DNA of 57,129 nucleotides, taken from a bacterium BMS3Abin06 (GTDB taxonomy: Bacteria > Nitrospirota > Thermodesulfovibrionia > UBA6902). The stretch covers positions 1 to 57,129 of the forward strand of contig BDSY01000065.1 of NCBI GenBank assembly GCA_002897895.1, in the 5' to 3' direction. Made by a program: the position numbers and the translations under genes. How positions within the stretch are numbered: the first letter of the stretch is position 1; every line of letters starts with the position of its first letter. Positions 1 through 57,129 of the stretch are shown piece after piece. The notes beneath the pieces are model-generated. The model saw only the letters and a program-made list of their open reading frames with translations. It had not been told where the DNA came from and did no database searches.

Positions 1-97
1 GACGACTTTCTCCAGGATTCTCGGAAATTAATCTCTTGATGAATTCAACGTCCTGCCTGGTTGCTGCCCTGCCTTGATATTTGACTTCCTCCTTCAT
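1..97 (-). CDS. DUF4338-like protein, N-terminal fragment (runs off window)
   Basis: The first 97 bases, read on the minus strand from an ATG at 95-97, encode MKEEVKYQGRAATRQDVEFI, continuing IKRLISENPGESRR to the window edge. The pattern of a short basic strand, then an ExxFIxxLI helix, then NPGESRR resembles the start of DUF4338 proteins as I remember them; that family includes DruA of the Druantia defence system and is common near mobile elements. Only about 32 residues are visible. The family call rests on memory of the N-terminal pattern and could be wrong; a full gene cannot be confirmed from here. Confidence 0.45.
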   Translation of the reverse strand, partial: MKEEVKYQGRAATRQDVEFIKRLISENPGESR

Positions 98-214
98 GTG
101 CTAAAGATAACATAACGGATGTCTGGAATGTAAGCTGATATTTTAATAAGGGACTTTTTACCTCAACTTTTTGAGATGTTACCGTTTACATGATAGAAAT
201 TATATACGCAATAT

Positions 215-403
215 TCATTGTCTAAGTTGCTTGCCGCAATCCACACAATATTTATTCCGTTTGCGCCGGCTTTCCGCATGCTGTTCGTCACTACATTTTG
301 CCATAGGGATATTTTTATTAACCACATCGCAGCACATCGGGCAAAAGCGCACCGGCACGTTTAAACGTCCGTGGTTATAGTTCGGACACCTTTCTTTCTG
401 CAT
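215..403 (-). CDS. small zinc-ribbon protein, 62 residues
   Basis: A 62-residue basic protein with a CPMC motif at residues 21-24, a CVDC motif at 53-56, and additional Cys and His residues (C6, C37). Two CxxC knuckles about 30 residues apart indicate a structural zinc ribbon, so a nucleic-acid or protein-binding role is possible. I chose the ATG at 401-403 because a purine-rich ribosome-binding stretch (AGGAGAAAAGG) lies just upstream on the minus strand; an in-frame start further up (to 430) would add nine residues with no better signal. No function can be assigned. It stands alone upstream of the window-edge gene, which is on the same strand. Confidence 0.6.
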   Translation of the reverse strand: MQKERCPNYNHGRLNVPVRFCPMCCDVVNKNIPMAKCSDEQHAESRRKRNKYCVDCGKQLRQ

Positions 404-503
404 CACAATCCTTTTCTCCTGTTCTATCAATACCGCAGGCTATTGCGTAGAATCACTGTTGATTATATACCCTGCTGCTTCTAAGTTAGCGATTTATTGA
501 CTT

Positions 504-716
504 TCACTCTATAACTGTCAGATCCTGTACACTGGTGCCTGCATCAGTACTAACAACAACAAATTCCACCCTACTGCCTATTACCAGAAAACAACTGTCT
601 TTATCACGAAAGGAATTATAGCTTACATAAATAACTCCTCCCTGATCGCGCGTTACGTACCCATAGCTTCTACTGGCATCAAACCACTTGACAGTTCCTG
701 TTTCACGATCCGGCAC
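504..716 (-). CDS. divergent cold-shock-domain protein
   Basis: A 70-residue protein of cold-shock-domain size. TGTVKWFDAS at residues 6-15 matches the family start, then RSYGYVTRDQGG stands where RNP1 (KGYGFI) is expected and IYVSYNSF where RNP2 (VFVHFSAI) is expected. The fold is therefore likely a small OB barrel binding single-stranded RNA or DNA, but the RNP2 His and the usual Lys-Gly of RNP1 are replaced. The C-terminal strand ends in LTVIE rather than the usual AxNV pattern. The start is a GTG at 714-716; an upstream ATG runs at once into a stop. Transcribed alone. Confidence 0.7.
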   Translation of the reverse strand: MPDRETGTVKWFDASRSYGYVTRDQGGVIYVSYNSFRDKDSCFLVIGSRVEFVVVSTDAGTSVQDLTVIE

Positions 717-1107
717 GATTACTTCATATCCTTTCCTTATTTAATAACCTGTTTGAGTGTTTAAATATGCTCTCTGTTATATTTAACTTCGAAATTAAAA
801 CTCTGATAATAAATTTAACATATTAATGTAAAAAATATAATCTTCCGGGCGGGAATGACTATTACACCTCTGTGCCGCAGTCGATTCCGGGAAGAAATCC
901 TTTGTTATCAATAAATTCAACGCCACTTGCTTATTTCGGCATGAAAAAAGAGGACTTTAGAATACGCTTCAGGATTTAAGTTTTTCCACTATTTGTCGAT
1001 ATCAATTATAGAGCATGGCGACCGGAAACCTTGAAAATATTTATTAATTTTGAACCACATTTACTTTCAAGTTGAAAGCTCAATAGCAGAAAAAAGAGAG
1101 GCTACAT
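717..1107. other. intergenic region between the csp-like gene and cheW
   Basis: About 390 bases, AT-rich, without a supported gene. It separates two divergent genes and should hold the promoter for each. A GAGAGG ribosome-binding stretch lies just before the cheW ATG. I see no hairpin with a T-tract, no RNA gene and no repeat. Confidence 0.5.
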
Positions 1108-1557
1108 ATGGAAGGCTCGACAGTTGCGGCGGATAATATACTGCCATTAATTTCATTTAAACTTGGTAACGAGGAATACGCAGTCGATATCATAAAGGTA
1201 CACGAGATAAACAGAATACCGGAGATTGCCACCGTGCCCAATTCAGAAGACTACATTGAGGGAGTGGTCAACCTCAGGGGAAAGATTATTCCAGTAGTAA
1301 ACCTCAGAAAGAAGTTCGGGATGCCCGAATGGGACACTGATGACAGATCAAGGATAATAATAATGGACTTGCAGGGAATCATGATGGGGATTTTAGTGGA
1401 TTCAGTAGCAGAGGTTCTGAGGATACCCCCGGACATAATGGAACCCGCACCTGAGATAGCATCAAGCATAAGCAAAAAATTCATAAAAGGCATTGCTCAA
1501 TTGGACGAAAGGCTTGCAATACTTATTGATATTGACAGGCTGATGGAAGAGTCATAG
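1108..1557 (+). CDS. cheW: CheW-like chemotaxis adaptor
   Basis: A 149-residue, single-domain CheW protein. CheW couples methyl-accepting receptors to the CheA kinase at the cytoplasmic face of the membrane. The sequence has the expected order: SFKLGNEEYAVDI (first beta strand pair), a helix with the IPEIATVPN turn, then the hallmark GVVNLRGKIIPVVNLRKKFG (about residues 51-70), and a second subdomain ending ERLAILIDIDRL. Length matches the family (about 150). No receptor, CheA or other chemotaxis gene lies within the window, so it may serve receptors encoded elsewhere. The start has GAGAGG about ten bases upstream. I am confident of the fold; the signalling pathway served is unknown. Confidence 0.92.
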   Translation: MEGSTVAADNILPLISFKLGNEEYAVDIIKVHEINRIPEIATVPNSEDYIEGVVNLRGKIIPVVNLRKKFGMPEWDTDDRSRIIIMDLQGIMMGILVDSVAEVLRIPPDIMEPAPEIASSISKKFIKGIAQLDERLAILIDIDRLMEES

Positions 1558-1646
1558 ATTCATACACATCCCGGATCTGATAATCCGAGTCAAAATTAAA
1601 GAGAACGTTACCGTTGCTTACCGGGATGTCTTTGGGCATTGGTTTA

Positions 1647-2906
1647 TTATCTGGTTATCATGCCATGATGAAGAGGTTCCGAAGGATAACCGGTTGACAG
1701 CCTGCTGTAGTTATCTGACATTTCATGGCCGTCAATTATCTGTTTGTATATCTCTGAATATTTATTAGCCATAGTCGTTATGGAGAAATGATTCAGCACA
1801 TGTCTCCGGCACTCACAAGGATCAATACTATCGATGCGGTCAACCGCCTCAATCATCTCACTCATGGAATCAACCACGAAACCTGTTTTTCCGTCCACCA
1901 TTATTTCCTGGACAGCGCCTTTATTTAATGCTATGGCCGGGGTGCCGCAAGCCATTGACTCGATCAGGACAAGTCCGAACGGCTCACCCCATTGAATGGG
2001 GAATAAAGTGGCCCGCGCATGCAGGTACCACTGCTTTTTTTGCTCGCTCTTGATCTCTCCAATGTAGATGATCTGTTTATCGCTGTCCAGTAACGGCTTT
2101 ATTACCTTTTCATAATAGTCATTATCAACGGGTTGTTTACCGATATCAACGAATAGGTCGATAGAGTTTTTCAAGCCTGCAAAAAACTCCCTGTCTGCGG
2201 ATTTGTTCTGGACACAACCGGCAATGATGAGTTTAGAACCTGTCTTTTTCGCAATTTCTATGGCCTTGTCCTGTCCCTTGTCACGGGTCACCCTGCCTAT
2301 AGTAAACAAATAGCTTCCTTTGTCCGGATTCTCTTTAAACGGGTATTCTTCCGCTTCAATGCCATGGTGAACTACATTCTCTGTACTTACCAGGCCGTCA
2401 TACTGCCGTTTTTGATATTCGCTTATAGGAACGCAATACACCAGCGGGGATGACACGGAATTACACATGCGCTGGCAGTCTGCTTTCATGAAGATGTCTC
2501 TTGCAGGCACGTGAAGGGTCATTACGATTGGTATATGCATATTGAATACACCATCATAAATATATTCAACCATTTTTTCATCATGCGTGTGGATTACATC
2601 AATGTCTCCCATCTTTGCCCTGTTCAATGCCCTTGAAAGGTGTATATTCATGGTCGTGCGTCGTTCAGGTGTGTCTTCGCTGAAATAGTCACCGATGCTT
2701 CGTTCAACAGTCACATAATGCTCACCGGCAACCCTGGAATCGCCCGAACAGGCAATAATCGACCGGTTACCTAAAGAATGGAGTCCTTTATCGATATTAT
2801 AAATAATTGTTTCAATTGGACCATAACCAAGGTCCAGCCTGATCGGCTGGTTAAGAGTTGCTATATGCAACACAGTCAGTTTTTCATGTTTTGTCTTTAT
2901 TGTCAT
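1647..2906 (-). CDS. GT4 family glycosyltransferase
   Basis: A 419-residue GT-B-fold glycosyltransferase that would transfer a sugar from an NDP-sugar to a carbohydrate or lipid acceptor in the cytoplasm. The N-terminal Rossmann half has a Gly-rich GYGPIE turn (about residues 28-33), with a HTHDEK segment near 110. The C-terminal half has FTIGRVTRDKGQDKAIE (about 195-212) and the donor-binding segment EPFGLVLIESMACGTPAIA, which supplies the E-x7-E pair of GT4 enzymes. Context (glycogen synthase about 1 kb away, though divergent) would fit alpha-glucan or trehalose-type metabolism, but this is only inference; polysaccharide or glycolipid synthesis is equally possible. The ribosome-binding site is weak. 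Confidence 0.85.
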   Translation of the reverse strand: MTIKTKHEKLTVLHIATLNQPIRLDLGYGPIETIIYNIDKGLHSLGNRSIIACSGDSRVAGEHYVTVERSIGDYFSEDTPERRTTMNIHLSRALNRAKMGDIDVIHTHDEKMVEYIYDGVFNMHIPIVMTLHVPARDIFMKADCQRMCNSVSSPLVYCVPISEYQKRQYDGLVSTENVVHHGIEAEEYPFKENPDKGSYLFTIGRVTRDKGQDKAIEIAKKTGSKLIIAGCVQNKSADREFFAGLKNSIDLFVDIGKQPVDNDYYEKVIKPLLDSDKQIIYIGEIKSEQKKQWYLHARATLFPIQWGEPFGLVLIESMACGTPAIALNKGAVQEIMVDGKTGFVVDSMSEMIEAVDRIDSIDPCECRRHVLNHFSITTMANKYSEIYKQIIDGHEMSDNYSRLSTGYPSEPLHHGMITR

Positions 2907-3108
2907 GGTAAATTCCTACAGATATTTCAACTATATTAATGATAAGATTTATTAGAGCAGCTATATATAGTATTCTAATAGTCTGGTAATTGCAATAATA
3001 CCCTTGAAACCATCTTCATTTGACAAAGCCTCTATATTATTGAAATAATGGCATTACCCTAAAACTCAAGTATTTTAAGCCTTAAAGCTGTAGGATTAAG
3101 TTAAAGAA

Positions 3109-3867
3109 TTGATTAAATTTATTTCTGCCAACAAATGGTTTAATAACCATCATGTACTAAAAAATATCAACCTTGAGATTGCCAAAGGAGAAGTAATCGT
3201 AATATGCGGTCCAAGCGGAGCCGGTAAAAGCACCCTCCTCAGAACTATTAATAAGCTTGAGACAATCGATGATGGTGAAATAATTGTTGATGGTATGTAT
3301 CTATCTGATCCAAAAACCAATTTAACTTCCCTCAGGGCAGAAATAGGAATGGTTTTCCAGCATTTCAATCTATATCCCCATAAGACAGCAATTAAAAACA
3401 TAACCCTTGCACCGCGTAAAGTAAGAGGGTTAAGCAAGAGACAGGCAAAAGAGAGGGCAGAGAAGCTTCTTGAAAAAGTTGGGCTTACGCATAGACGTGA
3501 TGCCTTCCCTGTACAGTTATCAGGTGGAGAACAGCAGCGCGTGGCTATCGCAAGGAGCCTTGCCATGGAACCAAAGATAATGCTTTTTGATGAGCCGACC
3601 TCTGCGCTTGATCCTGAGCTTATTAATGAAGTTCTTGATGTAATGATATCGCTCGCCAAAGAAGGCATGACAATGGTAGTTGTTACGCATGAGATAGGCT
3701 TTGCCCAGAAAGTTGCCGACAGGGTGGTCTTTATGGATGATGGTGAAATCCTTGAGATAGGAACCCCTCCGGATATATTTGTAAATCCGCAGCACCCAAG
3801 GACAAGAGAGTTTATGAGTAAGGTATTTCACATTCCTGTCTTTAACGAGACACAAGAGGAGGAATAA
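3109..3867 (+). CDS. glnQ: polar amino acid ABC transporter ATPase (GlnQ/ArtP type)
   Basis: A 252-residue ABC ATPase energising uptake of polar amino acids. All motifs are present: Walker [10 protein letters not shown] (34-42), Q-loop [10 protein letters not shown], signature [16 protein letters not shown], Walker [15 protein letters not shown] and the switch TH in [10 protein letters not shown]. The FNLYPH and EIGTPPDIF segments are typical of the GlnQ/HisP branch. The start is a TTG at 3109; no better in-frame ATG lies nearby. The ATPase is alone: neither a permease nor a solute-binding protein is next to it, and the next gene is glycogen synthase. It may work with subunits encoded elsewhere. 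Confidence 0.9.
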
Positions 3868-3988
3868 ATATTTTCCTGTTAAATTCGGGGCAGATTTTGC
3901 TGGAATGGCGGGACTTGACTGTGTAATCCGATAACTTTATGATTACCCTTGTATAGTCAGCATAAACTTTTATAAAAAGTTATAAAAC

Positions 3989-5458
3989 ATGTTTATTACC
4001 ATGATTACATCAGAGTGTGCACCGGCGGCCAAAGTGGGCGGACTTGCCGATGTTGTTTACGGGCTCAGCCGTGAACTTGAGATCAGGGGGAATGATGTTG
4101 AAATCATACTTCCAAAATACGACTGCATGCGTTATGACCACATTTACGGACTTCAGGAGGCATTCAGGGACCTCCATGTCCCTTATTATGATCAATGGGT
4201 TCACTGTTCCGTCTTTTTCGGCTTTGTGCACGGCCGGAAGTGCTTTTTCATAGAACCGCATTCCGACAAAAACTTTTTTAACCGCGGCATTTACTATGGC
4301 CATCAAGATGATCCAGGGCGGTTTGCCTTTTTTTGCAGGGCAGCCCTTGAATTTATGCTGAAGACAAACAAGCACCCGGACATCATCCACTGCCACGACT
4401 GGCAGACAGGTCTTGTGCCTGTACTGTTATTTGATATATATAAATACCTGGGCATGTCCCATCCGCGTGTATGTTATACACTTCACAATCTCAAGCATCA
4501 GGGTGTAACAGGAGAATTCATACTGAATGAAGTCGGTTTAAACCATGCCGGCTATTATTTGAACAATGATCGTCTGCAGGATAATTTCAATCCCTTTGCC
4601 ATAAATCTGATGAAGGGGGGCATTGTCTATTCCAATTTTGTAACCACGGTATCTCCCGGATATGCCGGGGAAATAATGCATACAGACCAGGGTTTCGGCC
4701 TTGGGCATACCCTTCATGTGCACAGCAACAAGTTTGGAGGGATATTAAACGGTGTTGATTACAATGTCTGGAACCCTGAGATTGACAGTTATATCCCGCA
4801 CAAATACGGTATCGGTAATATTGATGCCAAATATGGGAATAAAGAGGCGCTCCGCCACAAATTATTGCTCCGGCAGGAACTTAAGCCAATTATTGCATAT
4901 ATAGGAAGATTAGATCACCAGAAAGGGGTGCACCTGATCAGGCATGCGCTTTTTTACGCCCTGGAACACGGCTGCCAGTTTGTACTGCTCGGTTCAAGTC
5001 CCGATCATGAAATCAACAACTATTTCCGGCATCTCAAACACCATCTGAACGACAACCCTGATTGCCATCTTGAAATAGGTTACAATGAGGAGATGGCACA
5101 CCTGATTTATGCCGGCTCTGATATGATAGTTGTTCCCAGCCTCTTTGAACCATGCGGGCTAACCCAGATAATCGCCATGAAATATGGAACCGTACCCATT
5201 GTAAGGGCGACAGGGGGATTGGGTGATACGGTATTTGATGCCGACTTTGCACATAAGCCGTATCATGAACGCAATGGATATGTATTTCATCATTTCAACT
5301 ATGAGGGGCTGGAATCCGCCGTTCACCGGGCAATTGGAATGTGGTACTCATACCCGCAATATTTCAGGGAGTTGATGAAAAACGGGATGAGATACGACTA
5401 TTCATGGAACCATCCCGGTCAGCATTATCTGAATATTTATGAGTATATCAGAGAGTAA
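3989..5458 (+). CDS. glgA: glycogen synthase (GT5)
   Basis: A 489-residue bacterial starch/glycogen synthase that extends alpha-1,4-glucan from ADP- or UDP-glucose in the cytoplasm. It begins MFITMITSECAPAAKVGGLADV; the KVGGLADV motif (about residues 15-22) is the donor-phosphate binding signature of GT5. Further markers are DIIHCHDWQTGL, YTLHNLKHQG, the IAYIGRLDHQKGVHLI strand, and VVPSLFEPCGLTQIIAMKYGTVPIV with its E-x7-E-like acceptor pocket near the C-terminus. Length fits the family (about 480). It follows the orphan ABC ATPase by about 120 bases. No glgB, glgC or glgP is near, so the rest of the glucan pathway must lie elsewhere. Confidence 0.93.
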   Translation: MFITMITSECAPAAKVGGLADVVYGLSRELEIRGNDVEIILPKYDCMRYDHIYGLQEAFRDLHVPYYDQWVHCSVFFGFVHGRKCFFIEPHSDKNFFNRGIYYGHQDDPGRFAFFCRAALEFMLKTNKHPDIIHCHDWQTGLVPVLLFDIYKYLGMSHPRVCYTLHNLKHQGVTGEFILNEVGLNHAGYYLNNDRLQDNFNPFAINLMKGGIVYSNFVTTVSPGYAGEIMHTDQGFGLGHTLHVHSNKFGGILNGVDYNVWNPEIDSYIPHKYGIGNIDAKYGNKEALRHKLLLRQELKPIIAYIGRLDHQKGVHLIRHALFYALEHGCQFVLLGSSPDHEINNYFRHLKHHLNDNPDCHLEIGYNEEMAHLIYAGSDMIVVPSLFEPCGLTQIIAMKYGTVPIVRATGGLGDTVFDADFAHKPYHERNGYVFHHFNYEGLESAVHRAIGMWYSYPQYFRELMKNGMRYDYSWNHPGQHYLNIYEYIRE

Positions 5459-5800
5459 CAGTGCTTATACTCTTTTTCTTTGAGTGCTTGCAGTCTTTTC
5501 CCTGTTAAAGATATAATAGGGGAAGGAAATTCCTGATACTTTTGCCTGAAAAAAGAGGTTGTTATCTTAAAATATTTTTTTGATAAAAAATAACTCAAAG
5601 AAAAAATTCAGGGAATGAAAAAGAAAATCTTGACTTATTCAGGCAGGAAACGTTAAATTAAATTTATATTATTATTAGGAATGGTATATGCTTTCCTCAT
5701 TAAATTTAGTTTTTTCACCTATTGTCCCGGATGAGATAAACATATCAAGTGCGGCAAAATTTAATTGCAGAATCTAAATTTCATATAAAAGGAAGTAATA
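5459..5800. other. intergenic leader of the radical SAM operon
   Basis: About 340 AT-rich bases between glgA and the radical SAM fusion gene. A weak sigma70-like pair is visible: TTGACT at 5630-5635 and TTAAAT at 5653-5658, 17 bases apart, leaving a leader of about 140 bases. AGGAAG precedes the ATG at 5801. I see no recognised riboswitch and could not identify an ArsR-type operator. Confidence 0.35.
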
Positions 5801-8215
5801 ATGGCAAAAGCATGTTGTGATACAGGAAGAGAAGAAAGAATCAAACAGTACCAGCTTGATCAATGGAGTGTAGCAAATCCTGACCTCAAAGCATTCAATC
5901 CGGATGCTGTTCTATATTCCCCCGAATATATCAGGAAAAGAAAAAACGGGATAACTCTTTTTATAGATCCCGAATCTCCTAACTGGCTCAGTGTTAATAA
6001 TACTGCTGCTGAAATCCTCAAACTCTGCAACGGTAAACATACATTGTCTGATATCCAGGATGCTGTATGTAAGAAATACGGGGTATCCGACAAAGAAAAG
6101 GTTAAACAGGAAATTTCAGATTTCCTCAGTGCAGTCGGATTGCTTGAATTTGTTTCCGACACGCAGTTTGAACGACCTGAATATGCAGGGAGAAGCAAAG
6201 CGATTGCACCCCACAAATTAGACGAACTCTGGATATATTATACGCTTGCCTGTAATCTCAGATGCAAACACTGCCTTGTAAGCGCCGGACAACAGTTAAA
6301 AAAAGAATTAACTCTCGAAGAGTTTAAAGGGGTTGTTGATGAAGCGATAAAACTGGGCGTAAAACGGTTTTATATCACAGGGGGTGAACCGTTTATCAAG
6401 GAAGGTATCTTTGAGCTGATCCGCTATATTACAAAAACCAGGAAACGTGAACTGATTGTCCTCACAAACGCCACGCTTTTTGACGATGAAAAGATTGCAG
6501 CATTAAAAAAGCTTGCGGGCCCCAGACTTCTTCTCCAGGCCAGTCTGGAAGGATCAAATGCCGATATACATGACAAGTTGCGCGGAAAAGGAACTTTTGA
6601 CAAAACAGTTGAAGGAATAAAAAAGCTGAAAAGCATCGGAATTACCCCTATCGTATCAACTGCAATTAATAAATATAATGAAAAGGAAATCCCGAAAATC
6701 TCCAGGTTTCTTTCAAAACTCGGCGTCGAAGAACATAATGTCCTCTGGATGCATGCTAAAGGCCGGGGCGCCAGCAATATGAGTGAATTGTTTGTCCCCT
6801 CTGAAAACATTGCCCGGACAATGAGGCAGCTTAAGAAGACATATAAAGAGCAGGAGATTATTCTTGACAATGTTGAATCGCTGAAAGTGCGGGTACGGAC
6901 CAAGAGAGGAAGAAAAAACGACCTTTGCAATAATTGTTATGAAAAGATTTGCGTAAATGCGGATGGCCATGTTTATCCATGTGCGTCCCTAAACGGCGAC
7001 AGCCGCTTTGATGCCGGTTCTGTCCGCAAAAAATCCCTGGAAGATATCTGGCTTGACTCAAAAGTCATGATAAAGGGCAGAAATAACAGCGTTCAGGATA
7101 AGCCCGAATGCAGAGACTGTTATCTTGAGTATTTTTGCGGCGGCGGATGCACCTCTCACAGTTATTATGCAAGTGAAGTTGACACGGGCAAGGGCTCTAT
7201 CACGGCGCGTGACCCATATTGTTCGACATATAAGTCATTATTTGAAGATATTATCTGGGAGCTGGCTTCCGAGGGGGTTACGCCTCAAAACGGAAAAGGC
7301 TATATATCTCCCCTTGTGTATAATGCCATGGATGCGAAGCTGCCGGGCCATCTGGGTAAGGGAATTAAATCTATTGACAAGAATTTTGAAGTCGGATGTT
7401 ATCATTGTTCCTGCGTGTTGTCTGTTGATGTAGAGGATGACGAAGAAGTTTGCAAACCTGAGATAAAGGGACATGTGACCAAGACAGTGAAGAAAAAGTT
7501 TTCAAAAGCGGCATTCAACCCTGTGGCGGAATACTACTGTCCGACCGGCTATAAACCGGAGGACCTTGCGCATATTCCAAATGAAGTTCTCGATGTATCT
7601 TATGGATGCGGCAATCCAGCGGCACTGGCGGCCATCAAAAAAGGAGAAACAATTGTAGATTTAGGCGCCGGCGGTGGTATCGACTGTTTTATTGCTGCGA
7701 AAAAACTCGGCAAAAAAGGCAGGGTAATCGGGATAGATATGACCGATGAAATGGTTGAAAAGGCGGCAGTCAGCGCTGAAAAGGTTGCTGAGGCACTGGG
7801 CTACAGCAACGTTGAATTCCGGAGTGGAGATATAAGTGAACTCCCGGTTGATGACAACTCGGTCGATCTTGTCATTTCCAATTGTGTTATCAACCTGACG
7901 GAGGACAAAAGTAAAGTTCTGGATGAAATATACCGAATATTAAAACCCGGAGGGAGATTTCTTATTTCCGATATTGTTTCCGACAAACCGGTTCCGGGAT
8001 ATCTCAAAAGAGATAAGGAACTCTGGAGTGCATGTCTGTCAGGCGCACTCACGGACAGGAGGTTCAGGGATATAGCTGAAAATGCCGGGTTCCCGGATGT
8101 CCGGCTGACCAGAAATTATCTCTATAAAAAGGTTGAATATATAGAATTTTTTTCAATTACCATGCAGGGCAGCAAACCCCGTGAAGTCAGCTGCGGGAGT
8201 TGTGCCTGCGGTTAA
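5801..8215 (+). CDS. PqqD-like / radical SAM-SPASM / arsenite-methyltransferase-like fusion protein
   Basis: An 804-residue multidomain protein. Residues about 28-118 resemble a PqqD-type peptide-binding domain (LYSPEYIRKR, a winged-helix-like stretch). Residues 143-350 are a radical SAM core with C151-x3-C155-x2-C158 and a YITGGEP strand. Residues 376-450 form a SPASM-type region with CNNC, VYPC, CRDC and CGGGC for auxiliary Fe-S clusters. Residues about 575-790 form a class I methyltransferase of ArsM type: YGCGNP (C603), VDLGAGGGIDCF (SAM motif I), GIDMTDEM, SNCVINL (C695) and SACLSGAL (C745). The Cys positions match those that bind As(III) in arsenite methyltransferases. Extra Cys-rich patches occur at 533-538 (CYHCSC) and in the tail (SCGSCACG). 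The reaction is unknown; arsenic, another thiophile, or a peptide could be the substrate. Confidence 0.8.
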   Translation: MAKACCDTGREERIKQYQLDQWSVANPDLKAFNPDAVLYSPEYIRKRKNGITLFIDPESPNWLSVNNTAAEILKLCNGKHTLSDIQDAVCKKYGVSDKEKVKQEISDFLSAVGLLEFVSDTQFERPEYAGRSKAIAPHKLDELWIYYTLACNLRCKHCLVSAGQQLKKELTLEEFKGVVDEAIKLGVKRFYITGGEPFIKEGIFELIRYITKTRKRELIVLTNATLFDDEKIAALKKLAGPRLLLQASLEGSNADIHDKLRGKGTFDKTVEGIKKLKSIGITPIVSTAINKYNEKEIPKISRFLSKLGVEEHNVLWMHAKGRGASNMSELFVPSENIARTMRQLKKTYKEQEIILDNVESLKVRVRTKRGRKNDLCNNCYEKICVNADGHVYPCASLNGDSRFDAGSVRKKSLEDIWLDSKVMIKGRNNSVQDKPECRDCYLEYFCGGGCTSHSYYASEVDTGKGSITARDPYCSTYKSLFEDIIWELASEGVTPQNGKGYISPLVYNAMDAKLPGHLGKGIKSIDKNFEVGCYHCSCVLSVDVEDDEEVCKPEIKGHVTKTVKKKFSKAAFNPVAEYYCPTGYKPEDLAHIPNEVLDVSYGCGNPAALAAIKKGETIVDLGAGGGIDCFIAAKKLGKKGRVIGIDMTDEMVEKAAVSAEKVAEALGYSNVEFRSGDISELPVDDNSVDLVISNCVINLTEDKSKVLDEIYRILKPGGRFLISDIVSDKPVPGYLKRDKELWSACLSGALTDRRFRDIAENAGFPDVRLTRNYLYKKVEYIEFFSITMQGSKPREVSCGSCACG

Positions 8216-8245
8216 AAACTAAAACAAGAAAAGAGGTAAGGCCTT

Positions 8246-9727
8246 ATGAGAGTAAGTTTGGTAAATGCACAGGTATTAGACGGTAATAATGTTGTACCGC
8301 CTTTGGGACTAATGTATATAGCTGCCGTTCTGGAAAAGGCGGGACATCAGGTGCAGATATTTGATGCTGATCCTGAATATCAGGCTTCGATGATGCAGGA
8401 GATCAAGAGTTTCAATCCGGAGCTGATCGGCATCAGTTTTTTAACAGTGGCGTACCAGAGGGCATTTAACTTACGCCAGACGCTGAAGAAAGAACTGCCC
8501 GATGTAACTTGCTGCGCCGGGGGAGTACATACAACAGTTAAGCCGGCCGACACATTAAAGGAATTTGATCTTGATTTTATAGTAATAGGCGAAGGTGAAG
8601 ATACAATAGTTGAGGTATGTGAAAAACTGGATAAGAAAGAAGGCGTTGCCGGAGTTAAAGGCGTTATGTACCGTGAAAACGGTGAAATTATCGATAACGG
8701 CGGTCGGGATATGATCAAGGACCTGGATACCATCCCTTTCCCTGCCCGGCATTTGATCGATATGGCTCCCTACCTGAAACCGCCCGGAATTATAAGGGGG
8801 TATGCCGAGAAAAATCAGACAACCATTGTCACAAGCAGGGGCTGTCCTTTTAAATGTATATATTGCGGCAGCCACAATATATTCGGAAGAAAGACGAGGA
8901 GGCGTTCTGTTAAGAACGTGGTTGATGAAATAGAACACCTGCACAAAAATTTTGACATAAAAGGCGTATACTTCTGTGATGATACATTCACGCTGAGCTC
9001 CAAATGGGTAAAAGAATATTGCAGGGATTTAAAGAGCAGGAATCTGAATGTTAAATGGGGCTGTCAGTCAAGGGTTGACCAGACCGACAGGGAATTAATG
9101 AAACTCATGAAAGAGTCGGGGCTTGTCCAGCTTGATTTTGGTGTTGAGAGCGGTTCCGAGAAAATCCTCAAGGTTCTGGGCAAAGGCGGCGCCGGTGACA
9201 GAACCGATCAGATCAAGAAGTCTTTTAAACTTTGTAAGGAGCTTGATATCAGGACACTTGCAACCTTTATAATCGGCAGTCCCGAGGAGACAAAAGAGGA
9301 TATAGATCAAAGCTTCAGAGTAGCAAAAGAGATCAAGGCTGATTATACGGCTTTTTACTTCCTCACCCCGTATCCGGGGACAGATATTTATGATATGGCT
9401 ATTAAAAACGGATGGCTCGACCCGAACCTTCCGTTCTCGGAAATATGGGCGCACAGGCAGCCGGAACTTCCTTTAATGGCCATAACCTTCGGCAAAGAAG
9501 AGCTGAGAGATATCCGCAGACACCTTCAGAACCAGTTCTTTGCGAGAAATTATCTCAGGAGTTCAGGGAATATCAGTTTTTACTCCATACTGCTTACAAT
9601 CCTGTTCAAGCATCCAAAGGTATTCCTGGATGCATTAGGTAAATTAATCAGGACCCGCAGAGTCGATTATATCGTCGAGACCCTTAATGCAGAATACTGG
9701 AGGATGAAGAAATACGAAGGCGCATAA
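8246..9727 (+). CDS. B12-binding radical SAM protein
   Basis: A 493-residue class B (cobalamin-binding) radical SAM protein. The N-terminal 130 residues are a B12-binding Rossmann domain (PPLGLMYIAAVLEKAGH, IGISFLT, CAGGVHTT, DFIVIGEGE). The radical SAM core has C200-x3-C204-x2-C207 within SRGCPFKCIYC, then FCDDTF, QLDFGVESGSEKIL and TFIIGSPEET. Such enzymes methylate unactivated carbon or phosphorus, or act in ring-contraction and lipid chemistry. It starts 30 bases after the fusion gene, with AAAGAGGTAAGG as ribosome-binding site, so the two are an operon and probably act on the same compound. A terminator follows. The substrate is unknown. Confidence 0.87.
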   Translation: MRVSLVNAQVLDGNNVVPPLGLMYIAAVLEKAGHQVQIFDADPEYQASMMQEIKSFNPELIGISFLTVAYQRAFNLRQTLKKELPDVTCCAGGVHTTVKPADTLKEFDLDFIVIGEGEDTIVEVCEKLDKKEGVAGVKGVMYRENGEIIDNGGRDMIKDLDTIPFPARHLIDMAPYLKPPGIIRGYAEKNQTTIVTSRGCPFKCIYCGSHNIFGRKTRRRSVKNVVDEIEHLHKNFDIKGVYFCDDTFTLSSKWVKEYCRDLKSRNLNVKWGCQSRVDQTDRELMKLMKESGLVQLDFGVESGSEKILKVLGKGGAGDRTDQIKKSFKLCKELDIRTLATFIIGSPEETKEDIDQSFRVAKEIKADYTAFYFLTPYPGTDIYDMAIKNGWLDPNLPFSEIWAHRQPELPLMAITFGKEELRDIRRHLQNQFFARNYLRSSGNISFYSILLTILFKHPKVFLDALGKLIRTRRVDYIVETLNAEYWRMKKYEGA

Positions 9728-9761
9728 AAAATATTAAATCAAAAAATTAAAATTTAAGATC

Positions 9762-9805
9762 AAAAAACCGGAGTGGATTTCATGGAAATTCACCCCGGTT
9801 TTTTT
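9762..9805. terminator. bidirectional rho-independent terminator
   Basis: An A-tract, a stem of about 13 bp with two imperfect positions (CCGGAGTGGATTT against AAATTCACCCCGG) and a T-tract. It lies between the B12 radical SAM gene (plus strand) and the site-2 protease gene (minus strand), so it can end transcription from both sides. Confidence 0.85.
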
Positions 9806-9819
9806 GTGCATTTTGAATT

Positions 9820-10656
9820 TCAGATCCCCTGAACAGGCATTGGCGTGAAGGTCAGGATAAAGATGGCAAGTGATATCCAGCCGACAATCTTTCTCTTCCT
9901 GTCTAATTGGATATGAGGGTAAACAACAGGCGGATGCCTGTAACCGAGCACAAGCATAAGGACCGCCCATATCAGCCACCCCGGCCATAGGAAAATACCG
10001 AGAACCACCAGAACAGGGAGTGTCGCTTTTGAAATCCGCTCATGGTTTTCCCCGAACAGGGCATAAATGATATGACCGCCGTCAAGCTGTCCGATAGGCA
10101 GCAGATTAAGCGACGTAACAAGAAATCCGATCCATCCTGCGAAGGCCACGGGATGGAGTATTACATCATATTTTTCAGGATCGATATTCAATACTACTTT
10201 TGAGAGGAAAGTGAAAAGCAGTGAACTTCCGAAGGTGATTCCTTCCTGAAGTTCGCCTGCAGGCCTGACATCGGACAGATACAGGCCTGCAATAGAAGCA
10301 ATAACAGCAACAATGAATCCGCCTATCGGACCTGATGCCCCGATATCTATAAGTGAACGTCTGTCGGGTATCGGGGGTTTCATTTTAATAATGGCTCCGA
10401 AAGTTCCTATGATTGAGGGCGCTGGAATGAAATACGGGAGGGTTGCCGATACATTATGCATCCGGGATGCAATATAATGTGACATTTCATGAGTGAGAAG
10501 TATAAGCAGCAGCGTCAGAGAAAAAGGCAGACCGACGTAAATCTTCTCCGGCTGCTCCCACGGGATTACACCGCTAAGCAAAGCGCCGGCGGACATAGTT
10601 GTCATGAAGGTCAGAATAAAAAGAAGGACATGAAGGCGTGTTAATTTATGCGGCAT
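9820..10656 (-). CDS. site-2 protease family membrane metalloprotease (M50)
   Basis: A 278-residue multi-spanning membrane protein with both M50 signatures: HEMSH (HExxH, zinc ligands and catalytic Glu) in the TLLLILLTHEMSHYIASR helix, and NLLPIGQLDGGHI, whose LDGG Asp is the third zinc ligand. Site-2 proteases cut transmembrane or membrane-near helices, often of anti-sigma factors or signal peptides. No PDZ domain is visible, which fits the short soluble-domain-free subgroup. It overlaps the start of the upstream DUF2062 gene by 16 bases, so the two are probably co-translated. The native substrate is not indicated by the neighbours. Confidence 0.88.
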   Translation of the reverse strand: MPHKLTRLHVLLFILTFMTTMSAGALLSGVIPWEQPEKIYVGLPFSLTLLLILLTHEMSHYIASRMHNVSATLPYFIPAPSIIGTFGAIIKMKPPIPDRRSLIDIGASGPIGGFIVAVIASIAGLYLSDVRPAGELQEGITFGSSLLFTFLSKVVLNIDPEKYDVILHPVAFAGWIGFLVTSLNLLPIGQLDGGHIIYALFGENHERISKATLPVLVVLGIFLWPGWLIWAVLMLVLGYRHPPVVYPHIQLDRKRKIVGWISLAIFILTFTPMPVQGI

Positions 10657-11132
10657 TTCCGGGCCTGTTTGTATCTGGTTACCAGGTTATAAATAATAAA
10701 ATAGCTTGCTATTGCGGTGAAAGTACAAATAACAAGAGAACCGGCGAAAAATGCCTTTATAAGGGGCGTCAGTTTGTTAAGCAGCTCAATAAGATTATCC
10801 ATATCAGCCAGTTTGCCTATGATATGCGTAAGGGTAATATTTTTCCAGTCAACCTCCGGCAAAACCTGTTTTATGCCGAGCAATTTTGCTCCCACCCAGA
10901 CGCAGAAAGAGGATATCGGCACTATAGTCCACGGATTGTTAACGCTTACGCCGACAACGGCAACCAGCCTGTTCAGGCGAAAAAACCATGTAAGAAAAAA
11001 CGCCCCGATATAGTGAATGCCGAGAAAAGGAGATATGCCCAGGAATACCCCGATAGCAAAAGCCATGGCAATTCTCCGGGGAGTGTCGTTTACCTGAAAT
11101 ATGCTCCTGAATTTATCTCTGAAATAAGCCAT
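10641..11132 (-). CDS. DUF2062 membrane protein
   Basis: A 163-residue protein with the DUF2062 pattern: PRRIAMAFAIGVFLGISPF near residue 20, then a hydrophobic LTWFFRLNRLVAVVGVSVNNPWT segment and a C-terminal transmembrane helix. The family is widespread, often encoded near lipid or cell-envelope genes, and has no firm function. The gene overlaps the site-2 protease by 16 bases and comes first in that pair. Two to three membrane segments are likely. Confidence 0.85.
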   Translation of the reverse strand: MAYFRDKFRSIFQVNDTPRRIAMAFAIGVFLGISPFLGIHYIGAFFLTWFFRLNRLVAVVGVSVNNPWTIVPISSFCVWVGAKLLGIKQVLPEVDWKNITLTHIIGKLADMDNLIELLNKLTPLIKAFFAGSLVICTFTAIASYFIIYNLVTRYKQARKCRIN

Positions 11133-11196
11133 GATAAAAAATCAAAATGAAAAAATAAAGTGTTTTCTGTTTATTAAATATGTCGTAACTACTCCG

Positions 11197-11297
11197 GTAG
11201 GCACAAAGCACCAAAGGGACAAAGTAAAAGAAAAGGATAAAAACTTTCCTTGTATTTCTTTTAAACTTTGTGCCTATGTGCCTTTGTCACTTTGAAC
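11197..11297. repeat. inverted 7-bp-phased repeat block at the thiL 3' end
   Basis: Two arms in inverted orientation, about 11198-11226 and 11262-11297, each made of heptamer-like units around AGGCACA/AAG (plus-strand left arm AGGCACAAAGCACCAAAGGG; the reverse complement of the right arm reads TTCAAAG TGACAAA GGCACAT AGGCACA). The right arm encodes the last ten or so residues of ThiL and its stop. It is one of five similarly built blocks in the window. Confidence 0.7.
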
Positions 11298-12260
11298 CTG
11301 AGTGGTTACAAAATGCTCATATCCTTCCGGTTTAAATGTTGTTTTCCTGCCTTTACTATCAACTATGAACCGCCCTCTCCTGATTATCTCACCAATTTTA
11401 AAAGCATCTGTTTTATACCTTCGTGGCGCTGTAAAAAGCAAAACATAATCTTCCCCGCCCTTCAATGCAAACTTCAGCGGGTCTTTTTTTAAGTTTTTTG
11501 CTGTTTTTTCAAGTTCCCCGGATACAGGTATTTTATCTCTGTAAATTATAGCGCCAACCCTGCTTTGATCACATATGTGAGTTAAATCAATAAGAAGTCC
11601 GTCACTGATGTCTATCATTGATGTTATCCTTGATCTGTTTTTCAATTGAGCAGGCTGCGGCATCAGATGTTTTTTCATGAGTTTCAAACGATGAGAAGGG
11701 GGAGAGAAGCTCTTAACTTTCTTCTTCCTCTTCCTGAGGAGATGCCATCCCATGGCTGAGTCTCCCAGGGTATCCGCAACAAAGATACCGTCACCCTCTT
11801 TTGCGCCCGACCGTGTTATGATCCTTTTTGCAGTTCCGGTGAGAGTCCCGCTTAACGTAAGATCATGTTTTGATGCGCACGTGTCCCCGCCTACAACCGA
11901 GACCCCGAATTCATCGCCGATTTTCTTTATTCCCGAGTAAAGCTCTTTAATATCACTCACCTTATAAGTCTCCGGAATGCCGAGGCTGATGAGAAAATAT
12001 TCCGGATTGCCGCCCATTGCCAGTATATCGCTTATATTAATTGCCAGGAATTTATATCCCAACTGGTAAAATGTCGTGAATGAAAGGTCAAAGTGAATCC
12101 CTTCAATCATCATGTCTGAAGTAATAAGGAATTTATTGCCAATGACTTTTACGGCGGCAGCATCATCCCCGATACCTGCAATAACATCGCTTGAAGAAGC
12201 TGCACATTTTGTCTCTATGAGCTTTACAAGACCGAATTCACCGATTTTTGATAGTTGCAT
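11274..12260 (-). CDS. thiL: thiamine-monophosphate kinase
   Basis: A 328-residue PurM/AIR-synthetase-fold kinase that phosphorylates thiamine monophosphate to the active cofactor thiamine diphosphate. It shows the family start KIGEFGLVKLIE, GIGDDAAAV (ATP/Mg site), SDMMIEGIHFDL, VVGGDTCAS and MIDISDGLLIDLTHI, which are the dimer-interface nucleotide motifs. The natural end should be near GYEHF. The last residues (VTTQVQSDKGT) come from the repeat block at 11262-11297, so the stop has been captured from repeat DNA. No TPP riboswitch or other thiamine gene is near. It is followed by a gap and then the DUF2062 gene. Confidence 0.93.
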   Translation of the reverse strand: MQLSKIGEFGLVKLIETKCAASSSDVIAGIGDDAAAVKVIGNKFLITSDMMIEGIHFDLSFTTFYQLGYKFLAINISDILAMGGNPEYFLISLGIPETYKVSDIKELYSGIKKIGDEFGVSVVGGDTCASKHDLTLSGTLTGTAKRIITRSGAKEGDGIFVADTLGDSAMGWHLLRKRKKKVKSFSPPSHRLKLMKKHLMPQPAQLKNRSRITSMIDISDGLLIDLTHICDQSRVGAIIYRDKIPVSGELEKTAKNLKKDPLKFALKGGEDYVLLFTAPRRYKTDAFKIGEIIRRGRFIVDSKGRKTTFKPEGYEHFVTTQVQSDKGT

Positions 12261-12344
12261 TGTAAAGGATTCAAGGGATCAAGGATTAAAAATGAGGATT
12301 TGATATATGACGGTTTTTTAATTGCAGCAATCACTCAAATCAAC

Positions 12345-14720
12345 CTAACGGCTCTTTCTCCTTTTAACCTTTTTCTTCTTCAGGGCGTTTTTCAGGACTT
12401 CGTCCATAGTTTCAACAGGTATGAATTGCATATCTTTTTTAATATACTTGGGTATCTCTTCAAGGTCCTTCTCATTCCTCTTCGGTATAATGACCTTATT
12501 AATGCCCATCCTCTTTGCTGCAAGCGCTTTTTCTTTTAATCCTCCGATCGGCAGCACACTTCCGCGCAGAGTTACTTCACCGGTCATGGCAATGCTCTTG
12601 TGAACGGCCCTGCCTGTAAATACGGAAGCAATGGAGGTTGCCATGGTAATGCCGGCTGACGGCCCGTCTTTGGGAATGGCTCCGGCAGGGACATGTATAT
12701 GGATATCATTGCCTGAAAACAGGGTGTTGCTTATGCCAAGTTTTTTTGCGTTGGAACGTATGTAGCTTAAGGCTGCATGGGCTGACTCTTTCATTACATC
12801 GCCGAGCTGTCCTGTAAGAGTCAGGCTGCCTTTGCCCTTCATTATAGTTGCCTCAATGTAAATAATGTCTCCCCCTGCTTCTGTCCATGCAAGTCCGGTC
12901 GCAACACCTATCTCGTCTTTTTTTATTTCTTCCTCAGGGAGGAACTTCGGGACCCCAAGGTATTTCGAGAGATTTTTTGATGAAATAATGTATTTCCTGT
13001 CCTTGCCTTCTGCAATCTTCCTGGCTACCTTCCGGCAGAGGTGAGCTATCTCACGCTCAAGATTTCTTACCCCGGCTTCGCGTGTATAATGCGTAATAAC
13101 CTGCAAAAGCGCGCTGTCATTAATCTTTATATTCTTATCGGTAATTCCGTGTTCATTCAGTTGCTTGGGAATAAGATAGTTTTTTGCTATTCCTATTTTT
13201 TCCTCTGCCGTATACCCGGATAAGCTCAGCACCTCCATTCTATCCCTCAAAGGGGAAGGGATAGGGTCCATGAGATTTGCCGTTGTTATGAACATTACAT
13301 TGCTTAAGTCAAAAGGGACACCAAGGTAATGGTCCGTAAAAGCAAAATTCTGCTCGGGGTCCAGAACTTCCAGCAATGCAGATGCTGGATCGCCCCTGAA
13401 GTCCATGCCTATCTTGTCGACTTCATCAAGCATAAATACCGGGTTGTTTTTACCGGCTGTTTTAATCCCCTGGATAATCCTGCCGGGCATTGCTCCTACA
13501 TACGTTCTCCTGTGCCCTCTTATTTCCGCCTCGTCTCTCATTCCTCCAAGGGACATCCTGTAAAACTCCCTTCCGAGCGCTCTCGCAATGGACTTCCCAA
13601 GGGATGTCTTGCCGACCCCCGGAGGCCCTACAAAGCAGAGGATCGGGCCTTTCATCTTGTCCTTGAGCTTTCTTACACCGAGATATTCGAGGATACGTTC
13701 TTTGACCTTCTCAAGATCATAGTGGTCTTCATCAAGAACCTTCTTTGCCCTTTTTATATCGAGATTGTCTTTTGTGCTTATTGACCATGGAATTTCAACA
13801 AGCCAGTCAATATATGTCCTGATAGTGCCGGCCTCAGCGCTGTCCTGATGCATTTTTTCAAGACGATTGACCTGCTTCAGGGCTTCTTTCTCCACCTTTT
13901 CAGGCATCTTCGCCTCTTTAACCTTCTTGCGCAGATCAAGTATTTCCTCGGTCTTTTCATCTATTTCCCCAAGCTCTTTCTGGATTGCCTTTAACTGTTC
14001 CCTGAGAAAATATTCCCGCTGGGTCTTATCTATTTCACCCTTGACATCAGACTGTATCTTCTGCTGCACCAGGAGCAATTCAACTTCCCTGTTTAAAATT
14101 TCACTGATTTTCTTAAGTCTTGCTATAGGGTCTGTCTGCTCGAGTAATTCCTGGGCCTGTTCAGCCTTTAATCCGAGATTTGATGCAACCAGGTCCGCAA
14201 GTCTTCCGGGCTCTTCTATATTTTCAATCAAAACAATGATGTCGGGCAGAAAGGACTTGCCGAGCGCCAGGGATTTATCCACGAGTTCTTTTACATTACG
14301 CATAAGCGCCTCAACCTCTAAGCTTAATTTAGGCTGCTCGCGATCAACAACTTTCTCAATCTCTCCGATATAAAACGGTTCTGTCTGTCTGTAGTTGACA
14401 ATTCTTGCTTTTGACAGTCCCTGCACAAGAATTTTGAGTCTTCCGTCCGGCAGTTTCAGCATTCTGAGTATTGTTCCGACTGTCCCGACTGTATAGAGAT
14501 CTTCTTTGGCCGGTGTTTCAACACCCACATCTTTCTGCGAGACAAGCAGGATGAGCTTGTCACTCTCGACTGCGTTCTCAATTGCCTTTATTGAAATATC
14601 CCTCCCGACAAAAAGAGGGAGAATCATATATGGGAAAATGACAACATCTCTTACAGGAAGGATCGGTAAAGACGACGGGATTTCTATTTCGCGCTCTTCT
14701 TTTATATCTAACTCTGTCAT
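12345..14720 (-). CDS. lon: ATP-dependent protease Lon
   Basis: A 791-residue LonA protease that degrades misfolded and regulatory proteins in the cytosol. The N-terminal substrate-recognition domain starts near [17 protein letters not shown]. The AAA+ core has Walker [14 protein letters not shown], pore loop and arginine-finger segments including [22 protein letters not shown], and Walker [13 protein letters not shown]. The protease domain has the catalytic Ser in [14 protein letters not shown] and the Lys in [12 protein letters not shown]. Length is standard. Its ATG shares one base with the galU stop (TAATG), so the two are translationally coupled. Protein quality control fits the Hsp20 cluster about 3 kb upstream on the same strand. 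Confidence 0.97.
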
Positions 14721-15607
14721 TATTGCTCCTTATTACTCAAAGATAAAATCCTGGAGAAAAGATATTCCTTAAATTCATCCCTGAGAGCCGGATTTTTCAT
14801 TGCAAGTTCCACCGTGGCCTTCAGATAGCCTATCTTGTCGCCGCCGTCATACCGTCTTCCCTCAAAGAGATAACCATAAACAGGCTTCCGTTTCAGGAGG
14901 GCCTTTAATGCATCGGTCAACTGGATTTCACCGCCTTTTCCCGGAGACGTTTTTTCAATAAAATTAAATATATCGGGTGTGAGTATATATCTGCCGATTA
15001 TTGCCAGATCAGAGGGGGCGGCAGATGATGTCGGTTTTTCCACCATGTCGGATATTTTGTATACATTCTTTTTAACTTCCTTGCCTGCTATTACTCCATA
15101 GCGGTGAATCTCTTCTTTTGGAACCCTTTGAAGGGCAAGGACGGTAGCCTTGTACTTGTTATAAATTTTTATCATTTCTCCGAGAAGGTTGTCATCAGGG
15201 TCTATAATATCATCACTAAGGATTACGGCAAAAGGCTCATCTTTTACAAAAGGTTTCGAACAGAGGATTGCATGTCCGAGTCCAAGCGGGGCACCCTGCC
15301 GGATATAAGCAAATTGATGTTCAGCCAACCGCTGTATTTCTTTGAGCATGGTTTTCTTGCCTTTGCTTTTAAGGGTTTCTTCAAGCTCCCATGCATAATC
15401 AAAGTGGTCTTCAATTGCCCTTTTGGATTTACCTGTAATCATTATAAATTCTTTAATATTGCATGCCTCGGCTTCCTCAACGGCATACTGGATCATTGGT
15501 TTGTCGACAATAGGGAGCATCTCTTTTGGAGATGCCTTTGTTGCCGGTAAAAATCTCGTTCCCAGACCGGCTGCGGGGAATACTGCCTTTCTAACTTTTT
15601 TTACCAT
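14720..15607 (-). CDS. galU: UTP-glucose-1-phosphate uridylyltransferase
   Basis: A 295-residue nucleotidyltransferase making UDP-glucose from UTP and glucose-1-phosphate, a donor for glycan and envelope synthesis. The N-terminus carries the family signature [28 protein letters not shown], followed by [26 protein letters not shown] and VEKP. Length is standard. It comes immediately before lon, sharing one base; this pairing looks like an operon of convenience. UDP-glucose made here could feed the GT4 enzyme or the glycogen synthase in the window, depending on donor preference. Confidence 0.96.
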
Positions 15608-15703
15608 TCGTTGCTCCTTCGAGATTCAAGAATTAAAAGACAGAACCACAAATTTCTGCCATATTTTACCACGTTACCGGAGTTATTGAAAGAGGGCGAA
15701 CTG

Positions 15704-17008
15704 TTAACCGTCCCCCTTCAAAAACTTAACCTCTTCCCGGCCCTTTTCTTCATCCACGAAATAAAACAGAACTCCGCCGGCTATGAAAAATATCGAAATA
15801 GATGCAATGCTTGCCCGTGACGCAAGATCACTGCTGTATCCCATAGATCTGGCGAGCAAGCCGACACCTCCCATGACAACAGGGCCGAGAACAGCGGCAA
15901 ACTTACCTAACATATTATAGAACCCGAAATACTCCGCCGACTTATCAACAGGAATTATCCGCGCATAGAATGACCTGCTCAATGCCTGGATACCGCCCTG
16001 AACCAGACCAATGATTATAGCCAGTATATAAAATTCATTCTTCTCCTGCATAAATGCCCCCCAGACAGACACGAACAGATATACGGCAATCGCAATAAAT
16101 ATAGCCCGTTTAGCGCCTATCTTCTGCCCCATATAACCAAACGCTATGGCAGAAGGAAATCCGACAAACTGGGTAATAAGCAAGGCAACAATCAAATCAT
16201 CGGATTGAAAGCCTATTGAAATGCCGTAATCAACCGCCATCCGGATAATCGTATCCACTCCATCAATATACAGCCAGTAAGCTGCAAGGAACAAAAAAAC
16301 AGTCTTCAAATGACGGAGTTCATGAAAGGTGTCTCTTAACTGGGTAAATCCTGCTTTGACCGCCTTAATACCGGAAAGCGCCTCACCTGCAGGCTCTTTT
16401 ACAAACAGGAAAATTGGAATTGAAAAAACCGCCCACCAGACTCCAACGGTCAGAAAAGAGATTTTTACGGCCTCTCCGGCATCTGCAAATCCAAATGTAT
16501 CAGGGCTGAGAGTCATCCATACATTTACTGCAAAAAGAAGCCCGCCCCCGAGATAGCCGAGTGAAAAACCCAGGGCAGAGACAAAATCAAGTTTTTTTTC
16601 GGATGCCACCCCGGTTATCAATGAGTCATAAAAGATATTGCCGCCGGAAAATCCAACACTTGCTAAAATATAAAGCATGATAGCTATCGGCCAATTACCT
16701 TTTGAAACCATGTACAATGAGGATGTCATCACCACTCCCATATAAGTAAAAAAGAGCAGGAACTTCTTCCTTGATGTTCCCTTGTCGGCAATGGCCCCCA
16801 GCAGAGGCGCCAGTAAAGCCACTATAATCCCGGCTATAGAATTCGCCACTCCCAACCTGGCTGTACTCACATTTATATCAGCGCCAACGCTCCAGAATTG
16901 TTTAAAGAATACGGGAAAGAATCCGGCTATGACTGTTGTGGCAAAGGCCGAATTAGCCCAGTCATAGAGACTCCATGCGAATATCGCTTTTTTGTTGTCG
17001 GTTTGCAT
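15704..17008 (-). CDS. MFS transporter, UMF1 (Atg22-like) family
   Basis: A 434-residue integral membrane protein with about 12 predicted helices. The start IFAWSLYDWANSAFATTVIAGFFPVFFKQFW is characteristic of the UMF1 family, whose DWANSA motif sits in helix 1. An MFS-like loop GAIADKGTSRKKFL lies between helices 2 and 3. UMF1 proteins are related to yeast Atg22 (vacuolar amino acid efflux), but bacterial substrates are not established. The C-terminus ends in a short charged tail. The gene lies between galU and the hsp20 cluster, with a terminator between it and the latter. Confidence 0.88.
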   Translation of the reverse strand: MQTDNKKAIFAWSLYDWANSAFATTVIAGFFPVFFKQFWSVGADINVSTARLGVANSIAGIIVALLAPLLGAIADKGTSRKKFLLFFTYMGVVMTSSLYMVSKGNWPIAIMLYILASVGFSGGNIFYDSLITGVASEKKLDFVSALGFSLGYLGGGLLFAVNVWMTLSPDTFGFADAGEAVKISFLTVGVWWAVFSIPIFLFVKEPAGEALSGIKAVKAGFTQLRDTFHELRHLKTVFLFLAAYWLYIDGVDTIIRMAVDYGISIGFQSDDLIVALLITQFVGFPSAIAFGYMGQKIGAKRAIFIAIAVYLFVSVWGAFMQEKNEFYILAIIIGLVQGGIQALSRSFYARIIPVDKSAEYFGFYNMLGKFAAVLGPVVMGGVGLLARSMGYSSDLASRASIASISIFFIAGGVLFYFVDEEKGREEVKFLKGDG

Positions 17009-17089
17009 GGTTAATTAAACAAGGTATACGAATTCAACTATTGTATTAGATTTTAAAAGGAATTACCTGTAATTAATTTGGAGGCAATT

Positions 17090-17144
17090 TAGAAACAGAA
17101 AAAAGCAGCCCGTCTTCGCCTTATCAAAACAGGTGGAGACGGGC
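17090..17144 (-). terminator. rho-independent terminator of the hsp20 operon
   Basis: On the minus strand GCCCGTCTCCACC pairs with GGCGAAGACGGGC (8 perfect outer base pairs, imperfect inner ones), followed by a T-rich run. It lies about 30 bases past the stop of the third hsp20 gene and before the UMF1 transporter gene. Confidence 0.75.
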
Positions 17145-17172
17145 CAAAGAAAGTTTCCGGCATTCTCAGGTT

Positions 17173-17664
17173 TTATTCTACTTTAACGGCAATCTTCTTT
17201 TTCTTCTCTATCTCCTTCTCAGATTTTGGAAGTGTTATTGTCAGAACACCCTTTTTGAAGCGGGCATCGACTTTCTCAGGCTCGATCTCTGCATAGATAG
17301 GGATCGATCTCCTGAACGAACCGTAGGTGCGTTCTTTCATGTAATAGTCTTTTCCTTTGCTCTCCTTCTCCTCTTTCTTCTCGCCGCTGATTGTCAATGT
17401 GTTATCTGAAAGTGATACATCGATATCTTTTTCATCCATGCCCGGCAGCTCTGCGGTGATCTTTATCTCCTTATCGTTCTCACTTACTTCAATGTCCGGT
17501 CTGAATGAGCTGAGGCGTCCACCGAACGGCTCGATCTCAAACCCGCGGAAGAAGTCTTCGAACAGTTTGTCCATATCCTCATGCAGTAAACTGAAAGGAT
17601 TGTGGTCGTATCTTACGGGAACTTTCTTTTTTCCGAATGATGGTACAAGATTTTTGAGTGTCAT
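17173..17664 (-). CDS. Hsp20/alpha-crystallin small heat-shock protein (third of three)
   Basis: A 163-residue small heat-shock protein that forms oligomers and holds unfolding proteins in a refoldable state. The alpha-crystallin domain runs from about 50 to 150: RPDIEVSENDKEIKITAELPG, DNTLTISGEKKEE, GSFRRSIPI, and the end signature KKGVLTITLPK (GVLxIxLPK). The long N-terminal arm (HEDMDKLFEDFFRGFE) is typical of class A bacterial members. No C-terminal IxI motif is evident beyond IAVKV. It is last in the three-gene cluster and precedes the terminator. Confidence 0.94.
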   Translation of the reverse strand: MTLKNLVPSFGKKKVPVRYDHNPFSLLHEDMDKLFEDFFRGFEIEPFGGRLSSFRPDIEVSENDKEIKITAELPGMDEKDIDVSLSDNTLTISGEKKEEKESKGKDYYMKERTYGSFRRSIPIYAEIEPEKVDARFKKGVLTITLPKSEKEIEKKKKIAVKVE

Positions 17665-17696
17665 AAGTCATACCCCCTTTCTTATTTGAAATTATT

Positions 17697-18110
17697 TTAA
17701 GCATTCCCTGTAACAGGGATCTTCTTTGTTTTTGCTCTTTCGGCCTTCGGCAAAACAAGTTTCAATACACCGTCTTTTACTGTTGCCCGGATATGCTCTC
17801 TGTCAATTTCATCAGAAAGAGTGAATGTCCTCTGATAGTCGCCGATTTCATATTCTGAAACAACAAGCCTGTGATTTTCGGGAATTTCGGGTTCAACCTT
17901 TCCATAGATCGTCAGCAAGTCTTTTTCAAGGGTTATATCAACAGAGTTTTCATCCACCCCCGGCATATCGGCCAGAATAACAATATCATTGTTTTTTTCT
18001 ATAATATCAACAGCCGGTGCATATACCCTTGTCTCCCTCGTGCGCTCAACGCCTTTTTCGAGTTCAGCCTCTCTCTTTTGTAGTTCTCTTTTATCCGTCA
18101 TTTTATTCAC
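17697..18110 (-). CDS. Hsp20/alpha-crystallin small heat-shock protein (second of three)
   Basis: A 137-residue Hsp20-family chaperone. The domain begins at VYAPAVDIIEKNNDIVILADMPG, continues through LLTIYGKVEPE and YQRTFTLSDEID, and ends with the GVLKLVLPKAE signature and a short KKIPVTG tail, where KIPV may serve as the IxI/V anchor. The N-terminal arm is short and highly charged (coiled-coil-like ELQKREAELEKGVERTRE), unlike the third gene, which suggests the three could co-assemble. A strong AGGAGG site precedes the ATG. Spacing to the first gene is 3 bases and to the third gene 32 bases. Confidence 0.94.
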   Translation of the reverse strand: MNKMTDKRELQKREAELEKGVERTRETRVYAPAVDIIEKNNDIVILADMPGVDENSVDITLEKDLLTIYGKVEPEIPENHRLVVSEYEIGDYQRTFTLSDEIDREHIRATVKDGVLKLVLPKAERAKTKKIPVTGNA

Positions 18111-18113
18111 CTC

Positions 18114-18536
18114 CTATTCTGATTTGATTTCAATTTTTTTCGGTTTGTCGGACTCCACCCGCGGCAGTGATATATAGAGAACGCCTTTTTTATAAACTGC
18201 ATGTACCTGATTCGCATCAATGTTGAAAGGAAGTTCAATTGTTTTGCTGAAATTACCGTGCCTGAGTTCGTGCCTGTGACAGGATTCCCCTTCTTTTATA
18301 TCGCTTGCCGGACGTGAGCCGCGAAGTGTGACTGTATTGCCGGATACGGAAATGTCTATTTTATCTCTGTCAACCCCGGGTATCTCTGTGGTAACAACAG
18401 CATTGTCTCCATTTACCCACACATTAACCGGCGGGAACTCTTTGCCCGAATTTGATGCTATCCTGCTTAACAAACGGCTCATGCGTTCAAATTCTTTCCA
18501 TGGATCCGGAAACCTTTCTAAATATGTGTCTCTCAT
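18114..18536 (-). CDS. Hsp20/alpha-crystallin small heat-shock protein (first of three)
   Basis: A 140-residue Hsp20 protein and the promoter-proximal gene of the cluster. It has PVNVWVNGDNAVVTTEIPG, the GNTVTLRGSRP strand, FSKTIELPFNID and the closing GVLYISLPRVE signature, ending with KKIEIKSE, where IEI could be the C-terminal IxI anchor. A very strong AAAGGAGGAAGGAG precedes the ATG. The cluster probably has heat- or stress-induced transcription from the region upstream, where a 14-bp inverted repeat with a 9-base spacer lies (18645-18681). Confidence 0.94.
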   Translation of the reverse strand: MRDTYLERFPDPWKEFERMSRLLSRIASNSGKEFPPVNVWVNGDNAVVTTEIPGVDRDKIDISVSGNTVTLRGSRPASDIKEGESCHRHELRHGNFSKTIELPFNIDANQVHAVYKKGVLYISLPRVESDKPKKIEIKSE

Positions 18537-18644
18537 AGCTCCTTCCTCCTTTCTATTGTAATTTTACTTTTTAAAAAGCAAAGGGCATGCCAGGAATTAT
18601 TTTTCTTTGTTTTTAATGCGTTATGACTATTTGAATTGATTCAG

Positions 18645-18681
18645 CGAGATTTAATAGGGCATAATGACCTATTAAATCTCG
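18645..18681. promoter_or_regulatory. perfect 14-bp inverted repeat with 9-base spacer
   Basis: CGAGATTTAATAGG (18645-18658), spacer GCATAATGA, then CCTATTAAATCTCG (18668-18681), fully complementary. It lies about 110 bases upstream of the first hsp20 start. Spacer length and placement recall the HrcA operator CIRCE (9-bp arms, 9-base spacer), but the arm sequence differs (CIRCE is TTAGCACTC). It could be an operator for another repressor, or a terminator-like stem without a T-tract. Confidence 0.5.
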
Positions 18682-18824
18682 GGACATTCTGGCCGATGGG
18701 GTAATCTGGCCGTGGGGGGATATATGTGAATGGTTCCAATAAATCAATGAGTTACAGCTTGCGGGTTCGCCGTTATCCGCGTTAAGTTTAAAACTTCCGA
18801 TGATTGAACGTTCCACTGTCCCAA
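18679..18824. mobile_element. possible IS-end or MITE-like remnant
   Basis: The segment begins GGGACATTCTGGCCG and ends with a reverse-complementary TGTCCC, giving 6-bp terminal inverted repeats. Near the left end TCTGGCC occurs twice (TCTGGCCGATGGGG, TCTGGCCGTGGGG), like the sub-terminal repeats of IS21-type elements. No transposase reading frame is left. The call rests on this end structure alone. Confidence 0.35.
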
Positions 18825-18950
18825 TTAAATAATTATTATTTCACCTCTTTTTGATATACTATACAGGTATTTATTATTTCTCTGTTTTAAGAATGAAATG
18901 ACAGATTAAGACCATGAGGTCTGCAATAAAAACAATCCTGAAATAACAGA

Positions 18951-19901
18951 ATGAAATTGCCTGAAAGAATCATTTATATCTTTACTGTATTTTCCGTAAT
19001 ATTCTCCTTCTCCCTGCTTTCAACCGTTTTTTCACACAATGCCTCTGCTTCCGATACTGCCGGGTTTATGGATCTGGAGCGCTCAATTAAGGAGCTGAAG
19101 CAAATAGTGAAAAAAACGACTCCAGGTGTGGTGACGGTGGTTGCCTATGACGATTCCGGTGCGGAAAGCGGAAGGGGAAGCGGATTTTTTATCGACACGC
19201 AGGGACGGATTATTACTAATTCATCTGTTCTGAAGGATGCATACTCCGCAGAGGTCTTTAGTAAGTCGAATTATTATGATGATGTTATTATTCTTAACCG
19301 TGACGAAGGTCTCGACTTTGCGCTGATACAGGTTAAGGCAGCCGGGGAGGTCTATCTTGAACCGGATTTTGGGTATAAGATAGAGCCCGGAGAAAGAGTT
19401 GTTGTTATCGGCAGATCAGCGGATCTGGGGAAAACTGTTTCCGAAGGCCTTGTCAGCTCTCTCAGTAACATTGAAGAAAGAGCGGAGCTTATAAAAATTC
19501 AGACTACAACCCCGATATTATCTTACCGCGCCGGCAAAGACGGGCCTTTGTTAAATATGGCAGGGAAGGTAATCGGAGTGACGGGTACAGGCTTTCCTGA
19601 AAGTGAAGGATTTGAGCCTCTCCCCTGGCCTGATAATCAGGAGATCAAGGCAGTCAGCCTGCGCTCAATTAAATCTTTACTGTCAGGGCAGGGAGAGTTT
19701 GAGCATCTTCAGCGCGCAAAGTCCGGAATCTGGTCGCAATGGTTTATAAGGTCGATAAAAACAGCGGCCATTACCGGGTTCATCACTTTGTACGACATCG
19801 GGTTTCCCAAACTAATGGCAATTGTCTTTGTGATTATAGTCATTATATCCATAATTCAGTGGCTATATCTTAAATTGAAAAAATTAATATTCAACAGATA
19901 A
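18951..19901 (+). CDS. trypsin-fold (HtrA-like) membrane protein lacking catalytic residues
   Basis: A 316-residue protein with an N-terminal signal anchor (residues 7-27), a trypsin-like domain (about 45-240) and a C-terminal transmembrane helix (about 285-310), so it is probably exported and anchored at both ends. GRGSGFFIDTQGRIITNSSVL matches the HtrA strand leading to the catalytic His, but the His is Ser92. The Asp is kept (LDFALIQV, D122). At the active Ser, the GNSGG motif is replaced by AGKDG (residues 194-198). It should have no peptidase activity and may instead bind peptides or act as a scaffold. There is no PDZ domain. It is divergent from the hsp20 genes. Confidence 0.75.
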   Translation: MKLPERIIYIFTVFSVIFSFSLLSTVFSHNASASDTAGFMDLERSIKELKQIVKKTTPGVVTVVAYDDSGAESGRGSGFFIDTQGRIITNSSVLKDAYSAEVFSKSNYYDDVIILNRDEGLDFALIQVKAAGEVYLEPDFGYKIEPGERVVVIGRSADLGKTVSEGLVSSLSNIEERAELIKIQTTTPILSYRAGKDGPLLNMAGKVIGVTGTGFPESEGFEPLPWPDNQEIKAVSLRSIKSLLSGQGEFEHLQRAKSGIWSQWFIRSIKTAAITGFITLYDIGFPKLMAIVFVIIVIISIIQWLYLKLKKLIFNR

Positions 19902-19914
19902 TATAATTCCAAAA

Positions 19915-20931
19915 ATGGATATAAAGAAATTAGTAAAACCGAACATACGTTCTCTCCGGGCTTATCAGGCGGAAGAAATCCCATGCAGGGTGAAGCTTGA
20001 CGCAAATGAAAGCCCATACGGGTTAAAGGTTTTAAGATCAGTAAAGACCAACAAATACCCTGACCCTGAGGCAAAGGAATTAAGGAGGCTCGTGGCAAAG
20101 GAATTAAAAGTAAAGACTGAAAACATTCTTCACGGCAATGGCTCGGACGAGATCATTTATTATTTGATTACAACCTTTGGCGGCCCGGTTTTATATCCTG
20201 TACCGACATTTTCAATGTACGGCATTATCTCGCAGTCTCTCGGGGAGAAAAAGAGCGGGATACCGCTTGATGAAAAATTTGATCTTGACACAGACAGGTT
20301 TACGGAAGCCATAAAAAAGAAGAAACCAAAGTTGATTTTTCTGAGTTCTCCGAACAACCCCACAGGCAACAGTTTTTCATCGGAGAGGATCTTAGAGATA
20401 ATTGAACAATCAAAAGGTCTGGTTGTAGTTGACGAAGCATACCAGCCGTTTTCAGACAGGAGAAGTTTCTTGCCCTTACTGAAGAAATATAAAAATCTTG
20501 TCATCCTGAGAACATTAAGCAAGGTCGGGTTTGCGGGTTTAAGGGTGGGATTTATGATAGCGGATACGGATATTATAGATGAGGTGAATAAGGTCAGGCT
20601 TCCCTTTAATCTTAATTCTCTTTCACAGCAGGTTGCCCTTAATGCGCTTCAGGATATAAAACGGATGCAATCATATATCAGTGCCGTTAAAAGTGAACGA
20701 AAGGGGCTTTTTAAGGAGATGGAAAAAACAGCCGGCATAACGCCATATACTTCTGATGCGAATTTTATATTATTCAAGGCCCGTGATGCTGAAAAGATAT
20801 ATCAAAAATTGCTGCAAAGGGGCATTCTTATCCGCAATATGAGCGGATCGATGAAGAACTGTTTGAGGGTGAGTGTTGGAACGCTGAAAGATAATACGGC
20901 ATTTCTGAAGGCGCTTAAGCAAGTTTTGTGA
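19915..20931 (+). CDS. hisC: histidinol-phosphate aminotransferase
   Basis: A 338-residue PLP-dependent class I/II aminotransferase acting on imidazole-acetol phosphate in histidine synthesis. Markers are KLDANESPYG near the start, HGNGSDEII, FLSSPNNPTGN, VVVDEAYQPF (PLP-stacking Asp/Tyr) and the Schiff-base Lys in RTLSKVGFAGLRVGF. The C-terminus contains NCLRVSVGT, the substrate-phosphate Arg segment. It starts 13 bases after the preceding gene and is followed 50 bases on by hisB. The full his operon is not present; hisH lies 1.2 kb away on the other strand. Confidence 0.94.
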   Translation: MDIKKLVKPNIRSLRAYQAEEIPCRVKLDANESPYGLKVLRSVKTNKYPDPEAKELRRLVAKELKVKTENILHGNGSDEIIYYLITTFGGPVLYPVPTFSMYGIISQSLGEKKSGIPLDEKFDLDTDRFTEAIKKKKPKLIFLSSPNNPTGNSFSSERILEIIEQSKGLVVVDEAYQPFSDRRSFLPLLKKYKNLVILRTLSKVGFAGLRVGFMIADTDIIDEVNKVRLPFNLNSLSQQVALNALQDIKRMQSYISAVKSERKGLFKEMEKTAGITPYTSDANFILFKARDAEKIYQKLLQRGILIRNMSGSMKNCLRVSVGTLKDNTAFLKALKQVL

Positions 20932-20981
20932 TAAGATGATTAAGATGATAAGGAATTAACATACTGTCGGGAGGGGTTCGA

Positions 20982-21575
20982 ATGGCCAGAAAGGCAAAGG
21001 TTGTAAGAAAAACAAAAGAAACGGATATCAGGCTTGGTATCAATCTTGACGGCAAAGGGGATTACAGGATCAATACGTCAATCCCTTTTGTCGACCATAT
21101 GCTCACTTTAATGTCTATGCATGGGCAGATAGACCTGGACGTGCAGGCAAAAGGGGACATTGAAGTTGATTACCACCACCTTATGGAAGACATCGGCATT
21201 GTGCTTGGTGAGGCAATCAATAAAGCCCTTGGCAGGAAATTACAGATAAGACGTTACGGCGAGTCAATGACCCCAATGGATGAGAGTCTTGCCCAGGTCG
21301 TTATAGACCTCAGCGGAAGGCCGTATCTGGTATATAATGTCAGGACACCGAGAGGCAGCGCACAAATACAGAGTCTCGGAGTTTCTCTGTTTGAGGACTT
21401 CTTCAGGGCGCTTTCTAATAATGCAGGAATGAATCTGCATATCATCCTTCAATACGGCCGGGATCCGCACCACATCTTTGAGGCAATATTTAAAGGGCTC
21501 GGCAGGGCATTGCGTTCTGCAGTGGAGATTCAGACAAAAACAAAAGGCATACCGTCAACAAAGGGAACGCTTTAA
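20982..21575 (+). CDS. hisB: imidazoleglycerol-phosphate dehydratase
   Basis: A 197-residue IGPD, the Mn-dependent dehydratase of histidine synthesis, monofunctional as in most bacteria. The Mn-binding motifs are near residues 60-75, where YHHLMEDIGIVLG replaces the more common DDHHTVEDTGI, and near 165-175 (DPHHIFEAIFKGLGRAL). FVDHMLTLMSMHG is the other ligand segment. The first ten residues are lysine-rich (ARKAKVVRKTKET). It forms an operon with hisC, and folK follows on the same strand. Confidence 0.94.
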   Translation: MARKAKVVRKTKETDIRLGINLDGKGDYRINTSIPFVDHMLTLMSMHGQIDLDVQAKGDIEVDYHHLMEDIGIVLGEAINKALGRKLQIRRYGESMTPMDESLAQVVIDLSGRPYLVYNVRTPRGSAQIQSLGVSLFEDFFRALSNNAGMNLHIILQYGRDPHHIFEAIFKGLGRALRSAVEIQTKTKGIPSTKGTL

Positions 21576-21684
21576 TATAAATTCCAAATGCCGTTGGATT
21601 CGGTTCACTTAACATGCCCCTTTCTTTGGTTTTTGTGCTTTTTGTCAATCGTATTTTAACCAATGGATTAACCGGTTGCATTTT

Positions 21685-22143
21685 ATGTCCACAGCATACA
21701 TCGGAATCGGCTCCAACCTTGGGAACAGGGAAGAAAATTGCAAAAAAGCAATTACGATTCTTATAGAAAACGGCGTTAAGGTTACAAAGCTCTCATCCAT
21801 AGTTGAGACCGAGCCCTGGGGAGTCAGGAATCAGCCTGAGTTTATTAATATGGCAATCAAGATAGAGACCGGCTTAAAACCGTATGAATTGTTAAGTCTT
21901 CTTAAAAACATCGAATCCGCTGTGGGACGCTTTCCGGGCCCTCGCTGGGGGGCAAGGGTTATAGACCTTGATATATTGTTCTATAACGACCTGGTTATGA
22001 AAACCGCTGACCTGGAAATACCTCATCCCCGGATCAGTGAAAGAGAGTTTGTCTTAAAACCTCTTGCAGAAATAGCACCCGATAAAATACATCCGGTTCT
22101 TAAGAAAAGCATAACAGCCCTTTTTAACGATATCTCCGGATAG
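21685..22143 (+). CDS. folK: 2-amino-4-hydroxy-6-hydroxymethyldihydropteridine pyrophosphokinase
   Basis: A 152-residue HPPK that transfers pyrophosphate from ATP to the pterin, a step of folate synthesis. It begins MSTAYIGIGSNLGNREEN and has VETEPWGVRNQPEFINM, then the signature RWGARVIDLDILFYND, which binds Mg-ATP and the pterin. EIPHPRISEREFVLKPLAEI is the usual final helix region. I chose the ATG at 21685; a TTG three codons upstream is possible. It follows hisB at about 110 bases, and the next gene, hisH, converges on it. Confidence 0.94.
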   Translation: MSTAYIGIGSNLGNREENCKKAITILIENGVKVTKLSSIVETEPWGVRNQPEFINMAIKIETGLKPYELLSLLKNIESAVGRFPGPRWGARVIDLDILFYNDLVMKTADLEIPHPRISEREFVLKPLAEIAPDKIHPVLKKSITALFNDISG

Positions 22144-22164
22144 TTAAGAAAAGGCGAATGGATA

Positions 22165-22779
22165 TTATTTCGCGGCCACGATATCCCCGAAGTTTTTAAG
22201 AAGGCGTAATCCGAGGGCCTGGCTTTTTTCCGGATGGAACTGTACTGCAAATATATTGTCCTTCCGGACTGAAGACGTAAACTCAACGCCATAATCCGTT
22301 GTGGTTGCAATAATAGAGTTATCTTCCGGAGCAACATAAAAAGAGTGCACAAAATAAAAATAACTTTTATCAGGTATGCCGTTGAAGAGGGGGTTATTGT
22401 TTTTTATATTTAATTGATTCCAGCCCATTTGCGGAATTTTCAGACCGCTCTTTTCAAAGCGCACCACTTTGCCTCTGAAGATATCCAGCCCACGGCACTT
22501 GCCGAACTCTTCCGACTCACTGAATAATACCTGGAGACCGAGACATATACCGAGATACGGTTTGCCTTTTCTTATAACGTCTGCAACAGCATCCACAAGA
22601 TCAAGATTCGCCAGCTCCTGCATGCAGTCTTTAAAGGCTCCCACTCCGGGGAGGACAACGCCGTCGGCATTATCAACATCTTCAGGCCTGTTTGTGACCC
22701 TGACATCAACACCGACTTTCAGGAATCCCTTTTCAACACTCCTGAGATTCCCCATTCCATAATCAATAATCGCAATCAT
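22165..22779 (-). CDS. hisH: imidazole glycerol phosphate synthase, glutaminase subunit
   Basis: A 204-residue class I glutamine amidotransferase that delivers ammonia to HisF. I chose the start at MIAIIDYGMGNLRSVEKG, the canonical first residues; a longer in-frame version would add 21 atypical residues. The catalytic triad is visible: Cys in YLGICLGLQVLF and His/Glu in FAVQFHPEKSQ. The oxyanion strand is VVLPGVGAFKDCM. HisF is not in the window, so the partner is encoded elsewhere. It ends 22 bases from folK (convergent). Confidence 0.94.
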   Translation of the reverse strand: MIAIIDYGMGNLRSVEKGFLKVGVDVRVTNRPEDVDNADGVVLPGVGAFKDCMQELANLDLVDAVADVIRKGKPYLGICLGLQVLFSESEEFGKCRGLDIFRGKVVRFEKSGLKIPQMGWNQLNIKNNNPLFNGIPDKSYFYFVHSFYVAPEDNSIIATTTDYGVEFTSSVRKDNIFAVQFHPEKSQALGLRLLKNFGDIVAAK

Positions 22780-22902
22780 GTCTCTATAATACCTGAATCC
22801 TGCACAAAAACACCTCCCCTGATGGGCTTTTTTAAACAACAACTGTTAAAATAATCTCCTTAACTTTTATCTTTAGTCTGTATTAAGGGGGAGCCTGCAA
22901 GC

Positions 22903-24675
22903 ATGACCGCAATTAAAGATCTGCATATTTTCATCGGGATACTGAAGAAAGAAAATGAGCTGCTCCTTGTCGAGACCCCGGTAGACCCCTGTCTGGAAAT
23001 AGCTGAAATTCACAGAAGGGTTATAGAAAAGCGGGGGCCGGCGCTCTTATTTACGAATGTCAAAGGCAGCAAATTCCCGGTAGTAACAAATCTTTTCGGC
23101 ACAGAACGCAGGATGGACCTTGCCTTTGGCAAGCGGCCGGTCAAATTCATCAATGATGTAGTGAAACTTGCAGAAACCATCTTACCCCCGGATATAAAGA
23201 AGCTCTGGGAAGGAAGAAATATTTTTCAGCAGGGATTAAAGATCGGCCTCAAAAAAATAAAAAACGCACCTGTACTGGAAAACAGACAGAGCCCTCCCCG
23301 TTTGTCAGAGCTTCCAATGCTGACCTCATGGCATTCAGACGGCGGCCCTTTTGTTACCCTGCCGCTTGTCTATACAGAGCACCCTGACGGCAAGGGACAC
23401 AACCTCGGAATGTACAGGATACAGAGGCATGACGATTGCACTACCGGTATCCACTGGCAGATACATAAAGGCGGGGGTTACCATTATAACGCTGCCGAGA
23501 AAAAGGGGGAACCTCTTCCGGTCAACCTCTACATAGGCGGTCCCCCTGCGCTTATCCTCTCGGCAATAGCCCCTGTTCCCGAGGATGTGCCCGAGCTCAT
23601 ATTAGCCTCTTTGCTGTTAGGGAAACGGCTGGAGATGGTTGATGATCCTCTTGGCGGGCATGCAATGGTTGCCAGTGCAGAGTTTGCAATAAAAGGTGAG
23701 GTGCCCCCTTTTGTCAGAAAGCCGGAAGGCCCTTTCGGCGATCATTTCGGCTACAACTCTTTAAGACACGACTATCCGGTATTTAATGTCGACAGGCTGT
23801 ATCACCGCAGCAATGCCATTTATCCTGCCACCGTAGTCGGCAGGCCCCGCCAGGAAGACTACTATATCGGTGATTATCTGCAGGAGCTGCTCTCTCCCCT
23901 TTTTCCCCTTGTTATGAAGGGCGTGAGACAGTTAAAGACCTTCGGGGACACGGGCTTTCATTCTCTTGCTGCTGCCAGAGTGTATAATCGCTATCCCAGG
24001 GAGGCCTTTGCATCTGCGATGAGAATTCTCGGAGAAGGCCAGTTGTCTTTGACAAAATTTCTGATAATTACCGACGGGGATATTGACGTATCGGATTTTC
24101 CGGAACTCTGGACATATGTTCTGGAGCGTGTTAACTGGCAGACGGATCTTTTTGTCTTTGATAATGTCTCACAGGATACTCTTGATTATACCGGACCTGC
24201 GGTAAACAGGGGATCAAAGGCCGTACTTATGGGATTAGGAAACGAGCCCCTGAGAAAATTACCCGGAGAATTCAGGGGCAGACTGCCCGATGGATGTGAT
24301 AAACCTGTAGCATTCCTGCCGGGCACTCTTGTAATTGAAGGAAAGACATACAAGTCTGATCCCGGCCTTGGCAGGAAAATCGCGCGAGACAGGAATCTCG
24401 CTGAGTGGCCTGTGGTCGTACTCGTGGACAACAGCAGGTCTGCAACTCTTGATTTAAAAGAGTTCCTCTGGACCTTTTTTACCCGTTTTGAACCTGCCGG
24501 TGATATTTATGGAAACAAAACAGATACCCATCGTTTTCACACAGGCTTAAGTGAGCCTGTGGTTTTTGACTGCCGGATGAAACCGTGGTATCCTCCGGTG
24601 CTTGAAGTGGATGAGAAAACCCGGAAGATGGTGGACGAAAAGATCGGAAGCATTTTGCCTGCACAATGGCGTTGA
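22903..24675 (+). CDS. UbiD family decarboxylase
   Basis: A 590-residue UbiD-type decarboxylase that uses prenylated FMN to (de)carboxylate aromatic or alpha,beta-unsaturated acids. Typical segments are MYRIQRHDDCTTGIHWQIHKGG (prFMN and metal binding), VNLYIGGPPALILSAIAPVP, EFAIKGEVPPFVRKPEGPFGDHFGY (which carries the conserved Glu residues and the Arg/Glu active-site region) and RPRQEDYYIGDY. Longer members (about 590) are common in anaerobes and are annotated as menaquinone-pathway decarboxylases, but the true substrate cannot be read from sequence. No UbiX is near; prFMN must be supplied from elsewhere. A small membrane protein follows 13 bases later. Confidence 0.9.
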   Translation: MTAIKDLHIFIGILKKENELLLVETPVDPCLEIAEIHRRVIEKRGPALLFTNVKGSKFPVVTNLFGTERRMDLAFGKRPVKFINDVVKLAETILPPDIKKLWEGRNIFQQGLKIGLKKIKNAPVLENRQSPPRLSELPMLTSWHSDGGPFVTLPLVYTEHPDGKGHNLGMYRIQRHDDCTTGIHWQIHKGGGYHYNAAEKKGEPLPVNLYIGGPPALILSAIAPVPEDVPELILASLLLGKRLEMVDDPLGGHAMVASAEFAIKGEVPPFVRKPEGPFGDHFGYNSLRHDYPVFNVDRLYHRSNAIYPATVVGRPRQEDYYIGDYLQELLSPLFPLVMKGVRQLKTFGDTGFHSLAAARVYNRYPREAFASAMRILGEGQLSLTKFLIITDGDIDVSDFPELWTYVLERVNWQTDLFVFDNVSQDTLDYTGPAVNRGSKAVLMGLGNEPLRKLPGEFRGRLPDGCDKPVAFLPGTLVIEGKTYKSDPGLGRKIARDRNLAEWPVVVLVDNSRSATLDLKEFLWTFFTRFEPAGDIYGNKTDTHRFHTGLSEPVVFDCRMKPWYPPVLEVDEKTRKMVDEKIGSILPAQWR

Positions 24676-24688
24676 AACCCGAAACCTT

Positions 24689-25084
24689 ATGATAAAAAAG
24701 CCGCCGCATACAGTTTCAAAGTCTACTGTCTATGGATTCTTTCTGCTTGGTCTTTTTTCAGCAATTGCATTCAGGATAATTATAGTTTTCCAGTATGTGA
24801 AACCTTCATGGGTAAGGCCGGTATGGTATGCAGGCGTTCTTGGATACCTGGTTTTCTTCCTTTACAGATATTCCATTTCAAGGAAAAGGAAGAGGGCCAT
24901 AAAAGAGTATGAGTTAATAGAAAAGGTAAGAGCCAATGCATGCCTTTCGGAGGAGGAGAGGGAGGCTGTAATATATCTTCTGTCATCAATCAAAAAATCC
25001 ATGGAAGATATCAATTACTACATTATATTCATACTCTCCATCCTGGCGATAATTGTCGATATTATACTCAGTTTTCTTCTGTAA
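24689..25084 (+). CDS. small membrane protein following ubiD
   Basis: A 131-residue protein with three predicted transmembrane segments: VYGFFLLGLFSAIAFRIIIV near residue 15, a second around 45-62 (YAGVLGYLVFFLY), and IIFILSILAIIVDIILSFL at the C-terminus. Between them is a charged cytoplasmic-looking stretch (SRKRKRAIKEYELIEKVRA). It begins 13 bases after the UbiD stop, so it is probably co-transcribed. I do not recognise a family. A role in membrane quinone or electron-transfer assembly would fit UbiD, but this is only inference from position. Confidence 0.65.
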   Translation: MIKKPPHTVSKSTVYGFFLLGLFSAIAFRIIIVFQYVKPSWVRPVWYAGVLGYLVFFLYRYSISRKRKRAIKEYELIEKVRANACLSEEEREAVIYLLSSIKKSMEDINYYIIFILSILAIIVDIILSFLL

Positions 25085-25177
25085 AGCAGCCCCCTGCTCC
25101 TCGATATTTCCCGGGCAGCTTCTCTCAAGTCATTTAAAAAACTGCCGATAAGATACATACGGGAAGGAGGATTAATT

Positions 25178-25276
25178 ATGGATGCGGATGTGCCTTATTG
25201 TATTGGAAGATGCAAGGTTTGTCCATATTATGAGTCTTGTCAAAAAATCAGCCAGTATCTTGAAGAGGAATACTAA
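25178..25276 (+). CDS. 32-residue four-Cys small protein
   Basis: A very short reading frame, 32 residues, with a strong ribosome-binding site (GGAAGGAGG) six bases before the ATG at 25178. The product has C8-x3-C12-x2-C15-x5-C21 (CIGRCKVCPYYESC), then an acidic C-terminus (YLEEEY). C-x3-C-x2-C recalls radical-SAM-type or ferredoxin-like Fe-S knuckles, but at this size a structural zinc or a metallochaperone role is as likely. The spacing, the optimal SD and the four Cys in 32 residues make it unlikely to be noise. No function is known to me. Confidence 0.6.
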   Translation: MDADVPYCIGRCKVCPYYESCQKISQYLEEEY

Positions 25277-25550
25277 TCACAGAAAAGAGTAGGAAGATGC
25301 CTTTATTTATATCGGGAATCTCACCTATAAAAATATTGGAATTCCTCTATTTAGTAATGTTTTAAATATTCGATAAAATTTGCATGCAGATGAGCTGCAA
25401 AGAAAAATCTTTTTTTAATATCCCCCGGGGTTTTCTCGTACCCTCCCTATCCATTAATGAAAAAACGCAAAACACTGCACTGCACTAATTAAAATTATTA
25501 AGGAGTTGAGAAAATTATTGCAGTTTAAAGTATAATAGGGCGAATCCGAA
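25277..25550. other. leader upstream of the PAS regulator region
   Basis: About 270 bases with no gene. A sigma70-like pair is visible at its 3' end, TTGAGA (25506-25511) and TATAAT (25531-25536), though the 19-base spacer is long. Confidence 0.35.
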
Positions 25551-25829
25551 ATGGAACATATCAGAAAAACATTCACTTCAGTCATTGTTTCATTTATGTT
25601 ATTCCCCCCTGCATTACTTATCGTTCCATCTTTTTTCCCCCTCAATGCTCACGAAAAAGAACATTTTGTAATCAGCCCGGCCAATTTCACCACTGGATCA
25701 GCACGTGTTATAGAAGCCATGAAATCCGGAAATGCACATCCGGATTTCATGGCCGTAGATATGGAAATTGAGAGTTCAAATAAGGAGTTAAGTAATGGGA
25801 AAAGCAAAAATACTGGTTGTCGAACATGA
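25551..25829 (+). CDS. possible short exported protein upstream of the PAS regulator
   Basis: A 92-residue reading frame starting eight bases or so after a possible transcription start. The first 35 residues look like a signal peptide (basic MEHIRK, hydrophobic core, AHE). The rest has no recognised domain. It overlaps the receiver/PAS gene by 35 bases. A perfect 14-bp inverted repeat (25716-25753) lies inside it. There is no good ribosome-binding site. It could be a real leader protein or only leader RNA; I rate it as uncertain. Confidence 0.3.
   Translation: MEHIRKTFTSVIVSFMLFPPALLIVPSFFPLNAHEKEHFVISPANFTTGSARVIEAMKSGNAHPDFMAVDMEIESSNKELSNGKSKNTGCRT
25716..25753. promoter_or_regulatory. 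14-bp perfect inverted repeat just before the PAS regulator gene
   Basis: GCCATGAAATCCGG (25716-25729), loop of ten bases, then CCGGATTTCATGGC (25740-25753). There is no T-tract. It ends about 40 bases before the ATG at 25795, so it could be an operator or an RNA stem that affects translation of the regulator. Confidence 0.45.
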
Positions 25830-27432
25830 ACCGGCTGTAGCAAAGGATTTACAGCGGCGGCTGGAGCAAATGGGATATGACGTGCCGTGCGCAGCAACTT
25901 CAGGAGAAGAGGCCCTGAACAGGGTCCGCGAGCACAAACCCGGCCTCGTATTAATGAATATTCTGCTTACAGGAGCAATGGACGGGATCGAAGCCGCAGA
26001 CCGTATTCGCTCGGCTGACGATATTCCCATAATATATCTTACTGAAAATGCCGATGAAGAAATTCTGGAGCGCGCGAAAATAACCGAACCCTTCGGATAC
26101 CTTATAAAGCCGGTAAGTGACAGGGAATTGCAAAGCAATATCGAAATCAGCATTTATAAGCACCGGACAGATAGAAAATTAAGAGAAAAGGAAAAGTGGC
26201 ACTCTACAGTGCTCAGCAGTATCGGTGACGCAGTAATTATCACGGACACAGAGGGGAATATAAGATTTATGAATCCCGCAGCCGAATCTTTAACGGGGTG
26301 GGGCAATCATGAAACCGCCGGCAAACCCGCCGAAGATGTCTTTAATATTATCAACGAGGAAACAGGGGGAGAAGTTGAAAATCCCGTGCAAAAGGTACTG
26401 AAAAGCGGTATGATTGCCGGTCTGGCAAATCATACTGTCCTGATTGCCAGAGACGGCACAAAAATTCCGATTGATGACAGCGGAGCCCCGATAATAGATG
26501 AAAAAGGCAATATCACAGGTGTTGTTCTTGTGTTTCACAGCATAGTCGAGCGCAAGAAGGCAGAAACTCTGATTCTTCAGGCAAAGCAGGATTGGGAAGA
26601 TACTTTCAATACAATTACCGACATGATCACCATCCATGATAAAGACTTCAATATCATCAGGGCTAATAAAGCGGCTGAGAAATTGCTCGGTCTGCCCCTG
26701 CTGAATCTTGATGAGACAAAATGCTTTAAGTATTATCACGGAACCCAGGCGCCGCCGGGGGGATGCCCCAGCTGCCAATGTTTTGAAACCAGAGAACGTA
26801 CTGTATTTGAAATCTTCGAGCCTCACCTGAATATGTACATTGAAATCATGGCCATCCCCCGCTTTGACAATGACAATCACCTGACAGGGTTAATCCATGT
26901 AGTCAGGGATATAACCGAACGCAAAAAAATAGAAGATGAGATAAAAAAAGCAAAGGTCGAATGGGAAATGACTTTTGACAGCGCCAGTGAACTTATAATA
27001 CTTGTTGATAAAGAGTTGAATATTTCAAGATGTAATAAGAGTTTTGCAGAATTTACACAAAGACCGATTCGTGAGATAATCGGCAAAAAATGCTCTGAAT
27101 TTTTTCCCTGCGATATTATGCGGGATAACGAAACAGAGCCGGCATCAATGGCTGAAATACAGACGGAATCAGGACATTGGCTCTATTTGAGTTCTTATTC
27201 GATTCTTGATGATAAGGGCAAATTCCTGCACACCATTATTATAGCAACCGACATAACAGACCTTAAAATCACGCAAAAGAGACTGTTACAGTCCGAGAAA
27301 GAGCTCAAAAACAGGGTTAAAGAACTTGAGGATTTTTATGATATGGCAGTCGGCAGAGAGCTTAAGATGAAGGAGTTGAAATCTGAAATCGCAAAATTAA
27401 ATAAAAGACTCTCAGAGGAAAAAGAAAATTAA
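25795..27432 (+). CDS. pseudo-receiver with three PAS domains and C-terminal coiled coil
   Basis: A 545-residue cytoplasmic sensor-like protein. Residues 4-118 are a receiver domain with the right fold markers (ILVVEHE, T83, K105 in LIKPVSD), but the phospho-acceptor Asp is Asn55 (LVLMNILL). PAS domains follow at about 135-255 (GDAVIITDTEGNIRFMNPAAE), 260-375 (DMITIHDKDFNIIRAN, with CPSC at about 322-325) and 380-490 (ELIILVDKELNISRCN). The remainder is a coiled coil. There is no histidine kinase, GGDEF, HD or DNA-binding output, so it may act through protein contacts or as a PAS signal relay. The ribosome-binding site is AAGGAG. Confidence 0.85.
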   Translation: MGKAKILVVEHEPAVAKDLQRRLEQMGYDVPCAATSGEEALNRVREHKPGLVLMNILLTGAMDGIEAADRIRSADDIPIIYLTENADEEILERAKITEPFGYLIKPVSDRELQSNIEISIYKHRTDRKLREKEKWHSTVLSSIGDAVIITDTEGNIRFMNPAAESLTGWGNHETAGKPAEDVFNIINEETGGEVENPVQKVLKSGMIAGLANHTVLIARDGTKIPIDDSGAPIIDEKGNITGVVLVFHSIVERKKAETLILQAKQDWEDTFNTITDMITIHDKDFNIIRANKAAEKLLGLPLLNLDETKCFKYYHGTQAPPGGCPSCQCFETRERTVFEIFEPHLNMYIEIMAIPRFDNDNHLTGLIHVVRDITERKKIEDEIKKAKVEWEMTFDSASELIILVDKELNISRCNKSFAEFTQRPIREIIGKKCSEFFPCDIMRDNETEPASMAEIQTESGHWLYLSSYSILDDKGKFLHTIIIATDITDLKITQKRLLQSEKELKNRVKELEDFYDMAVGRELKMKELKSEIAKLNKRLSEEKEN

Positions 27433-27506
27433 TAATTCTTCCTGACTGTGCAAATCTGCCGGTAATAAAAGAACTGAACTGTTACGATAATTTCTTTGAA
27501 GAATGG

Positions 27507-28442
27507 TTAAGCCCGTTGATCCTTAAGGATATTCCTGATCTCCTCTATATCCTTTTTTAATTGAGCGCCGAGTTCCTCAACGCCCGGGAATTTTATTTCA
27601 TCTCTTATTCGTTTGACAAAATATATCCTCAGGGTTTTTCCGAGAAGCCGGCCTTTGAAATCAAGGACATGGGTTTCAAAACTGAATTTTTTGTCCTTGA
27701 ATGTAGGATTGTGTCCTATATTGGTAGCGCCCCCGTAAATCTTCCCGTCTATATCGACCTTTACAGCATAAACACCGTCTTCAGGCAGCAGTTCATTGGC
27801 GGTTAAGAGGTTGGCTGTCGGGGTATCAAGAAGACTCTTTCCCCTTTTCGCCCCTTCAACTACTATGCCTTCAACTGAATACTGCCTCCCCAGAAACTTT
27901 GCCGCCTCATCAACCCTGCCTTTTGCAATAAGGTTCCGGATCATGGAACTGCTCAGTGTCGCATTGTTTATCTTTATTTCATTTATAATGGTAACGGTAA
28001 AACCGCATTCCTTGCCCAGCTTTTTTAAAAGTTCCGGAGAGCCCTTTCTTCCTTTGCCGAACAGGTAATTGGACCCGATAAATATCTCTTTAACCCCGAG
28101 TGCCTTGCAGAGAATTTCCCTGACAAAATCCCCGGCGCTTATATTAGCGAATTCCTTTGTGAAATTCGCACAAATTATAACGTCTATTCCGCATTCTTCT
28201 ATGAGTTTGATCTTGTCCTTGTAAGTAGTGAGCAGCTTGGGCGCTCTTTGCGGTGCGATTACCCTCAAAGGATGGGGCACGAATGTATATACAACCGATG
28301 TCCCCTTCTTTTCCCGTGCCTGTTCAATCAACATCCGGAAAATGGCCTGATGGCCAAGATGCACTCCGTCAAAATTCCCGAGTGTCAGTACGGGATAGGG
28401 CATTTTTTGTTTTAAACTTTCTAATCCGTCAATTATTTTCAC
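27507..28442 (-). CDS. ribF: bifunctional riboflavin kinase / FAD synthetase
   Basis: A 311-residue RibF, phosphorylating riboflavin to FMN and adenylylating FMN to FAD. The N-terminal nucleotidyltransferase domain has LTLGNFDGVHLGHQAI (HxGH) and PHPLRVI, then FTKEFANISAGDFVREIL and IGSNYLFGKGRKG. The C-terminal kinase domain (about 185-305) has GRQYSVEGIVVEGAKRGKSLLDTPTANL, where the PTAN motif binds metal-ATP, and ATNIGHNPTFKDK. Length is standard. It is a single minus-strand gene, convergent with the preceding PAS gene. Confidence 0.95.
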   Translation of the reverse strand: MKIIDGLESLKQKMPYPVLTLGNFDGVHLGHQAIFRMLIEQAREKKGTSVVYTFVPHPLRVIAPQRAPKLLTTYKDKIKLIEECGIDVIICANFTKEFANISAGDFVREILCKALGVKEIFIGSNYLFGKGRKGSPELLKKLGKECGFTVTIINEIKINNATLSSSMIRNLIAKGRVDEAAKFLGRQYSVEGIVVEGAKRGKSLLDTPTANLLTANELLPEDGVYAVKVDIDGKIYGGATNIGHNPTFKDKKFSFETHVLDFKGRLLGKTLRIYFVKRIRDEIKFPGVEELGAQLKKDIEEIRNILKDQRA

Positions 28443-28732
28443 GTAAAACCACCAACTAAGTTAAGGTATTGAAAATCTTGCATACAAAGCGAAAGATTCA
28501 GCTAATGCCGGCAAGAGCAAAAATTTTGAGCAGAACTTTTTTAACAATTTCCTTGACAATCCGGCTCGGCATTAATAAAATTTCGTAAATATTATCACTA
28601 CTTTGTGCAGTTTTAAGAAAAATTATCATAGAGGGAAAGACCTTTCTTTGTCAATGGCCGGTAGTTTGTCGTGCACCGGATATTATCGGGTTATTTGAAA
28701 CTTATCTCCACCATAGAGTATGATTAATAGTT

Positions 28733-29746
28733 ATGTTTCAGAGCTTTAATACAACAGGAATCGGCAGTTTGCCCCATACCGACCCGGTAGAGGCATGCAA
28801 TCTTATTCTGGGTTCGGTGGATATACCGTTCTGGCCCCAGCTTCCTCACAGAAGCTTTCTTGAGTTAATGGTGCCGCAGTATTCGGAAGGGTTTCCATTT
28901 GTCAGAATCGAGGGCGAGAATGTGCATGTTGAACAGGCTGAGGAAACGGCGCTGTCTGCATTCTATGAAGCAATTGCAGATAAAGCCGGATTCCCTATAT
29001 CCAAAGAGTATGCTGCGGGCCTGTATGCCTTCATTGATATTCTTAAACAGAAAAACCGCCGTTTTGATGTAATAAAAGGACATATAACCGGCCCCCTGAC
29101 CTTTGCCCTTTCACTTACGGACAATCAGAAACGCCCTCTTTATTTTGATGAAGAAATGAGGGAGCTTTCACTTGAATTGCTTAAAGGAAAAGCCGGCTGG
29201 CAGATTGAGATGCTTAAGCCTTATGCTGAAAAGGTATTGATTTTCATTGATGAGCCCATACTTTCGGCGCTCGGGACATCCGCCTATATAGGAGTGAGTA
29301 ATGATGAGGCATCAAGAATGCTGAAAGAGATAGTCGCTCATATAAAGGAGTGCGGCGGCATAGCAGGCATTCACTGCTGCGGCAAGGCTGACTGGCCCCT
29401 TGTGCTTTCATCCGGCATCGACGTCTTTAACTATGATTCGTATTTCTTCTGGGACACCCTCAACATATACCCTGAAGAAATAAAATCGTTTATAGATAAT
29501 AACGGGTTTATTGCATGGGGTGTCGTACCTACTACGGACATAATAAGGGAAGTAAATCTTCAGGGTTTGAGAGAACAGCTTGAACGCGGTTTAACCTCCC
29601 TGGAAAAGACGGGTATCCCGAAAGAGACGATCAGAGAACATGTGCTCATAACACCCTCTTGCGGGACAGGCTCATTAAATATTGAAGATACGCTGAAGGT
29701 ATTCTCCCTGCTGAAGGACTTGAGAAACAGTTATGTCGGGGGCTAA
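28733..29746 (+). CDS. MetE C-terminal-like / cobalamin-independent methionine synthase family protein
   Basis: A 337-residue TIM-barrel protein of the short MetE/UroD superfamily. It begins with TGIGSLPHTDP, the methionine-synthase-like first strand, and has DVIKGHITGPLTFAL, IFIDEPILSALG, the putative zinc-ligand segment IAGIHCCGKADW, GWGVVPTTDIIRE-like (AWGVVPTTDI) and the closing TPSCGTGSL with the second Cys ligand. Full MetE has about 750 residues; this single-domain form resembles archaeal MetE homologues, which use a corrinoid protein or an unknown methyl donor. It overlaps tmk by 14 bases. Confidence 0.82.
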   Translation: MFQSFNTTGIGSLPHTDPVEACNLILGSVDIPFWPQLPHRSFLELMVPQYSEGFPFVRIEGENVHVEQAEETALSAFYEAIADKAGFPISKEYAAGLYAFIDILKQKNRRFDVIKGHITGPLTFALSLTDNQKRPLYFDEEMRELSLELLKGKAGWQIEMLKPYAEKVLIFIDEPILSALGTSAYIGVSNDEASRMLKEIVAHIKECGGIAGIHCCGKADWPLVLSSGIDVFNYDSYFFWDTLNIYPEEIKSFIDNNGFIAWGVVPTTDIIREVNLQGLREQLERGLTSLEKTGIPKETIREHVLITPSCGTGSLNIEDTLKVFSLLKDLRNSYVGG

Positions 29747-30419
29747 AGGGTTTATATCTTTTGAGGGTATAGAGGGATCAGGCAAAAGCACACAGACAAA
29801 GCTCCTTGCCGGATATCTCCGGGCTAAAGGATATAGCGTTGTTGAGACAGCAGAACCGGGCGGGACAAAAATCGGCAATAAAATCAGGGGGCTTCTTCTT
29901 GAGCCCCAAAATCACATGGACCCGCTTGCAGAACTCCTTCTTTATTATTCATCAAGGGCGCAGCATATCAGGGAAGTTATCCATCCCGCAATACTCCGGA
30001 ATGATATTGTAATCACCGACCGTTTCACTGACTCGACTGTCGCCTACCAGGGCTATGCAAGGGGGATTGCTTTGACAATTATCAATACCCTCAATGAGAT
30101 TGTGGCCCCTGATATGAAACCCTGTCTCACCCTTCTGCTTGATCTTGATGTTGAGGAAGGGCTGAGAAGAAACAGGCATGCACAAAAAGAGGACAGGTTT
30201 GAGCTTGAGACAATAGAGTTTCATAACCGTGTAAGAAAGGGCTTTCTGAAAATCGCTGAGGAGGAGCCGGAGAGGATAAAGGTGCTTGACGCATCCCGCA
30301 GCGCTGAAGAAATTAACAGGGAAGTCGTAGAAATAATTAATAAAAGTTTGCCGGGTATCATTAAGATATCCCCCGGAAGCCAGAAGTCAGGAGTCAGGAA
30401 TCAGAATGAAAAAAATTAA
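29733..30419 (+). CDS. tmk: thymidylate kinase
   Basis: A 228-residue dTMP kinase. P-loop FEGIEGSGKST (residues 10-20), DRF motif in VITDRFTDSTVAYQGYARG, LID-region RNRHAQKEDRFE. The natural protein should end near LPGIIKI, and the last 15 or so residues (GSQKSGVRNQNEKN) are encoded by the left arm of the 7-bp-phased repeat block. Upstream overlap of 14 bases with the MetE-like gene indicates coupling, and holB follows after the second repeat arm, so the order tmk-holB of many bacteria is kept. Confidence 0.95.
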   Translation: MSGAKGFISFEGIEGSGKSTQTKLLAGYLRAKGYSVVETAEPGGTKIGNKIRGLLLEPQNHMDPLAELLLYYSSRAQHIREVIHPAILRNDIVITDRFTDSTVAYQGYARGIALTIINTLNEIVAPDMKPCLTLLLDLDVEEGLRRNRHAQKEDRFELETIEFHNRVRKGFLKIAEEEPERIKVLDASRSAEEINREVVEIINKSLPGIIKISPGSQKSGVRNQNEKN

Positions 30420-30503
30420 AGCCAAACTGTTTCTATATGCATCAAGTAAATTGACAGAGGCAGATTCCATTCTGGATTCTGGCTACTGACTCCTGAATTC
30501 TTG
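30378..30503. repeat. inverted 7-bp-phased repeat arms between tmk and holB
   Basis: Left arm 30378-30408 reads AGCCAGA AGTCAGG AGTCAGG AATCAGA ATG. The reverse complement of the right arm 30468-30503 reads ATTCAGG AGTCAGT AGCCAGA ATCCAGA ATG. Both are built from 7-bp units and are inverted. The left arm encodes the Tmk C-terminus. Confidence 0.75.
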
Positions 30504-30512
30504 ATAAACATT

Positions 30513-31547
30513 ATGGCGCTGAAAGATATCATCGGACAGGAAAATGCCTTAAACATACTTAAGGGCTGCATTTCAAAAAACCGCATTCCGCATGCCCTGT
30601 TTTTTGCAGGTGACGAAGGGATAGGCAAGCGGCTTACTGCAATCAATTTTGCCAAGGCGCTGAATTGCCGGAAACCGGCCGGAGACGACCTGTTTTCTTT
30701 CACTGAAGAAGAGAGTGCGGATTCTTCCGGCATCAGTGAAATCGATGCATGTGATAAATGTCCCTCGTGTACAAAAATAGAAAAAGCAAATCATCCGGAT
30801 GTGTTTATTATCGTACCCGAAGGGGATGGAAAACAGATTACGGTCGCTGCGGTCAGGGAGCTTGAGGAATCTCTCTCATATAAGCCTTATGAAGGCGAAT
30901 GGAAGATAGCGATTATTGATAATGCCGACAGGCTCAATCCATCGGCTGCAAACGCTTTTTTGCAGACACTTGAGGAACCGGCTTCTCAAAGCGTTTTAAT
31001 ACTGGTTTCGTCCAGGCCGGACACGCTTCTTCCAACTATCCGTTCAAGGTGCCAGAGGATAAATTTTTCACCTCTGCCGGTTGAGACCATGAGCAGGCTG
31101 CTTGAAGAAAAATTCGGGCAGACCGGCCGGGGGCAGGCCGGGTTACTGACCCTGCTTTCAGGCGGAAGACTCGGATATGCGCTTAATGAAAATCTCATTG
31201 CGCAGAGAGACCGGTCTTTCAATATATTCAGGCAAATGCTCGGCAGCCTTGAAGAAGATGTCTGGGACAACAGAGATGCTATGGAGGAGTGGTTCGACTG
31301 GGGCCAGTTGTTGCTGCGGGATATAGCGGTTTATAAGGCAACCGGAAAAACAGACTTTCTCATTAATAAGGACAGGGCGGATGAGATAATATCCGTCTCT
31401 GAGGGGGCGGCGCTCAAAGATATACTAAAATTAGCCCGTGAGCTTTATAATATAAAAAGAAAACTGAATTTTAATCTTAACAAACAAATTACCCTTAATT
31501 ATACAAATCTTTTACTCAAAAAAATGCTGGGAAAGGGTAGTCGCTAA
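30513..31547 (+). CDS. holB: DNA polymerase III delta' subunit
   Basis: A 344-residue clamp-loader AAA+ protein that helps load the beta clamp. I chose MALKDIIGQENALNIL as the start (30513). It shows a degenerate P-loop AGDEGIGKRLTAI, the zinc-binding CDKCPSCTKIEKANHPDVF region, KIAIIDNADRLNPSAANAFLQTLEEP and the sensor-1 LVSSRPDTLLPTIRSRCQ motif. The rest is the helical collar domain. The ricT gene starts 20 bases downstream, giving the order tmk-holB-ricT-metG often seen in bacteria. Confidence 0.9.
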   Translation: MALKDIIGQENALNILKGCISKNRIPHALFFAGDEGIGKRLTAINFAKALNCRKPAGDDLFSFTEEESADSSGISEIDACDKCPSCTKIEKANHPDVFIIVPEGDGKQITVAAVRELEESLSYKPYEGEWKIAIIDNADRLNPSAANAFLQTLEEPASQSVLILVSSRPDTLLPTIRSRCQRINFSPLPVETMSRLLEEKFGQTGRGQAGLLTLLSGGRLGYALNENLIAQRDRSFNIFRQMLGSLEEDVWDNRDAMEEWFDWGQLLLRDIAVYKATGKTDFLINKDRADEIISVSEGAALKDILKLARELYNIKRKLNFNLNKQITLNYTNLLLKKMLGKGSR

Positions 31548-31566
31548 AAAATAAGGGAAACAGGCA

Positions 31567-32661
31567 ATGGAAAACAATAATGCTTTGGAAACTCATAAAG
31601 AGCCGGAGACACCTGTTGGTTATACTGTAGTGGGTGTCAGGTTCAGGTCATGCGGTAAGATTTACACATTCGACGTTGATGATATTAACGTTGCTCCGGG
31701 TTCGCAGGTTGTTGTTGACTCGGAGATGGGGTTAAGTCTGGGGCGTGTCGTAACACCCGGACATATCATAAAAAAAACGGAAAATCCGTTAAAAAAGATT
31801 ATCAGGATAGCCACTGATAAAGATTTTGAGACAGTCAAAAATAACCGTTCTCTTGAGGATGAGGCAAGGGCCTTTTGTATGGATAAAGTGAAAATTCTAA
31901 AGCTCCCGATGAAAATTGTGGTCACGGAGACAACACTTGATAAAAAAAGACTTATCTTTTACTTCACGGCTGACGGAAGGATTGATTTCAGGGGGCTGGT
32001 AAGGGACCTTGCTGCAAAATTCAAGACCCGCATTGAAATGAGGCAGATAGGTGTAAGGGATGAAGTAAAATTATTAGGCGGTTTCGGCGTTTGCGGCAGA
32101 CAGACCTGTTGCAGCCTCTTTCTTTCATCTTTTGCGCCCATAACAATCAGAATGGCCAAACAGCAGGATCTCTCAATAAATCAGAGCAAGCTCTCAGGTA
32201 TCTGCGGCAGATTGATGTGCTGTCTCGGTTATGAATTCAGAGAGTTTTCTGAAGCTTCAGCAGCTAAAGATAAAGCCCTCGTCACTGTGGCAGAGGAGAA
32301 TGCAGGCAATAACCTTCAAGCAGCAGGCTCAGAGCAAACCGATGCAGATAAAGACAGGGAAGCGCCCACATTCAAAGGCCGCACTAATATTATTACCAAA
32401 GGAAAAGAAGGGATTGCCCTGCCTCAACCTGAAAAACAACAGGAAAAGCCGGCGGAAAAAGCTGCGGAAGAGAAAAAGCATTTTAAACGGGAACCCAGGA
32501 GAAGGAAAAGACGCAGGCCTGAAAAACCCACTCATAAACCCGCACAAGGCGAGCAGAAGGAATCAGCAGCTCCTGTTAAGCCGGCCGGGCAGCCAGAATC
32601 AAAAGATAAAGGAAGGCCGTTTAACAGGCGAAGGAAATTCTGGAAAAAGAAAAAGAACTAA
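31567..32661 (+). CDS. ricT: PSP1/RicT family protein with long basic tail
   Basis: A 364-residue PSP1-domain protein. The core (about 15-235) contains the Cys motif of this family: GGFGVCGRQTCCSLFLSSF, ISINQSKLSGICGRLMCCLGYE-like segment (SKLSGICGRLMCCLGYE). In Bacillus, RicT works with RicA and RicF in a Fe-S complex that supports RNase Y; no such partner is visible here. Residues about 240-364 form a low-complexity tail rich in Lys, Arg, Glu and Pro (KREPRRRKRRRPEKP), longer than usual, probably disordered and RNA-binding. The gene ends 3 bases before metG. Confidence 0.88.
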   Translation: MENNNALETHKEPETPVGYTVVGVRFRSCGKIYTFDVDDINVAPGSQVVVDSEMGLSLGRVVTPGHIIKKTENPLKKIIRIATDKDFETVKNNRSLEDEARAFCMDKVKILKLPMKIVVTETTLDKKRLIFYFTADGRIDFRGLVRDLAAKFKTRIEMRQIGVRDEVKLLGGFGVCGRQTCCSLFLSSFAPITIRMAKQQDLSINQSKLSGICGRLMCCLGYEFREFSEASAAKDKALVTVAEENAGNNLQAAGSEQTDADKDREAPTFKGRTNIITKGKEGIALPQPEKQQEKPAEKAAEEKKHFKREPRRRKRRRPEKPTHKPAQGEQKESAAPVKPAGQPESKDKGRPFNRRRKFWKKKKN

Positions 32662-32664
32662 AAA

Positions 32665-34677
32665 ATGGATCCGGCATCTGCTCCAAATAAATTTTATGTC
32701 ACTACCCCTATTTACTATGTCAATGATGTCCCGCACATAGGGCACGCCTATACGACTGTTGCGGCTGACATACTTGCAAGATACAACAGGCTGAAAGGCA
32801 AAAGTGTATTCTTCCTTACAGGGACGGATGAACACGGCCAGAAGGTTGAGAAGGCTGCACAGGAAAAAGGCAGGACCCCGCAGGAACATGCCGACATAAT
32901 GGTCGGCAATTTCAGGTCTCTCTGGGAAAAACTGAACATATCAAACGATGCCTTCATAAGGACAACCGACCCTGAGCATAAATCAATCGTTCAAACTGTC
33001 CTTCAGCAGCTCCGGGACAAAAAAGAAATAGTTAAACGGGCTTATTCAGGCTGGTACTGCACCCCTGATGAGAGATTCTGGACTGAAAAGGAAGTGGGCG
33101 ACGGGAACTGCCCTGAATGCAGGCGACCTGTTGAACAGATACAGGAAGAAAATTATTTTTTCCTGATGTCAAAATACCGGGAAAGACTGATCAGATATAT
33201 AGAAGACAATCCTTACTATATACTTCCTGAGACACGACGGAATGAGGTCTTAGGCTTTTTGAAAAACAACGAGCTTGGAGATCTCTGCATATCAAGGCCC
33301 AAATCAAGGCTTTCATGGGGCGTGCCGCTTCCCTTTGACGAGGATTTTGTGACCTATGTGTGGTTTGATGCTCTCCTTAATTATTATTCGGCAACAAAAT
33401 ATTTATCTCCTGTTCACGGTTCACGGTTCACGGTTCACGGGCAGGATTGGTGGCCTGCCGACCACCATCTTGTGGGAAAAGATATTCTCACAACCCATGC
33501 CGTATACTGGTCTGCGATGCTCATGGCCCTTGAATGGGAACTTCCAAAAAACATCTTCGCCCACGGCTGGTGGACTGTTGAGGGGCAAAAAATGTCAAAA
33601 TCCATCGGGAATGTCATTGACCCGAATGAAATGGTTGAAAAATACGGTATTGATGCCTTCAGGTATTTTCTGTTTCGTGAAGTAACGTTTGGTCTCGATG
33701 GTGACTTTTCCGAACAGAGTTTAATTACCCGCATCAATAGTGATCTTGCCAATGATCTTGGTAATCTCTTAAGCAGATTCGTAACAATGGTAGAAAAGTA
33801 TTTAAACGGTGAAATCGAGATGCCGTTTGAAGATACAACGGTGTTAAATCCTTTCGCAAGAGAATGTATTTATGAAGTACTTCCTGCTATAGACGATACC
33901 CATTACCAGCATTGGTCTAATCTCCGATTCAACATAATTCTCGATAATATCTGGAATATTATCAGGGCTGCAAATAATCATATCACCCAAGAGGAACCTT
34001 GGAAACTTGCTAAAGACCATAAGGAAGAATTGAAAAGAGTTATGTTTAATATCTGGAACGCCTTAAGGCTGACAGCTGTTTCGCTTTATCCGATTATGCC
34101 TGATACTTCTGAAAAAATATGGAAACAGCTTGGGCTTAAATCATTACTGGATGAAACTAAACAAAGCTTGCCAGAAGCAGCATCCGAAGATGAAGATGTA
34201 TATCCGGAAATTTTTGGATGGAATTGGTCTCCAGGCTATAAAATAAAAGTTTCAAAAGGTGAACAATTATTTCCGAGGATAGATACTAAGAAAAAAAATA
34301 AAAAGGAAAAGAACGTGGAAGAAAAAACTGAACAGGAAAATAAACCAAAAGAGAACCTGATTACAATAAATGATTTTGCAAAAGTACAATTAAAAATCGG
34401 CAAGGTTCTTCAGGCAGAGCGGGTTGAGGGATCAAACAAGTTAATCAAGCTTCAGGTTGATACAGGCGAAGTCCGGCAGATAGTGGCCGGAATCGGCAAA
34501 TCATATACACCTGATGAATTAAACGGCAAAAACATTGTAGTTGTCACAAATCTGAAACCAGCCAAATTAATGGGCGTGGAATCCCAGGGCATGCTGCTCG
34601 CTGCTACGGACAGCGATGGGACATTGTCAATACTTATTCCGGAAAAGGAAGTAAAACAAGGGGCACTGATAAGATAA
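32665..34677 (+). CDS. metG: methionyl-tRNA synthetase with C-terminal tRNA-binding domain
   Basis: A 670-residue class Ia synthetase charging tRNA-Met. It shows the HIGH signature (VPHIGHAYT), a zinc-knuckle region (CTPDERFWTEKEVGDGNCPECRRP), TVEGQKMSKSIGNVIDP (KMSKS) and an EMAP/Trbp111-like C-terminal tRNA-binding domain (about 570-670, DFAKVQLKIGKVLQAERVEGSNKL). Residues about 250-259 (VHGSRFTVHG) are encoded by four tandem TTCACGG units and sit in the loop before WWPADHHLVGKDI. In other MetG proteins I recall no such sequence here, so the repeat is an in-frame insertion or replacement in a surface loop. Confidence 0.95.
   Translation: MDPASAPNKFYVTTPIYYVNDVPHIGHAYTTVAADILARYNRLKGKSVFFLTGTDEHGQKVEKAAQEKGRTPQEHADIMVGNFRSLWEKLNISNDAFIRTTDPEHKSIVQTVLQQLRDKKEIVKRAYSGWYCTPDERFWTEKEVGDGNCPECRRPVEQIQEENYFFLMSKYRERLIRYIEDNPYYILPETRRNEVLGFLKNNELGDLCISRPKSRLSWGVPLPFDEDFVTYVWFDALLNYYSATKYLSPVHGSRFTVHGQDWWPADHHLVGKDILTTHAVYWSAMLMALEWELPKNIFAHGWWTVEGQKMSKSIGNVIDPNEMVEKYGIDAFRYFLFREVTFGLDGDFSEQSLITRINSDLANDLGNLLSRFVTMVEKYLNGEIEMPFEDTTVLNPFARECIYEVLPAIDDTHYQHWSNLRFNIILDNIWNIIRAANNHITQEEPWKLAKDHKEELKRVMFNIWNALRLTAVSLYPIMPDTSEKIWKQLGLKSLLDETKQSLPEAASEDEDVYPEIFGWNWSPGYKIKVSKGEQLFPRIDTKKKNKKEKNVEEKTEQENKPKENLITINDFAKVQLKIGKVLQAERVEGSNKLIKLQVDTGEVRQIVAGIGKSYTPDELNGKNIVVVTNLKPAKLMGVESQGMLLAATDSDGTLSILIPEKEVKQGALIR
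33413..33440. repeat. four tandem TTCACGG heptamers inside metG
   Basis: Exact 7-bp units at 33413-33419, 33420-33426, 33427-33433 and 33434-33440. Because 7 is not a multiple of 3, the array is read in successive frames and gives VHGSRFTVHG. The whole 28-bp array with its flanks leaves the reading frame open. Confidence 0.9.
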
Positions 34678-34716
34678 TTATCAATAACAAAATTTCTACT
34701 ATAGAAGGGATTAAAC

Positions 34717-35169
34717 ATGGCTGCCAAAATCATTTCAATTAACATTAGCCCAAAAAAAGGTATGAGAAAAAAGGCCGTTGACACGGCTGTCCTGAAAGAT
34801 AATTATGGCATCGAGGGTGATGCGCATGCTTCCGGGAAATGGCACAGGCAGGTAAGCCTTCTCGCCCTCGAAAGCATCAGGAAGATGCAGGCCAAGGGGC
34901 TGAAAGTCGGCCCGGGTGATTTTGCTGAAAACATTACAACCGAAGGCGTAGAACTGCCCGTTCTTCCTATAGGAACAAAAATGACCATAGGGGAAGATAT
35001 TGAACTGGAAGTGACTCAGATCGGCAAGTTATGCCATTCCCGCTGCGCCATTTATGAGCAGGCCGGGGACTGCGTAATGCCGAGAGAAGGGATTTTTGTG
35101 AAGGTGCTTAAAGGCGGAACGATTAAAGTAGGAGACGAGATTACGGTGGTTCAAGGTAGTTCAACATAG
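34717..35169 (+). CDS. MOSC domain protein
   Basis: A 150-residue MOSC-domain protein. MOSC proteins bind the molybdenum cofactor or sulfur species and are the C-terminal partner of MoCo sulfurases. Typical segments are [41 protein letters not shown], and [31 protein letters not shown] with the conserved Cys in the CxxRC-like motif. The distance to mog (266 bases) and the shared strand suggest a common molybdenum-cofactor role. A MOSC/Mog pair of this sort is commonly seen next to Moa genes in anaerobes. Confidence 0.85.
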
Positions 35170-35386
35170 GGTGCAGGGTGCAGTTGTCAGGGGGCAGAAT
35201 GAAATTTGAAGATTTAGATGTGTGGAAAAGAACAGCACGGTTGAGCGCTAATATTTACAAAGAGCTATCACATATTAAGGATTTTGGATTTAAGGATCAA
35301 ATTACTCGCTCAGGTTTGTCAATACCAAGCAATATAGCATTTATTCTTTCTGCCCCCTGCTCCCTGACAACTGCTCCCTGTGAACG
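35169..35386. repeat. inverted 7-bp-phased repeat arms around a truncated gene
   Basis: Left arm 35169-35197 is GGGTGCA GGGTGCA GTTGTCA GGGGGCA G. The right arm 35351-35385, read on the other strand, gives GTTCACA GGGAGCA GTTGTCA GGGAGCA GGGGGCA. Both are heptamer arrays in opposite orientation, flanking the truncated four-helix-bundle gene. Confidence 0.75.
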
Positions 35387-35396
35387 GTTACAATAA
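35199..35396 (+). pseudogene. truncated four-helix-bundle (23S rRNA IVP-like) protein
   Basis: The frame starts [22 protein letters not shown] and continues [13 protein letters not shown], which matches the first 47 residues of the four-helix-bundle family (S23/IVP-like, about 120 residues, often within rRNA intervening sequences or mobile repeats). After SNIA the protein normally has EGSERxS; here the frame instead runs into the right arm of the heptamer repeat and stops at 35396. The gene is therefore cut off after about 40 percent of its length. Confidence 0.8.
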
Positions 35397-35434
35397 TAGT
35401 TCATCAACAATATTGAGCAACATTTTTTATAGTG

Positions 35435-35923
35435 ATGATAAAAGTTGCCGTATTAACATTAAGCGATAAAGGCTCAAGAGGCGAACGGGTAGACACAAGC
35501 GGCCCGGCTATTGAAAAGCTCGTCAAAAAAATAGATGCTGAAGTAGTAAGTTATGATATCCTGCCCGATGAAAAGGCCCTGATCAAGAAAAAACTTATCT
35601 CATTATGCAGAAAAAAGATTGATCTTATCCTTACCACCGGCGGCACAGGTGTCTCCCCAAGAGACGTAACGCCTGATGCAACTAAGGAAGTTATTAAGCA
35701 GGAAATTCCGGGAATTGCAGAGGCAATGCGGTTAAAAGGGCTCAAAAAAACCCCGTTTGCAATGATATCGAGGGCAATTGCCGGAATAAGAAATAAAACC
35801 CTGATAATCAACCTTCCGGGCAGCCCGGCTGCTGTGAAAGAAAATCTCTCCGCAATCCTTCCTGTTTTGCCCCACACCATTGAGAAGATAAAAGGGAGTA
35901 AAGCAGAGTGTGCGTCTCATTAA
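35435..35923 (+). CDS. mog: molybdopterin adenylyltransferase-type protein
   Basis: A 162-residue MogA/MoaB-family protein that adenylylates molybdopterin before Mo insertion. It begins MIKVAVLTLSDKGSRGERVDTSGPAIEK, with LTTGGTGVSPRDVTPDATKEVI as the signature binding loop and NLPGSPAAVKENL near the C-terminus. A GTG immediately before the chosen ATG would add one Met. It follows the MOSC gene after the repeat-flanked insert. Other moa or moe genes are not in the window. Confidence 0.93.
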   Translation: MIKVAVLTLSDKGSRGERVDTSGPAIEKLVKKIDAEVVSYDILPDEKALIKKKLISLCRKKIDLILTTGGTGVSPRDVTPDATKEVIKQEIPGIAEAMRLKGLKKTPFAMISRAIAGIRNKTLIINLPGSPAAVKENLSAILPVLPHTIEKIKGSKAECASH

Positions 35924-36178
35924 ACTCCAATAGCAAGGACTGCTTTTGCCGGTTATTTAATGGACTTTTGAATTTGTTTATGGTTATTATCTAATTTTAT
36001 TCCCTAACATATTAATATAAAAGCTTCTTTTTTCCGGCTTTTCTATATACCTGTCAAAAGTAACCGTTTCATAACTGATTAAAATTAATGTAACCTGTCT
36101 TGATGGTATTCGCATTTGCTCTGTAATACCACATATAACGAAACTCATTTCTGCCGGTTTTTTTGTCATTTGGGGGAC

Positions 36179-36286
36179 ATGAAAAATAAAGATTTGCCTG
36201 AGTTTCAGGAGTATCTGCGTGCCAAGAACCTTGTTAGCGAAAAGTATATCCTATTCTTTGCCCATTGGGCAAGAAAATTTTTTTGA
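36179..36286 (+). pseudogene. N-terminal remnant of an integron-type tyrosine recombinase
   Basis: An open frame from an ATG at 36179 encodes MKNKDLPEFQEYLRAKNLVS and then EKYILFFAHWARKFF before a stop at 36284-36286. This is the opening helix of the SAM-like core-binding domain of integron-type integrases (about 300-450 residues). The remaining 250 or so residues are missing; I could not find an in-frame continuation before the tRNA. It lies outside attL of the element, so it is an older event at the same tRNA region. Confidence 0.6.
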
Positions 36287-36659
36287 GTTTGTCTCCGGAA
36301 AGCATGGCTATCCCTGTTCAGTATTATCAAATGTTAAAATTATTGAAAAGCTTTCATTTCTGACATATGAAGAGAAAACTGCTGCCAAAGACAGGCACAT
36401 TAAAAATCAATCTGAAAGGGCATCAATATTTTTAGCAGCTTCTTTTCTTACTGACTTATTAAGGGCGTCAAAGTCTTTTTCAGCATCACGGAGGAATTAT
36501 TTAAAACTTGTCAAAGAGCCTGTTTCACATGTCAAGACCTGACACGAAACGCACATTGACATCAGACCTCTGAACATTTCAGGCTGCAAATTTTAGACCG
36601 CAGATTTAATAAATCTGAAATTCCTCAAGCCGGGTTTTAGCTTTTATATTTTTGTATGT

Positions 36660-36665
36660 TATAAT
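36660..36665 (+). promoter_or_regulatory. -10 box of the tRNA-Ala promoter
   Basis: A perfect TATAAT ending 13 bases before the tRNA 5' end. The -35 region (TTAGCT, 17 bases upstream) is weak. Confidence 0.5.
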
Positions 36666-36678
36666 TATAACCGCTTAT

Positions 36679-36748
<70 letters not shown>

Positions 36749-36754
<6 letters not shown>

Positions 36755-36884
36755 TTTTTGATTTGTAGCGGTGTCCGTCTCGTTCCGATAGGTCGGAACT
36801 TGGACGGAAGTATGCAGTTTATATAAATAATCCCACGGTTTCTTAAAGTCCACAGACAGGGTGCCCGCCGCAAGGCGGCGGTTC
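36749..36884. repeat. repeat A, left copy (attL arm)
   Basis: These 136 bp recur as a near-identical inverted copy at 38414-38549. They encode the recombinase 3' end on the minus strand. The boundary falls at a GC-rich hairpin (CCGCCGCAAGGCGGCGG). Confidence 0.9.
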
Positions 36885-37466
36885 GAGCCGATTTTCTGAA
36901 GGAAGTCTTTCATTCCTGTATAGTCTTCCTGCAAAGCGAGATTTTCCGCTGAGTTAGCCTCTAAAATCCAGTTCCTTGTGAGTTCGAGCCAATGATTGCC
37001 TTTTCGCTCAAAATCAGATAATTTCTCCTCAATGTCCTTTTTCTGCTTCATCAAGGAATTTTTCTTTTCCTGAAATTCTTTGAGTTCAAGAGCGCCTTCC
37101 AGATATACATCTGTGAGGCGGTCTATTTTGATAATGTAGGAAATTTAAGTGATTGGATTTTACCAGTAGCAACAAGATAGATGATTTTCCCGCCGTCTAC
37201 AGAATTGCGAACAAGTCTGTCAGGATTCCACGCTAAAATATCCTGTGCGCTGCCCTGCTCGATCTCAGACACCATTTGATTGAATACAGGGCGTCCCGGC
37301 TCTTTAGCTGTCTTGCTTTCAGTAAATTCATTTATTATTAAAAGCCCTTCTCTATTGGCGTATTCCCTTAATTCAGTTAACTGCGCCTCAATAGAGAGTA
37401 TCTGCCTCTCTTCTTCTTCAGTTGATTTTCTGCAGTAGATAAAATATTTCAGCATGGTATGAATTA

Positions 37467-37811
37467 TTAAATTACTCCTATGGCTATCATAATAGCTTTT
37501 TCTATTTCCTTTATTTTAGTGTTATTTATCTTGCCTGCAAAAGGGCCTCTTATAAGTAATGCTTTGTCTATGGTTGTTACCTGCTCACATTTAGCCATAG
37601 ATGCCTTTGATAAACCACCTTCGCCTTCCGAAAGTAAAACATGAGTAGGAGCAGACCTTAAGGTTGTAGATAAAGGAACAACAATTATGTCATTGGCTAA
37701 TTTGTTTCTAATATCTAATGAAACTACCAAGGCAGGACGATTTTTAATATCCTTTGGCTTTGAGGGCAGATTAACTAAATATATCTCTCCTCGTTTGGGA
37801 TATTCAATCAT
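37467..37811 (-). CDS. PemK/MazF-type mRNA interferase toxin
   Basis: A 114-residue MazF-superfamily endoribonuclease toxin. RGEIYLVNLPSKPKDIKNRPALVVS (residues 7-31) is the beta-barrel start with the conserved Arg and the NRPxLVVS strand, followed by DIIVVPLSTTLRS and KCEQVTTIDKALL. Length matches the family (about 110). Toxins of this family cleave mRNA when unbound. It overlaps its antitoxin gene by 8 bases, with the antitoxin encoded first. It probably serves as a stability module that keeps the element in the chromosome, or as an accessory abortive-infection gene. Confidence 0.88.
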   Translation of the reverse strand: MIEYPKRGEIYLVNLPSKPKDIKNRPALVVSLDIRNKLANDIIVVPLSTTLRSAPTHVLLSEGEGGLSKASMAKCEQVTTIDKALLIRGPFAGKINNTKIKEIEKAIMIAIGVI

Positions 37812-38079
37812 TCCATGTCCTCTTTGCGCTTTTTTCTGCTACCTTTGCCCACTCTCTGTCTTCCTTCTTTTCCTTTCCTGTAAGAGACAGGTAATAAGTT
37901 TCGATGTCTTTTTCTATTGCTCTTTTTTTAGACTTCAATAACCCATCGCGAAGCATTTCTTCCATCACCTGACTTCTGGGAGATTTTTTCTTCCTTGCGA
38001 TTTTGTCTATTTCACTGGCAACGTCACCGCTGATTGTTACTGTCATTTTTGTTTTACGCAGAGTACTTGTAGATGACAT
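37804..38079 (-). CDS. ribbon-helix-helix antitoxin
   Basis: A 91-residue protein; residues about 11-60 (KMTVTISGDVASEIDKIARK, then SPRSQVMEEMLRDGLL) form a ribbon-helix-helix DNA-binding domain. The C-terminal acidic and helical tail (AIEKDIETYYLSLTGKEKKEDREWAK) would wrap and neutralise the toxin. It precedes the toxin by an 8-base overlap, as usual for mazEF-like pairs. By binding DNA the pair probably represses its own promoter upstream of 38079. An AGGAGG site lies just before the ATG on the minus strand. Confidence 0.85.
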   Translation of the reverse strand: MSSTSTLRKTKMTVTISGDVASEIDKIARKKKSPRSQVMEEMLRDGLLKSKKRAIEKDIETYYLSLTGKEKKEDREWAKVAEKSAKRTWND

Positions 38080-38413
38080 ATTAATTAGCCTCCTTTCTAT
38101 CTTATTTATTATAAGATAGTTTGCAGCTTAATTGCAATAATTTTTTTGCATACAGATGAATGCGTAAGATTTTTTCCTTCTTAAAGGGGGGGAAGCTGGC
38201 TCAGAGGGAAGTAACGGAAGACCTCGCCAGAGGCGGGGCTGAAGGCTGAGCACTGAGACTGCTTTGGGCGGACGGGGAGATGTGGTTTTGATAGTCTTTT
38301 ATATTTAAATCTCGCTTTGCCCTGTACCAGACGGTGCGGGGCTTTGCCTGAGGCCGGAGGCAGAAGCAGAAAATCGGCTCATTGTCTTTAGTCTATAGTC
38401 CGCGTAAGCGGTA

Positions 38414-38594
38414 GAACCGCCGCCTTGCGGCGGGCACCCTGTCTGTGGACTTTAAGAAACCGTGGGATTATTTATATAAACTGCATACTTCCGTCCAAGT
38501 TCCGACCTATCGGAACGAGACGGACACCGCTACAAATCAAAAATGGTGGTACTTATTGGATAAAGTCCGAACTCATTTTGAACGGAACCCTTGA
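38414..38594 (+). pseudogene. recombinase 3'-end fragment reading through attP
   Basis: A plus-strand fragment of the same large serine recombinase. Its first 136 bp equal repeat A. It then passes through the core (AAATGGTGG, 38541-38549) and continues YLLDKVRTHFERNP to a stop at 38592-38594. This read-through C-terminus (WWYLLDKVRTHFE) matches the usual end of such recombinases, so it shows the native sequence before integration. Upstream of 38414 the similarity breaks, with a 33-bp insert and then unrelated DNA. Confidence 0.82.
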
Positions 38595-38728
38595 AGCTGC
38601 TCCGCCCCTCTCTTCGCCCTGTCCCACACCTGCCCCGTATAGAATTGTTCGGGGTGGTTCAGGGCTACGTTCGGTGCATGCGTCCGAATCCCTCGCAAAA
38701 TTTATTTTATTTTTATATTTCGGCGGCG
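38541..38728. repeat. repeat B, internal copy (attP right arm)
   Basis: 188 bp that recur in inverted orientation at 45830-46017. They begin with the core AAATGGTGG and continue with the recombinase stop and a GC-rich then AT-rich arm ending TTCGGCGGCG. Confidence 0.9.
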
Positions 38729-39111
38729 GGAAATTTTTGAAGTGTATCAATTATTTAGATTTGATATAATTACAGACAAATTCATGATAGTTAAAACCGA
38801 AGTCAACGGAGAAGCCTTTAAGTAGCATAAAAATATGGAGAAACTACTGTTTTATATCCCATCAATCCAAGTATTGAATTAAAGAAGAATTCCAAATACA
38901 GGATTGTGGGTAAGATAGTTAAAAAGAGATGAGGTATTAGAAGAAAAATATGTCCAAATTTAGCCATTTCTTGTGCACGTTTTCACTATACGTCCATAAC
39001 GTGGACAGGTTCTAGTGCGAGTCAATAACGAAAAAATGACAAATAATATTTAAAGGGTATTATTTATCATAAGAATAAAGCTAAACATAGATACTATCAG
39101 ATGTAATATTT

Positions 39112-40428
39112 ATGAGAAACTTACTTACGCCCCTCCTAACAGAAGCTGATCCCCGCGATTCAAGAGAAGGGTCGATTGACCCTCTGGGCCTGTACGCCAT
39201 TGCAGATTCATTGGGCGTTAAGTTAGTTCCTGGCGTCAGAGAGCGACAAAGCCATCCGCGGTTTCTTACAGCAATAGCGGTTGGGCAGGTTATTGGTTCA
39301 CACTTTTCTGAGGACATAGTTGCTAAGGACGGTGTCAGTGAACCATGGCAGGTCTATGAATGGTATCTCGTGGAAGGGTTAGTAAGAACTTTTACTGATA
39401 GCAATGAAATACAGGGTTTGCCTGGGAGGGATAAAGCAAAGAGGGCAATTAATGACCGAATGCATCTATCCCGGAGCAGGTATTTAAAAACACCATCTGT
39501 TTTTGGTTTTCACGGAGTGTACAGAATACTTGCTCATGATTTGGACATAGCGACAGTTGAAGGCCTTGGTGAAAACGGTTACAGACTTGTAACGACCTGG
39601 GAAAAAGAACAAGGTCTTAAAGGATTCTGTTTTTCTGAAAACGGGTCTACACATCCACGAAGATATCAGTTGTATAAAGCTATAGAAGATGGTTTAAGTA
39701 AAGGAACAGTCGACAGGACATTTGGATGGGATGGCTGGACTTTTTTTAAAGACCATTTGTCGCATAAAAAATGTGGCAAACAGGAAGCTCAGATGATTCT
39801 TGATGCCCTTATTTCAGGCTCTGATTTTAGAAAACAGGTAATAGATTTTCTTATCTCCTCTGAAGGGCAGAATGTATGGCGAAACTCAGAATCTGAAAGA
39901 GAATTCCATAGAGATTTAATAAAGAACGCTGCCCAGGAACTACATGCCCTTCTTGATGCCATTTTAGCGTATGAAAGATTTGCACGTTTGCTACTTGATG
40001 CCTTTCAGGAGTGTTTGATGCTGATGACACAGAAACGTACCAAAATCTCTCCAAGAGAGCTTGCAAAGTCGGATTGTGTAAAGCTGGCGGTACAGAAGTT
40101 GCCGGATTTGTTTCCTGAAGTGTCGGATAAACTGTTGGTTATAAATGAGACAACAAGATACGAAGAAGGTTTTTCACGATTTTCTATACGAATGAAACCT
40201 GAAGAATGGGTGGAAACACTACTTACACATCACATGGAAATTCAAAAGAACAAACCCCCTCATGGGAAAAACCCATGGTTTGAACAGCTTGACGATGGCA
40301 GTGTAATCATACGAACTGGATATTTTCGTGATATAGGCGGAGCCAAGGATGAAAGCTATGTACACGGCTACAGAACCTTTCCACTCTGGTCATTTATGCT
40401 TGATCTTGGCAAGGTAGCTTATGAGTAA
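39112..40428 (+). CDS. unknown 438-residue protein, first gene of the three-gene module
   Basis: I do not recognise a named family or a catalytic motif. Visible features are an N-terminal segment DPLGLYAIADSLGVKLVPGVRERQSHPRFL (residues about 23-53), a WQVYEWYLVEGLVR helix near 80-92, and a C-terminal part with HHMEIQKNKPPHGKNPWFEQLDDGS, Arg/Lys-rich and possibly nucleic-acid-binding. There is no signal peptide and no membrane helix, so it is cytoplasmic. It overlaps the PLD gene by 8 bases, so the two are translationally coupled, and the protein is likely a partner in the same complex. The ATG at 39112 has no clear ribosome-binding site. It could be a target-sensing or adaptor subunit; this is inference. 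Confidence 0.7.
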   Translation: MRNLLTPLLTEADPRDSREGSIDPLGLYAIADSLGVKLVPGVRERQSHPRFLTAIAVGQVIGSHFSEDIVAKDGVSEPWQVYEWYLVEGLVRTFTDSNEIQGLPGRDKAKRAINDRMHLSRSRYLKTPSVFGFHGVYRILAHDLDIATVEGLGENGYRLVTTWEKEQGLKGFCFSENGSTHPRRYQLYKAIEDGLSKGTVDRTFGWDGWTFFKDHLSHKKCGKQEAQMILDALISGSDFRKQVIDFLISSEGQNVWRNSESEREFHRDLIKNAAQELHALLDAILAYERFARLLLDAFQECLMLMTQKRTKISPRELAKSDCVKLAVQKLPDLFPEVSDKLLVINETTRYEEGFSRFSIRMKPEEWVETLLTHHMEIQKNKPPHGKNPWFEQLDDGSVIIRTGYFRDIGGAKDESYVHGYRTFPLWSFMLDLGKVAYE

Positions 40429-42490
40429 ACAAACGGAGAGACGACCGGGATTTGGTAAGTTATTAGATGCCTGGACTCCACCGATTAATGCGGGGGAACC
40501 AGTTGGGTGTGTAGCGACAACGTTTTCATTTTCACCAGTTTTCTTTGAAGAAGAATGCCTAAGCAGATTCCTCAGCCTTGATACAGACCCACAGGAGGAT
40601 GACCCTCTCTATTTGATAGAGAGAGAAGAAAAACTTTCAGGATTGAGTTGTGCAGGTGTATTAGTTGATCAACATAAATGTAAAGGGTTGAGAAGTCTTC
40701 GCTGGGATTTGCTCAGTGCGCGCGTTCCAGACAGTATATTACATGCGAAAATATCATTACTGTACTGGAGTAATCTGATCAGACTGCTTATTGCCTCAGC
40801 AAATCTTACAGATGACAGCTACCGTCGAAATCAGGAAATATTTGGTGTTATTGACGTTAAAGAAGGGGTAAAAGCACCTCTTACAGCACTGAAAAGTGTG
40901 ATTGAATTTCTTCGGGAAACTGCGTCATACACAGTGACAGGAACAGATAAGAAATCTCCTGCGCTTAATCGATGGAAAAACTTTCTCAATACAGTATCAA
41001 CTGTTTATGATAGCTGGATAACCACTGAACCCTCTCGCAGTAAAAAATATATATGGACAGACGTCGTTTTGACTGGTCCAGGTCGTCCAAATGCATTTGA
41101 ACAACTAAAGGACCGTTGGTCCCGGTATTCTCCCCCTACAGAAGCGCATATTGTAAGCCCTTTTTTCGATCCACCGGGGGCCGAAAATAAGCCGGCAAAA
41201 AAGATATGGACAATCTTGAAACAGAGGGGAAAGGCAAACGTTACGTACTATGTTAAGGCAGAAAAGGATATCGCTGATGATGTTTTAAATTTACATGCCC
41301 CTGAATCACTGAAAAAGGCTGCACCAAGTGGGCGAGGATTGGTTAAGACCGATTTTGAATGGATTAAAGAAACGTTTGATGAAAAGGAAGAAAAATATTC
41401 TGTCAGACCTCTCCATATGAAAGCTATCTGGCTCGATAACGAAAACTGGATCAGTTATATGATTGGTTCGAGCAATTTCACAAGCCCTGGCTTAGGCATC
41501 TCCAATAATCCAAACTTAGAAGCAAACCTTGTCTATTCTGCTCATATGGACTTTTACAACAAATTGGGTAAAAGCTATCCTGATTCTCAAAAAATAGGAG
41601 CGGATATTACAATATATTGGAAACCAGTGCCTGATGACGAGGACTCACCAGATGAGCATCTTACCCCTTTACACCCGTTCTTTGATCAGGCAATTTATAT
41701 ATGCGATGAAAAGAAGAAGGCGTATATAGATCTGAGCTTTAACGCTAATCCGCCTGAGCAGTGGATTATTTATCCTTTTGGTGGGATAACAGCTCTGCTC
41801 ACTATATCAAAGTGGAAACAACAGGGCAGTCCAAAAACAGTAAGATTACCATGGGATGAAGAGCAGCCCCTTTCTGGTTTGGAAGTTTCTTGGAAGGATG
41901 CATCGGGCCGCGTCTGGTGGCAGGTTAATATTGACAGCCCTTTATCGCTGATGCCTCCCTTGGAACTCAGAGAACTTCCCCTTGAAGTATTAATTCATGT
42001 GCTTACCTCTGCACGGCCCTTGCACCAGATACTCAAAAAATGGCTTAAACGAAAGCATCAACCGACCGGGGATACAGTTATTGATGATCCTCATAAGAGA
42101 GTAGACACTTCAGCTTTTCTTTTGCAGCGAACCAGACGAATATCCTGGGCATTGAAAGGGTTGAAAGAGCGCTTGGAGCGACCTTTCCTCACTGAAGAGT
42201 CATTGCAATGGAGATTGTACGGGCCTGTCGGGGTTCAAGCATTAGCAAAGGCTATTACAAGGGAAGCAAAAAGCGAGTATGAACGGTGTTTTCTCCTGGC
42301 TGAGCTTGCTCTTGAGCTTTCAAGAATTAAACCAAAGGGAGCACCGGAATCTCTTGCACCTGCAAAGGTTAAAAAGAAGATCTACCAGATTATAGGCGAA
42401 TTGCAAACAGATGCCTGCTCAGTCACATTAAAGAAAATTCCCCAATTGAATGACTACATCAGGAGTACATTTAATAAGGTAAGGACGTAA
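40421..42490 (+). CDS. phospholipase-D-superfamily nuclease-like protein
   Basis: A 689-residue protein with two HKD-type half sites: H108-x-K110 followed by IASANLT and RRNQE (motif 1), and H332-x-K334 followed by MIGSSNFTS and NLEAN (motif 2). This H-x-K plus S-N-x-T plus N-x-E pattern marks nuclease members of the PLD superfamily rather than lipases. The two motifs on one chain would form one active site. The C-terminal 300 residues are unrecognised, with an Arg-rich helix region. It overlaps the upstream gene by 8 bases and ends exactly one base before the helicase ATG. By analogy with PLD-helicase pairs (for example DrmC in DISARM), it may cut DNA that the helicase engages. Confidence 0.82.
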   Translation: MSKQTERRPGFGKLLDAWTPPINAGEPVGCVATTFSFSPVFFEEECLSRFLSLDTDPQEDDPLYLIEREEKLSGLSCAGVLVDQHKCKGLRSLRWDLLSARVPDSILHAKISLLYWSNLIRLLIASANLTDDSYRRNQEIFGVIDVKEGVKAPLTALKSVIEFLRETASYTVTGTDKKSPALNRWKNFLNTVSTVYDSWITTEPSRSKKYIWTDVVLTGPGRPNAFEQLKDRWSRYSPPTEAHIVSPFFDPPGAENKPAKKIWTILKQRGKANVTYYVKAEKDIADDVLNLHAPESLKKAAPSGRGLVKTDFEWIKETFDEKEEKYSVRPLHMKAIWLDNENWISYMIGSSNFTSPGLGISNNPNLEANLVYSAHMDFYNKLGKSYPDSQKIGADITIYWKPVPDDEDSPDEHLTPLHPFFDQAIYICDEKKKAYIDLSFNANPPEQWIIYPFGGITALLTISKWKQQGSPKTVRLPWDEEQPLSGLEVSWKDASGRVWWQVNIDSPLSLMPPLELRELPLEVLIHVLTSARPLHQILKKWLKRKHQPTGDTVIDDPHKRVDTSAFLLQRTRRISWALKGLKERLERPFLTEESLQWRLYGPVGVQALAKAITREAKSEYERCFLLAELALELSRIKPKGAPESLAPAKVKKKIYQIIGELQTDACSVTLKKIPQLNDYIRSTFNKVRT

Positions 42491-45316
42491 ATGAGCTTTT
42501 CATACCCTTTTGCTGATGACATTAACTTATACGTTCAAGGACGCGTGTTACCTGAGGACGCTGAACGTCAAAAGAGAACTGCCAAAGAGATACTTCGTAG
42601 ACTTAAAAACCAGCCAGGGATTATTCTGGCAGACGAAGTAGGAATGGGAAAAACATTTGTTGCCCTGGCAGTAGCTGTATCAGTGGTGATTGAAGACAAT
42701 TTCAGAAACCCTGTGATTGTTATGGTGCCGCCATCATTACGCGAAAAATGGCCAAGAGACTTCCAGTTATTTAAAGAGAAATGTCTTCCTCAAAAAATAG
42801 CAGAAAAGATTCGCTCTGCTGCTGCTGAAAGAGCAATTGAATTTCTCAAACTGCTTGATGATCCACCCGATAGGAGAAATAATCTTATATTTCTTACACA
42901 TGGAGCTCTCAGCAGGGGATTGACAGATCAGTGGGTAAAGTGGGCTCTTATTAATCGTGCTTTATATAACAGGAAAAATACAAGCAACTTGCGTAGAGCA
43001 TTATGTCGAGTCGCAGGACGGCTTATATCTATGGCCTGGGTTGACAGACGATGCCCGGAAGTGTGGTCAGCACTGCTTCAGCATGAATTTGATAGCTGGC
43101 TTAATATCTTGCAAAAGCATGGAATTGAAGAAGATGATGACCCGGTTCCCGAGGCTGTAAGCAGTGTCTTGTGGGACCTTGAAACGCAGGAACTCGATAA
43201 TTTGTTTTATGCATTAAATGATATTCCATATCGCAAAACAAAAAACTTTGACTCCAAGTTAAGAGAGGCTCGCAAGGCAATAAGTGAAGAGATAAGACAA
43301 GTATGGAAAAAATGTATAAGAAAGATTAAATTACGACTCCCCCTTTTAATCCTTGATGAAGCACATCATCTTAAGAATGAACAGACCCGACTCTCTTCTC
43401 TCTTTTATTCTCCTGATGCTGAAGCTGATGCAGATGAACTGCAGCGCGGCCCATTAGCAGGTGTATTTGAACGTATGCTATTTCTGACGGCAACTCCATT
43501 TCAATTAGGACACTATGAACTATGTTCCGTATTAGAGCGATTCAGGGGAATTACCTGGAGAAAGAATTCAGCGCCTCCTTGCGGAAAAGAGGGGTTTATA
43601 CAGCAGATAAACGAGCTAAGAGATAAACTGGATGCAGCACAAATAGCAGCACTACGCCTGGATAATACATGGGGAAACTTAAGATATCAGGATCTTATTA
43701 TTGAGGGAAATCAATATCAAGATGTCGACACGTGGTGGCAAAATGTTAAAGGTGCAGATTCCATAACTGAAACAACAAGGCTAATCCTAAAGCGATTTAA
43801 TCAGACACACGAAAACATGAAACAGGCTGAAGAAGCCTTAAAACCCTGGGTAATTCGGCATCTAAAGGCAAAGAAACTCCCGAAACCAAACAATACTGTA
43901 GATAGACGGACAAGAATTTTGGGGAGCGCAATAACAGGAAAGGGTAGCAAGGAAGATGGCGATCGAGGACTTGGGATAGATGACACGGCGTTGTTGCCTT
44001 TTTTGCTGGCCGCAAGGGCAGCTGTTTATATGCCTGAATCGAGACCAGTATTTGCTGAAGGACTTGCTTCAAGTTATGAAGCATTTCTTCATACGAGAAA
44101 GTTACATACTGAAAAGACCGGGAATACAGCTATCAGTAACACAGATATTGATGACGATATGATTGAGTCACATGGAGAGATTGATGACAGGGGGACCTGG
44201 TATCTGAGTAAACTTGAGGCGCTACTTCCAAAAGAAAACAAGAGAGGGCAGTCTTCTCATCCCAAGATTGGTGTGACCGTAAAAAGGGCTGTTGATCTAT
44301 GGCTCGAAGGTGAAAAAGTATTGATATTTTGTCACTACATAGCAACAGGCCGTGCATTAAGACAACATGTATCTGAAGCTATTCAAAATACTATTACTCA
44401 ACTCGGAGCCAAAAAGATCGGATGTTTGAAGAAAGATGCATTATCAGAACTTGATAAAATAGGGAATAGATTTTTTGATATTGATTCGCCTTTAAGAAAA
44501 GCGTGTGATAGTGAGATTATAAATATTCTACAGAAATACCCTGAAATCTCTGAACACTCTGAAAGAATTATTGATGTGGTCAGGAGGTTTCTGAGGACTC
44601 CATCTTTCTTGGTAAGATATTTCCCTTTAAAGAATCTGGATCCGCAACGAGATGTAGCACGAGCGTTCAGGAATTCTGATAGCTCAGGTTTATCCTTACA
44701 CAGCATTTTAGAGGATTTTTTTAAATTTCTTATTGAACGCTGTGGTGAAAGCGAAAGAATCAACTATCTGGATGCAATTGATAACATACAGACAGGTTCA
44801 ATTATGGGAGCTGATATACATAAGACATATAGTGAAGATGAAATACAGGGTGACCGCAGTGAGAGATTTGTACCGAATGTAAGACTTGTGAATGGACAGA
44901 CAAAACAGGAGACCAGAAGAAAATTAATGCTTACTTTTAATACCCCCTTTTATCCTGAGATTTTGATAGCATCGAGTGTCATGGCTGAAGGAGTTGACCT
45001 TCATCTGAGCTGTCGTTATGTAATACATCATGATCTCTGCTGGAATCCTAGCACGCTGGAGCAAAGAACCGGACGGATAGATAGAATAGGTGCAAAGGTC
45101 GAAAGATGTGGAAAACCGCTTTTCGTATATATCCCTTATGTTGCTGAGACTCAAGATGAAAAGATGTTTCGAGTAGTGATGGATCGTGAACGTTGGTTCA
45201 AGGTAGTCATGGGCGAGCAATACAAAACCGATGTACGTACAACGGATAAACTTGCTGAACGAATACCTTTACCCCAAGCAGCGGCAGATTTCTTAGCTTT
45301 TAGATTGGATGTCTGA
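42491..45316 (+). CDS. SNF2-type SF2 helicase / ATPase
   Basis: A 941-residue SF2 ATPase of SNF2 style. Motif I ADEVGMGKTF (GMGKT at 51-55), motif Ia VMVPPSLREKWPRDF, motif II LLILDEAHHLKN, motif III LFLTATPFQL, and in the C-terminal lobe VLIFCHYIATGRALRQH, ASSVMAEGVDLH (motif V) and LEQRTGRIDRIG (motif VI). SNF2-type enzymes translocate on double-stranded DNA. The split between the lobes is long (about residues 355-600). It starts directly after the PLD gene, so all three genes form one operon. In defence systems such ATPases typically scan DNA and license a nuclease. Confidence 0.88.
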   Translation: MSFSYPFADDINLYVQGRVLPEDAERQKRTAKEILRRLKNQPGIILADEVGMGKTFVALAVAVSVVIEDNFRNPVIVMVPPSLREKWPRDFQLFKEKCLPQKIAEKIRSAAAERAIEFLKLLDDPPDRRNNLIFLTHGALSRGLTDQWVKWALINRALYNRKNTSNLRRALCRVAGRLISMAWVDRRCPEVWSALLQHEFDSWLNILQKHGIEEDDDPVPEAVSSVLWDLETQELDNLFYALNDIPYRKTKNFDSKLREARKAISEEIRQVWKKCIRKIKLRLPLLILDEAHHLKNEQTRLSSLFYSPDAEADADELQRGPLAGVFERMLFLTATPFQLGHYELCSVLERFRGITWRKNSAPPCGKEGFIQQINELRDKLDAAQIAALRLDNTWGNLRYQDLIIEGNQYQDVDTWWQNVKGADSITETTRLILKRFNQTHENMKQAEEALKPWVIRHLKAKKLPKPNNTVDRRTRILGSAITGKGSKEDGDRGLGIDDTALLPFLLAARAAVYMPESRPVFAEGLASSYEAFLHTRKLHTEKTGNTAISNTDIDDDMIESHGEIDDRGTWYLSKLEALLPKENKRGQSSHPKIGVTVKRAVDLWLEGEKVLIFCHYIATGRALRQHVSEAIQNTITQLGAKKIGCLKKDALSELDKIGNRFFDIDSPLRKACDSEIINILQKYPEISEHSERIIDVVRRFLRTPSFLVRYFPLKNLDPQRDVARAFRNSDSSGLSLHSILEDFFKFLIERCGESERINYLDAIDNIQTGSIMGADIHKTYSEDEIQGDRSERFVPNVRLVNGQTKQETRRKLMLTFNTPFYPEILIASSVMAEGVDLHLSCRYVIHHDLCWNPSTLEQRTGRIDRIGAKVERCGKPLFVYIPYVAETQDEKMFRVVMDRERWFKVVMGEQYKTDVRTTDKLAERIPLPQAAADFLAFRLDV

Positions 45317-45829
45317 AGTAGGGAAAGATAGGGTCTTCAAACTTCACTTATACCCTCCCCTCTCACACTCTTTTATTTCCCATTATTTTAAGGGGAAGCG
45401 GGCACATAAAGGGCGGAGCGGAATCCCGAAACATCGGGATGAAGCCGATTGACTGTGACTGCTTGGGTCGGGTGGGGGCTAAATATTCATCAAATAGCAC
45501 GAAGCCGAGCGTCAGAGAGGACAAAAGTCTTCCCGATGGAGTCGGGATGTCTTTAGGTGCTATGTCCTTTACGCCAGACAAGGCGTAATGGTAATGAATA
45601 TTTATAAGGTGGTGGTCAGCTTTTATGCCTTAAAAGGGGGGAAGAAGGCTCAGGGCGTCCCGTAGAACGGGATTTCCGCTTCGCTACAACAGGCTTTGAA
45701 CATGTAAGTCCAGTATTGCTTAGAAATTTACGGGAGGCTCTGAGGCTTCTTTGGGCGGGGGGATAGAGCGGCTCATCCAGCCGACAGGCTGGGGCGGACG
45801 AAACCGAGCAAAAATACCTACCTTATTAA

Positions 45830-46017
45830 CGCCGCCGAAATATAAAAATAAAATAAATTTTGCGAGGGATTCGGACGCATGCACCGAACGTAGCCCTGAA
45901 CCACCCCGAACAATTCTATACGGGGCAGGTGTGGGACAGGGCGAAGAGAGGGGCGGAGCAGCTTCAAGGGTTCCGTTCAAAATGAGTTCGGACTTTATCC
46001 AATAAGTACCACCATTT
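45830..46017. repeat. repeat B, right copy (attR arm)
   Basis: 188 bp, inverted copy of 38541-38728. It ends with the attR core and carries the element's right end. Near-perfect identity between the copies suggests a recent duplication or that they are held by recombination. Confidence 0.9.
46009..46017. other. attR core
   Basis: CCACCATTT, preceded by the attP right arm (CCAATAAGTA) and followed by AATTATCTC, which I infer is the original DNA downstream of the tRNA. Confidence 0.82.
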
Positions 46018-46177
46018 AATTATCTCTTAATCTCTCTCTCATTTTAGAGTTGATGCAAATTACTATACAAGTTATAATGTAACAACGGGGTAAATATCAG
46101 TTTTTGTAAATTAAACCCGTTTAAGTGTTAAAATACTTGCTGCATCCACTACTCCTTACAAGAAGGAGGCATAATTA

Positions 46178-47764
46178 ATGTCAAAAGAAAAGATTTCGAT
46201 TTTAGTAGCGGACAATAGCCAGCCGGATATCGAGATTATCAAATCAACTTTAGGCAATTATGATGATATGAAGTATTCTATTGATACTGCCAGTTCCAGC
46301 AAGGATGCACTGGACAAGGCTGCTGACAATAAATTTGATCTCCTGCTGGTGAATCAGAATATTCAGGGCTCGCAGGGGATTAAAATGCTTCAGGAGATCA
46401 TTAAAAGAAAATTAGGTATGCCGGTGATCATGATCGTTGCTGAAGGCGAAGAAAAACTGGGCGTTAAGGCCATGGATAAAGGGGCTTATGATTACCTGAC
46501 AAAAGAAGAAGTGAAAACCGTTGCATTAAACCGTGCCATACGGAGAGCAATGCAAAGGAAAAAACTGGAGAGGGACATAAGAGAATCCGTTAAAAAACTG
46601 GAAAAGCTGGCAATCAGGGACGGGCTTACAGGACTGTACAACCACCGCCACTTCCGGGAAGTTTTGAAAAATGAATATAAAAAGGCAAAAAGGCATTTGC
46701 AGCCTCTTTCCTGCATAATGATCGATCTCGACTATTTCAAGGCGGTAAATGACAATTACGGCCATCAATTCGGTGACTTTGTACTTGCCCGGTCAGCCCG
46801 CATATTGAAAAGACTGGTCAGAGATACGGACTTTGTTGCCAGGTACGGGGGTGAAGAATTTTTCATCATACTGCCGAATACGGAGTTGCAGGGCGCCTTT
46901 ATCCTGGGAGAGAGAATTCGCAATGTGTTTGCAAACAGCAATTTCAGTAAGGACAATGTCTCTGACAGAATTACTGTCAGCGCAGGAATATCATCGACTT
47001 CGGACGATAATGTTGTGAGTGATGAGGACCTGATTACAAATGTGGATAAGGCCCTGTATTGTGCCAAATGGAGAGGAAGAAACAATGTCTGCTGTTTTGA
47101 AGAGGTAGAATCCGGGGAGACAATCAGTCTTAAGGAAGAAGTGAAAAAGATAGAAGATTTTCATTCCAGACTTGAAAGGATTAATGAAAATATAAAAGAG
47201 ACCTGCATTGAATCCGCTCTTGACATATTACGCGAGATTGAAAGCGGATGGGACTATATCAATGAGCATTCCGTCAGAGTCAGCCGTTATGCAGAGAAAT
47301 TGACCAGAAAATTGCTGTTATCTGAGGAGGAGGTTAATGTTGTAAAACGCGCTGCCCTGCTTCATGATATAGGTATGGTAGGAATTAATTCGGGCATCTT
47401 AAAGAAGAAGGGTAAATTAACCGACAAGGAATATGTCCTGATAAAAAGACATTCCAGTATAGGAGTGAAAATAATTGAAAGGACAAGATTGTTTCAGAAA
47501 GAGCTTCCGATAATTCTCCACCATCATGAAAGATTCGACGGTAATGGCTATCCCCATAAATTAAGAGGGGATGTTATTCCTTACGGGGCCCGGATACTTG
47601 CAATTGCCGAAGCTTATGATGTAATGATGTCAAATACAATTTACAAAAAAGCCGGTTCATCAGAAGATGCCATTGCAGAGATTAAGGTAGGCGCCGGCAA
47701 CCAGTTTGATCCTGACATGGTTAATGCCTTTGTCAAAGTTATCAATAATGGTGCAAAAGCTTGA
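46178..47764 (+). CDS. pseudo-receiver / GGDEF / HD-GYP hybrid regulator
   Basis: A 528-residue cyclic-di-GMP enzyme. Residues 6-120 are a receiver-like domain, with Asn59 in place of the phospho-acceptor Asp (LLLVNQN), and without the usual Thr; it is probably not phosphorylated in the normal way. Residues about 140-310 are a GGDEF domain with intact GGEEF and an I-site RxxD (RDTD) five residues upstream. A linker follows. Residues about 360-520 are HD-GYP with LLHDIGMVG and HHHERFDGNGYP. The protein can therefore both make and break down c-di-GMP. It has a strong AGAAGGAGG site and is monocistronic. Confidence 0.9.
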   Translation: MSKEKISILVADNSQPDIEIIKSTLGNYDDMKYSIDTASSSKDALDKAADNKFDLLLVNQNIQGSQGIKMLQEIIKRKLGMPVIMIVAEGEEKLGVKAMDKGAYDYLTKEEVKTVALNRAIRRAMQRKKLERDIRESVKKLEKLAIRDGLTGLYNHRHFREVLKNEYKKAKRHLQPLSCIMIDLDYFKAVNDNYGHQFGDFVLARSARILKRLVRDTDFVARYGGEEFFIILPNTELQGAFILGERIRNVFANSNFSKDNVSDRITVSAGISSTSDDNVVSDEDLITNVDKALYCAKWRGRNNVCCFEEVESGETISLKEEVKKIEDFHSRLERINENIKETCIESALDILREIESGWDYINEHSVRVSRYAEKLTRKLLLSEEEVNVVKRAALLHDIGMVGINSGILKKKGKLTDKEYVLIKRHSSIGVKIIERTRLFQKELPIILHHHERFDGNGYPHKLRGDVIPYGARILAIAEAYDVMMSNTIYKKAGSSEDAIAEIKVGAGNQFDPDMVNAFVKVINNGAKA

Positions 47765-47847
47765 AAAATCCCTGCAACCTGCCTGCTGCCAGACATTAAT
47801 TTCACTTTTTGAAGATATGAAGTTGCGGACATGGGTCACCGGTCATT

Positions 47848-48807
47848 TTATTTGAGCCTGCTAAACCTTCTGAATCCCGAGCAGGCGACTATATTCAGTT
47901 TGCCTTTTTTCTGCAATTCATCAAGCATCAAATTTACTCCGAGATTATCGCTTGAGATATGACCGGCAATTACGACATTCATATGGCGCTTTTCAGCCTC
48001 TTTCCTGTGTTCTTCACTGAGATGCATTCCTACAATCGTGTTTACCCCTGAGTTAACAAGACTCTCGAAGATTTCTTTGGCGCCTTCAGTGCCCCCGGTC
48101 ATGTCTACAAAAATCTTTCCCGCACTTCTTTCTTTAGAGCCTAACAGGATTTTCGGCCCTGCATTGTTTTTTGCAGCCTCGCGGTACTCAGGGATTTCAT
48201 TTAATATTTTAAGAACATCATCGAGAGAGTCCGGCGCTTTCCTGTCAAATGCCTTTTGTAAATATCCTGCAACCATATTATCCGCAGGCGTATGCATGCA
48301 CATAAAAGGCATATCAAGCAGCCTTGCCGCGTCCGCTGCCCTTGTATGGTTTACCGGTGAAAGCCTCCTCTCGACTTCTTTGATTCTGCCTTCAAGAAGT
48401 CCTTCCGCAATATTTATAGGGACACCGAATTTATTTAGTATGTCCGCCTGCATATGCATGACTTCATAAAAATTGGCAAAGGCCTTTCCCTCCGGATGGT
48501 GGGCAATTACAAGATCAATTTTCTCTCCCCGAGATGAAAGCCTGTCGGCAAGGAGAAGCTCGCCCGCTTCCATATCGATTCCAATGAGGGCTGTCCTGAT
48601 CTCTTCCTCTCCTGTTCCATGGAGTATCCTTGTATCGGCATAAGGATTCGAAAGAATCTCTATGTCAAAAAACTCTTTCTCATCCTTTTTCATTTCCCTG
48701 TATTTCTTTTTTGTTTTATCAAGGGATCTTAGAACCGTTTTCCTGTCGCGGGGGTCTGCTTCGATTCCTTTTGCAATAACAGTTTCATAAATCTTCTTTA
48801 ATTTCAA
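47848..48807 (-). CDS. NIF3-family protein
   Basis: A 319-residue protein of the Nif3/NGG1-interacting-factor family (toroidal hexamers binding two divalent metal ions). Metal-binding segments are VIAHHPEGKAF (HH pair) and CMHTPADN, then MHLSEEHRKEA and VIAGHISSDNLGVNLMLDE near the C-terminus. Function is unsettled; roles in folate chemistry or metal-dependent hydrolysis have been proposed for homologues. It starts next to the yqeY gene (stop at 48808), so it is in one operon with yqeY and rpsU. Confidence 0.83.
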   Translation of the reverse strand: MKLKKIYETVIAKGIEADPRDRKTVLRSLDKTKKKYREMKKDEKEFFDIEILSNPYADTRILHGTGEEEIRTALIGIDMEAGELLLADRLSSRGEKIDLVIAHHPEGKAFANFYEVMHMQADILNKFGVPINIAEGLLEGRIKEVERRLSPVNHTRAADAARLLDMPFMCMHTPADNMVAGYLQKAFDRKAPDSLDDVLKILNEIPEYREAAKNNAGPKILLGSKERSAGKIFVDMTGGTEGAKEIFESLVNSGVNTIVGMHLSEEHRKEAEKRHMNVVIAGHISSDNLGVNLMLDELQKKGKLNIVACSGFRRFSRLK

Positions 48808-49254
48808 TTATGCCTCCAGCATCTCTCTGACAATAGCATTAACAAGCCTGCCGTCAGCCTGTCCTTTTACCTTTGCCATAACGGATTTCATTACCTTGCC
48901 CATATCTCCCGGTCCTGACGCTCCTGCTTCTTCAATAAGATCCTTAATGATTTTTCTCAACTCGTTTTCACCGAGCTGCTCAGGGAGGTAACCTTGAACT
49001 ATTGATAATTCCTCTTTTTCTTTTTCAACAAGTTCTGTCCTGCCTGCTTTTGAAAATTGCTCGATTGACTCCCTTGAACGCTTTACATACGATCTTAGAA
49101 TCGCATAGACGTCTTCGTCCGTCAGCGAGGCCCTTTTTTCAATCTCCTGATTCTTCATCGCTGACTTTATCAGTCTCAACACAGATAATTTACTTTTTTT
49201 CCCTGTCTTAAGGGCCTCTTTAAAATCATCTGCAATTTTTCCGGAGATGGACAT
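48808..49254 (-). CDS. yqeY: GatB/YqeY domain protein
   Basis: A 148-residue helical protein of the YqeY family, homologous to the C-terminal tRNA-binding domain of GatB. It has SVLRLIKSAMKNQEIEKRASLTDEDVYAIL, then ESIEQFSKAGRTELVEKEKEELSIVQGYLPEQL and the end motif GKVMKSVMAKVKGQADGRLVNAIVRE. Its function is not firmly known. It lies between rpsU (3 bases upstream) and the Nif3 gene, the common rpsU-yqeY arrangement. Confidence 0.92.
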   Translation of the reverse strand: MSISGKIADDFKEALKTGKKSKLSVLRLIKSAMKNQEIEKRASLTDEDVYAILRSYVKRSRESIEQFSKAGRTELVEKEKEELSIVQGYLPEQLGENELRKIIKDLIEEAGASGPGDMGKVMKSVMAKVKGQADGRLVNAIVREMLEA

Positions 49255-49256
49255 CG

Positions 49257-49454
49257 TTACCTCGATGACGTTCTAAATTTTTTAGCGGCTTTTTTTCTGG
49301 CAGCAATTGACTTCTTTTTTTTCTTTACGCTTGGTTTATCGTAATGCTCCCTCTTCCTTACCTCGGATAAAATTCCTTCCCTCTCACACTGCTTTTTGAA
49401 TTTACGGAGAGCATTTTCAAAAGACTCATTCTCCCTGACCTTCACAAAAGGCAT
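49257..49454 (-). CDS. rpsU: ribosomal protein bS21
   Basis: A 65-residue bS21, small-subunit ribosomal protein near the mRNA exit and anti-Shine-Dalgarno end of 16S r[42 protein letters not shown] is the classic pattern, followed by a Lys/Arg-rich tail. First gene of the rpsU-yqeY-nif3 operon. Length is standard. Confidence 0.95.
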
Positions 49455-49580
49455 CCAGCCTCACCTCCCTCGACACAACGTTCTGAATAATATACCTTTT
49501 AGTAAATTATTAAAGCAAGAGCCATAATCAAAATCAGCTTATGATACTATGATTGCAAATAGAGAATAACGGAGGGTAAA

Positions 49581-49931
49581 TTATTTTATTATCCTGTTTT
49601 TTTCATCAAGCCTGATGATTTCAGGAGAAAAATCTTTAATCTCGTCTTCATTATAATAACCGTATGAAAAGATTATGACTATATCCCCCTTTGTGCCTTT
49701 TCTTGCCGTGGGTCCGTTGAGACAGATAACCCCTGAACCCCTTTTACCCGGAATTACGTATGTCTCGAACCTTTCTCCATTATTCAGGTTACTGATCATT
49801 ACCTGCTCGTACGGCTTTATCCCTGTGGCGTCAAGCAACCCCTCGTCCACTGTTAAACTTCCTTCATAAGCAATATCGGATTCGGTAACCGTCGCCTGAT
49901 GTATTTTGGCCCTCAGCATGCATCTGAGCAT
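49581..49931 (-). CDS. panD: aspartate 1-decarboxylase precursor
   Basis: A 116-residue pyruvoyl enzyme that makes beta-alanine for pantothenate and CoA. It shows MLRCMLRAKIHQATVTESDI, then YEGSLTVD with the self-cleavage site Gly24-Ser25, which gives the pyruvoyl group, and VICLNGPTARKGTKGDIVIIFSY. Length fits (116-130). It stands alone between the rpsU operon and the gatC gene, with a REP-like element upstream. Confidence 0.95.
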   Translation of the reverse strand: MLRCMLRAKIHQATVTESDIAYEGSLTVDEGLLDATGIKPYEQVMISNLNNGERFETYVIPGKRGSGVICLNGPTARKGTKGDIVIIFSYGYYNEDEIKDFSPEIIRLDEKNRIIK

Positions 49932-49980
49932 AATAAACTCCTTAATTAGTGTTTGTGTATAAACTGCTGTTTTTTATTTT

Positions 49981-50062
49981 CGTCATACCCGAAGTCTGTA
50001 ATCGGGTATCCAGAACTCACTGAAAAGACTGGATTCCCGCTCAACAGAATGCGGGAATGACG
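49981..50062. repeat. REP/BIME-like palindromic element
   Basis: Two perfect 8-bp hairpins, ATACCCGA/TCGGGTAT and ATTCCCGC/GCGGGAAT, bounded by an outer inverted pair CGTCAT/ATGACG. This is the CGTCATxCCCG type of palindrome that occurs in many copies in some genomes. It lies in the panD-gatC gap. Confidence 0.8.
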
Positions 50063-50195
50063 GCTCCAATTGTACAGACTCTAATTATAATCTTAATATT
50101 TCTAAATTTACCGTTAACATCACCATAACAAAATATCAATACCGGATTCAAGCATTCAGAGAACCGGGGTATTCGTTAATCGAAATTCTTTTTAT

Positions 50196-50468
50196 TTACT
50201 CTATTATTTTCGGAACTCTGTAATATTTCCCGTCCTTCCGGGGAGCATTTTGCAGGGCCTTTTCGCGGGGCAGGGAAGGCCTTGATTTATCCTTCCTGAA
50301 AACATTTTTCACTGGAAAGACATGCGCCGTAGGCTCTATCTCTTTTGTATCCAGCTCGTTCAGTTTATCTATATAATCAATTACACCGCCTACCTGTCCG
50401 GAAAAAAGATTTTTTTCTTTCTCTGAAAGTTTAAGTCTTGCAAGCAGAGCTACATGCTCAATTTCCAT
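50196..50468 (-). CDS. gatC: Asp-tRNA(Asn)/Glu-tRNA(Gln) amidotransferase subunit C
   Basis: A 90-residue GatC, which stabilises GatA-GatB in forming Gln-tRNA(Gln) or Asn-tRNA(Asn). Features are EIEHVALLARLKLSEKEKNLFSGQVGGVIDYIDKLNELD and VKNVFRKDKSRPSLPREKALQNAPRKDGKYYRVPKIIE. The ATG shares its first base with the last base of the uvrD/pcrA stop (TGATG). GatA and GatB are not next to it: the next gene downstream on this strand is panD. Confidence 0.92.
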   Translation of the reverse strand: MEIEHVALLARLKLSEKEKNLFSGQVGGVIDYIDKLNELDTKEIEPTAHVFPVKNVFRKDKSRPSLPREKALQNAPRKDGKYYRVPKIIE

Positions 50469-52576
50469 CAGATCTTCTCCAGGTTGGCAAATTTCAGGGA
50501 AAGCCTCTTCATGCCGACAGAGGGGAAATTCACCATGACCTTTACATCATCAGTTTCACCATAACTGTCTCTTACAACCCCTATACCCCACTTGGGATGT
50601 CTTACCCTGGCTCCTGCGGCAAAGGGGGATGTATTTAACAGGTCCATCGGCAGTTTGACAATAGAAGAAGCTATTGCATCAGCCCTCGGCCTCTTCTCAA
50701 TACAGTGATAACAGCCCGGCGGTATATCGGACAGAAATCTCGAAGGCTGCTGTTCCTGTACGGAAGTATAGAGCCTTCTTCTCTTTGCCCCGGATAAAAC
50801 AAGCATATCCTGCGCCCTTGTAACTCCTACATAAAAGAGCCTGCGCTCTTCTTCAAGTTCTTCGGGATCTTTAATAGCATGAAAATGGGGCACAAGCCCG
50901 TCTTCAATCCCGGCAATAAATACTACAGGGAACTCAAGACCCTTGGCGCTGTGGAGTGTCATTAAAGAAACAGAATCATCCTGGTTGTTTTCATCAAGCC
51001 CGCTGAAAAGTGAGGCGCTGTCGAGAAAACTCTTCAGGTCTTTACCTTCCGAAGAAATTACAAGTTCCTTCACATTGTCCTCTCTTTCCTCTCCCGCACA
51101 TTCAAGGTAACCGGTTTTTTCGAAAATCAGCTCTATCAGTTCAGGCAGTTTAATCTCCCTGTGGGCAATTAATTCATCAATAATATTTATAAAAATACCG
51201 ACCTTGTCTTTTAACGAAGTAGTGTAGCCATGGCTCTTCAGGATATGTTTCATTGTCTTATAAAGACTTTCATCTCTTTTCCGGGCCTCGTTTTCCACTC
51301 TTGTAATGGTTGCAGCGCCGATTTGTCTCGGCGGACAGTTAACAATTCTTTTAAGACTGACAGAGTCATGGGGATTGGCAATCAGCTTTAAATAGGAGAT
51401 AATATCCTTTATCTCTTTTCTTTGATAAAAACCGATGCCTCCAAATATCCTGTGAGGCTGGCCATTCTCCCTCATGGCTTCCTCTAAAACCCTGGACTGC
51501 TGATTTACCCTGTAAAGCACCGCAATATCTCTGTAGGAATATTTCCCTTTAAGATAGAGCTCTTTCACGGATTGTGCTATATAACGCGCCTCCTCCTGCT
51601 CGTTGGTTGCCACACAGTAAAATATTTTGTCGCCTTTGCCCCTCTCTGTCCAGAGTTTTTTGGGCATTCTGTCTGAATTACGGGCAATGATACTATCGGC
51701 AATATCCAGTATTCTCTGTGTTGACCTGTAATTCTGTTCAAGTCTTATTACCTTTGTTTTTGAGAAATCCTCCCTGAATGCACGGATGTTCCTTACTTCA
51801 GCGCCCCTGAATTTATAGATGCTCTGATCATCATCTCCAACAACACAGATGTTTTCATGTTTTGAGGCGAGAAGTTTCGAGAGACTGTACTGCGAGGCAT
51901 TGGTATCCTGAAATTCATCAATCATTATATGTGAAAATTCCTTCTGGTATTTCCGCAGGACGTCCGGATATTGCTCAAAGAGCTTAACACCGCACATTAT
52001 AAGGTCGTCAAAATCAAGGGCGTCATTTTTCTTCAGCTCATCCTGATACCTCACATAAACCCTTGCAAATTTTTCATCAAAACCATAACTGTCTTCATTG
52101 GCCAGAAGGTCTTCAGGGGCAATGAGAGATGCCTTGAGTGAAGATATCTTTGAGAGAATACCTTTATAAAGCGCTTCATGAATCTTGAATTCTTTCAAAA
52201 TCGAACGGACAAGATTACCTGAATCATTTTCGTCATAAATACAAAAATTATTACTGTACCCGAGCCTGTCTATCTCCTTCCGGAGAATCCTGGCAGACAC
52301 GGAGTGGAAAGTGCCGATCCACAGACCACCGGCGTTTTTTCCGGTAAGGCCCTCAATTCTCTCTTTCATTTCATTAGCGGCCTTATTCGTAAAGGTCATT
52401 GCAAGTATTGATGCGGGTGGAATCTTTTGAGCGGTTGCAAGATAGGCAAACCTGTGGGTAATTACTTTTGTCTTGCCGCTTCCTGCTCCGGCAAGAACAA
52501 GCAAAGGCCCTTTAGTATGAAGAACCGCATCCTTCTGTTGAGAGTTAAGGACGTTTAACAATACGTGTTTTGACAT
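50468..52576 (-). CDS. pcrA: UvrD/PcrA-type DNA helicase
   Basis: A 702-residue SF1A 3'-to-5' helicase for repair and for removal of stalled proteins from DNA. It has motif I LAGAGSGKTKVITHR, motif II MIDEFQDTN, DDDQSIYKFRGA, RLEQNYRST, and motif V/VI VSLMTLHSAKGLEFPVVFIAG with EERRLFYVGVTRA. The final 60 residues (ARVRHPKWGIGVVRDSYG) match the Tudor-like tail of PcrA, which contacts RNA polymerase. It is coupled to gatC by a one-base overlap (TGATG). Confidence 0.94.
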   Translation of the reverse strand: MSKHVLLNVLNSQQKDAVLHTKGPLLVLAGAGSGKTKVITHRFAYLATAQKIPPASILAMTFTNKAANEMKERIEGLTGKNAGGLWIGTFHSVSARILRKEIDRLGYSNNFCIYDENDSGNLVRSILKEFKIHEALYKGILSKISSLKASLIAPEDLLANEDSYGFDEKFARVYVRYQDELKKNDALDFDDLIMCGVKLFEQYPDVLRKYQKEFSHIMIDEFQDTNASQYSLSKLLASKHENICVVGDDDQSIYKFRGAEVRNIRAFREDFSKTKVIRLEQNYRSTQRILDIADSIIARNSDRMPKKLWTERGKGDKIFYCVATNEQEEARYIAQSVKELYLKGKYSYRDIAVLYRVNQQSRVLEEAMRENGQPHRIFGGIGFYQRKEIKDIISYLKLIANPHDSVSLKRIVNCPPRQIGAATITRVENEARKRDESLYKTMKHILKSHGYTTSLKDKVGIFINIIDELIAHREIKLPELIELIFEKTGYLECAGEEREDNVKELVISSEGKDLKSFLDSASLFSGLDENNQDDSVSLMTLHSAKGLEFPVVFIAGIEDGLVPHFHAIKDPEELEEERRLFYVGVTRAQDMLVLSGAKRRRLYTSVQEQQPSRFLSDIPPGCYHCIEKRPRADAIASSIVKLPMDLLNTSPFAAGARVRHPKWGIGVVRDSYGETDDVKVMVNFPSVGMKRLSLKFANLEKI

Positions 52577-52716
52577 TTTCTCCCCTTAAGCAATGATATA
52601 TTCATAGATAAACAAACTGCAGGAAGTTAATACACCCCTTACTCATTAAGTATATCAGATTCTTGTTATGAACTGCCACCTTCTTATTAATTAATAGCTA
52701 AATTTTATAAGCCCTG

Positions 52717-54549
52717 CTACTCGACAGTAACGCTTTTTGCAAGGTTCCGGGGCTGATCAACATTGCATTTTCTCAAAACCGCCATATGGTACGCAAGTAA
52801 ATGAAGAGGGATGGAAAAGATAACAGGTGAGAGATAATAATTGGTTTCAGGCATAAATAACATGTGCGATGTGTGTGCATGAACCCTTGTGTTACCCTCT
52901 GTTGCAACCGCGATAAGCTTGCCGCCCCTGCTTTTAACCTCTTCCATATTTGAAAGAATTTTTTCAAGCACTCTGTCATCAGGGGCTAATGCAAGCACAG
53001 GCATATCATTATCAATAAGCGCTATAGGCCCGTGTTTCATTTCTCCTGCCGGATAACCTTCTGCATGTATGTATGATATCTCTTTTAATTTCAAGGCACC
53101 TTCAAGGGCTATCGGAAAATTTATGCCTCTGCCGAGATAGAGGAAATCCCTTACGCGATAAAATTTCTTTGCAATTTTCAGAATGGAATCATCACATTTA
53201 AGTGCCTTCTCAACCTTTTCAGGCAACTGCAGTAATTCATTGAATAATGCCGTTATCTCTGCGGCCCTCAGTTGCCCCTTTGCTTTTGCAAGCGCAACAG
53301 ACAAAATGTAAAGCGCAGTAAGCTGGGTAGTAAAGGCCTTTGTTGAGGCTACACCGATTTCAGGCCCCGAGTGAGTATAAAAAACACCGTCAGCCTCCCT
53401 TGATGAGGTGCTGCCGACTACATTGCAGATAGTCAGTACCCTGGCGCCGAGTCTTTTAGCCTCTTTCTGCGCAGCAAGGGTATCAGCGGTTTCACCTGAC
53501 TGCGTAAGTACGATCATCAGACAGTTGCCGGGAATAAGAGGCCTTCTGTATCTGAATTCAGACGCAATATCGACTTCACAGGGCACGCGGGCCATATCTT
53601 CTATCATATATTTGCCTACGAGGGCGGCATGCCAGGATGTACCGCAGGCAACAAGAAAAACTTTTTTCAATTTCTTTAAGTCGCTTTGTTTCAGCGAGAA
53701 CTCCTTAAGATTTACTTCACCCTTTTCAAGTGAGAATCTCCCCCTGATAGTATCTGCAATCGCCCTGGGCTGCTCATATATCTCCTTTAACATGAAGTGT
53801 TTGTAGCCGCCTTTTTCAGCCATTGCCGGACTCCATGTTATCTTCATAACCTTTTTCTTTACCGGTCTGTTTGAATATATGTCGGAGACCGAGACACCCT
53901 TGTGTGTAAGCGTTGCCATTTCCCCGTTTTCGAGGATCATTGCGTCCCTTGTATACTTGAGGAAAGCCGGCATATCCGATGCAATAAAGTATTCTCCGTC
54001 ACCGAGTCCTATAACAAGAGGACTATCTTTTTTGACAGCCAGAATTTTGTCGGGTTCAGCCTCGTTAATAACCCCTATTGCATAGGCGCCTTTAACAAGT
54101 TTCAGGGCTTCTTTCGTTGCCTGTTCCAGGCCGTGACCTTTTTTTGAATAACTGAGAATAAGATGGCAGATAACTTCCGTATCAGTCTCTGAGGTAAAAA
54201 CATGGCCCTTTTTCTTCAATCCCTCTTTAAGCTCTATGTAGTTCTCGATAATACCGTTGTGCACTACGACAATGCCGCCTGCCCTGTGCGGATGTGCATT
54301 CTCTTCAGAAGGCTTTCCATGGGTTGCCCACCTGGTATGCCCGAGACCTATGTTACTTTTAAGCTTTTCTTTTCTGATGAAAATTTCCAGCTCTTTTATC
54401 TTGCCGGCGCACCGCCTGACCCCTATCTTGTCATCCTTCAAAAAGGATATTCCCGCTGAATCGTATCCACGGTATTCAAGCCTCTTGAGGCCGTTAATAA
54501 GAACCGGGATAGCGTTTCTTGAACCTATGTAGCCGATTATTCCACACAT
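52717..54549 (-). CDS. glmS: glucosamine-6-phosphate synthase (isomerizing)
   Basis: A 610-residue enzyme converting fructose-6-phosphate and glutamine to glucosamine-6-phosphate, the entry to peptidoglycan and LPS amino-sugars. The N-terminal glutaminase starts with the catalytic Cys1 after Met (MCGIIGYIGSRNA) and has GHTRWATHGKPSEENAHPH. Two SIS domains follow (VACGTSWHAALVGKYMIEDMA; GRGINFPIALEGALKLKEISYIHAEGYPAGEMKHGP), ending with LAKSVTVE. A run of heptamer repeats lies directly upstream; I see no glmS ribozyme in the 73-base gap to glmU. Confidence 0.97.
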   Translation of the reverse strand: MCGIIGYIGSRNAIPVLINGLKRLEYRGYDSAGISFLKDDKIGVRRCAGKIKELEIFIRKEKLKSNIGLGHTRWATHGKPSEENAHPHRAGGIVVVHNGIIENYIELKEGLKKKGHVFTSETDTEVICHLILSYSKKGHGLEQATKEALKLVKGAYAIGVINEAEPDKILAVKKDSPLVIGLGDGEYFIASDMPAFLKYTRDAMILENGEMATLTHKGVSVSDIYSNRPVKKKVMKITWSPAMAEKGGYKHFMLKEIYEQPRAIADTIRGRFSLEKGEVNLKEFSLKQSDLKKLKKVFLVACGTSWHAALVGKYMIEDMARVPCEVDIASEFRYRRPLIPGNCLMIVLTQSGETADTLAAQKEAKRLGARVLTICNVVGSTSSREADGVFYTHSGPEIGVASTKAFTTQLTALYILSVALAKAKGQLRAAEITALFNELLQLPEKVEKALKCDDSILKIAKKFYRVRDFLYLGRGINFPIALEGALKLKEISYIHAEGYPAGEMKHGPIALIDNDMPVLALAPDDRVLEKILSNMEEVKSRGGKLIAVATEGNTRVHAHTSHMLFMPETNYYLSPVIFSIPLHLLAYHMAVLRKCNVDQPRNLAKSVTVE

Positions 54550-54552
54550 AAT

Positions 54553-54573
54553 AATTACGAATTACGAATTACG
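54553..54573. repeat. three tandem AATTACG heptamers in front of glmS
   Basis: Exact units at 54553-54559, 54560-54566 and 54567-54573 in the short glmU-glmS gap, starting three bases from the glmS start codon. It may sit within the ribosome-binding region of glmS (minus strand). Confidence 0.85.
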
Positions 54574-54622
54574 AATTTGGAAATTAATGTTTTGCATTCA
54601 TTGAACAGGATTGTCGACAGCA

Positions 54623-56017
54623 TTATCTTTTGCATCCTTTTTTCTTTTTGCTCTTAACTCCTGATTTTCTCTTGTTCCAGTCCTCCAGTGTCTGTTGCTT
54701 TACCCTGCTTATTGCGAGGGCGCCCGGTGGGACATTTTTGGTGATTGTAGTCCCGGCTGCAATATAAGCATTTTTTCCTATAGTAACAGGGGCAACAAGC
54801 TGTGAGTCACTCCCTATAAAGACGCCGGATTCAATCACTGTCCTGAATTTATTCTTTCCGTCATAGTTGCAGGTAATGGTGCCTGCGCCGATATTTACAT
54901 TGCTCCCGATATCCGCATCTCCAATGTAAGTCAGATGAGATGCCTTTGAGCCGTCCCCGATACTGGCCTTCTTTACCTCAACAAAGTTTCCTATCTTTGC
55001 ACAGCGGCCGACCAGACTGAGCGGCCTGAGATGAGCACACGGACCTACGGAGGCCCTGTCTCCGACCCTGCTTTCTTCTATTAAGGTATTATCTTTTATT
55101 ATAACACCATTTCCAATGGCGCTGTCATATATCCTCGCTCCGGGATATATGATACAGTCTTTACCGATAGAGGTTTTCCCTTCAAGATAAGTATTCGGGT
55201 AAATAACAGTATCCTTGCCTATGGAAACCGGTGCATGCACTATCGCAGTATCCGGATCAATAAAAGTAACACCCTTTTTCATCCACTTCGATATAATCTT
55301 TTTCTTTAAGATATCCGAAACTTCATAAAGTTCTTCCCTGGTATTTACACCGCGGATTTCCTCTGCCGGACAATTATAGGCCTCAAGTCTTTTGCCGGCC
55401 CCTGCAACTATACCCACGATGTCGGTAAGATAATACTCACCGGATGAACTGTTTTTCTTAATCCTGCTGAGATAAGCAAGAGCCCCGGATTCCATCACAT
55501 AGACCCCGCCGTTTAATTCATTGAACTTTCTTTTTTCGGCTGAGGTTGCATGTTTGTCCTCAACTATGCCTGTAACCCTGCCGCTCCCGTCCCGAAGGAT
55601 CCTTCCGTATCCGGACATCGTGTCATCAATAAAAGAAAGAAAAGAGAGCAGATGGTTGTTGCGTTTATGTTTTGTCAGGAGATTTTTTAATGTCTTTGCG
55701 GTTATAAGGGGACAGTCTCCGTTGAGAACGAGAACCGTGCCTTTTTTCAATCCTTTTTTAGCAATCGAAAGCGCATCCCCGGTGCCGAGAAGCTTTTTCT
55801 GAAGAACAAAAGACAACCGGCCGTCATCAATCCGCTCCCTGACTGCTTCCGCGCCATTGCCTGTCACAACGATTATCTTTGCAGGTTTCAGTTCTTTCAC
55901 GGCATCGATTACATACCGGAGCATGGGCCGGCCCAATGCCTCATGAAGCACCTTGGGAATATCAGAGTACATCCTCTTACCCCTGCCTGCCGCTAATATA
56001 ACTACAGATAGATTCAT
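54623..56017 (-). CDS. glmU: bifunctional UDP-GlcNAc pyrophosphorylase / GlcN-1-P acetyltransferase
   Basis: A 464-residue GlmU, making UDP-GlcNAc. The N-terminal domain has VVILAAGRGKRMYSDIPKVLHEALGRPMLRYVIDAV, LLGTGDALSIAKK and VLNGDCPL. The C-terminal left-handed beta-helix has hexapeptide repeats (GKDTVIYPNTYLEGKTSIG) and HLRPLSLVGRCAKIGNFVEVK, with SHLTYIGDADIGSNVNIGAGTITCNYDG and KNVPPGAL. The tail is basic. It comes before glmS on the same strand, a common gene pair for this pathway. Confidence 0.97.
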   Translation of the reverse strand: MNLSVVILAAGRGKRMYSDIPKVLHEALGRPMLRYVIDAVKELKPAKIIVVTGNGAEAVRERIDDGRLSFVLQKKLLGTGDALSIAKKGLKKGTVLVLNGDCPLITAKTLKNLLTKHKRNNHLLSFLSFIDDTMSGYGRILRDGSGRVTGIVEDKHATSAEKRKFNELNGGVYVMESGALAYLSRIKKNSSSGEYYLTDIVGIVAGAGKRLEAYNCPAEEIRGVNTREELYEVSDILKKKIISKWMKKGVTFIDPDTAIVHAPVSIGKDTVIYPNTYLEGKTSIGKDCIIYPGARIYDSAIGNGVIIKDNTLIEESRVGDRASVGPCAHLRPLSLVGRCAKIGNFVEVKKASIGDGSKASHLTYIGDADIGSNVNIGAGTITCNYDGKNKFRTVIESGVFIGSDSQLVAPVTIGKNAYIAAGTTITKNVPPGALAISRVKQQTLEDWNKRKSGVKSKKKKGCKR

Positions 56018-56194
56018 TAATAAGTATCATAATCTTTTCAGTATTGTGATTGCAATTTAAAGGATATAATGATGTTATGGCCCGGCTTGAGCTATTCCCA
56101 TACGGTAACCATTCAGTAATGCAGGGATAAAAATGCTTACGCAAGGTTTAACAAATTTCTTGCATCTTTTATCAAAAACGTGTTAAAACCTTTT

Positions 56195-56878
56195 ATGTCC
56201 AGGAAGATCATTATTGACATCGAGACAATCGGAAAAGATTTCGACTCTTTTGATGAAGCATCCAGGGAATATATCCTCAAGTTTGCCGAGACAGAGGAAG
56301 ATATCAAGGCAGCCAAAGAAGGCCTCGGTTTTTCCCCTCTCACGGGTGAGATAGTCGCAATCGGAATGCTCAACCCTGATACGAACAGGGGGGCGGTATA
56401 TTACCAGTCTCCGGGAGTGCCGCAGGACCCTGTTGATGAAGAAGGGATTGAATATGTTGCCGACACTGAAGCAGGGATACTGAGAAAGTTCTGGGAGGCT
56501 GTAAAATATTATGACCAGATAATAACCTTTAACGGAAGGGGATTTGACGCTCCCTTTCTCATATTGCGGTCGGCAATAAACAAAATACAGCCGACCAAAG
56601 AACTTATGCCCAACCGATACAATCTCTCACACTGCGACCTGATCGATGTGCTGACATTCTATGGTTCCGTGCGAAGAAAGTTCAGCCTCCACATGTGGTG
56701 CAAGGCATTCGGCATAAAGAGCCCGAAAGAGGAAGGTGTCACAGGACATGAAGTAAGCGATCTCTTCAAACAGCAGCAATACCTCACAATCGCCAGATAC
56801 TGTACGGGGGACCTGTATGCTACGAAAGAGCTGTTTGAGTATTGGGAGAAGTTTGTTAAATTTTCACCGGGGGGTTAA
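56195..56878 (+). CDS. predicted 3'-5' exonuclease, PolB-exonuclease-like
   Basis: A 227-residue DnaQ-like exonuclease related to the proofreading domain of family-B polymerases. Exo I is DIET (residues about 6-9), Exo II is ITFNGRGFDAPFL (NG-x2-FD), and Exo III is the RYCTGDLYATKELF region with the YxxxD Asp. These acid residues would hold two metal ions. I chose the ATG at 56195; a GTG five codons upstream is possible. It begins divergently from glmU and ends near the right window edge. Its cellular role is unknown; helper of repair or replication would be the family expectation. Confidence 0.82.
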   Translation: MSRKIIIDIETIGKDFDSFDEASREYILKFAETEEDIKAAKEGLGFSPLTGEIVAIGMLNPDTNRGAVYYQSPGVPQDPVDEEGIEYVADTEAGILRKFWEAVKYYDQIITFNGRGFDAPFLILRSAINKIQPTKELMPNRYNLSHCDLIDVLTFYGSVRRKFSLHMWCKAFGIKSPKEEGVTGHEVSDLFKQQQYLTIARYCTGDLYATKELFEYWEKFVKFSPGG

Positions 56879-57129
56879 TTTATCGGATTATCTCCGGGAA
56901 AGTTGCAATAATCGTAATAGTTCAGCCCCTTAAGGGGCAAATATCCGTTGACAAGACAATTATAGCAGAGAAGGAGTAGGGATACTTGATCTAAAAGCTG
57001 TAATAGCATCAACGAGGAATTCAAGAGGATTCCTTCTTTGTAGCCAGCATGTGCGAGTAGCGGTTAACAACCGTGAAGTGAGGACAGCGCCGTTATCACT
57101 TCTATTTCCAAAACATATTTTACGCCATT
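56879..57129. other. right window edge, no gene seen
   Basis: About 250 bases without a supported gene or RNA. A perfect 14-bp palindrome without loop (GCCCCTTAAGGGGC, 56925-56938) is visible and lacks a T-tract. Confidence 0.4.

Follow-up and report, generated by a model that had tools for sequence, protein, structure and literature searches.

To our knowledge, few bacterial routes lead from arsenite to complex organoarsenicals. C-As bonds are made by radical SAM enzymes in the synthesis of arsenosugars and of arsinothricin, ArsS and ArsL being the only two such enzymes described as C-As bond formers in these papers (PMC12159101, PMC8552651). In Synechocystis, ArsM and the radical SAM enzyme ArsS (TIGR04167) act on one arsenical; in Burkholderia gladioli, the genes for ArsM and the radical SAM enzyme ArsL are neighbors, and the C-As bond is again a product of radical SAM chemistry (PMC8552651). 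Here, we describe an ArsM-type domain fused to a radical SAM protein and followed by a second, B12-fold radical SAM protein in a 57,129-nt contig from the Nitrospirota bacterium BMS3Abin06 (the window). With a probability of about 0.55, we favor the reading that the pair is a compact unit of organoarsenical biosynthesis, in which ArsM and an ArsS-like radical SAM half are joined and the partner modifies the product. A PqqD-radical SAM-SPASM-ArsM fusion was not found described in the open-access literature, our coverage of which was incomplete.

The fusion gene (positions 5801 to 8215, plus strand, as for all features below) encodes a single chain of 804 residues. An earlier note on this DNA, made from the letters alone, had assigned PqqD-like, radical SAM, SPASM, and ArsM domains to this chain, and the open reading frame and Pfam matches uphold that assignment. 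The PqqD-like domain occupies residues 55 to 110 (5963 to 6130; PF05402, 39.1 bits against a cutoff of 23.4 bits), the radical SAM core residues 146 to 304 (6236 to 6712; PF04055, 101.7 bits), and the SPASM domain residues 376 to 441 (6926 to 7123; PF13186, 36.2 bits). The ArsM-type domain spans residues 573 to 776 (7517 to 8128), contains C580, C603, C695, and C745, and includes a Methyltransf_31 match at residues 612 to 762 (Pfam, 125.7 bits). Cysteines 151, 155, and 158, 603, 695, and 745, and 798, 801, and 803 all lie where the note had placed them; the first three form the radical SAM CX3CX2C motif, which is unchanged in all 24 rows of an alignment of close relatives. The AlphaFold model of the fusion has a mean pLDDT of 85.3 and a pTM of 0.74. 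Close relatives (65 to 96% identity) keep the reading frame intact except at two loci where it is broken (L024 and L051), and because they keep both the frame and the adjacent partner, the fusion and the pair are not a chance arrangement.

By Foldseek, the methyltransferase domain matches ArsM crystal structures at 32 to 40% identity, and C603, C695, and C745 line up exactly with C72, C174, and C224 of the solved CmArsM. Retention of these As(III)-site cysteines in orthologues, on which the earlier note had staked its arsenic reading, is nearly complete: they are present in 24 of 24, 23 of 24, and 20 of 20 close relatives with sequence at the respective position. The best NCBIfam match of the whole protein is arsenite methyltransferase PRK11873, at 257.8 bits against a cutoff of 263, and a close orthologue in another genome (G140) scores 265.9 bits. 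The domain is 50 to 51% identical to a Nitrospira ArsM whose gene directly precedes that for ArsS. Thus placed by fold, site, and conservation, it would bind As(III) through the three cysteines and methylate it with SAM. Like the arsinothricin system, the locus sets an ArsM next to a radical SAM enzyme. The two differ in that the arsinothricin ArsM model scores 202 with the fusion (cutoff, 500), the ArsL model scores 67 bits with the partner (cutoff, 450), and the surroundings of the pair showed neither arsQ nor an ars operon. No arsenic genes were identified beside the pair; Acr3 is encoded on another contig. It is improbable that the substrate is another metalloid or chalcogen (antimony, selenium, or tellurium), or that the locus serves plain detoxification by arsenic methylation with accessory radical SAM parts. 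A three-thiol site could take Sb(III), and the family includes ArsM-type selenoproteins, but plain detoxification would not call for two radical SAM proteins that are conserved one-to-one with the fusion, and Acr3 is already present in most genomes carrying the pair.

The combination of PqqD and SPASM domains is otherwise typical of peptide maturases. Among solved structures, the radical SAM half comes closest to the RiPP maturases SkfB and SuiB and to entry 5wgg, which we take to be CteB, and the NCBIfam model for the sactipeptide maturase StsB scores 151 bits with the fusion. With this domain order and fold, the locus could be imagined as a RiPP pathway, with the PqqD-like domain as the leader-binding element, the radical SAM and SPASM domains as the cross-linker of the peptide, and the methyltransferase and partner as its methylating enzymes. 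We regard such a pathway as unlikely. Unlike CteB, SuiB, SkfB, and StsB, the fusion carries a C-terminal ArsM domain whose arsenic-site cysteines are retained in its relatives, and its distant homologues partly lose the SPASM cysteines, which are unchanged in close relatives. No precursor peptide lies nearby: across 21 loci, no small open reading frame is conserved within ~600 to 700 bases of the pair, and the few recurring matches are all upstream, the commonest apparently antisense to a divergent regulator gene. The note's suggestion of a modified Cys-rich peptide is therefore not supported by this survey of the pair's surroundings, although the architecture is compatible with it.

The note had also suggested that the Cys-rich tail of the fusion (SCGSCACG; 8192 to 8212) could bind metal. 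Its cysteines C798, C801, and C803 are kept in just 12, 13, and 16 of the 24 rows, and the tail was dropped as a conserved metal motif on account of this weak conservation. Better conserved than the tail, and overlooked in the note, are Cys5-Cys6 at the N terminus (5813 to 5818) and a linker cluster, C533-x2-C536-x-C538 with C551 (7397 to 7453). The N-terminal pair is unchanged throughout the window's clade and missing from distant fusions; C538 is nearly invariant, and the unfused radical SAM half has it too, at its C-terminal end.

As for the organoarsenical reading, the radical SAM half is not an ArsS: it is of the PqqD-SPASM type, is only 23 to 29% identical to ArsS in the core, and scores 80.6 bits on TIGR04167, for which the cutoff is 300. 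It may nevertheless work like one. In a survey of 396 Nitrospirota genomes, orthologues of the close-type fusion and of the partner occupy an identical set of 22 genomes, so that the two genes are a strict pair in this group of uncultured bacteria. Distant fusions (37 to 41% identical) occur without the partner in other Nitrospirota families, and family f23 has separate genes for a radical SAM half (43% identical) and an ArsM half. Both unfused halves adjoin genes that NCBIfam annotates as arsenosugar biosynthesis glycosyltransferases. In one f23 genome (G002), the gene for the radical SAM half overlaps a TIGR04282 gene (202.7 bits; cutoff, 134) by 16 bases, a pairing repeated in G012, G030, and G038. 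The gene for the ArsM half precedes a TVP38/VTT gene and a TIGR04283 gene (270.4 bits; cutoff, 182), as it also does in G012 and G021. In G350, the same three families form a cluster with ArsM, and in G032 they are close to ArsS; this context is one that the Synechocystis-type system has in common with distant relatives of the pair. Of ~15 distant-fusion loci, 8 have a TVP38/VTT gene no more than ~3 kb away. TIGR04282 and TIGR04283 stand beside the split halves, are found genome-wide in most genomes with distant fusions, and are not beside the window's pair. TIGR04282 alone was rejected as a marker, since its occurrence in 49 of 57 genomes makes it nondiscriminating.

ArsS was found in none of the 22 genomes with distant-fusion or split forms, 20 of which have TIGR04283; it is present in 157 other Nitrospirota genomes, among them near relatives without the fusion (families f37 and f34). 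This mutual exclusion, together with the genome context, suggests that the radical SAM half may replace ArsS in arsenosugar synthesis. The half would transfer a radical derived from SAM, most probably 5'-deoxyadenosyl, to a trivalent methylated arsenical, and the fusion would hold this reactive, toxic intermediate on a single protein. The organoarsenical product proposed in the earlier note thus gains support from the retained As-site cysteines, the arsenosugar-type genes beside the unfused halves, and the exclusion of ArsS by distant fusions, its chemistry being what these genes would be predicted to perform. The note's other refuting case, in which homologues always neighbor peptide precursors and never metal or arsenic genes, did not arise either. 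The replacement argument stops short of the window's own pair, however, because 11 of the 22 genomes in its clade have ArsS as well as the pair and 10 of the 22 lack TIGR04283, the window's genome (92% complete) being included in both counts. The product in this clade may therefore differ.

A further departure from the ArsM-ArsS system, alongside the fused chain and the frequent lack of TIGR04283, is the partner (8246 to 9727; 493 residues), which starts 30 bases past the fusion stop. The note had described it as a B12-binding radical SAM protein at that distance, and Pfam agrees: a B12-binding domain (PF02310, 83.7 bits) covers residues 15 to 124 (8288 to 8617), and a radical SAM core (PF04055, 89.6 bits) covers residues 194 to 358 (8825 to 9319), in which C200, C204, and C207 are invariant in relatives. 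It adjoins the fusion at every relative's locus with room for it, except beside a truncated copy (L019). These are the domains of class B cobalamin-dependent methylases. The closest fold match is AprD4, a dehydratase that is not known to use cobalamin, and B12 use by the partner is accordingly no more than putative. Fold and CX3CX2C motif are shared with AprD4, TsrM, MgmA, BchE, and HpnJ, but the partner is ~20% identical to them and reaches no curated family cutoff. In the window's clade, it would act further on the product, perhaps through C-methylation or some other radical reaction.

Scores of this kind also bear on the possibility that the pair belongs to a pathway for some other small molecule (a cofactor, a tetrapyrrole, a quinone, or a lipid), with an ArsM-derived methyltransferase no longer active on arsenic. 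The pair does behave like a core function that its clade has passed on vertically, and no recurring arsenic neighbors were seen in that clade. On the NirJ2 and AhbD models, the radical SAM half reaches 149.8 and 135.7 bits, and on those for BchE and HpnJ, the partner reaches 219 and 209 bits. All four scores are far under the curated cutoffs, and the three As(III)-binding cysteines, which would not be required once arsenic chemistry was lost, are all kept. We therefore consider this explanation rather unlikely.

A broader form of the organoarsenical reading can be offered only tentatively: that the SPASM-type radical SAM-ArsM fusion forms C-As bonds and, in several families of Nitrospirota, has taken the place of the unrelated ArsS, and that together with the partner it yields organoarsenicals of a new class in the Thermodesulfovibrionia-type clade. 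If true, anaerobic subsurface bacteria would have a third, unrelated type of C-As-forming radical SAM enzyme, one that is fused to ArsM. This would widen the known chemistry and hint at undiscovered arsenic metabolites beyond cyanobacteria, and two genes would suffice to test it. The ArsM tree did not decide for or against a single origin of the fusion: the close- and distant-fusion ArsM domains fall apart in the free tree, and the p-AU for their forming one clade is 0.25. No plasmid record spans 80% of the fusion query.

Upstream of the pair, about half of the relatives carry a divergent gene for a GAF-sigma-54 activator. A sigma-54 promoter, considered on account of this gene, was rejected, no consensus site being present, and a search of positions 5300 to 9900 for riboswitches or other RNA elements returned only subthreshold chance matches. 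A putative sigma-70-like element, TTGAC(A/T)...TTAAAT, does recur.

The 804-residue chain (5801-8215, plus strand) and the 493-residue B12-fold radical SAM protein behind it (8246-9727, plus strand) are both genuine open reading frames with the domains first described, and 30 bases separate the stop codon of the fusion from the start of its partner. Every cysteine that the earlier note claimed for the fusion lies at its claimed position. The window lies on contig C65 of a 2.98-Mb genome that is 92% complete; the genes flanking the pair have a housekeeping look here and vary across the relatives' loci. Three tandem small heat shock-like genes (Hsp20 type by eye) lie at 17173-18536 on the minus strand.

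A scan of genome contigs identified 25 relatives of the fusion with 65 to 96% identity, mostly full length, several ending at contig ends; their record titles name Nitrospirota/Thermodesulfovibrionia, except for two Deferribacteres. Cysteine conservation was counted over 24 aligned rows of these close relatives. C5, C6, C151, C155, C158 and eight cysteines of the SPASM region (376-450) are invariant, as are C536, C538, C551, C580 and C603 on the linker/ArsM side; C695 is kept in 23 of 24 rows and C745 in all 20 rows reaching that position. The Cys-rich tail, which had been suggested to bind metal, was not borne out as such a motif, its cysteines being present in just 12 to 16 of the 24 rows. 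At two loci, L024 (10001-12417) and L051 (genome G270), the fusion gene consists of two ORFs, of 386 and 414 aa, that are not in the same frame; the partner next to it is intact. Either a frameshift or a misassembly would account for the break.

A structure search with an AlphaFold model of the fusion (mean pLDDT, 85.3; pTM, 0.74) hit SkfB, SuiB, and anaerobic sulfatase maturase through the radical SAM/SPASM half and crystal structures of ArsM, some with bound As(III), through the C-terminal half. C603, C695, and C745 align with C72, C174, and C224 of CmArsM, and C580 precedes C603 by 23 residues, similar to the interval between the first two cysteines (30 and 54) reported for Burkholderia gladioli ArsM (PMC8552651). 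The partner (pLDDT, 80.4; pTM, 0.83) is predicted to have a B12 fold, with AprD4, TsrM, and MgmA nearest, a fold that by itself does not decide cobalamin use. The fusion has the ArsM fold and metalloid site together with radical SAM and SPASM ligands, and it is strictly paired with the partner.

The partner lies 3' of the fusion on the same strand, mostly 19 to 65 and at most 178 bases away, at every locus with room except one. In that chromosome-scale metagenome-assembled genome (L019, 9908-12217), the fusion breaks off at residue 655 and the next 9.7 kb hold no partner, a state attributable to decay or misassembly. About half of the loci carry a divergent GAF-sigma-54 activator upstream. Among 396 Nitrospirota genomes, the close-type fusion (at least 65% identity) and the partner (at least 75%) occupy an identical set of 22, and five order-mates (G350, G368, G170, G201, and G304) have neither. 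A second partner copy (L131, 8834-10315; G314), 67% identical and with no fusion adjoining, has a class III aminotransferase and a further radical SAM protein as its neighbors. Genomes without the fusion (L132, 8315-16406, and L134) carry a 40% relative of the partner; because it clusters there with genes for a heptosyltransferase-family protein and PMT-type mannosyltransferases, besides other radical SAM proteins, this branch is suggested to have a glycan or lipid role.

Families f33, f35, f36, f37, f40, and f42 encode a distant fusion, 37 to 41% identical over its whole length; the copy of G131 (f34) is interrupted by contig ends. The scan of 396 genomes found no partner in distant-fusion genomes. 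In f23 the two halves are separate genes: the radical SAM half overlaps a TIGR04282 gene by 16 bases (202.7 bits versus a cutoff of 134), a pairing repeated in G012, G030, and G038, and downstream of the ArsM half come a TVP38/VTT gene and one of TIGR04283 (270.4 bits versus a cutoff of 182), an arrangement shared by G012 and G021. Around the distant fusion, 8 of ~15 loci have a VTT gene no more than ~3 kb away. VTT, TIGR04283, and TIGR04282 genes cluster with ArsM in G350 and lie ~10 kb from ArsS in G032, and a Nitrospira ArsM, 51% identical to the ArsM domain of the fusion, is encoded directly 5' of ArsS. Among the 22 genomes with a distant fusion or separate halves, TIGR04283 is present in 20 and TIGR04282 in 17; TIGR04282 is named "arsenosugar biosynthesis glycosyltransferase," and such family names are annotation rather than assayed function. 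This context supports a role of the distant relatives alongside arsenosugar-type genes.

ArsS (TIGR04167) was found in 0 of these 22 genomes and in 157 others of the phylum, supporting mutual exclusion. Since the genomes counted are not independent, the strongest part of this argument is the swaps within families, where ArsS occurs in G163, G233, and G329 (f37) and G273 (f34) and the fusion instead in sister genomes. In G032, G256, and G348, the match to ArsS contains a TGA.

In the window's own clade, ArsS is also present in 11 of 22 genomes and TIGR04283 in only 12 of 22; some have a separate ArsM with VTT, joined by both glycosyltransferases in fusion-free G350. The window's genome (92% complete) encodes ArsS, Acr3, and two TIGR04282 proteins, all away from the pair, with no TIGR04283 that we could find and no PRK11873-type ArsM match besides the fusion (E values up to 1e-30). 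The pair therefore constitutes a parallel system and may make a product other than an arsenosugar. In the same genome (L130, contig C56), a genuine ArsS (1170-3130; 394 bits) and an ArsS-like paralogue (5498-6607; 241 bits) lie 3 kb apart, the latter adjoining a DVU_1556-like methyltransferase (104 bits, under its cutoff); they may mark a second organometalloid locus. In L155 and several f1 genomes, some with the fusion and some without, ArsM-family matches contain a single in-frame TGA and are probably selenoproteins.

Synthesis of an organoarsenical, as first proposed, is the best-supported reading of the pair; peptide modification, offered beside it, is not among the supported ones. Radical SAM enzymes form C-As bonds by adenosylation (ArsS) or by 3-amino-3-carboxypropyl transfer (ArsL) (PMC12159101, PMC8552651). 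In the fusion, the ArsM half would methylate As(III), a SAM-derived radical would pass to trivalent arsenic, and the intermediate could be channeled within the chain; the partner would add a further radical step. We found no earlier description of such an ArsM-radical SAM fusion in the open-access literature, of which our coverage was incomplete.

A C-terminal extension of ~85 residues or more with cysteines at its end is common to the distant fusion, the f23 ArsM, and the Nitrospira ArsM; the window's clade has a short, variable Cys tail instead. The radical SAM halves form a single family (nearly complete copies have E values no worse than 1e-93, and the next-best radical SAM protein of these loci has 2e-30). 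The ArsM halves of the close fusions form one clade and those of the distant fusions another, and a joint clade of the two, with f23 and f22 included, gave a p-AU of 0.25. Both a single fusion with later fission in f23 and two fusions fit these data.
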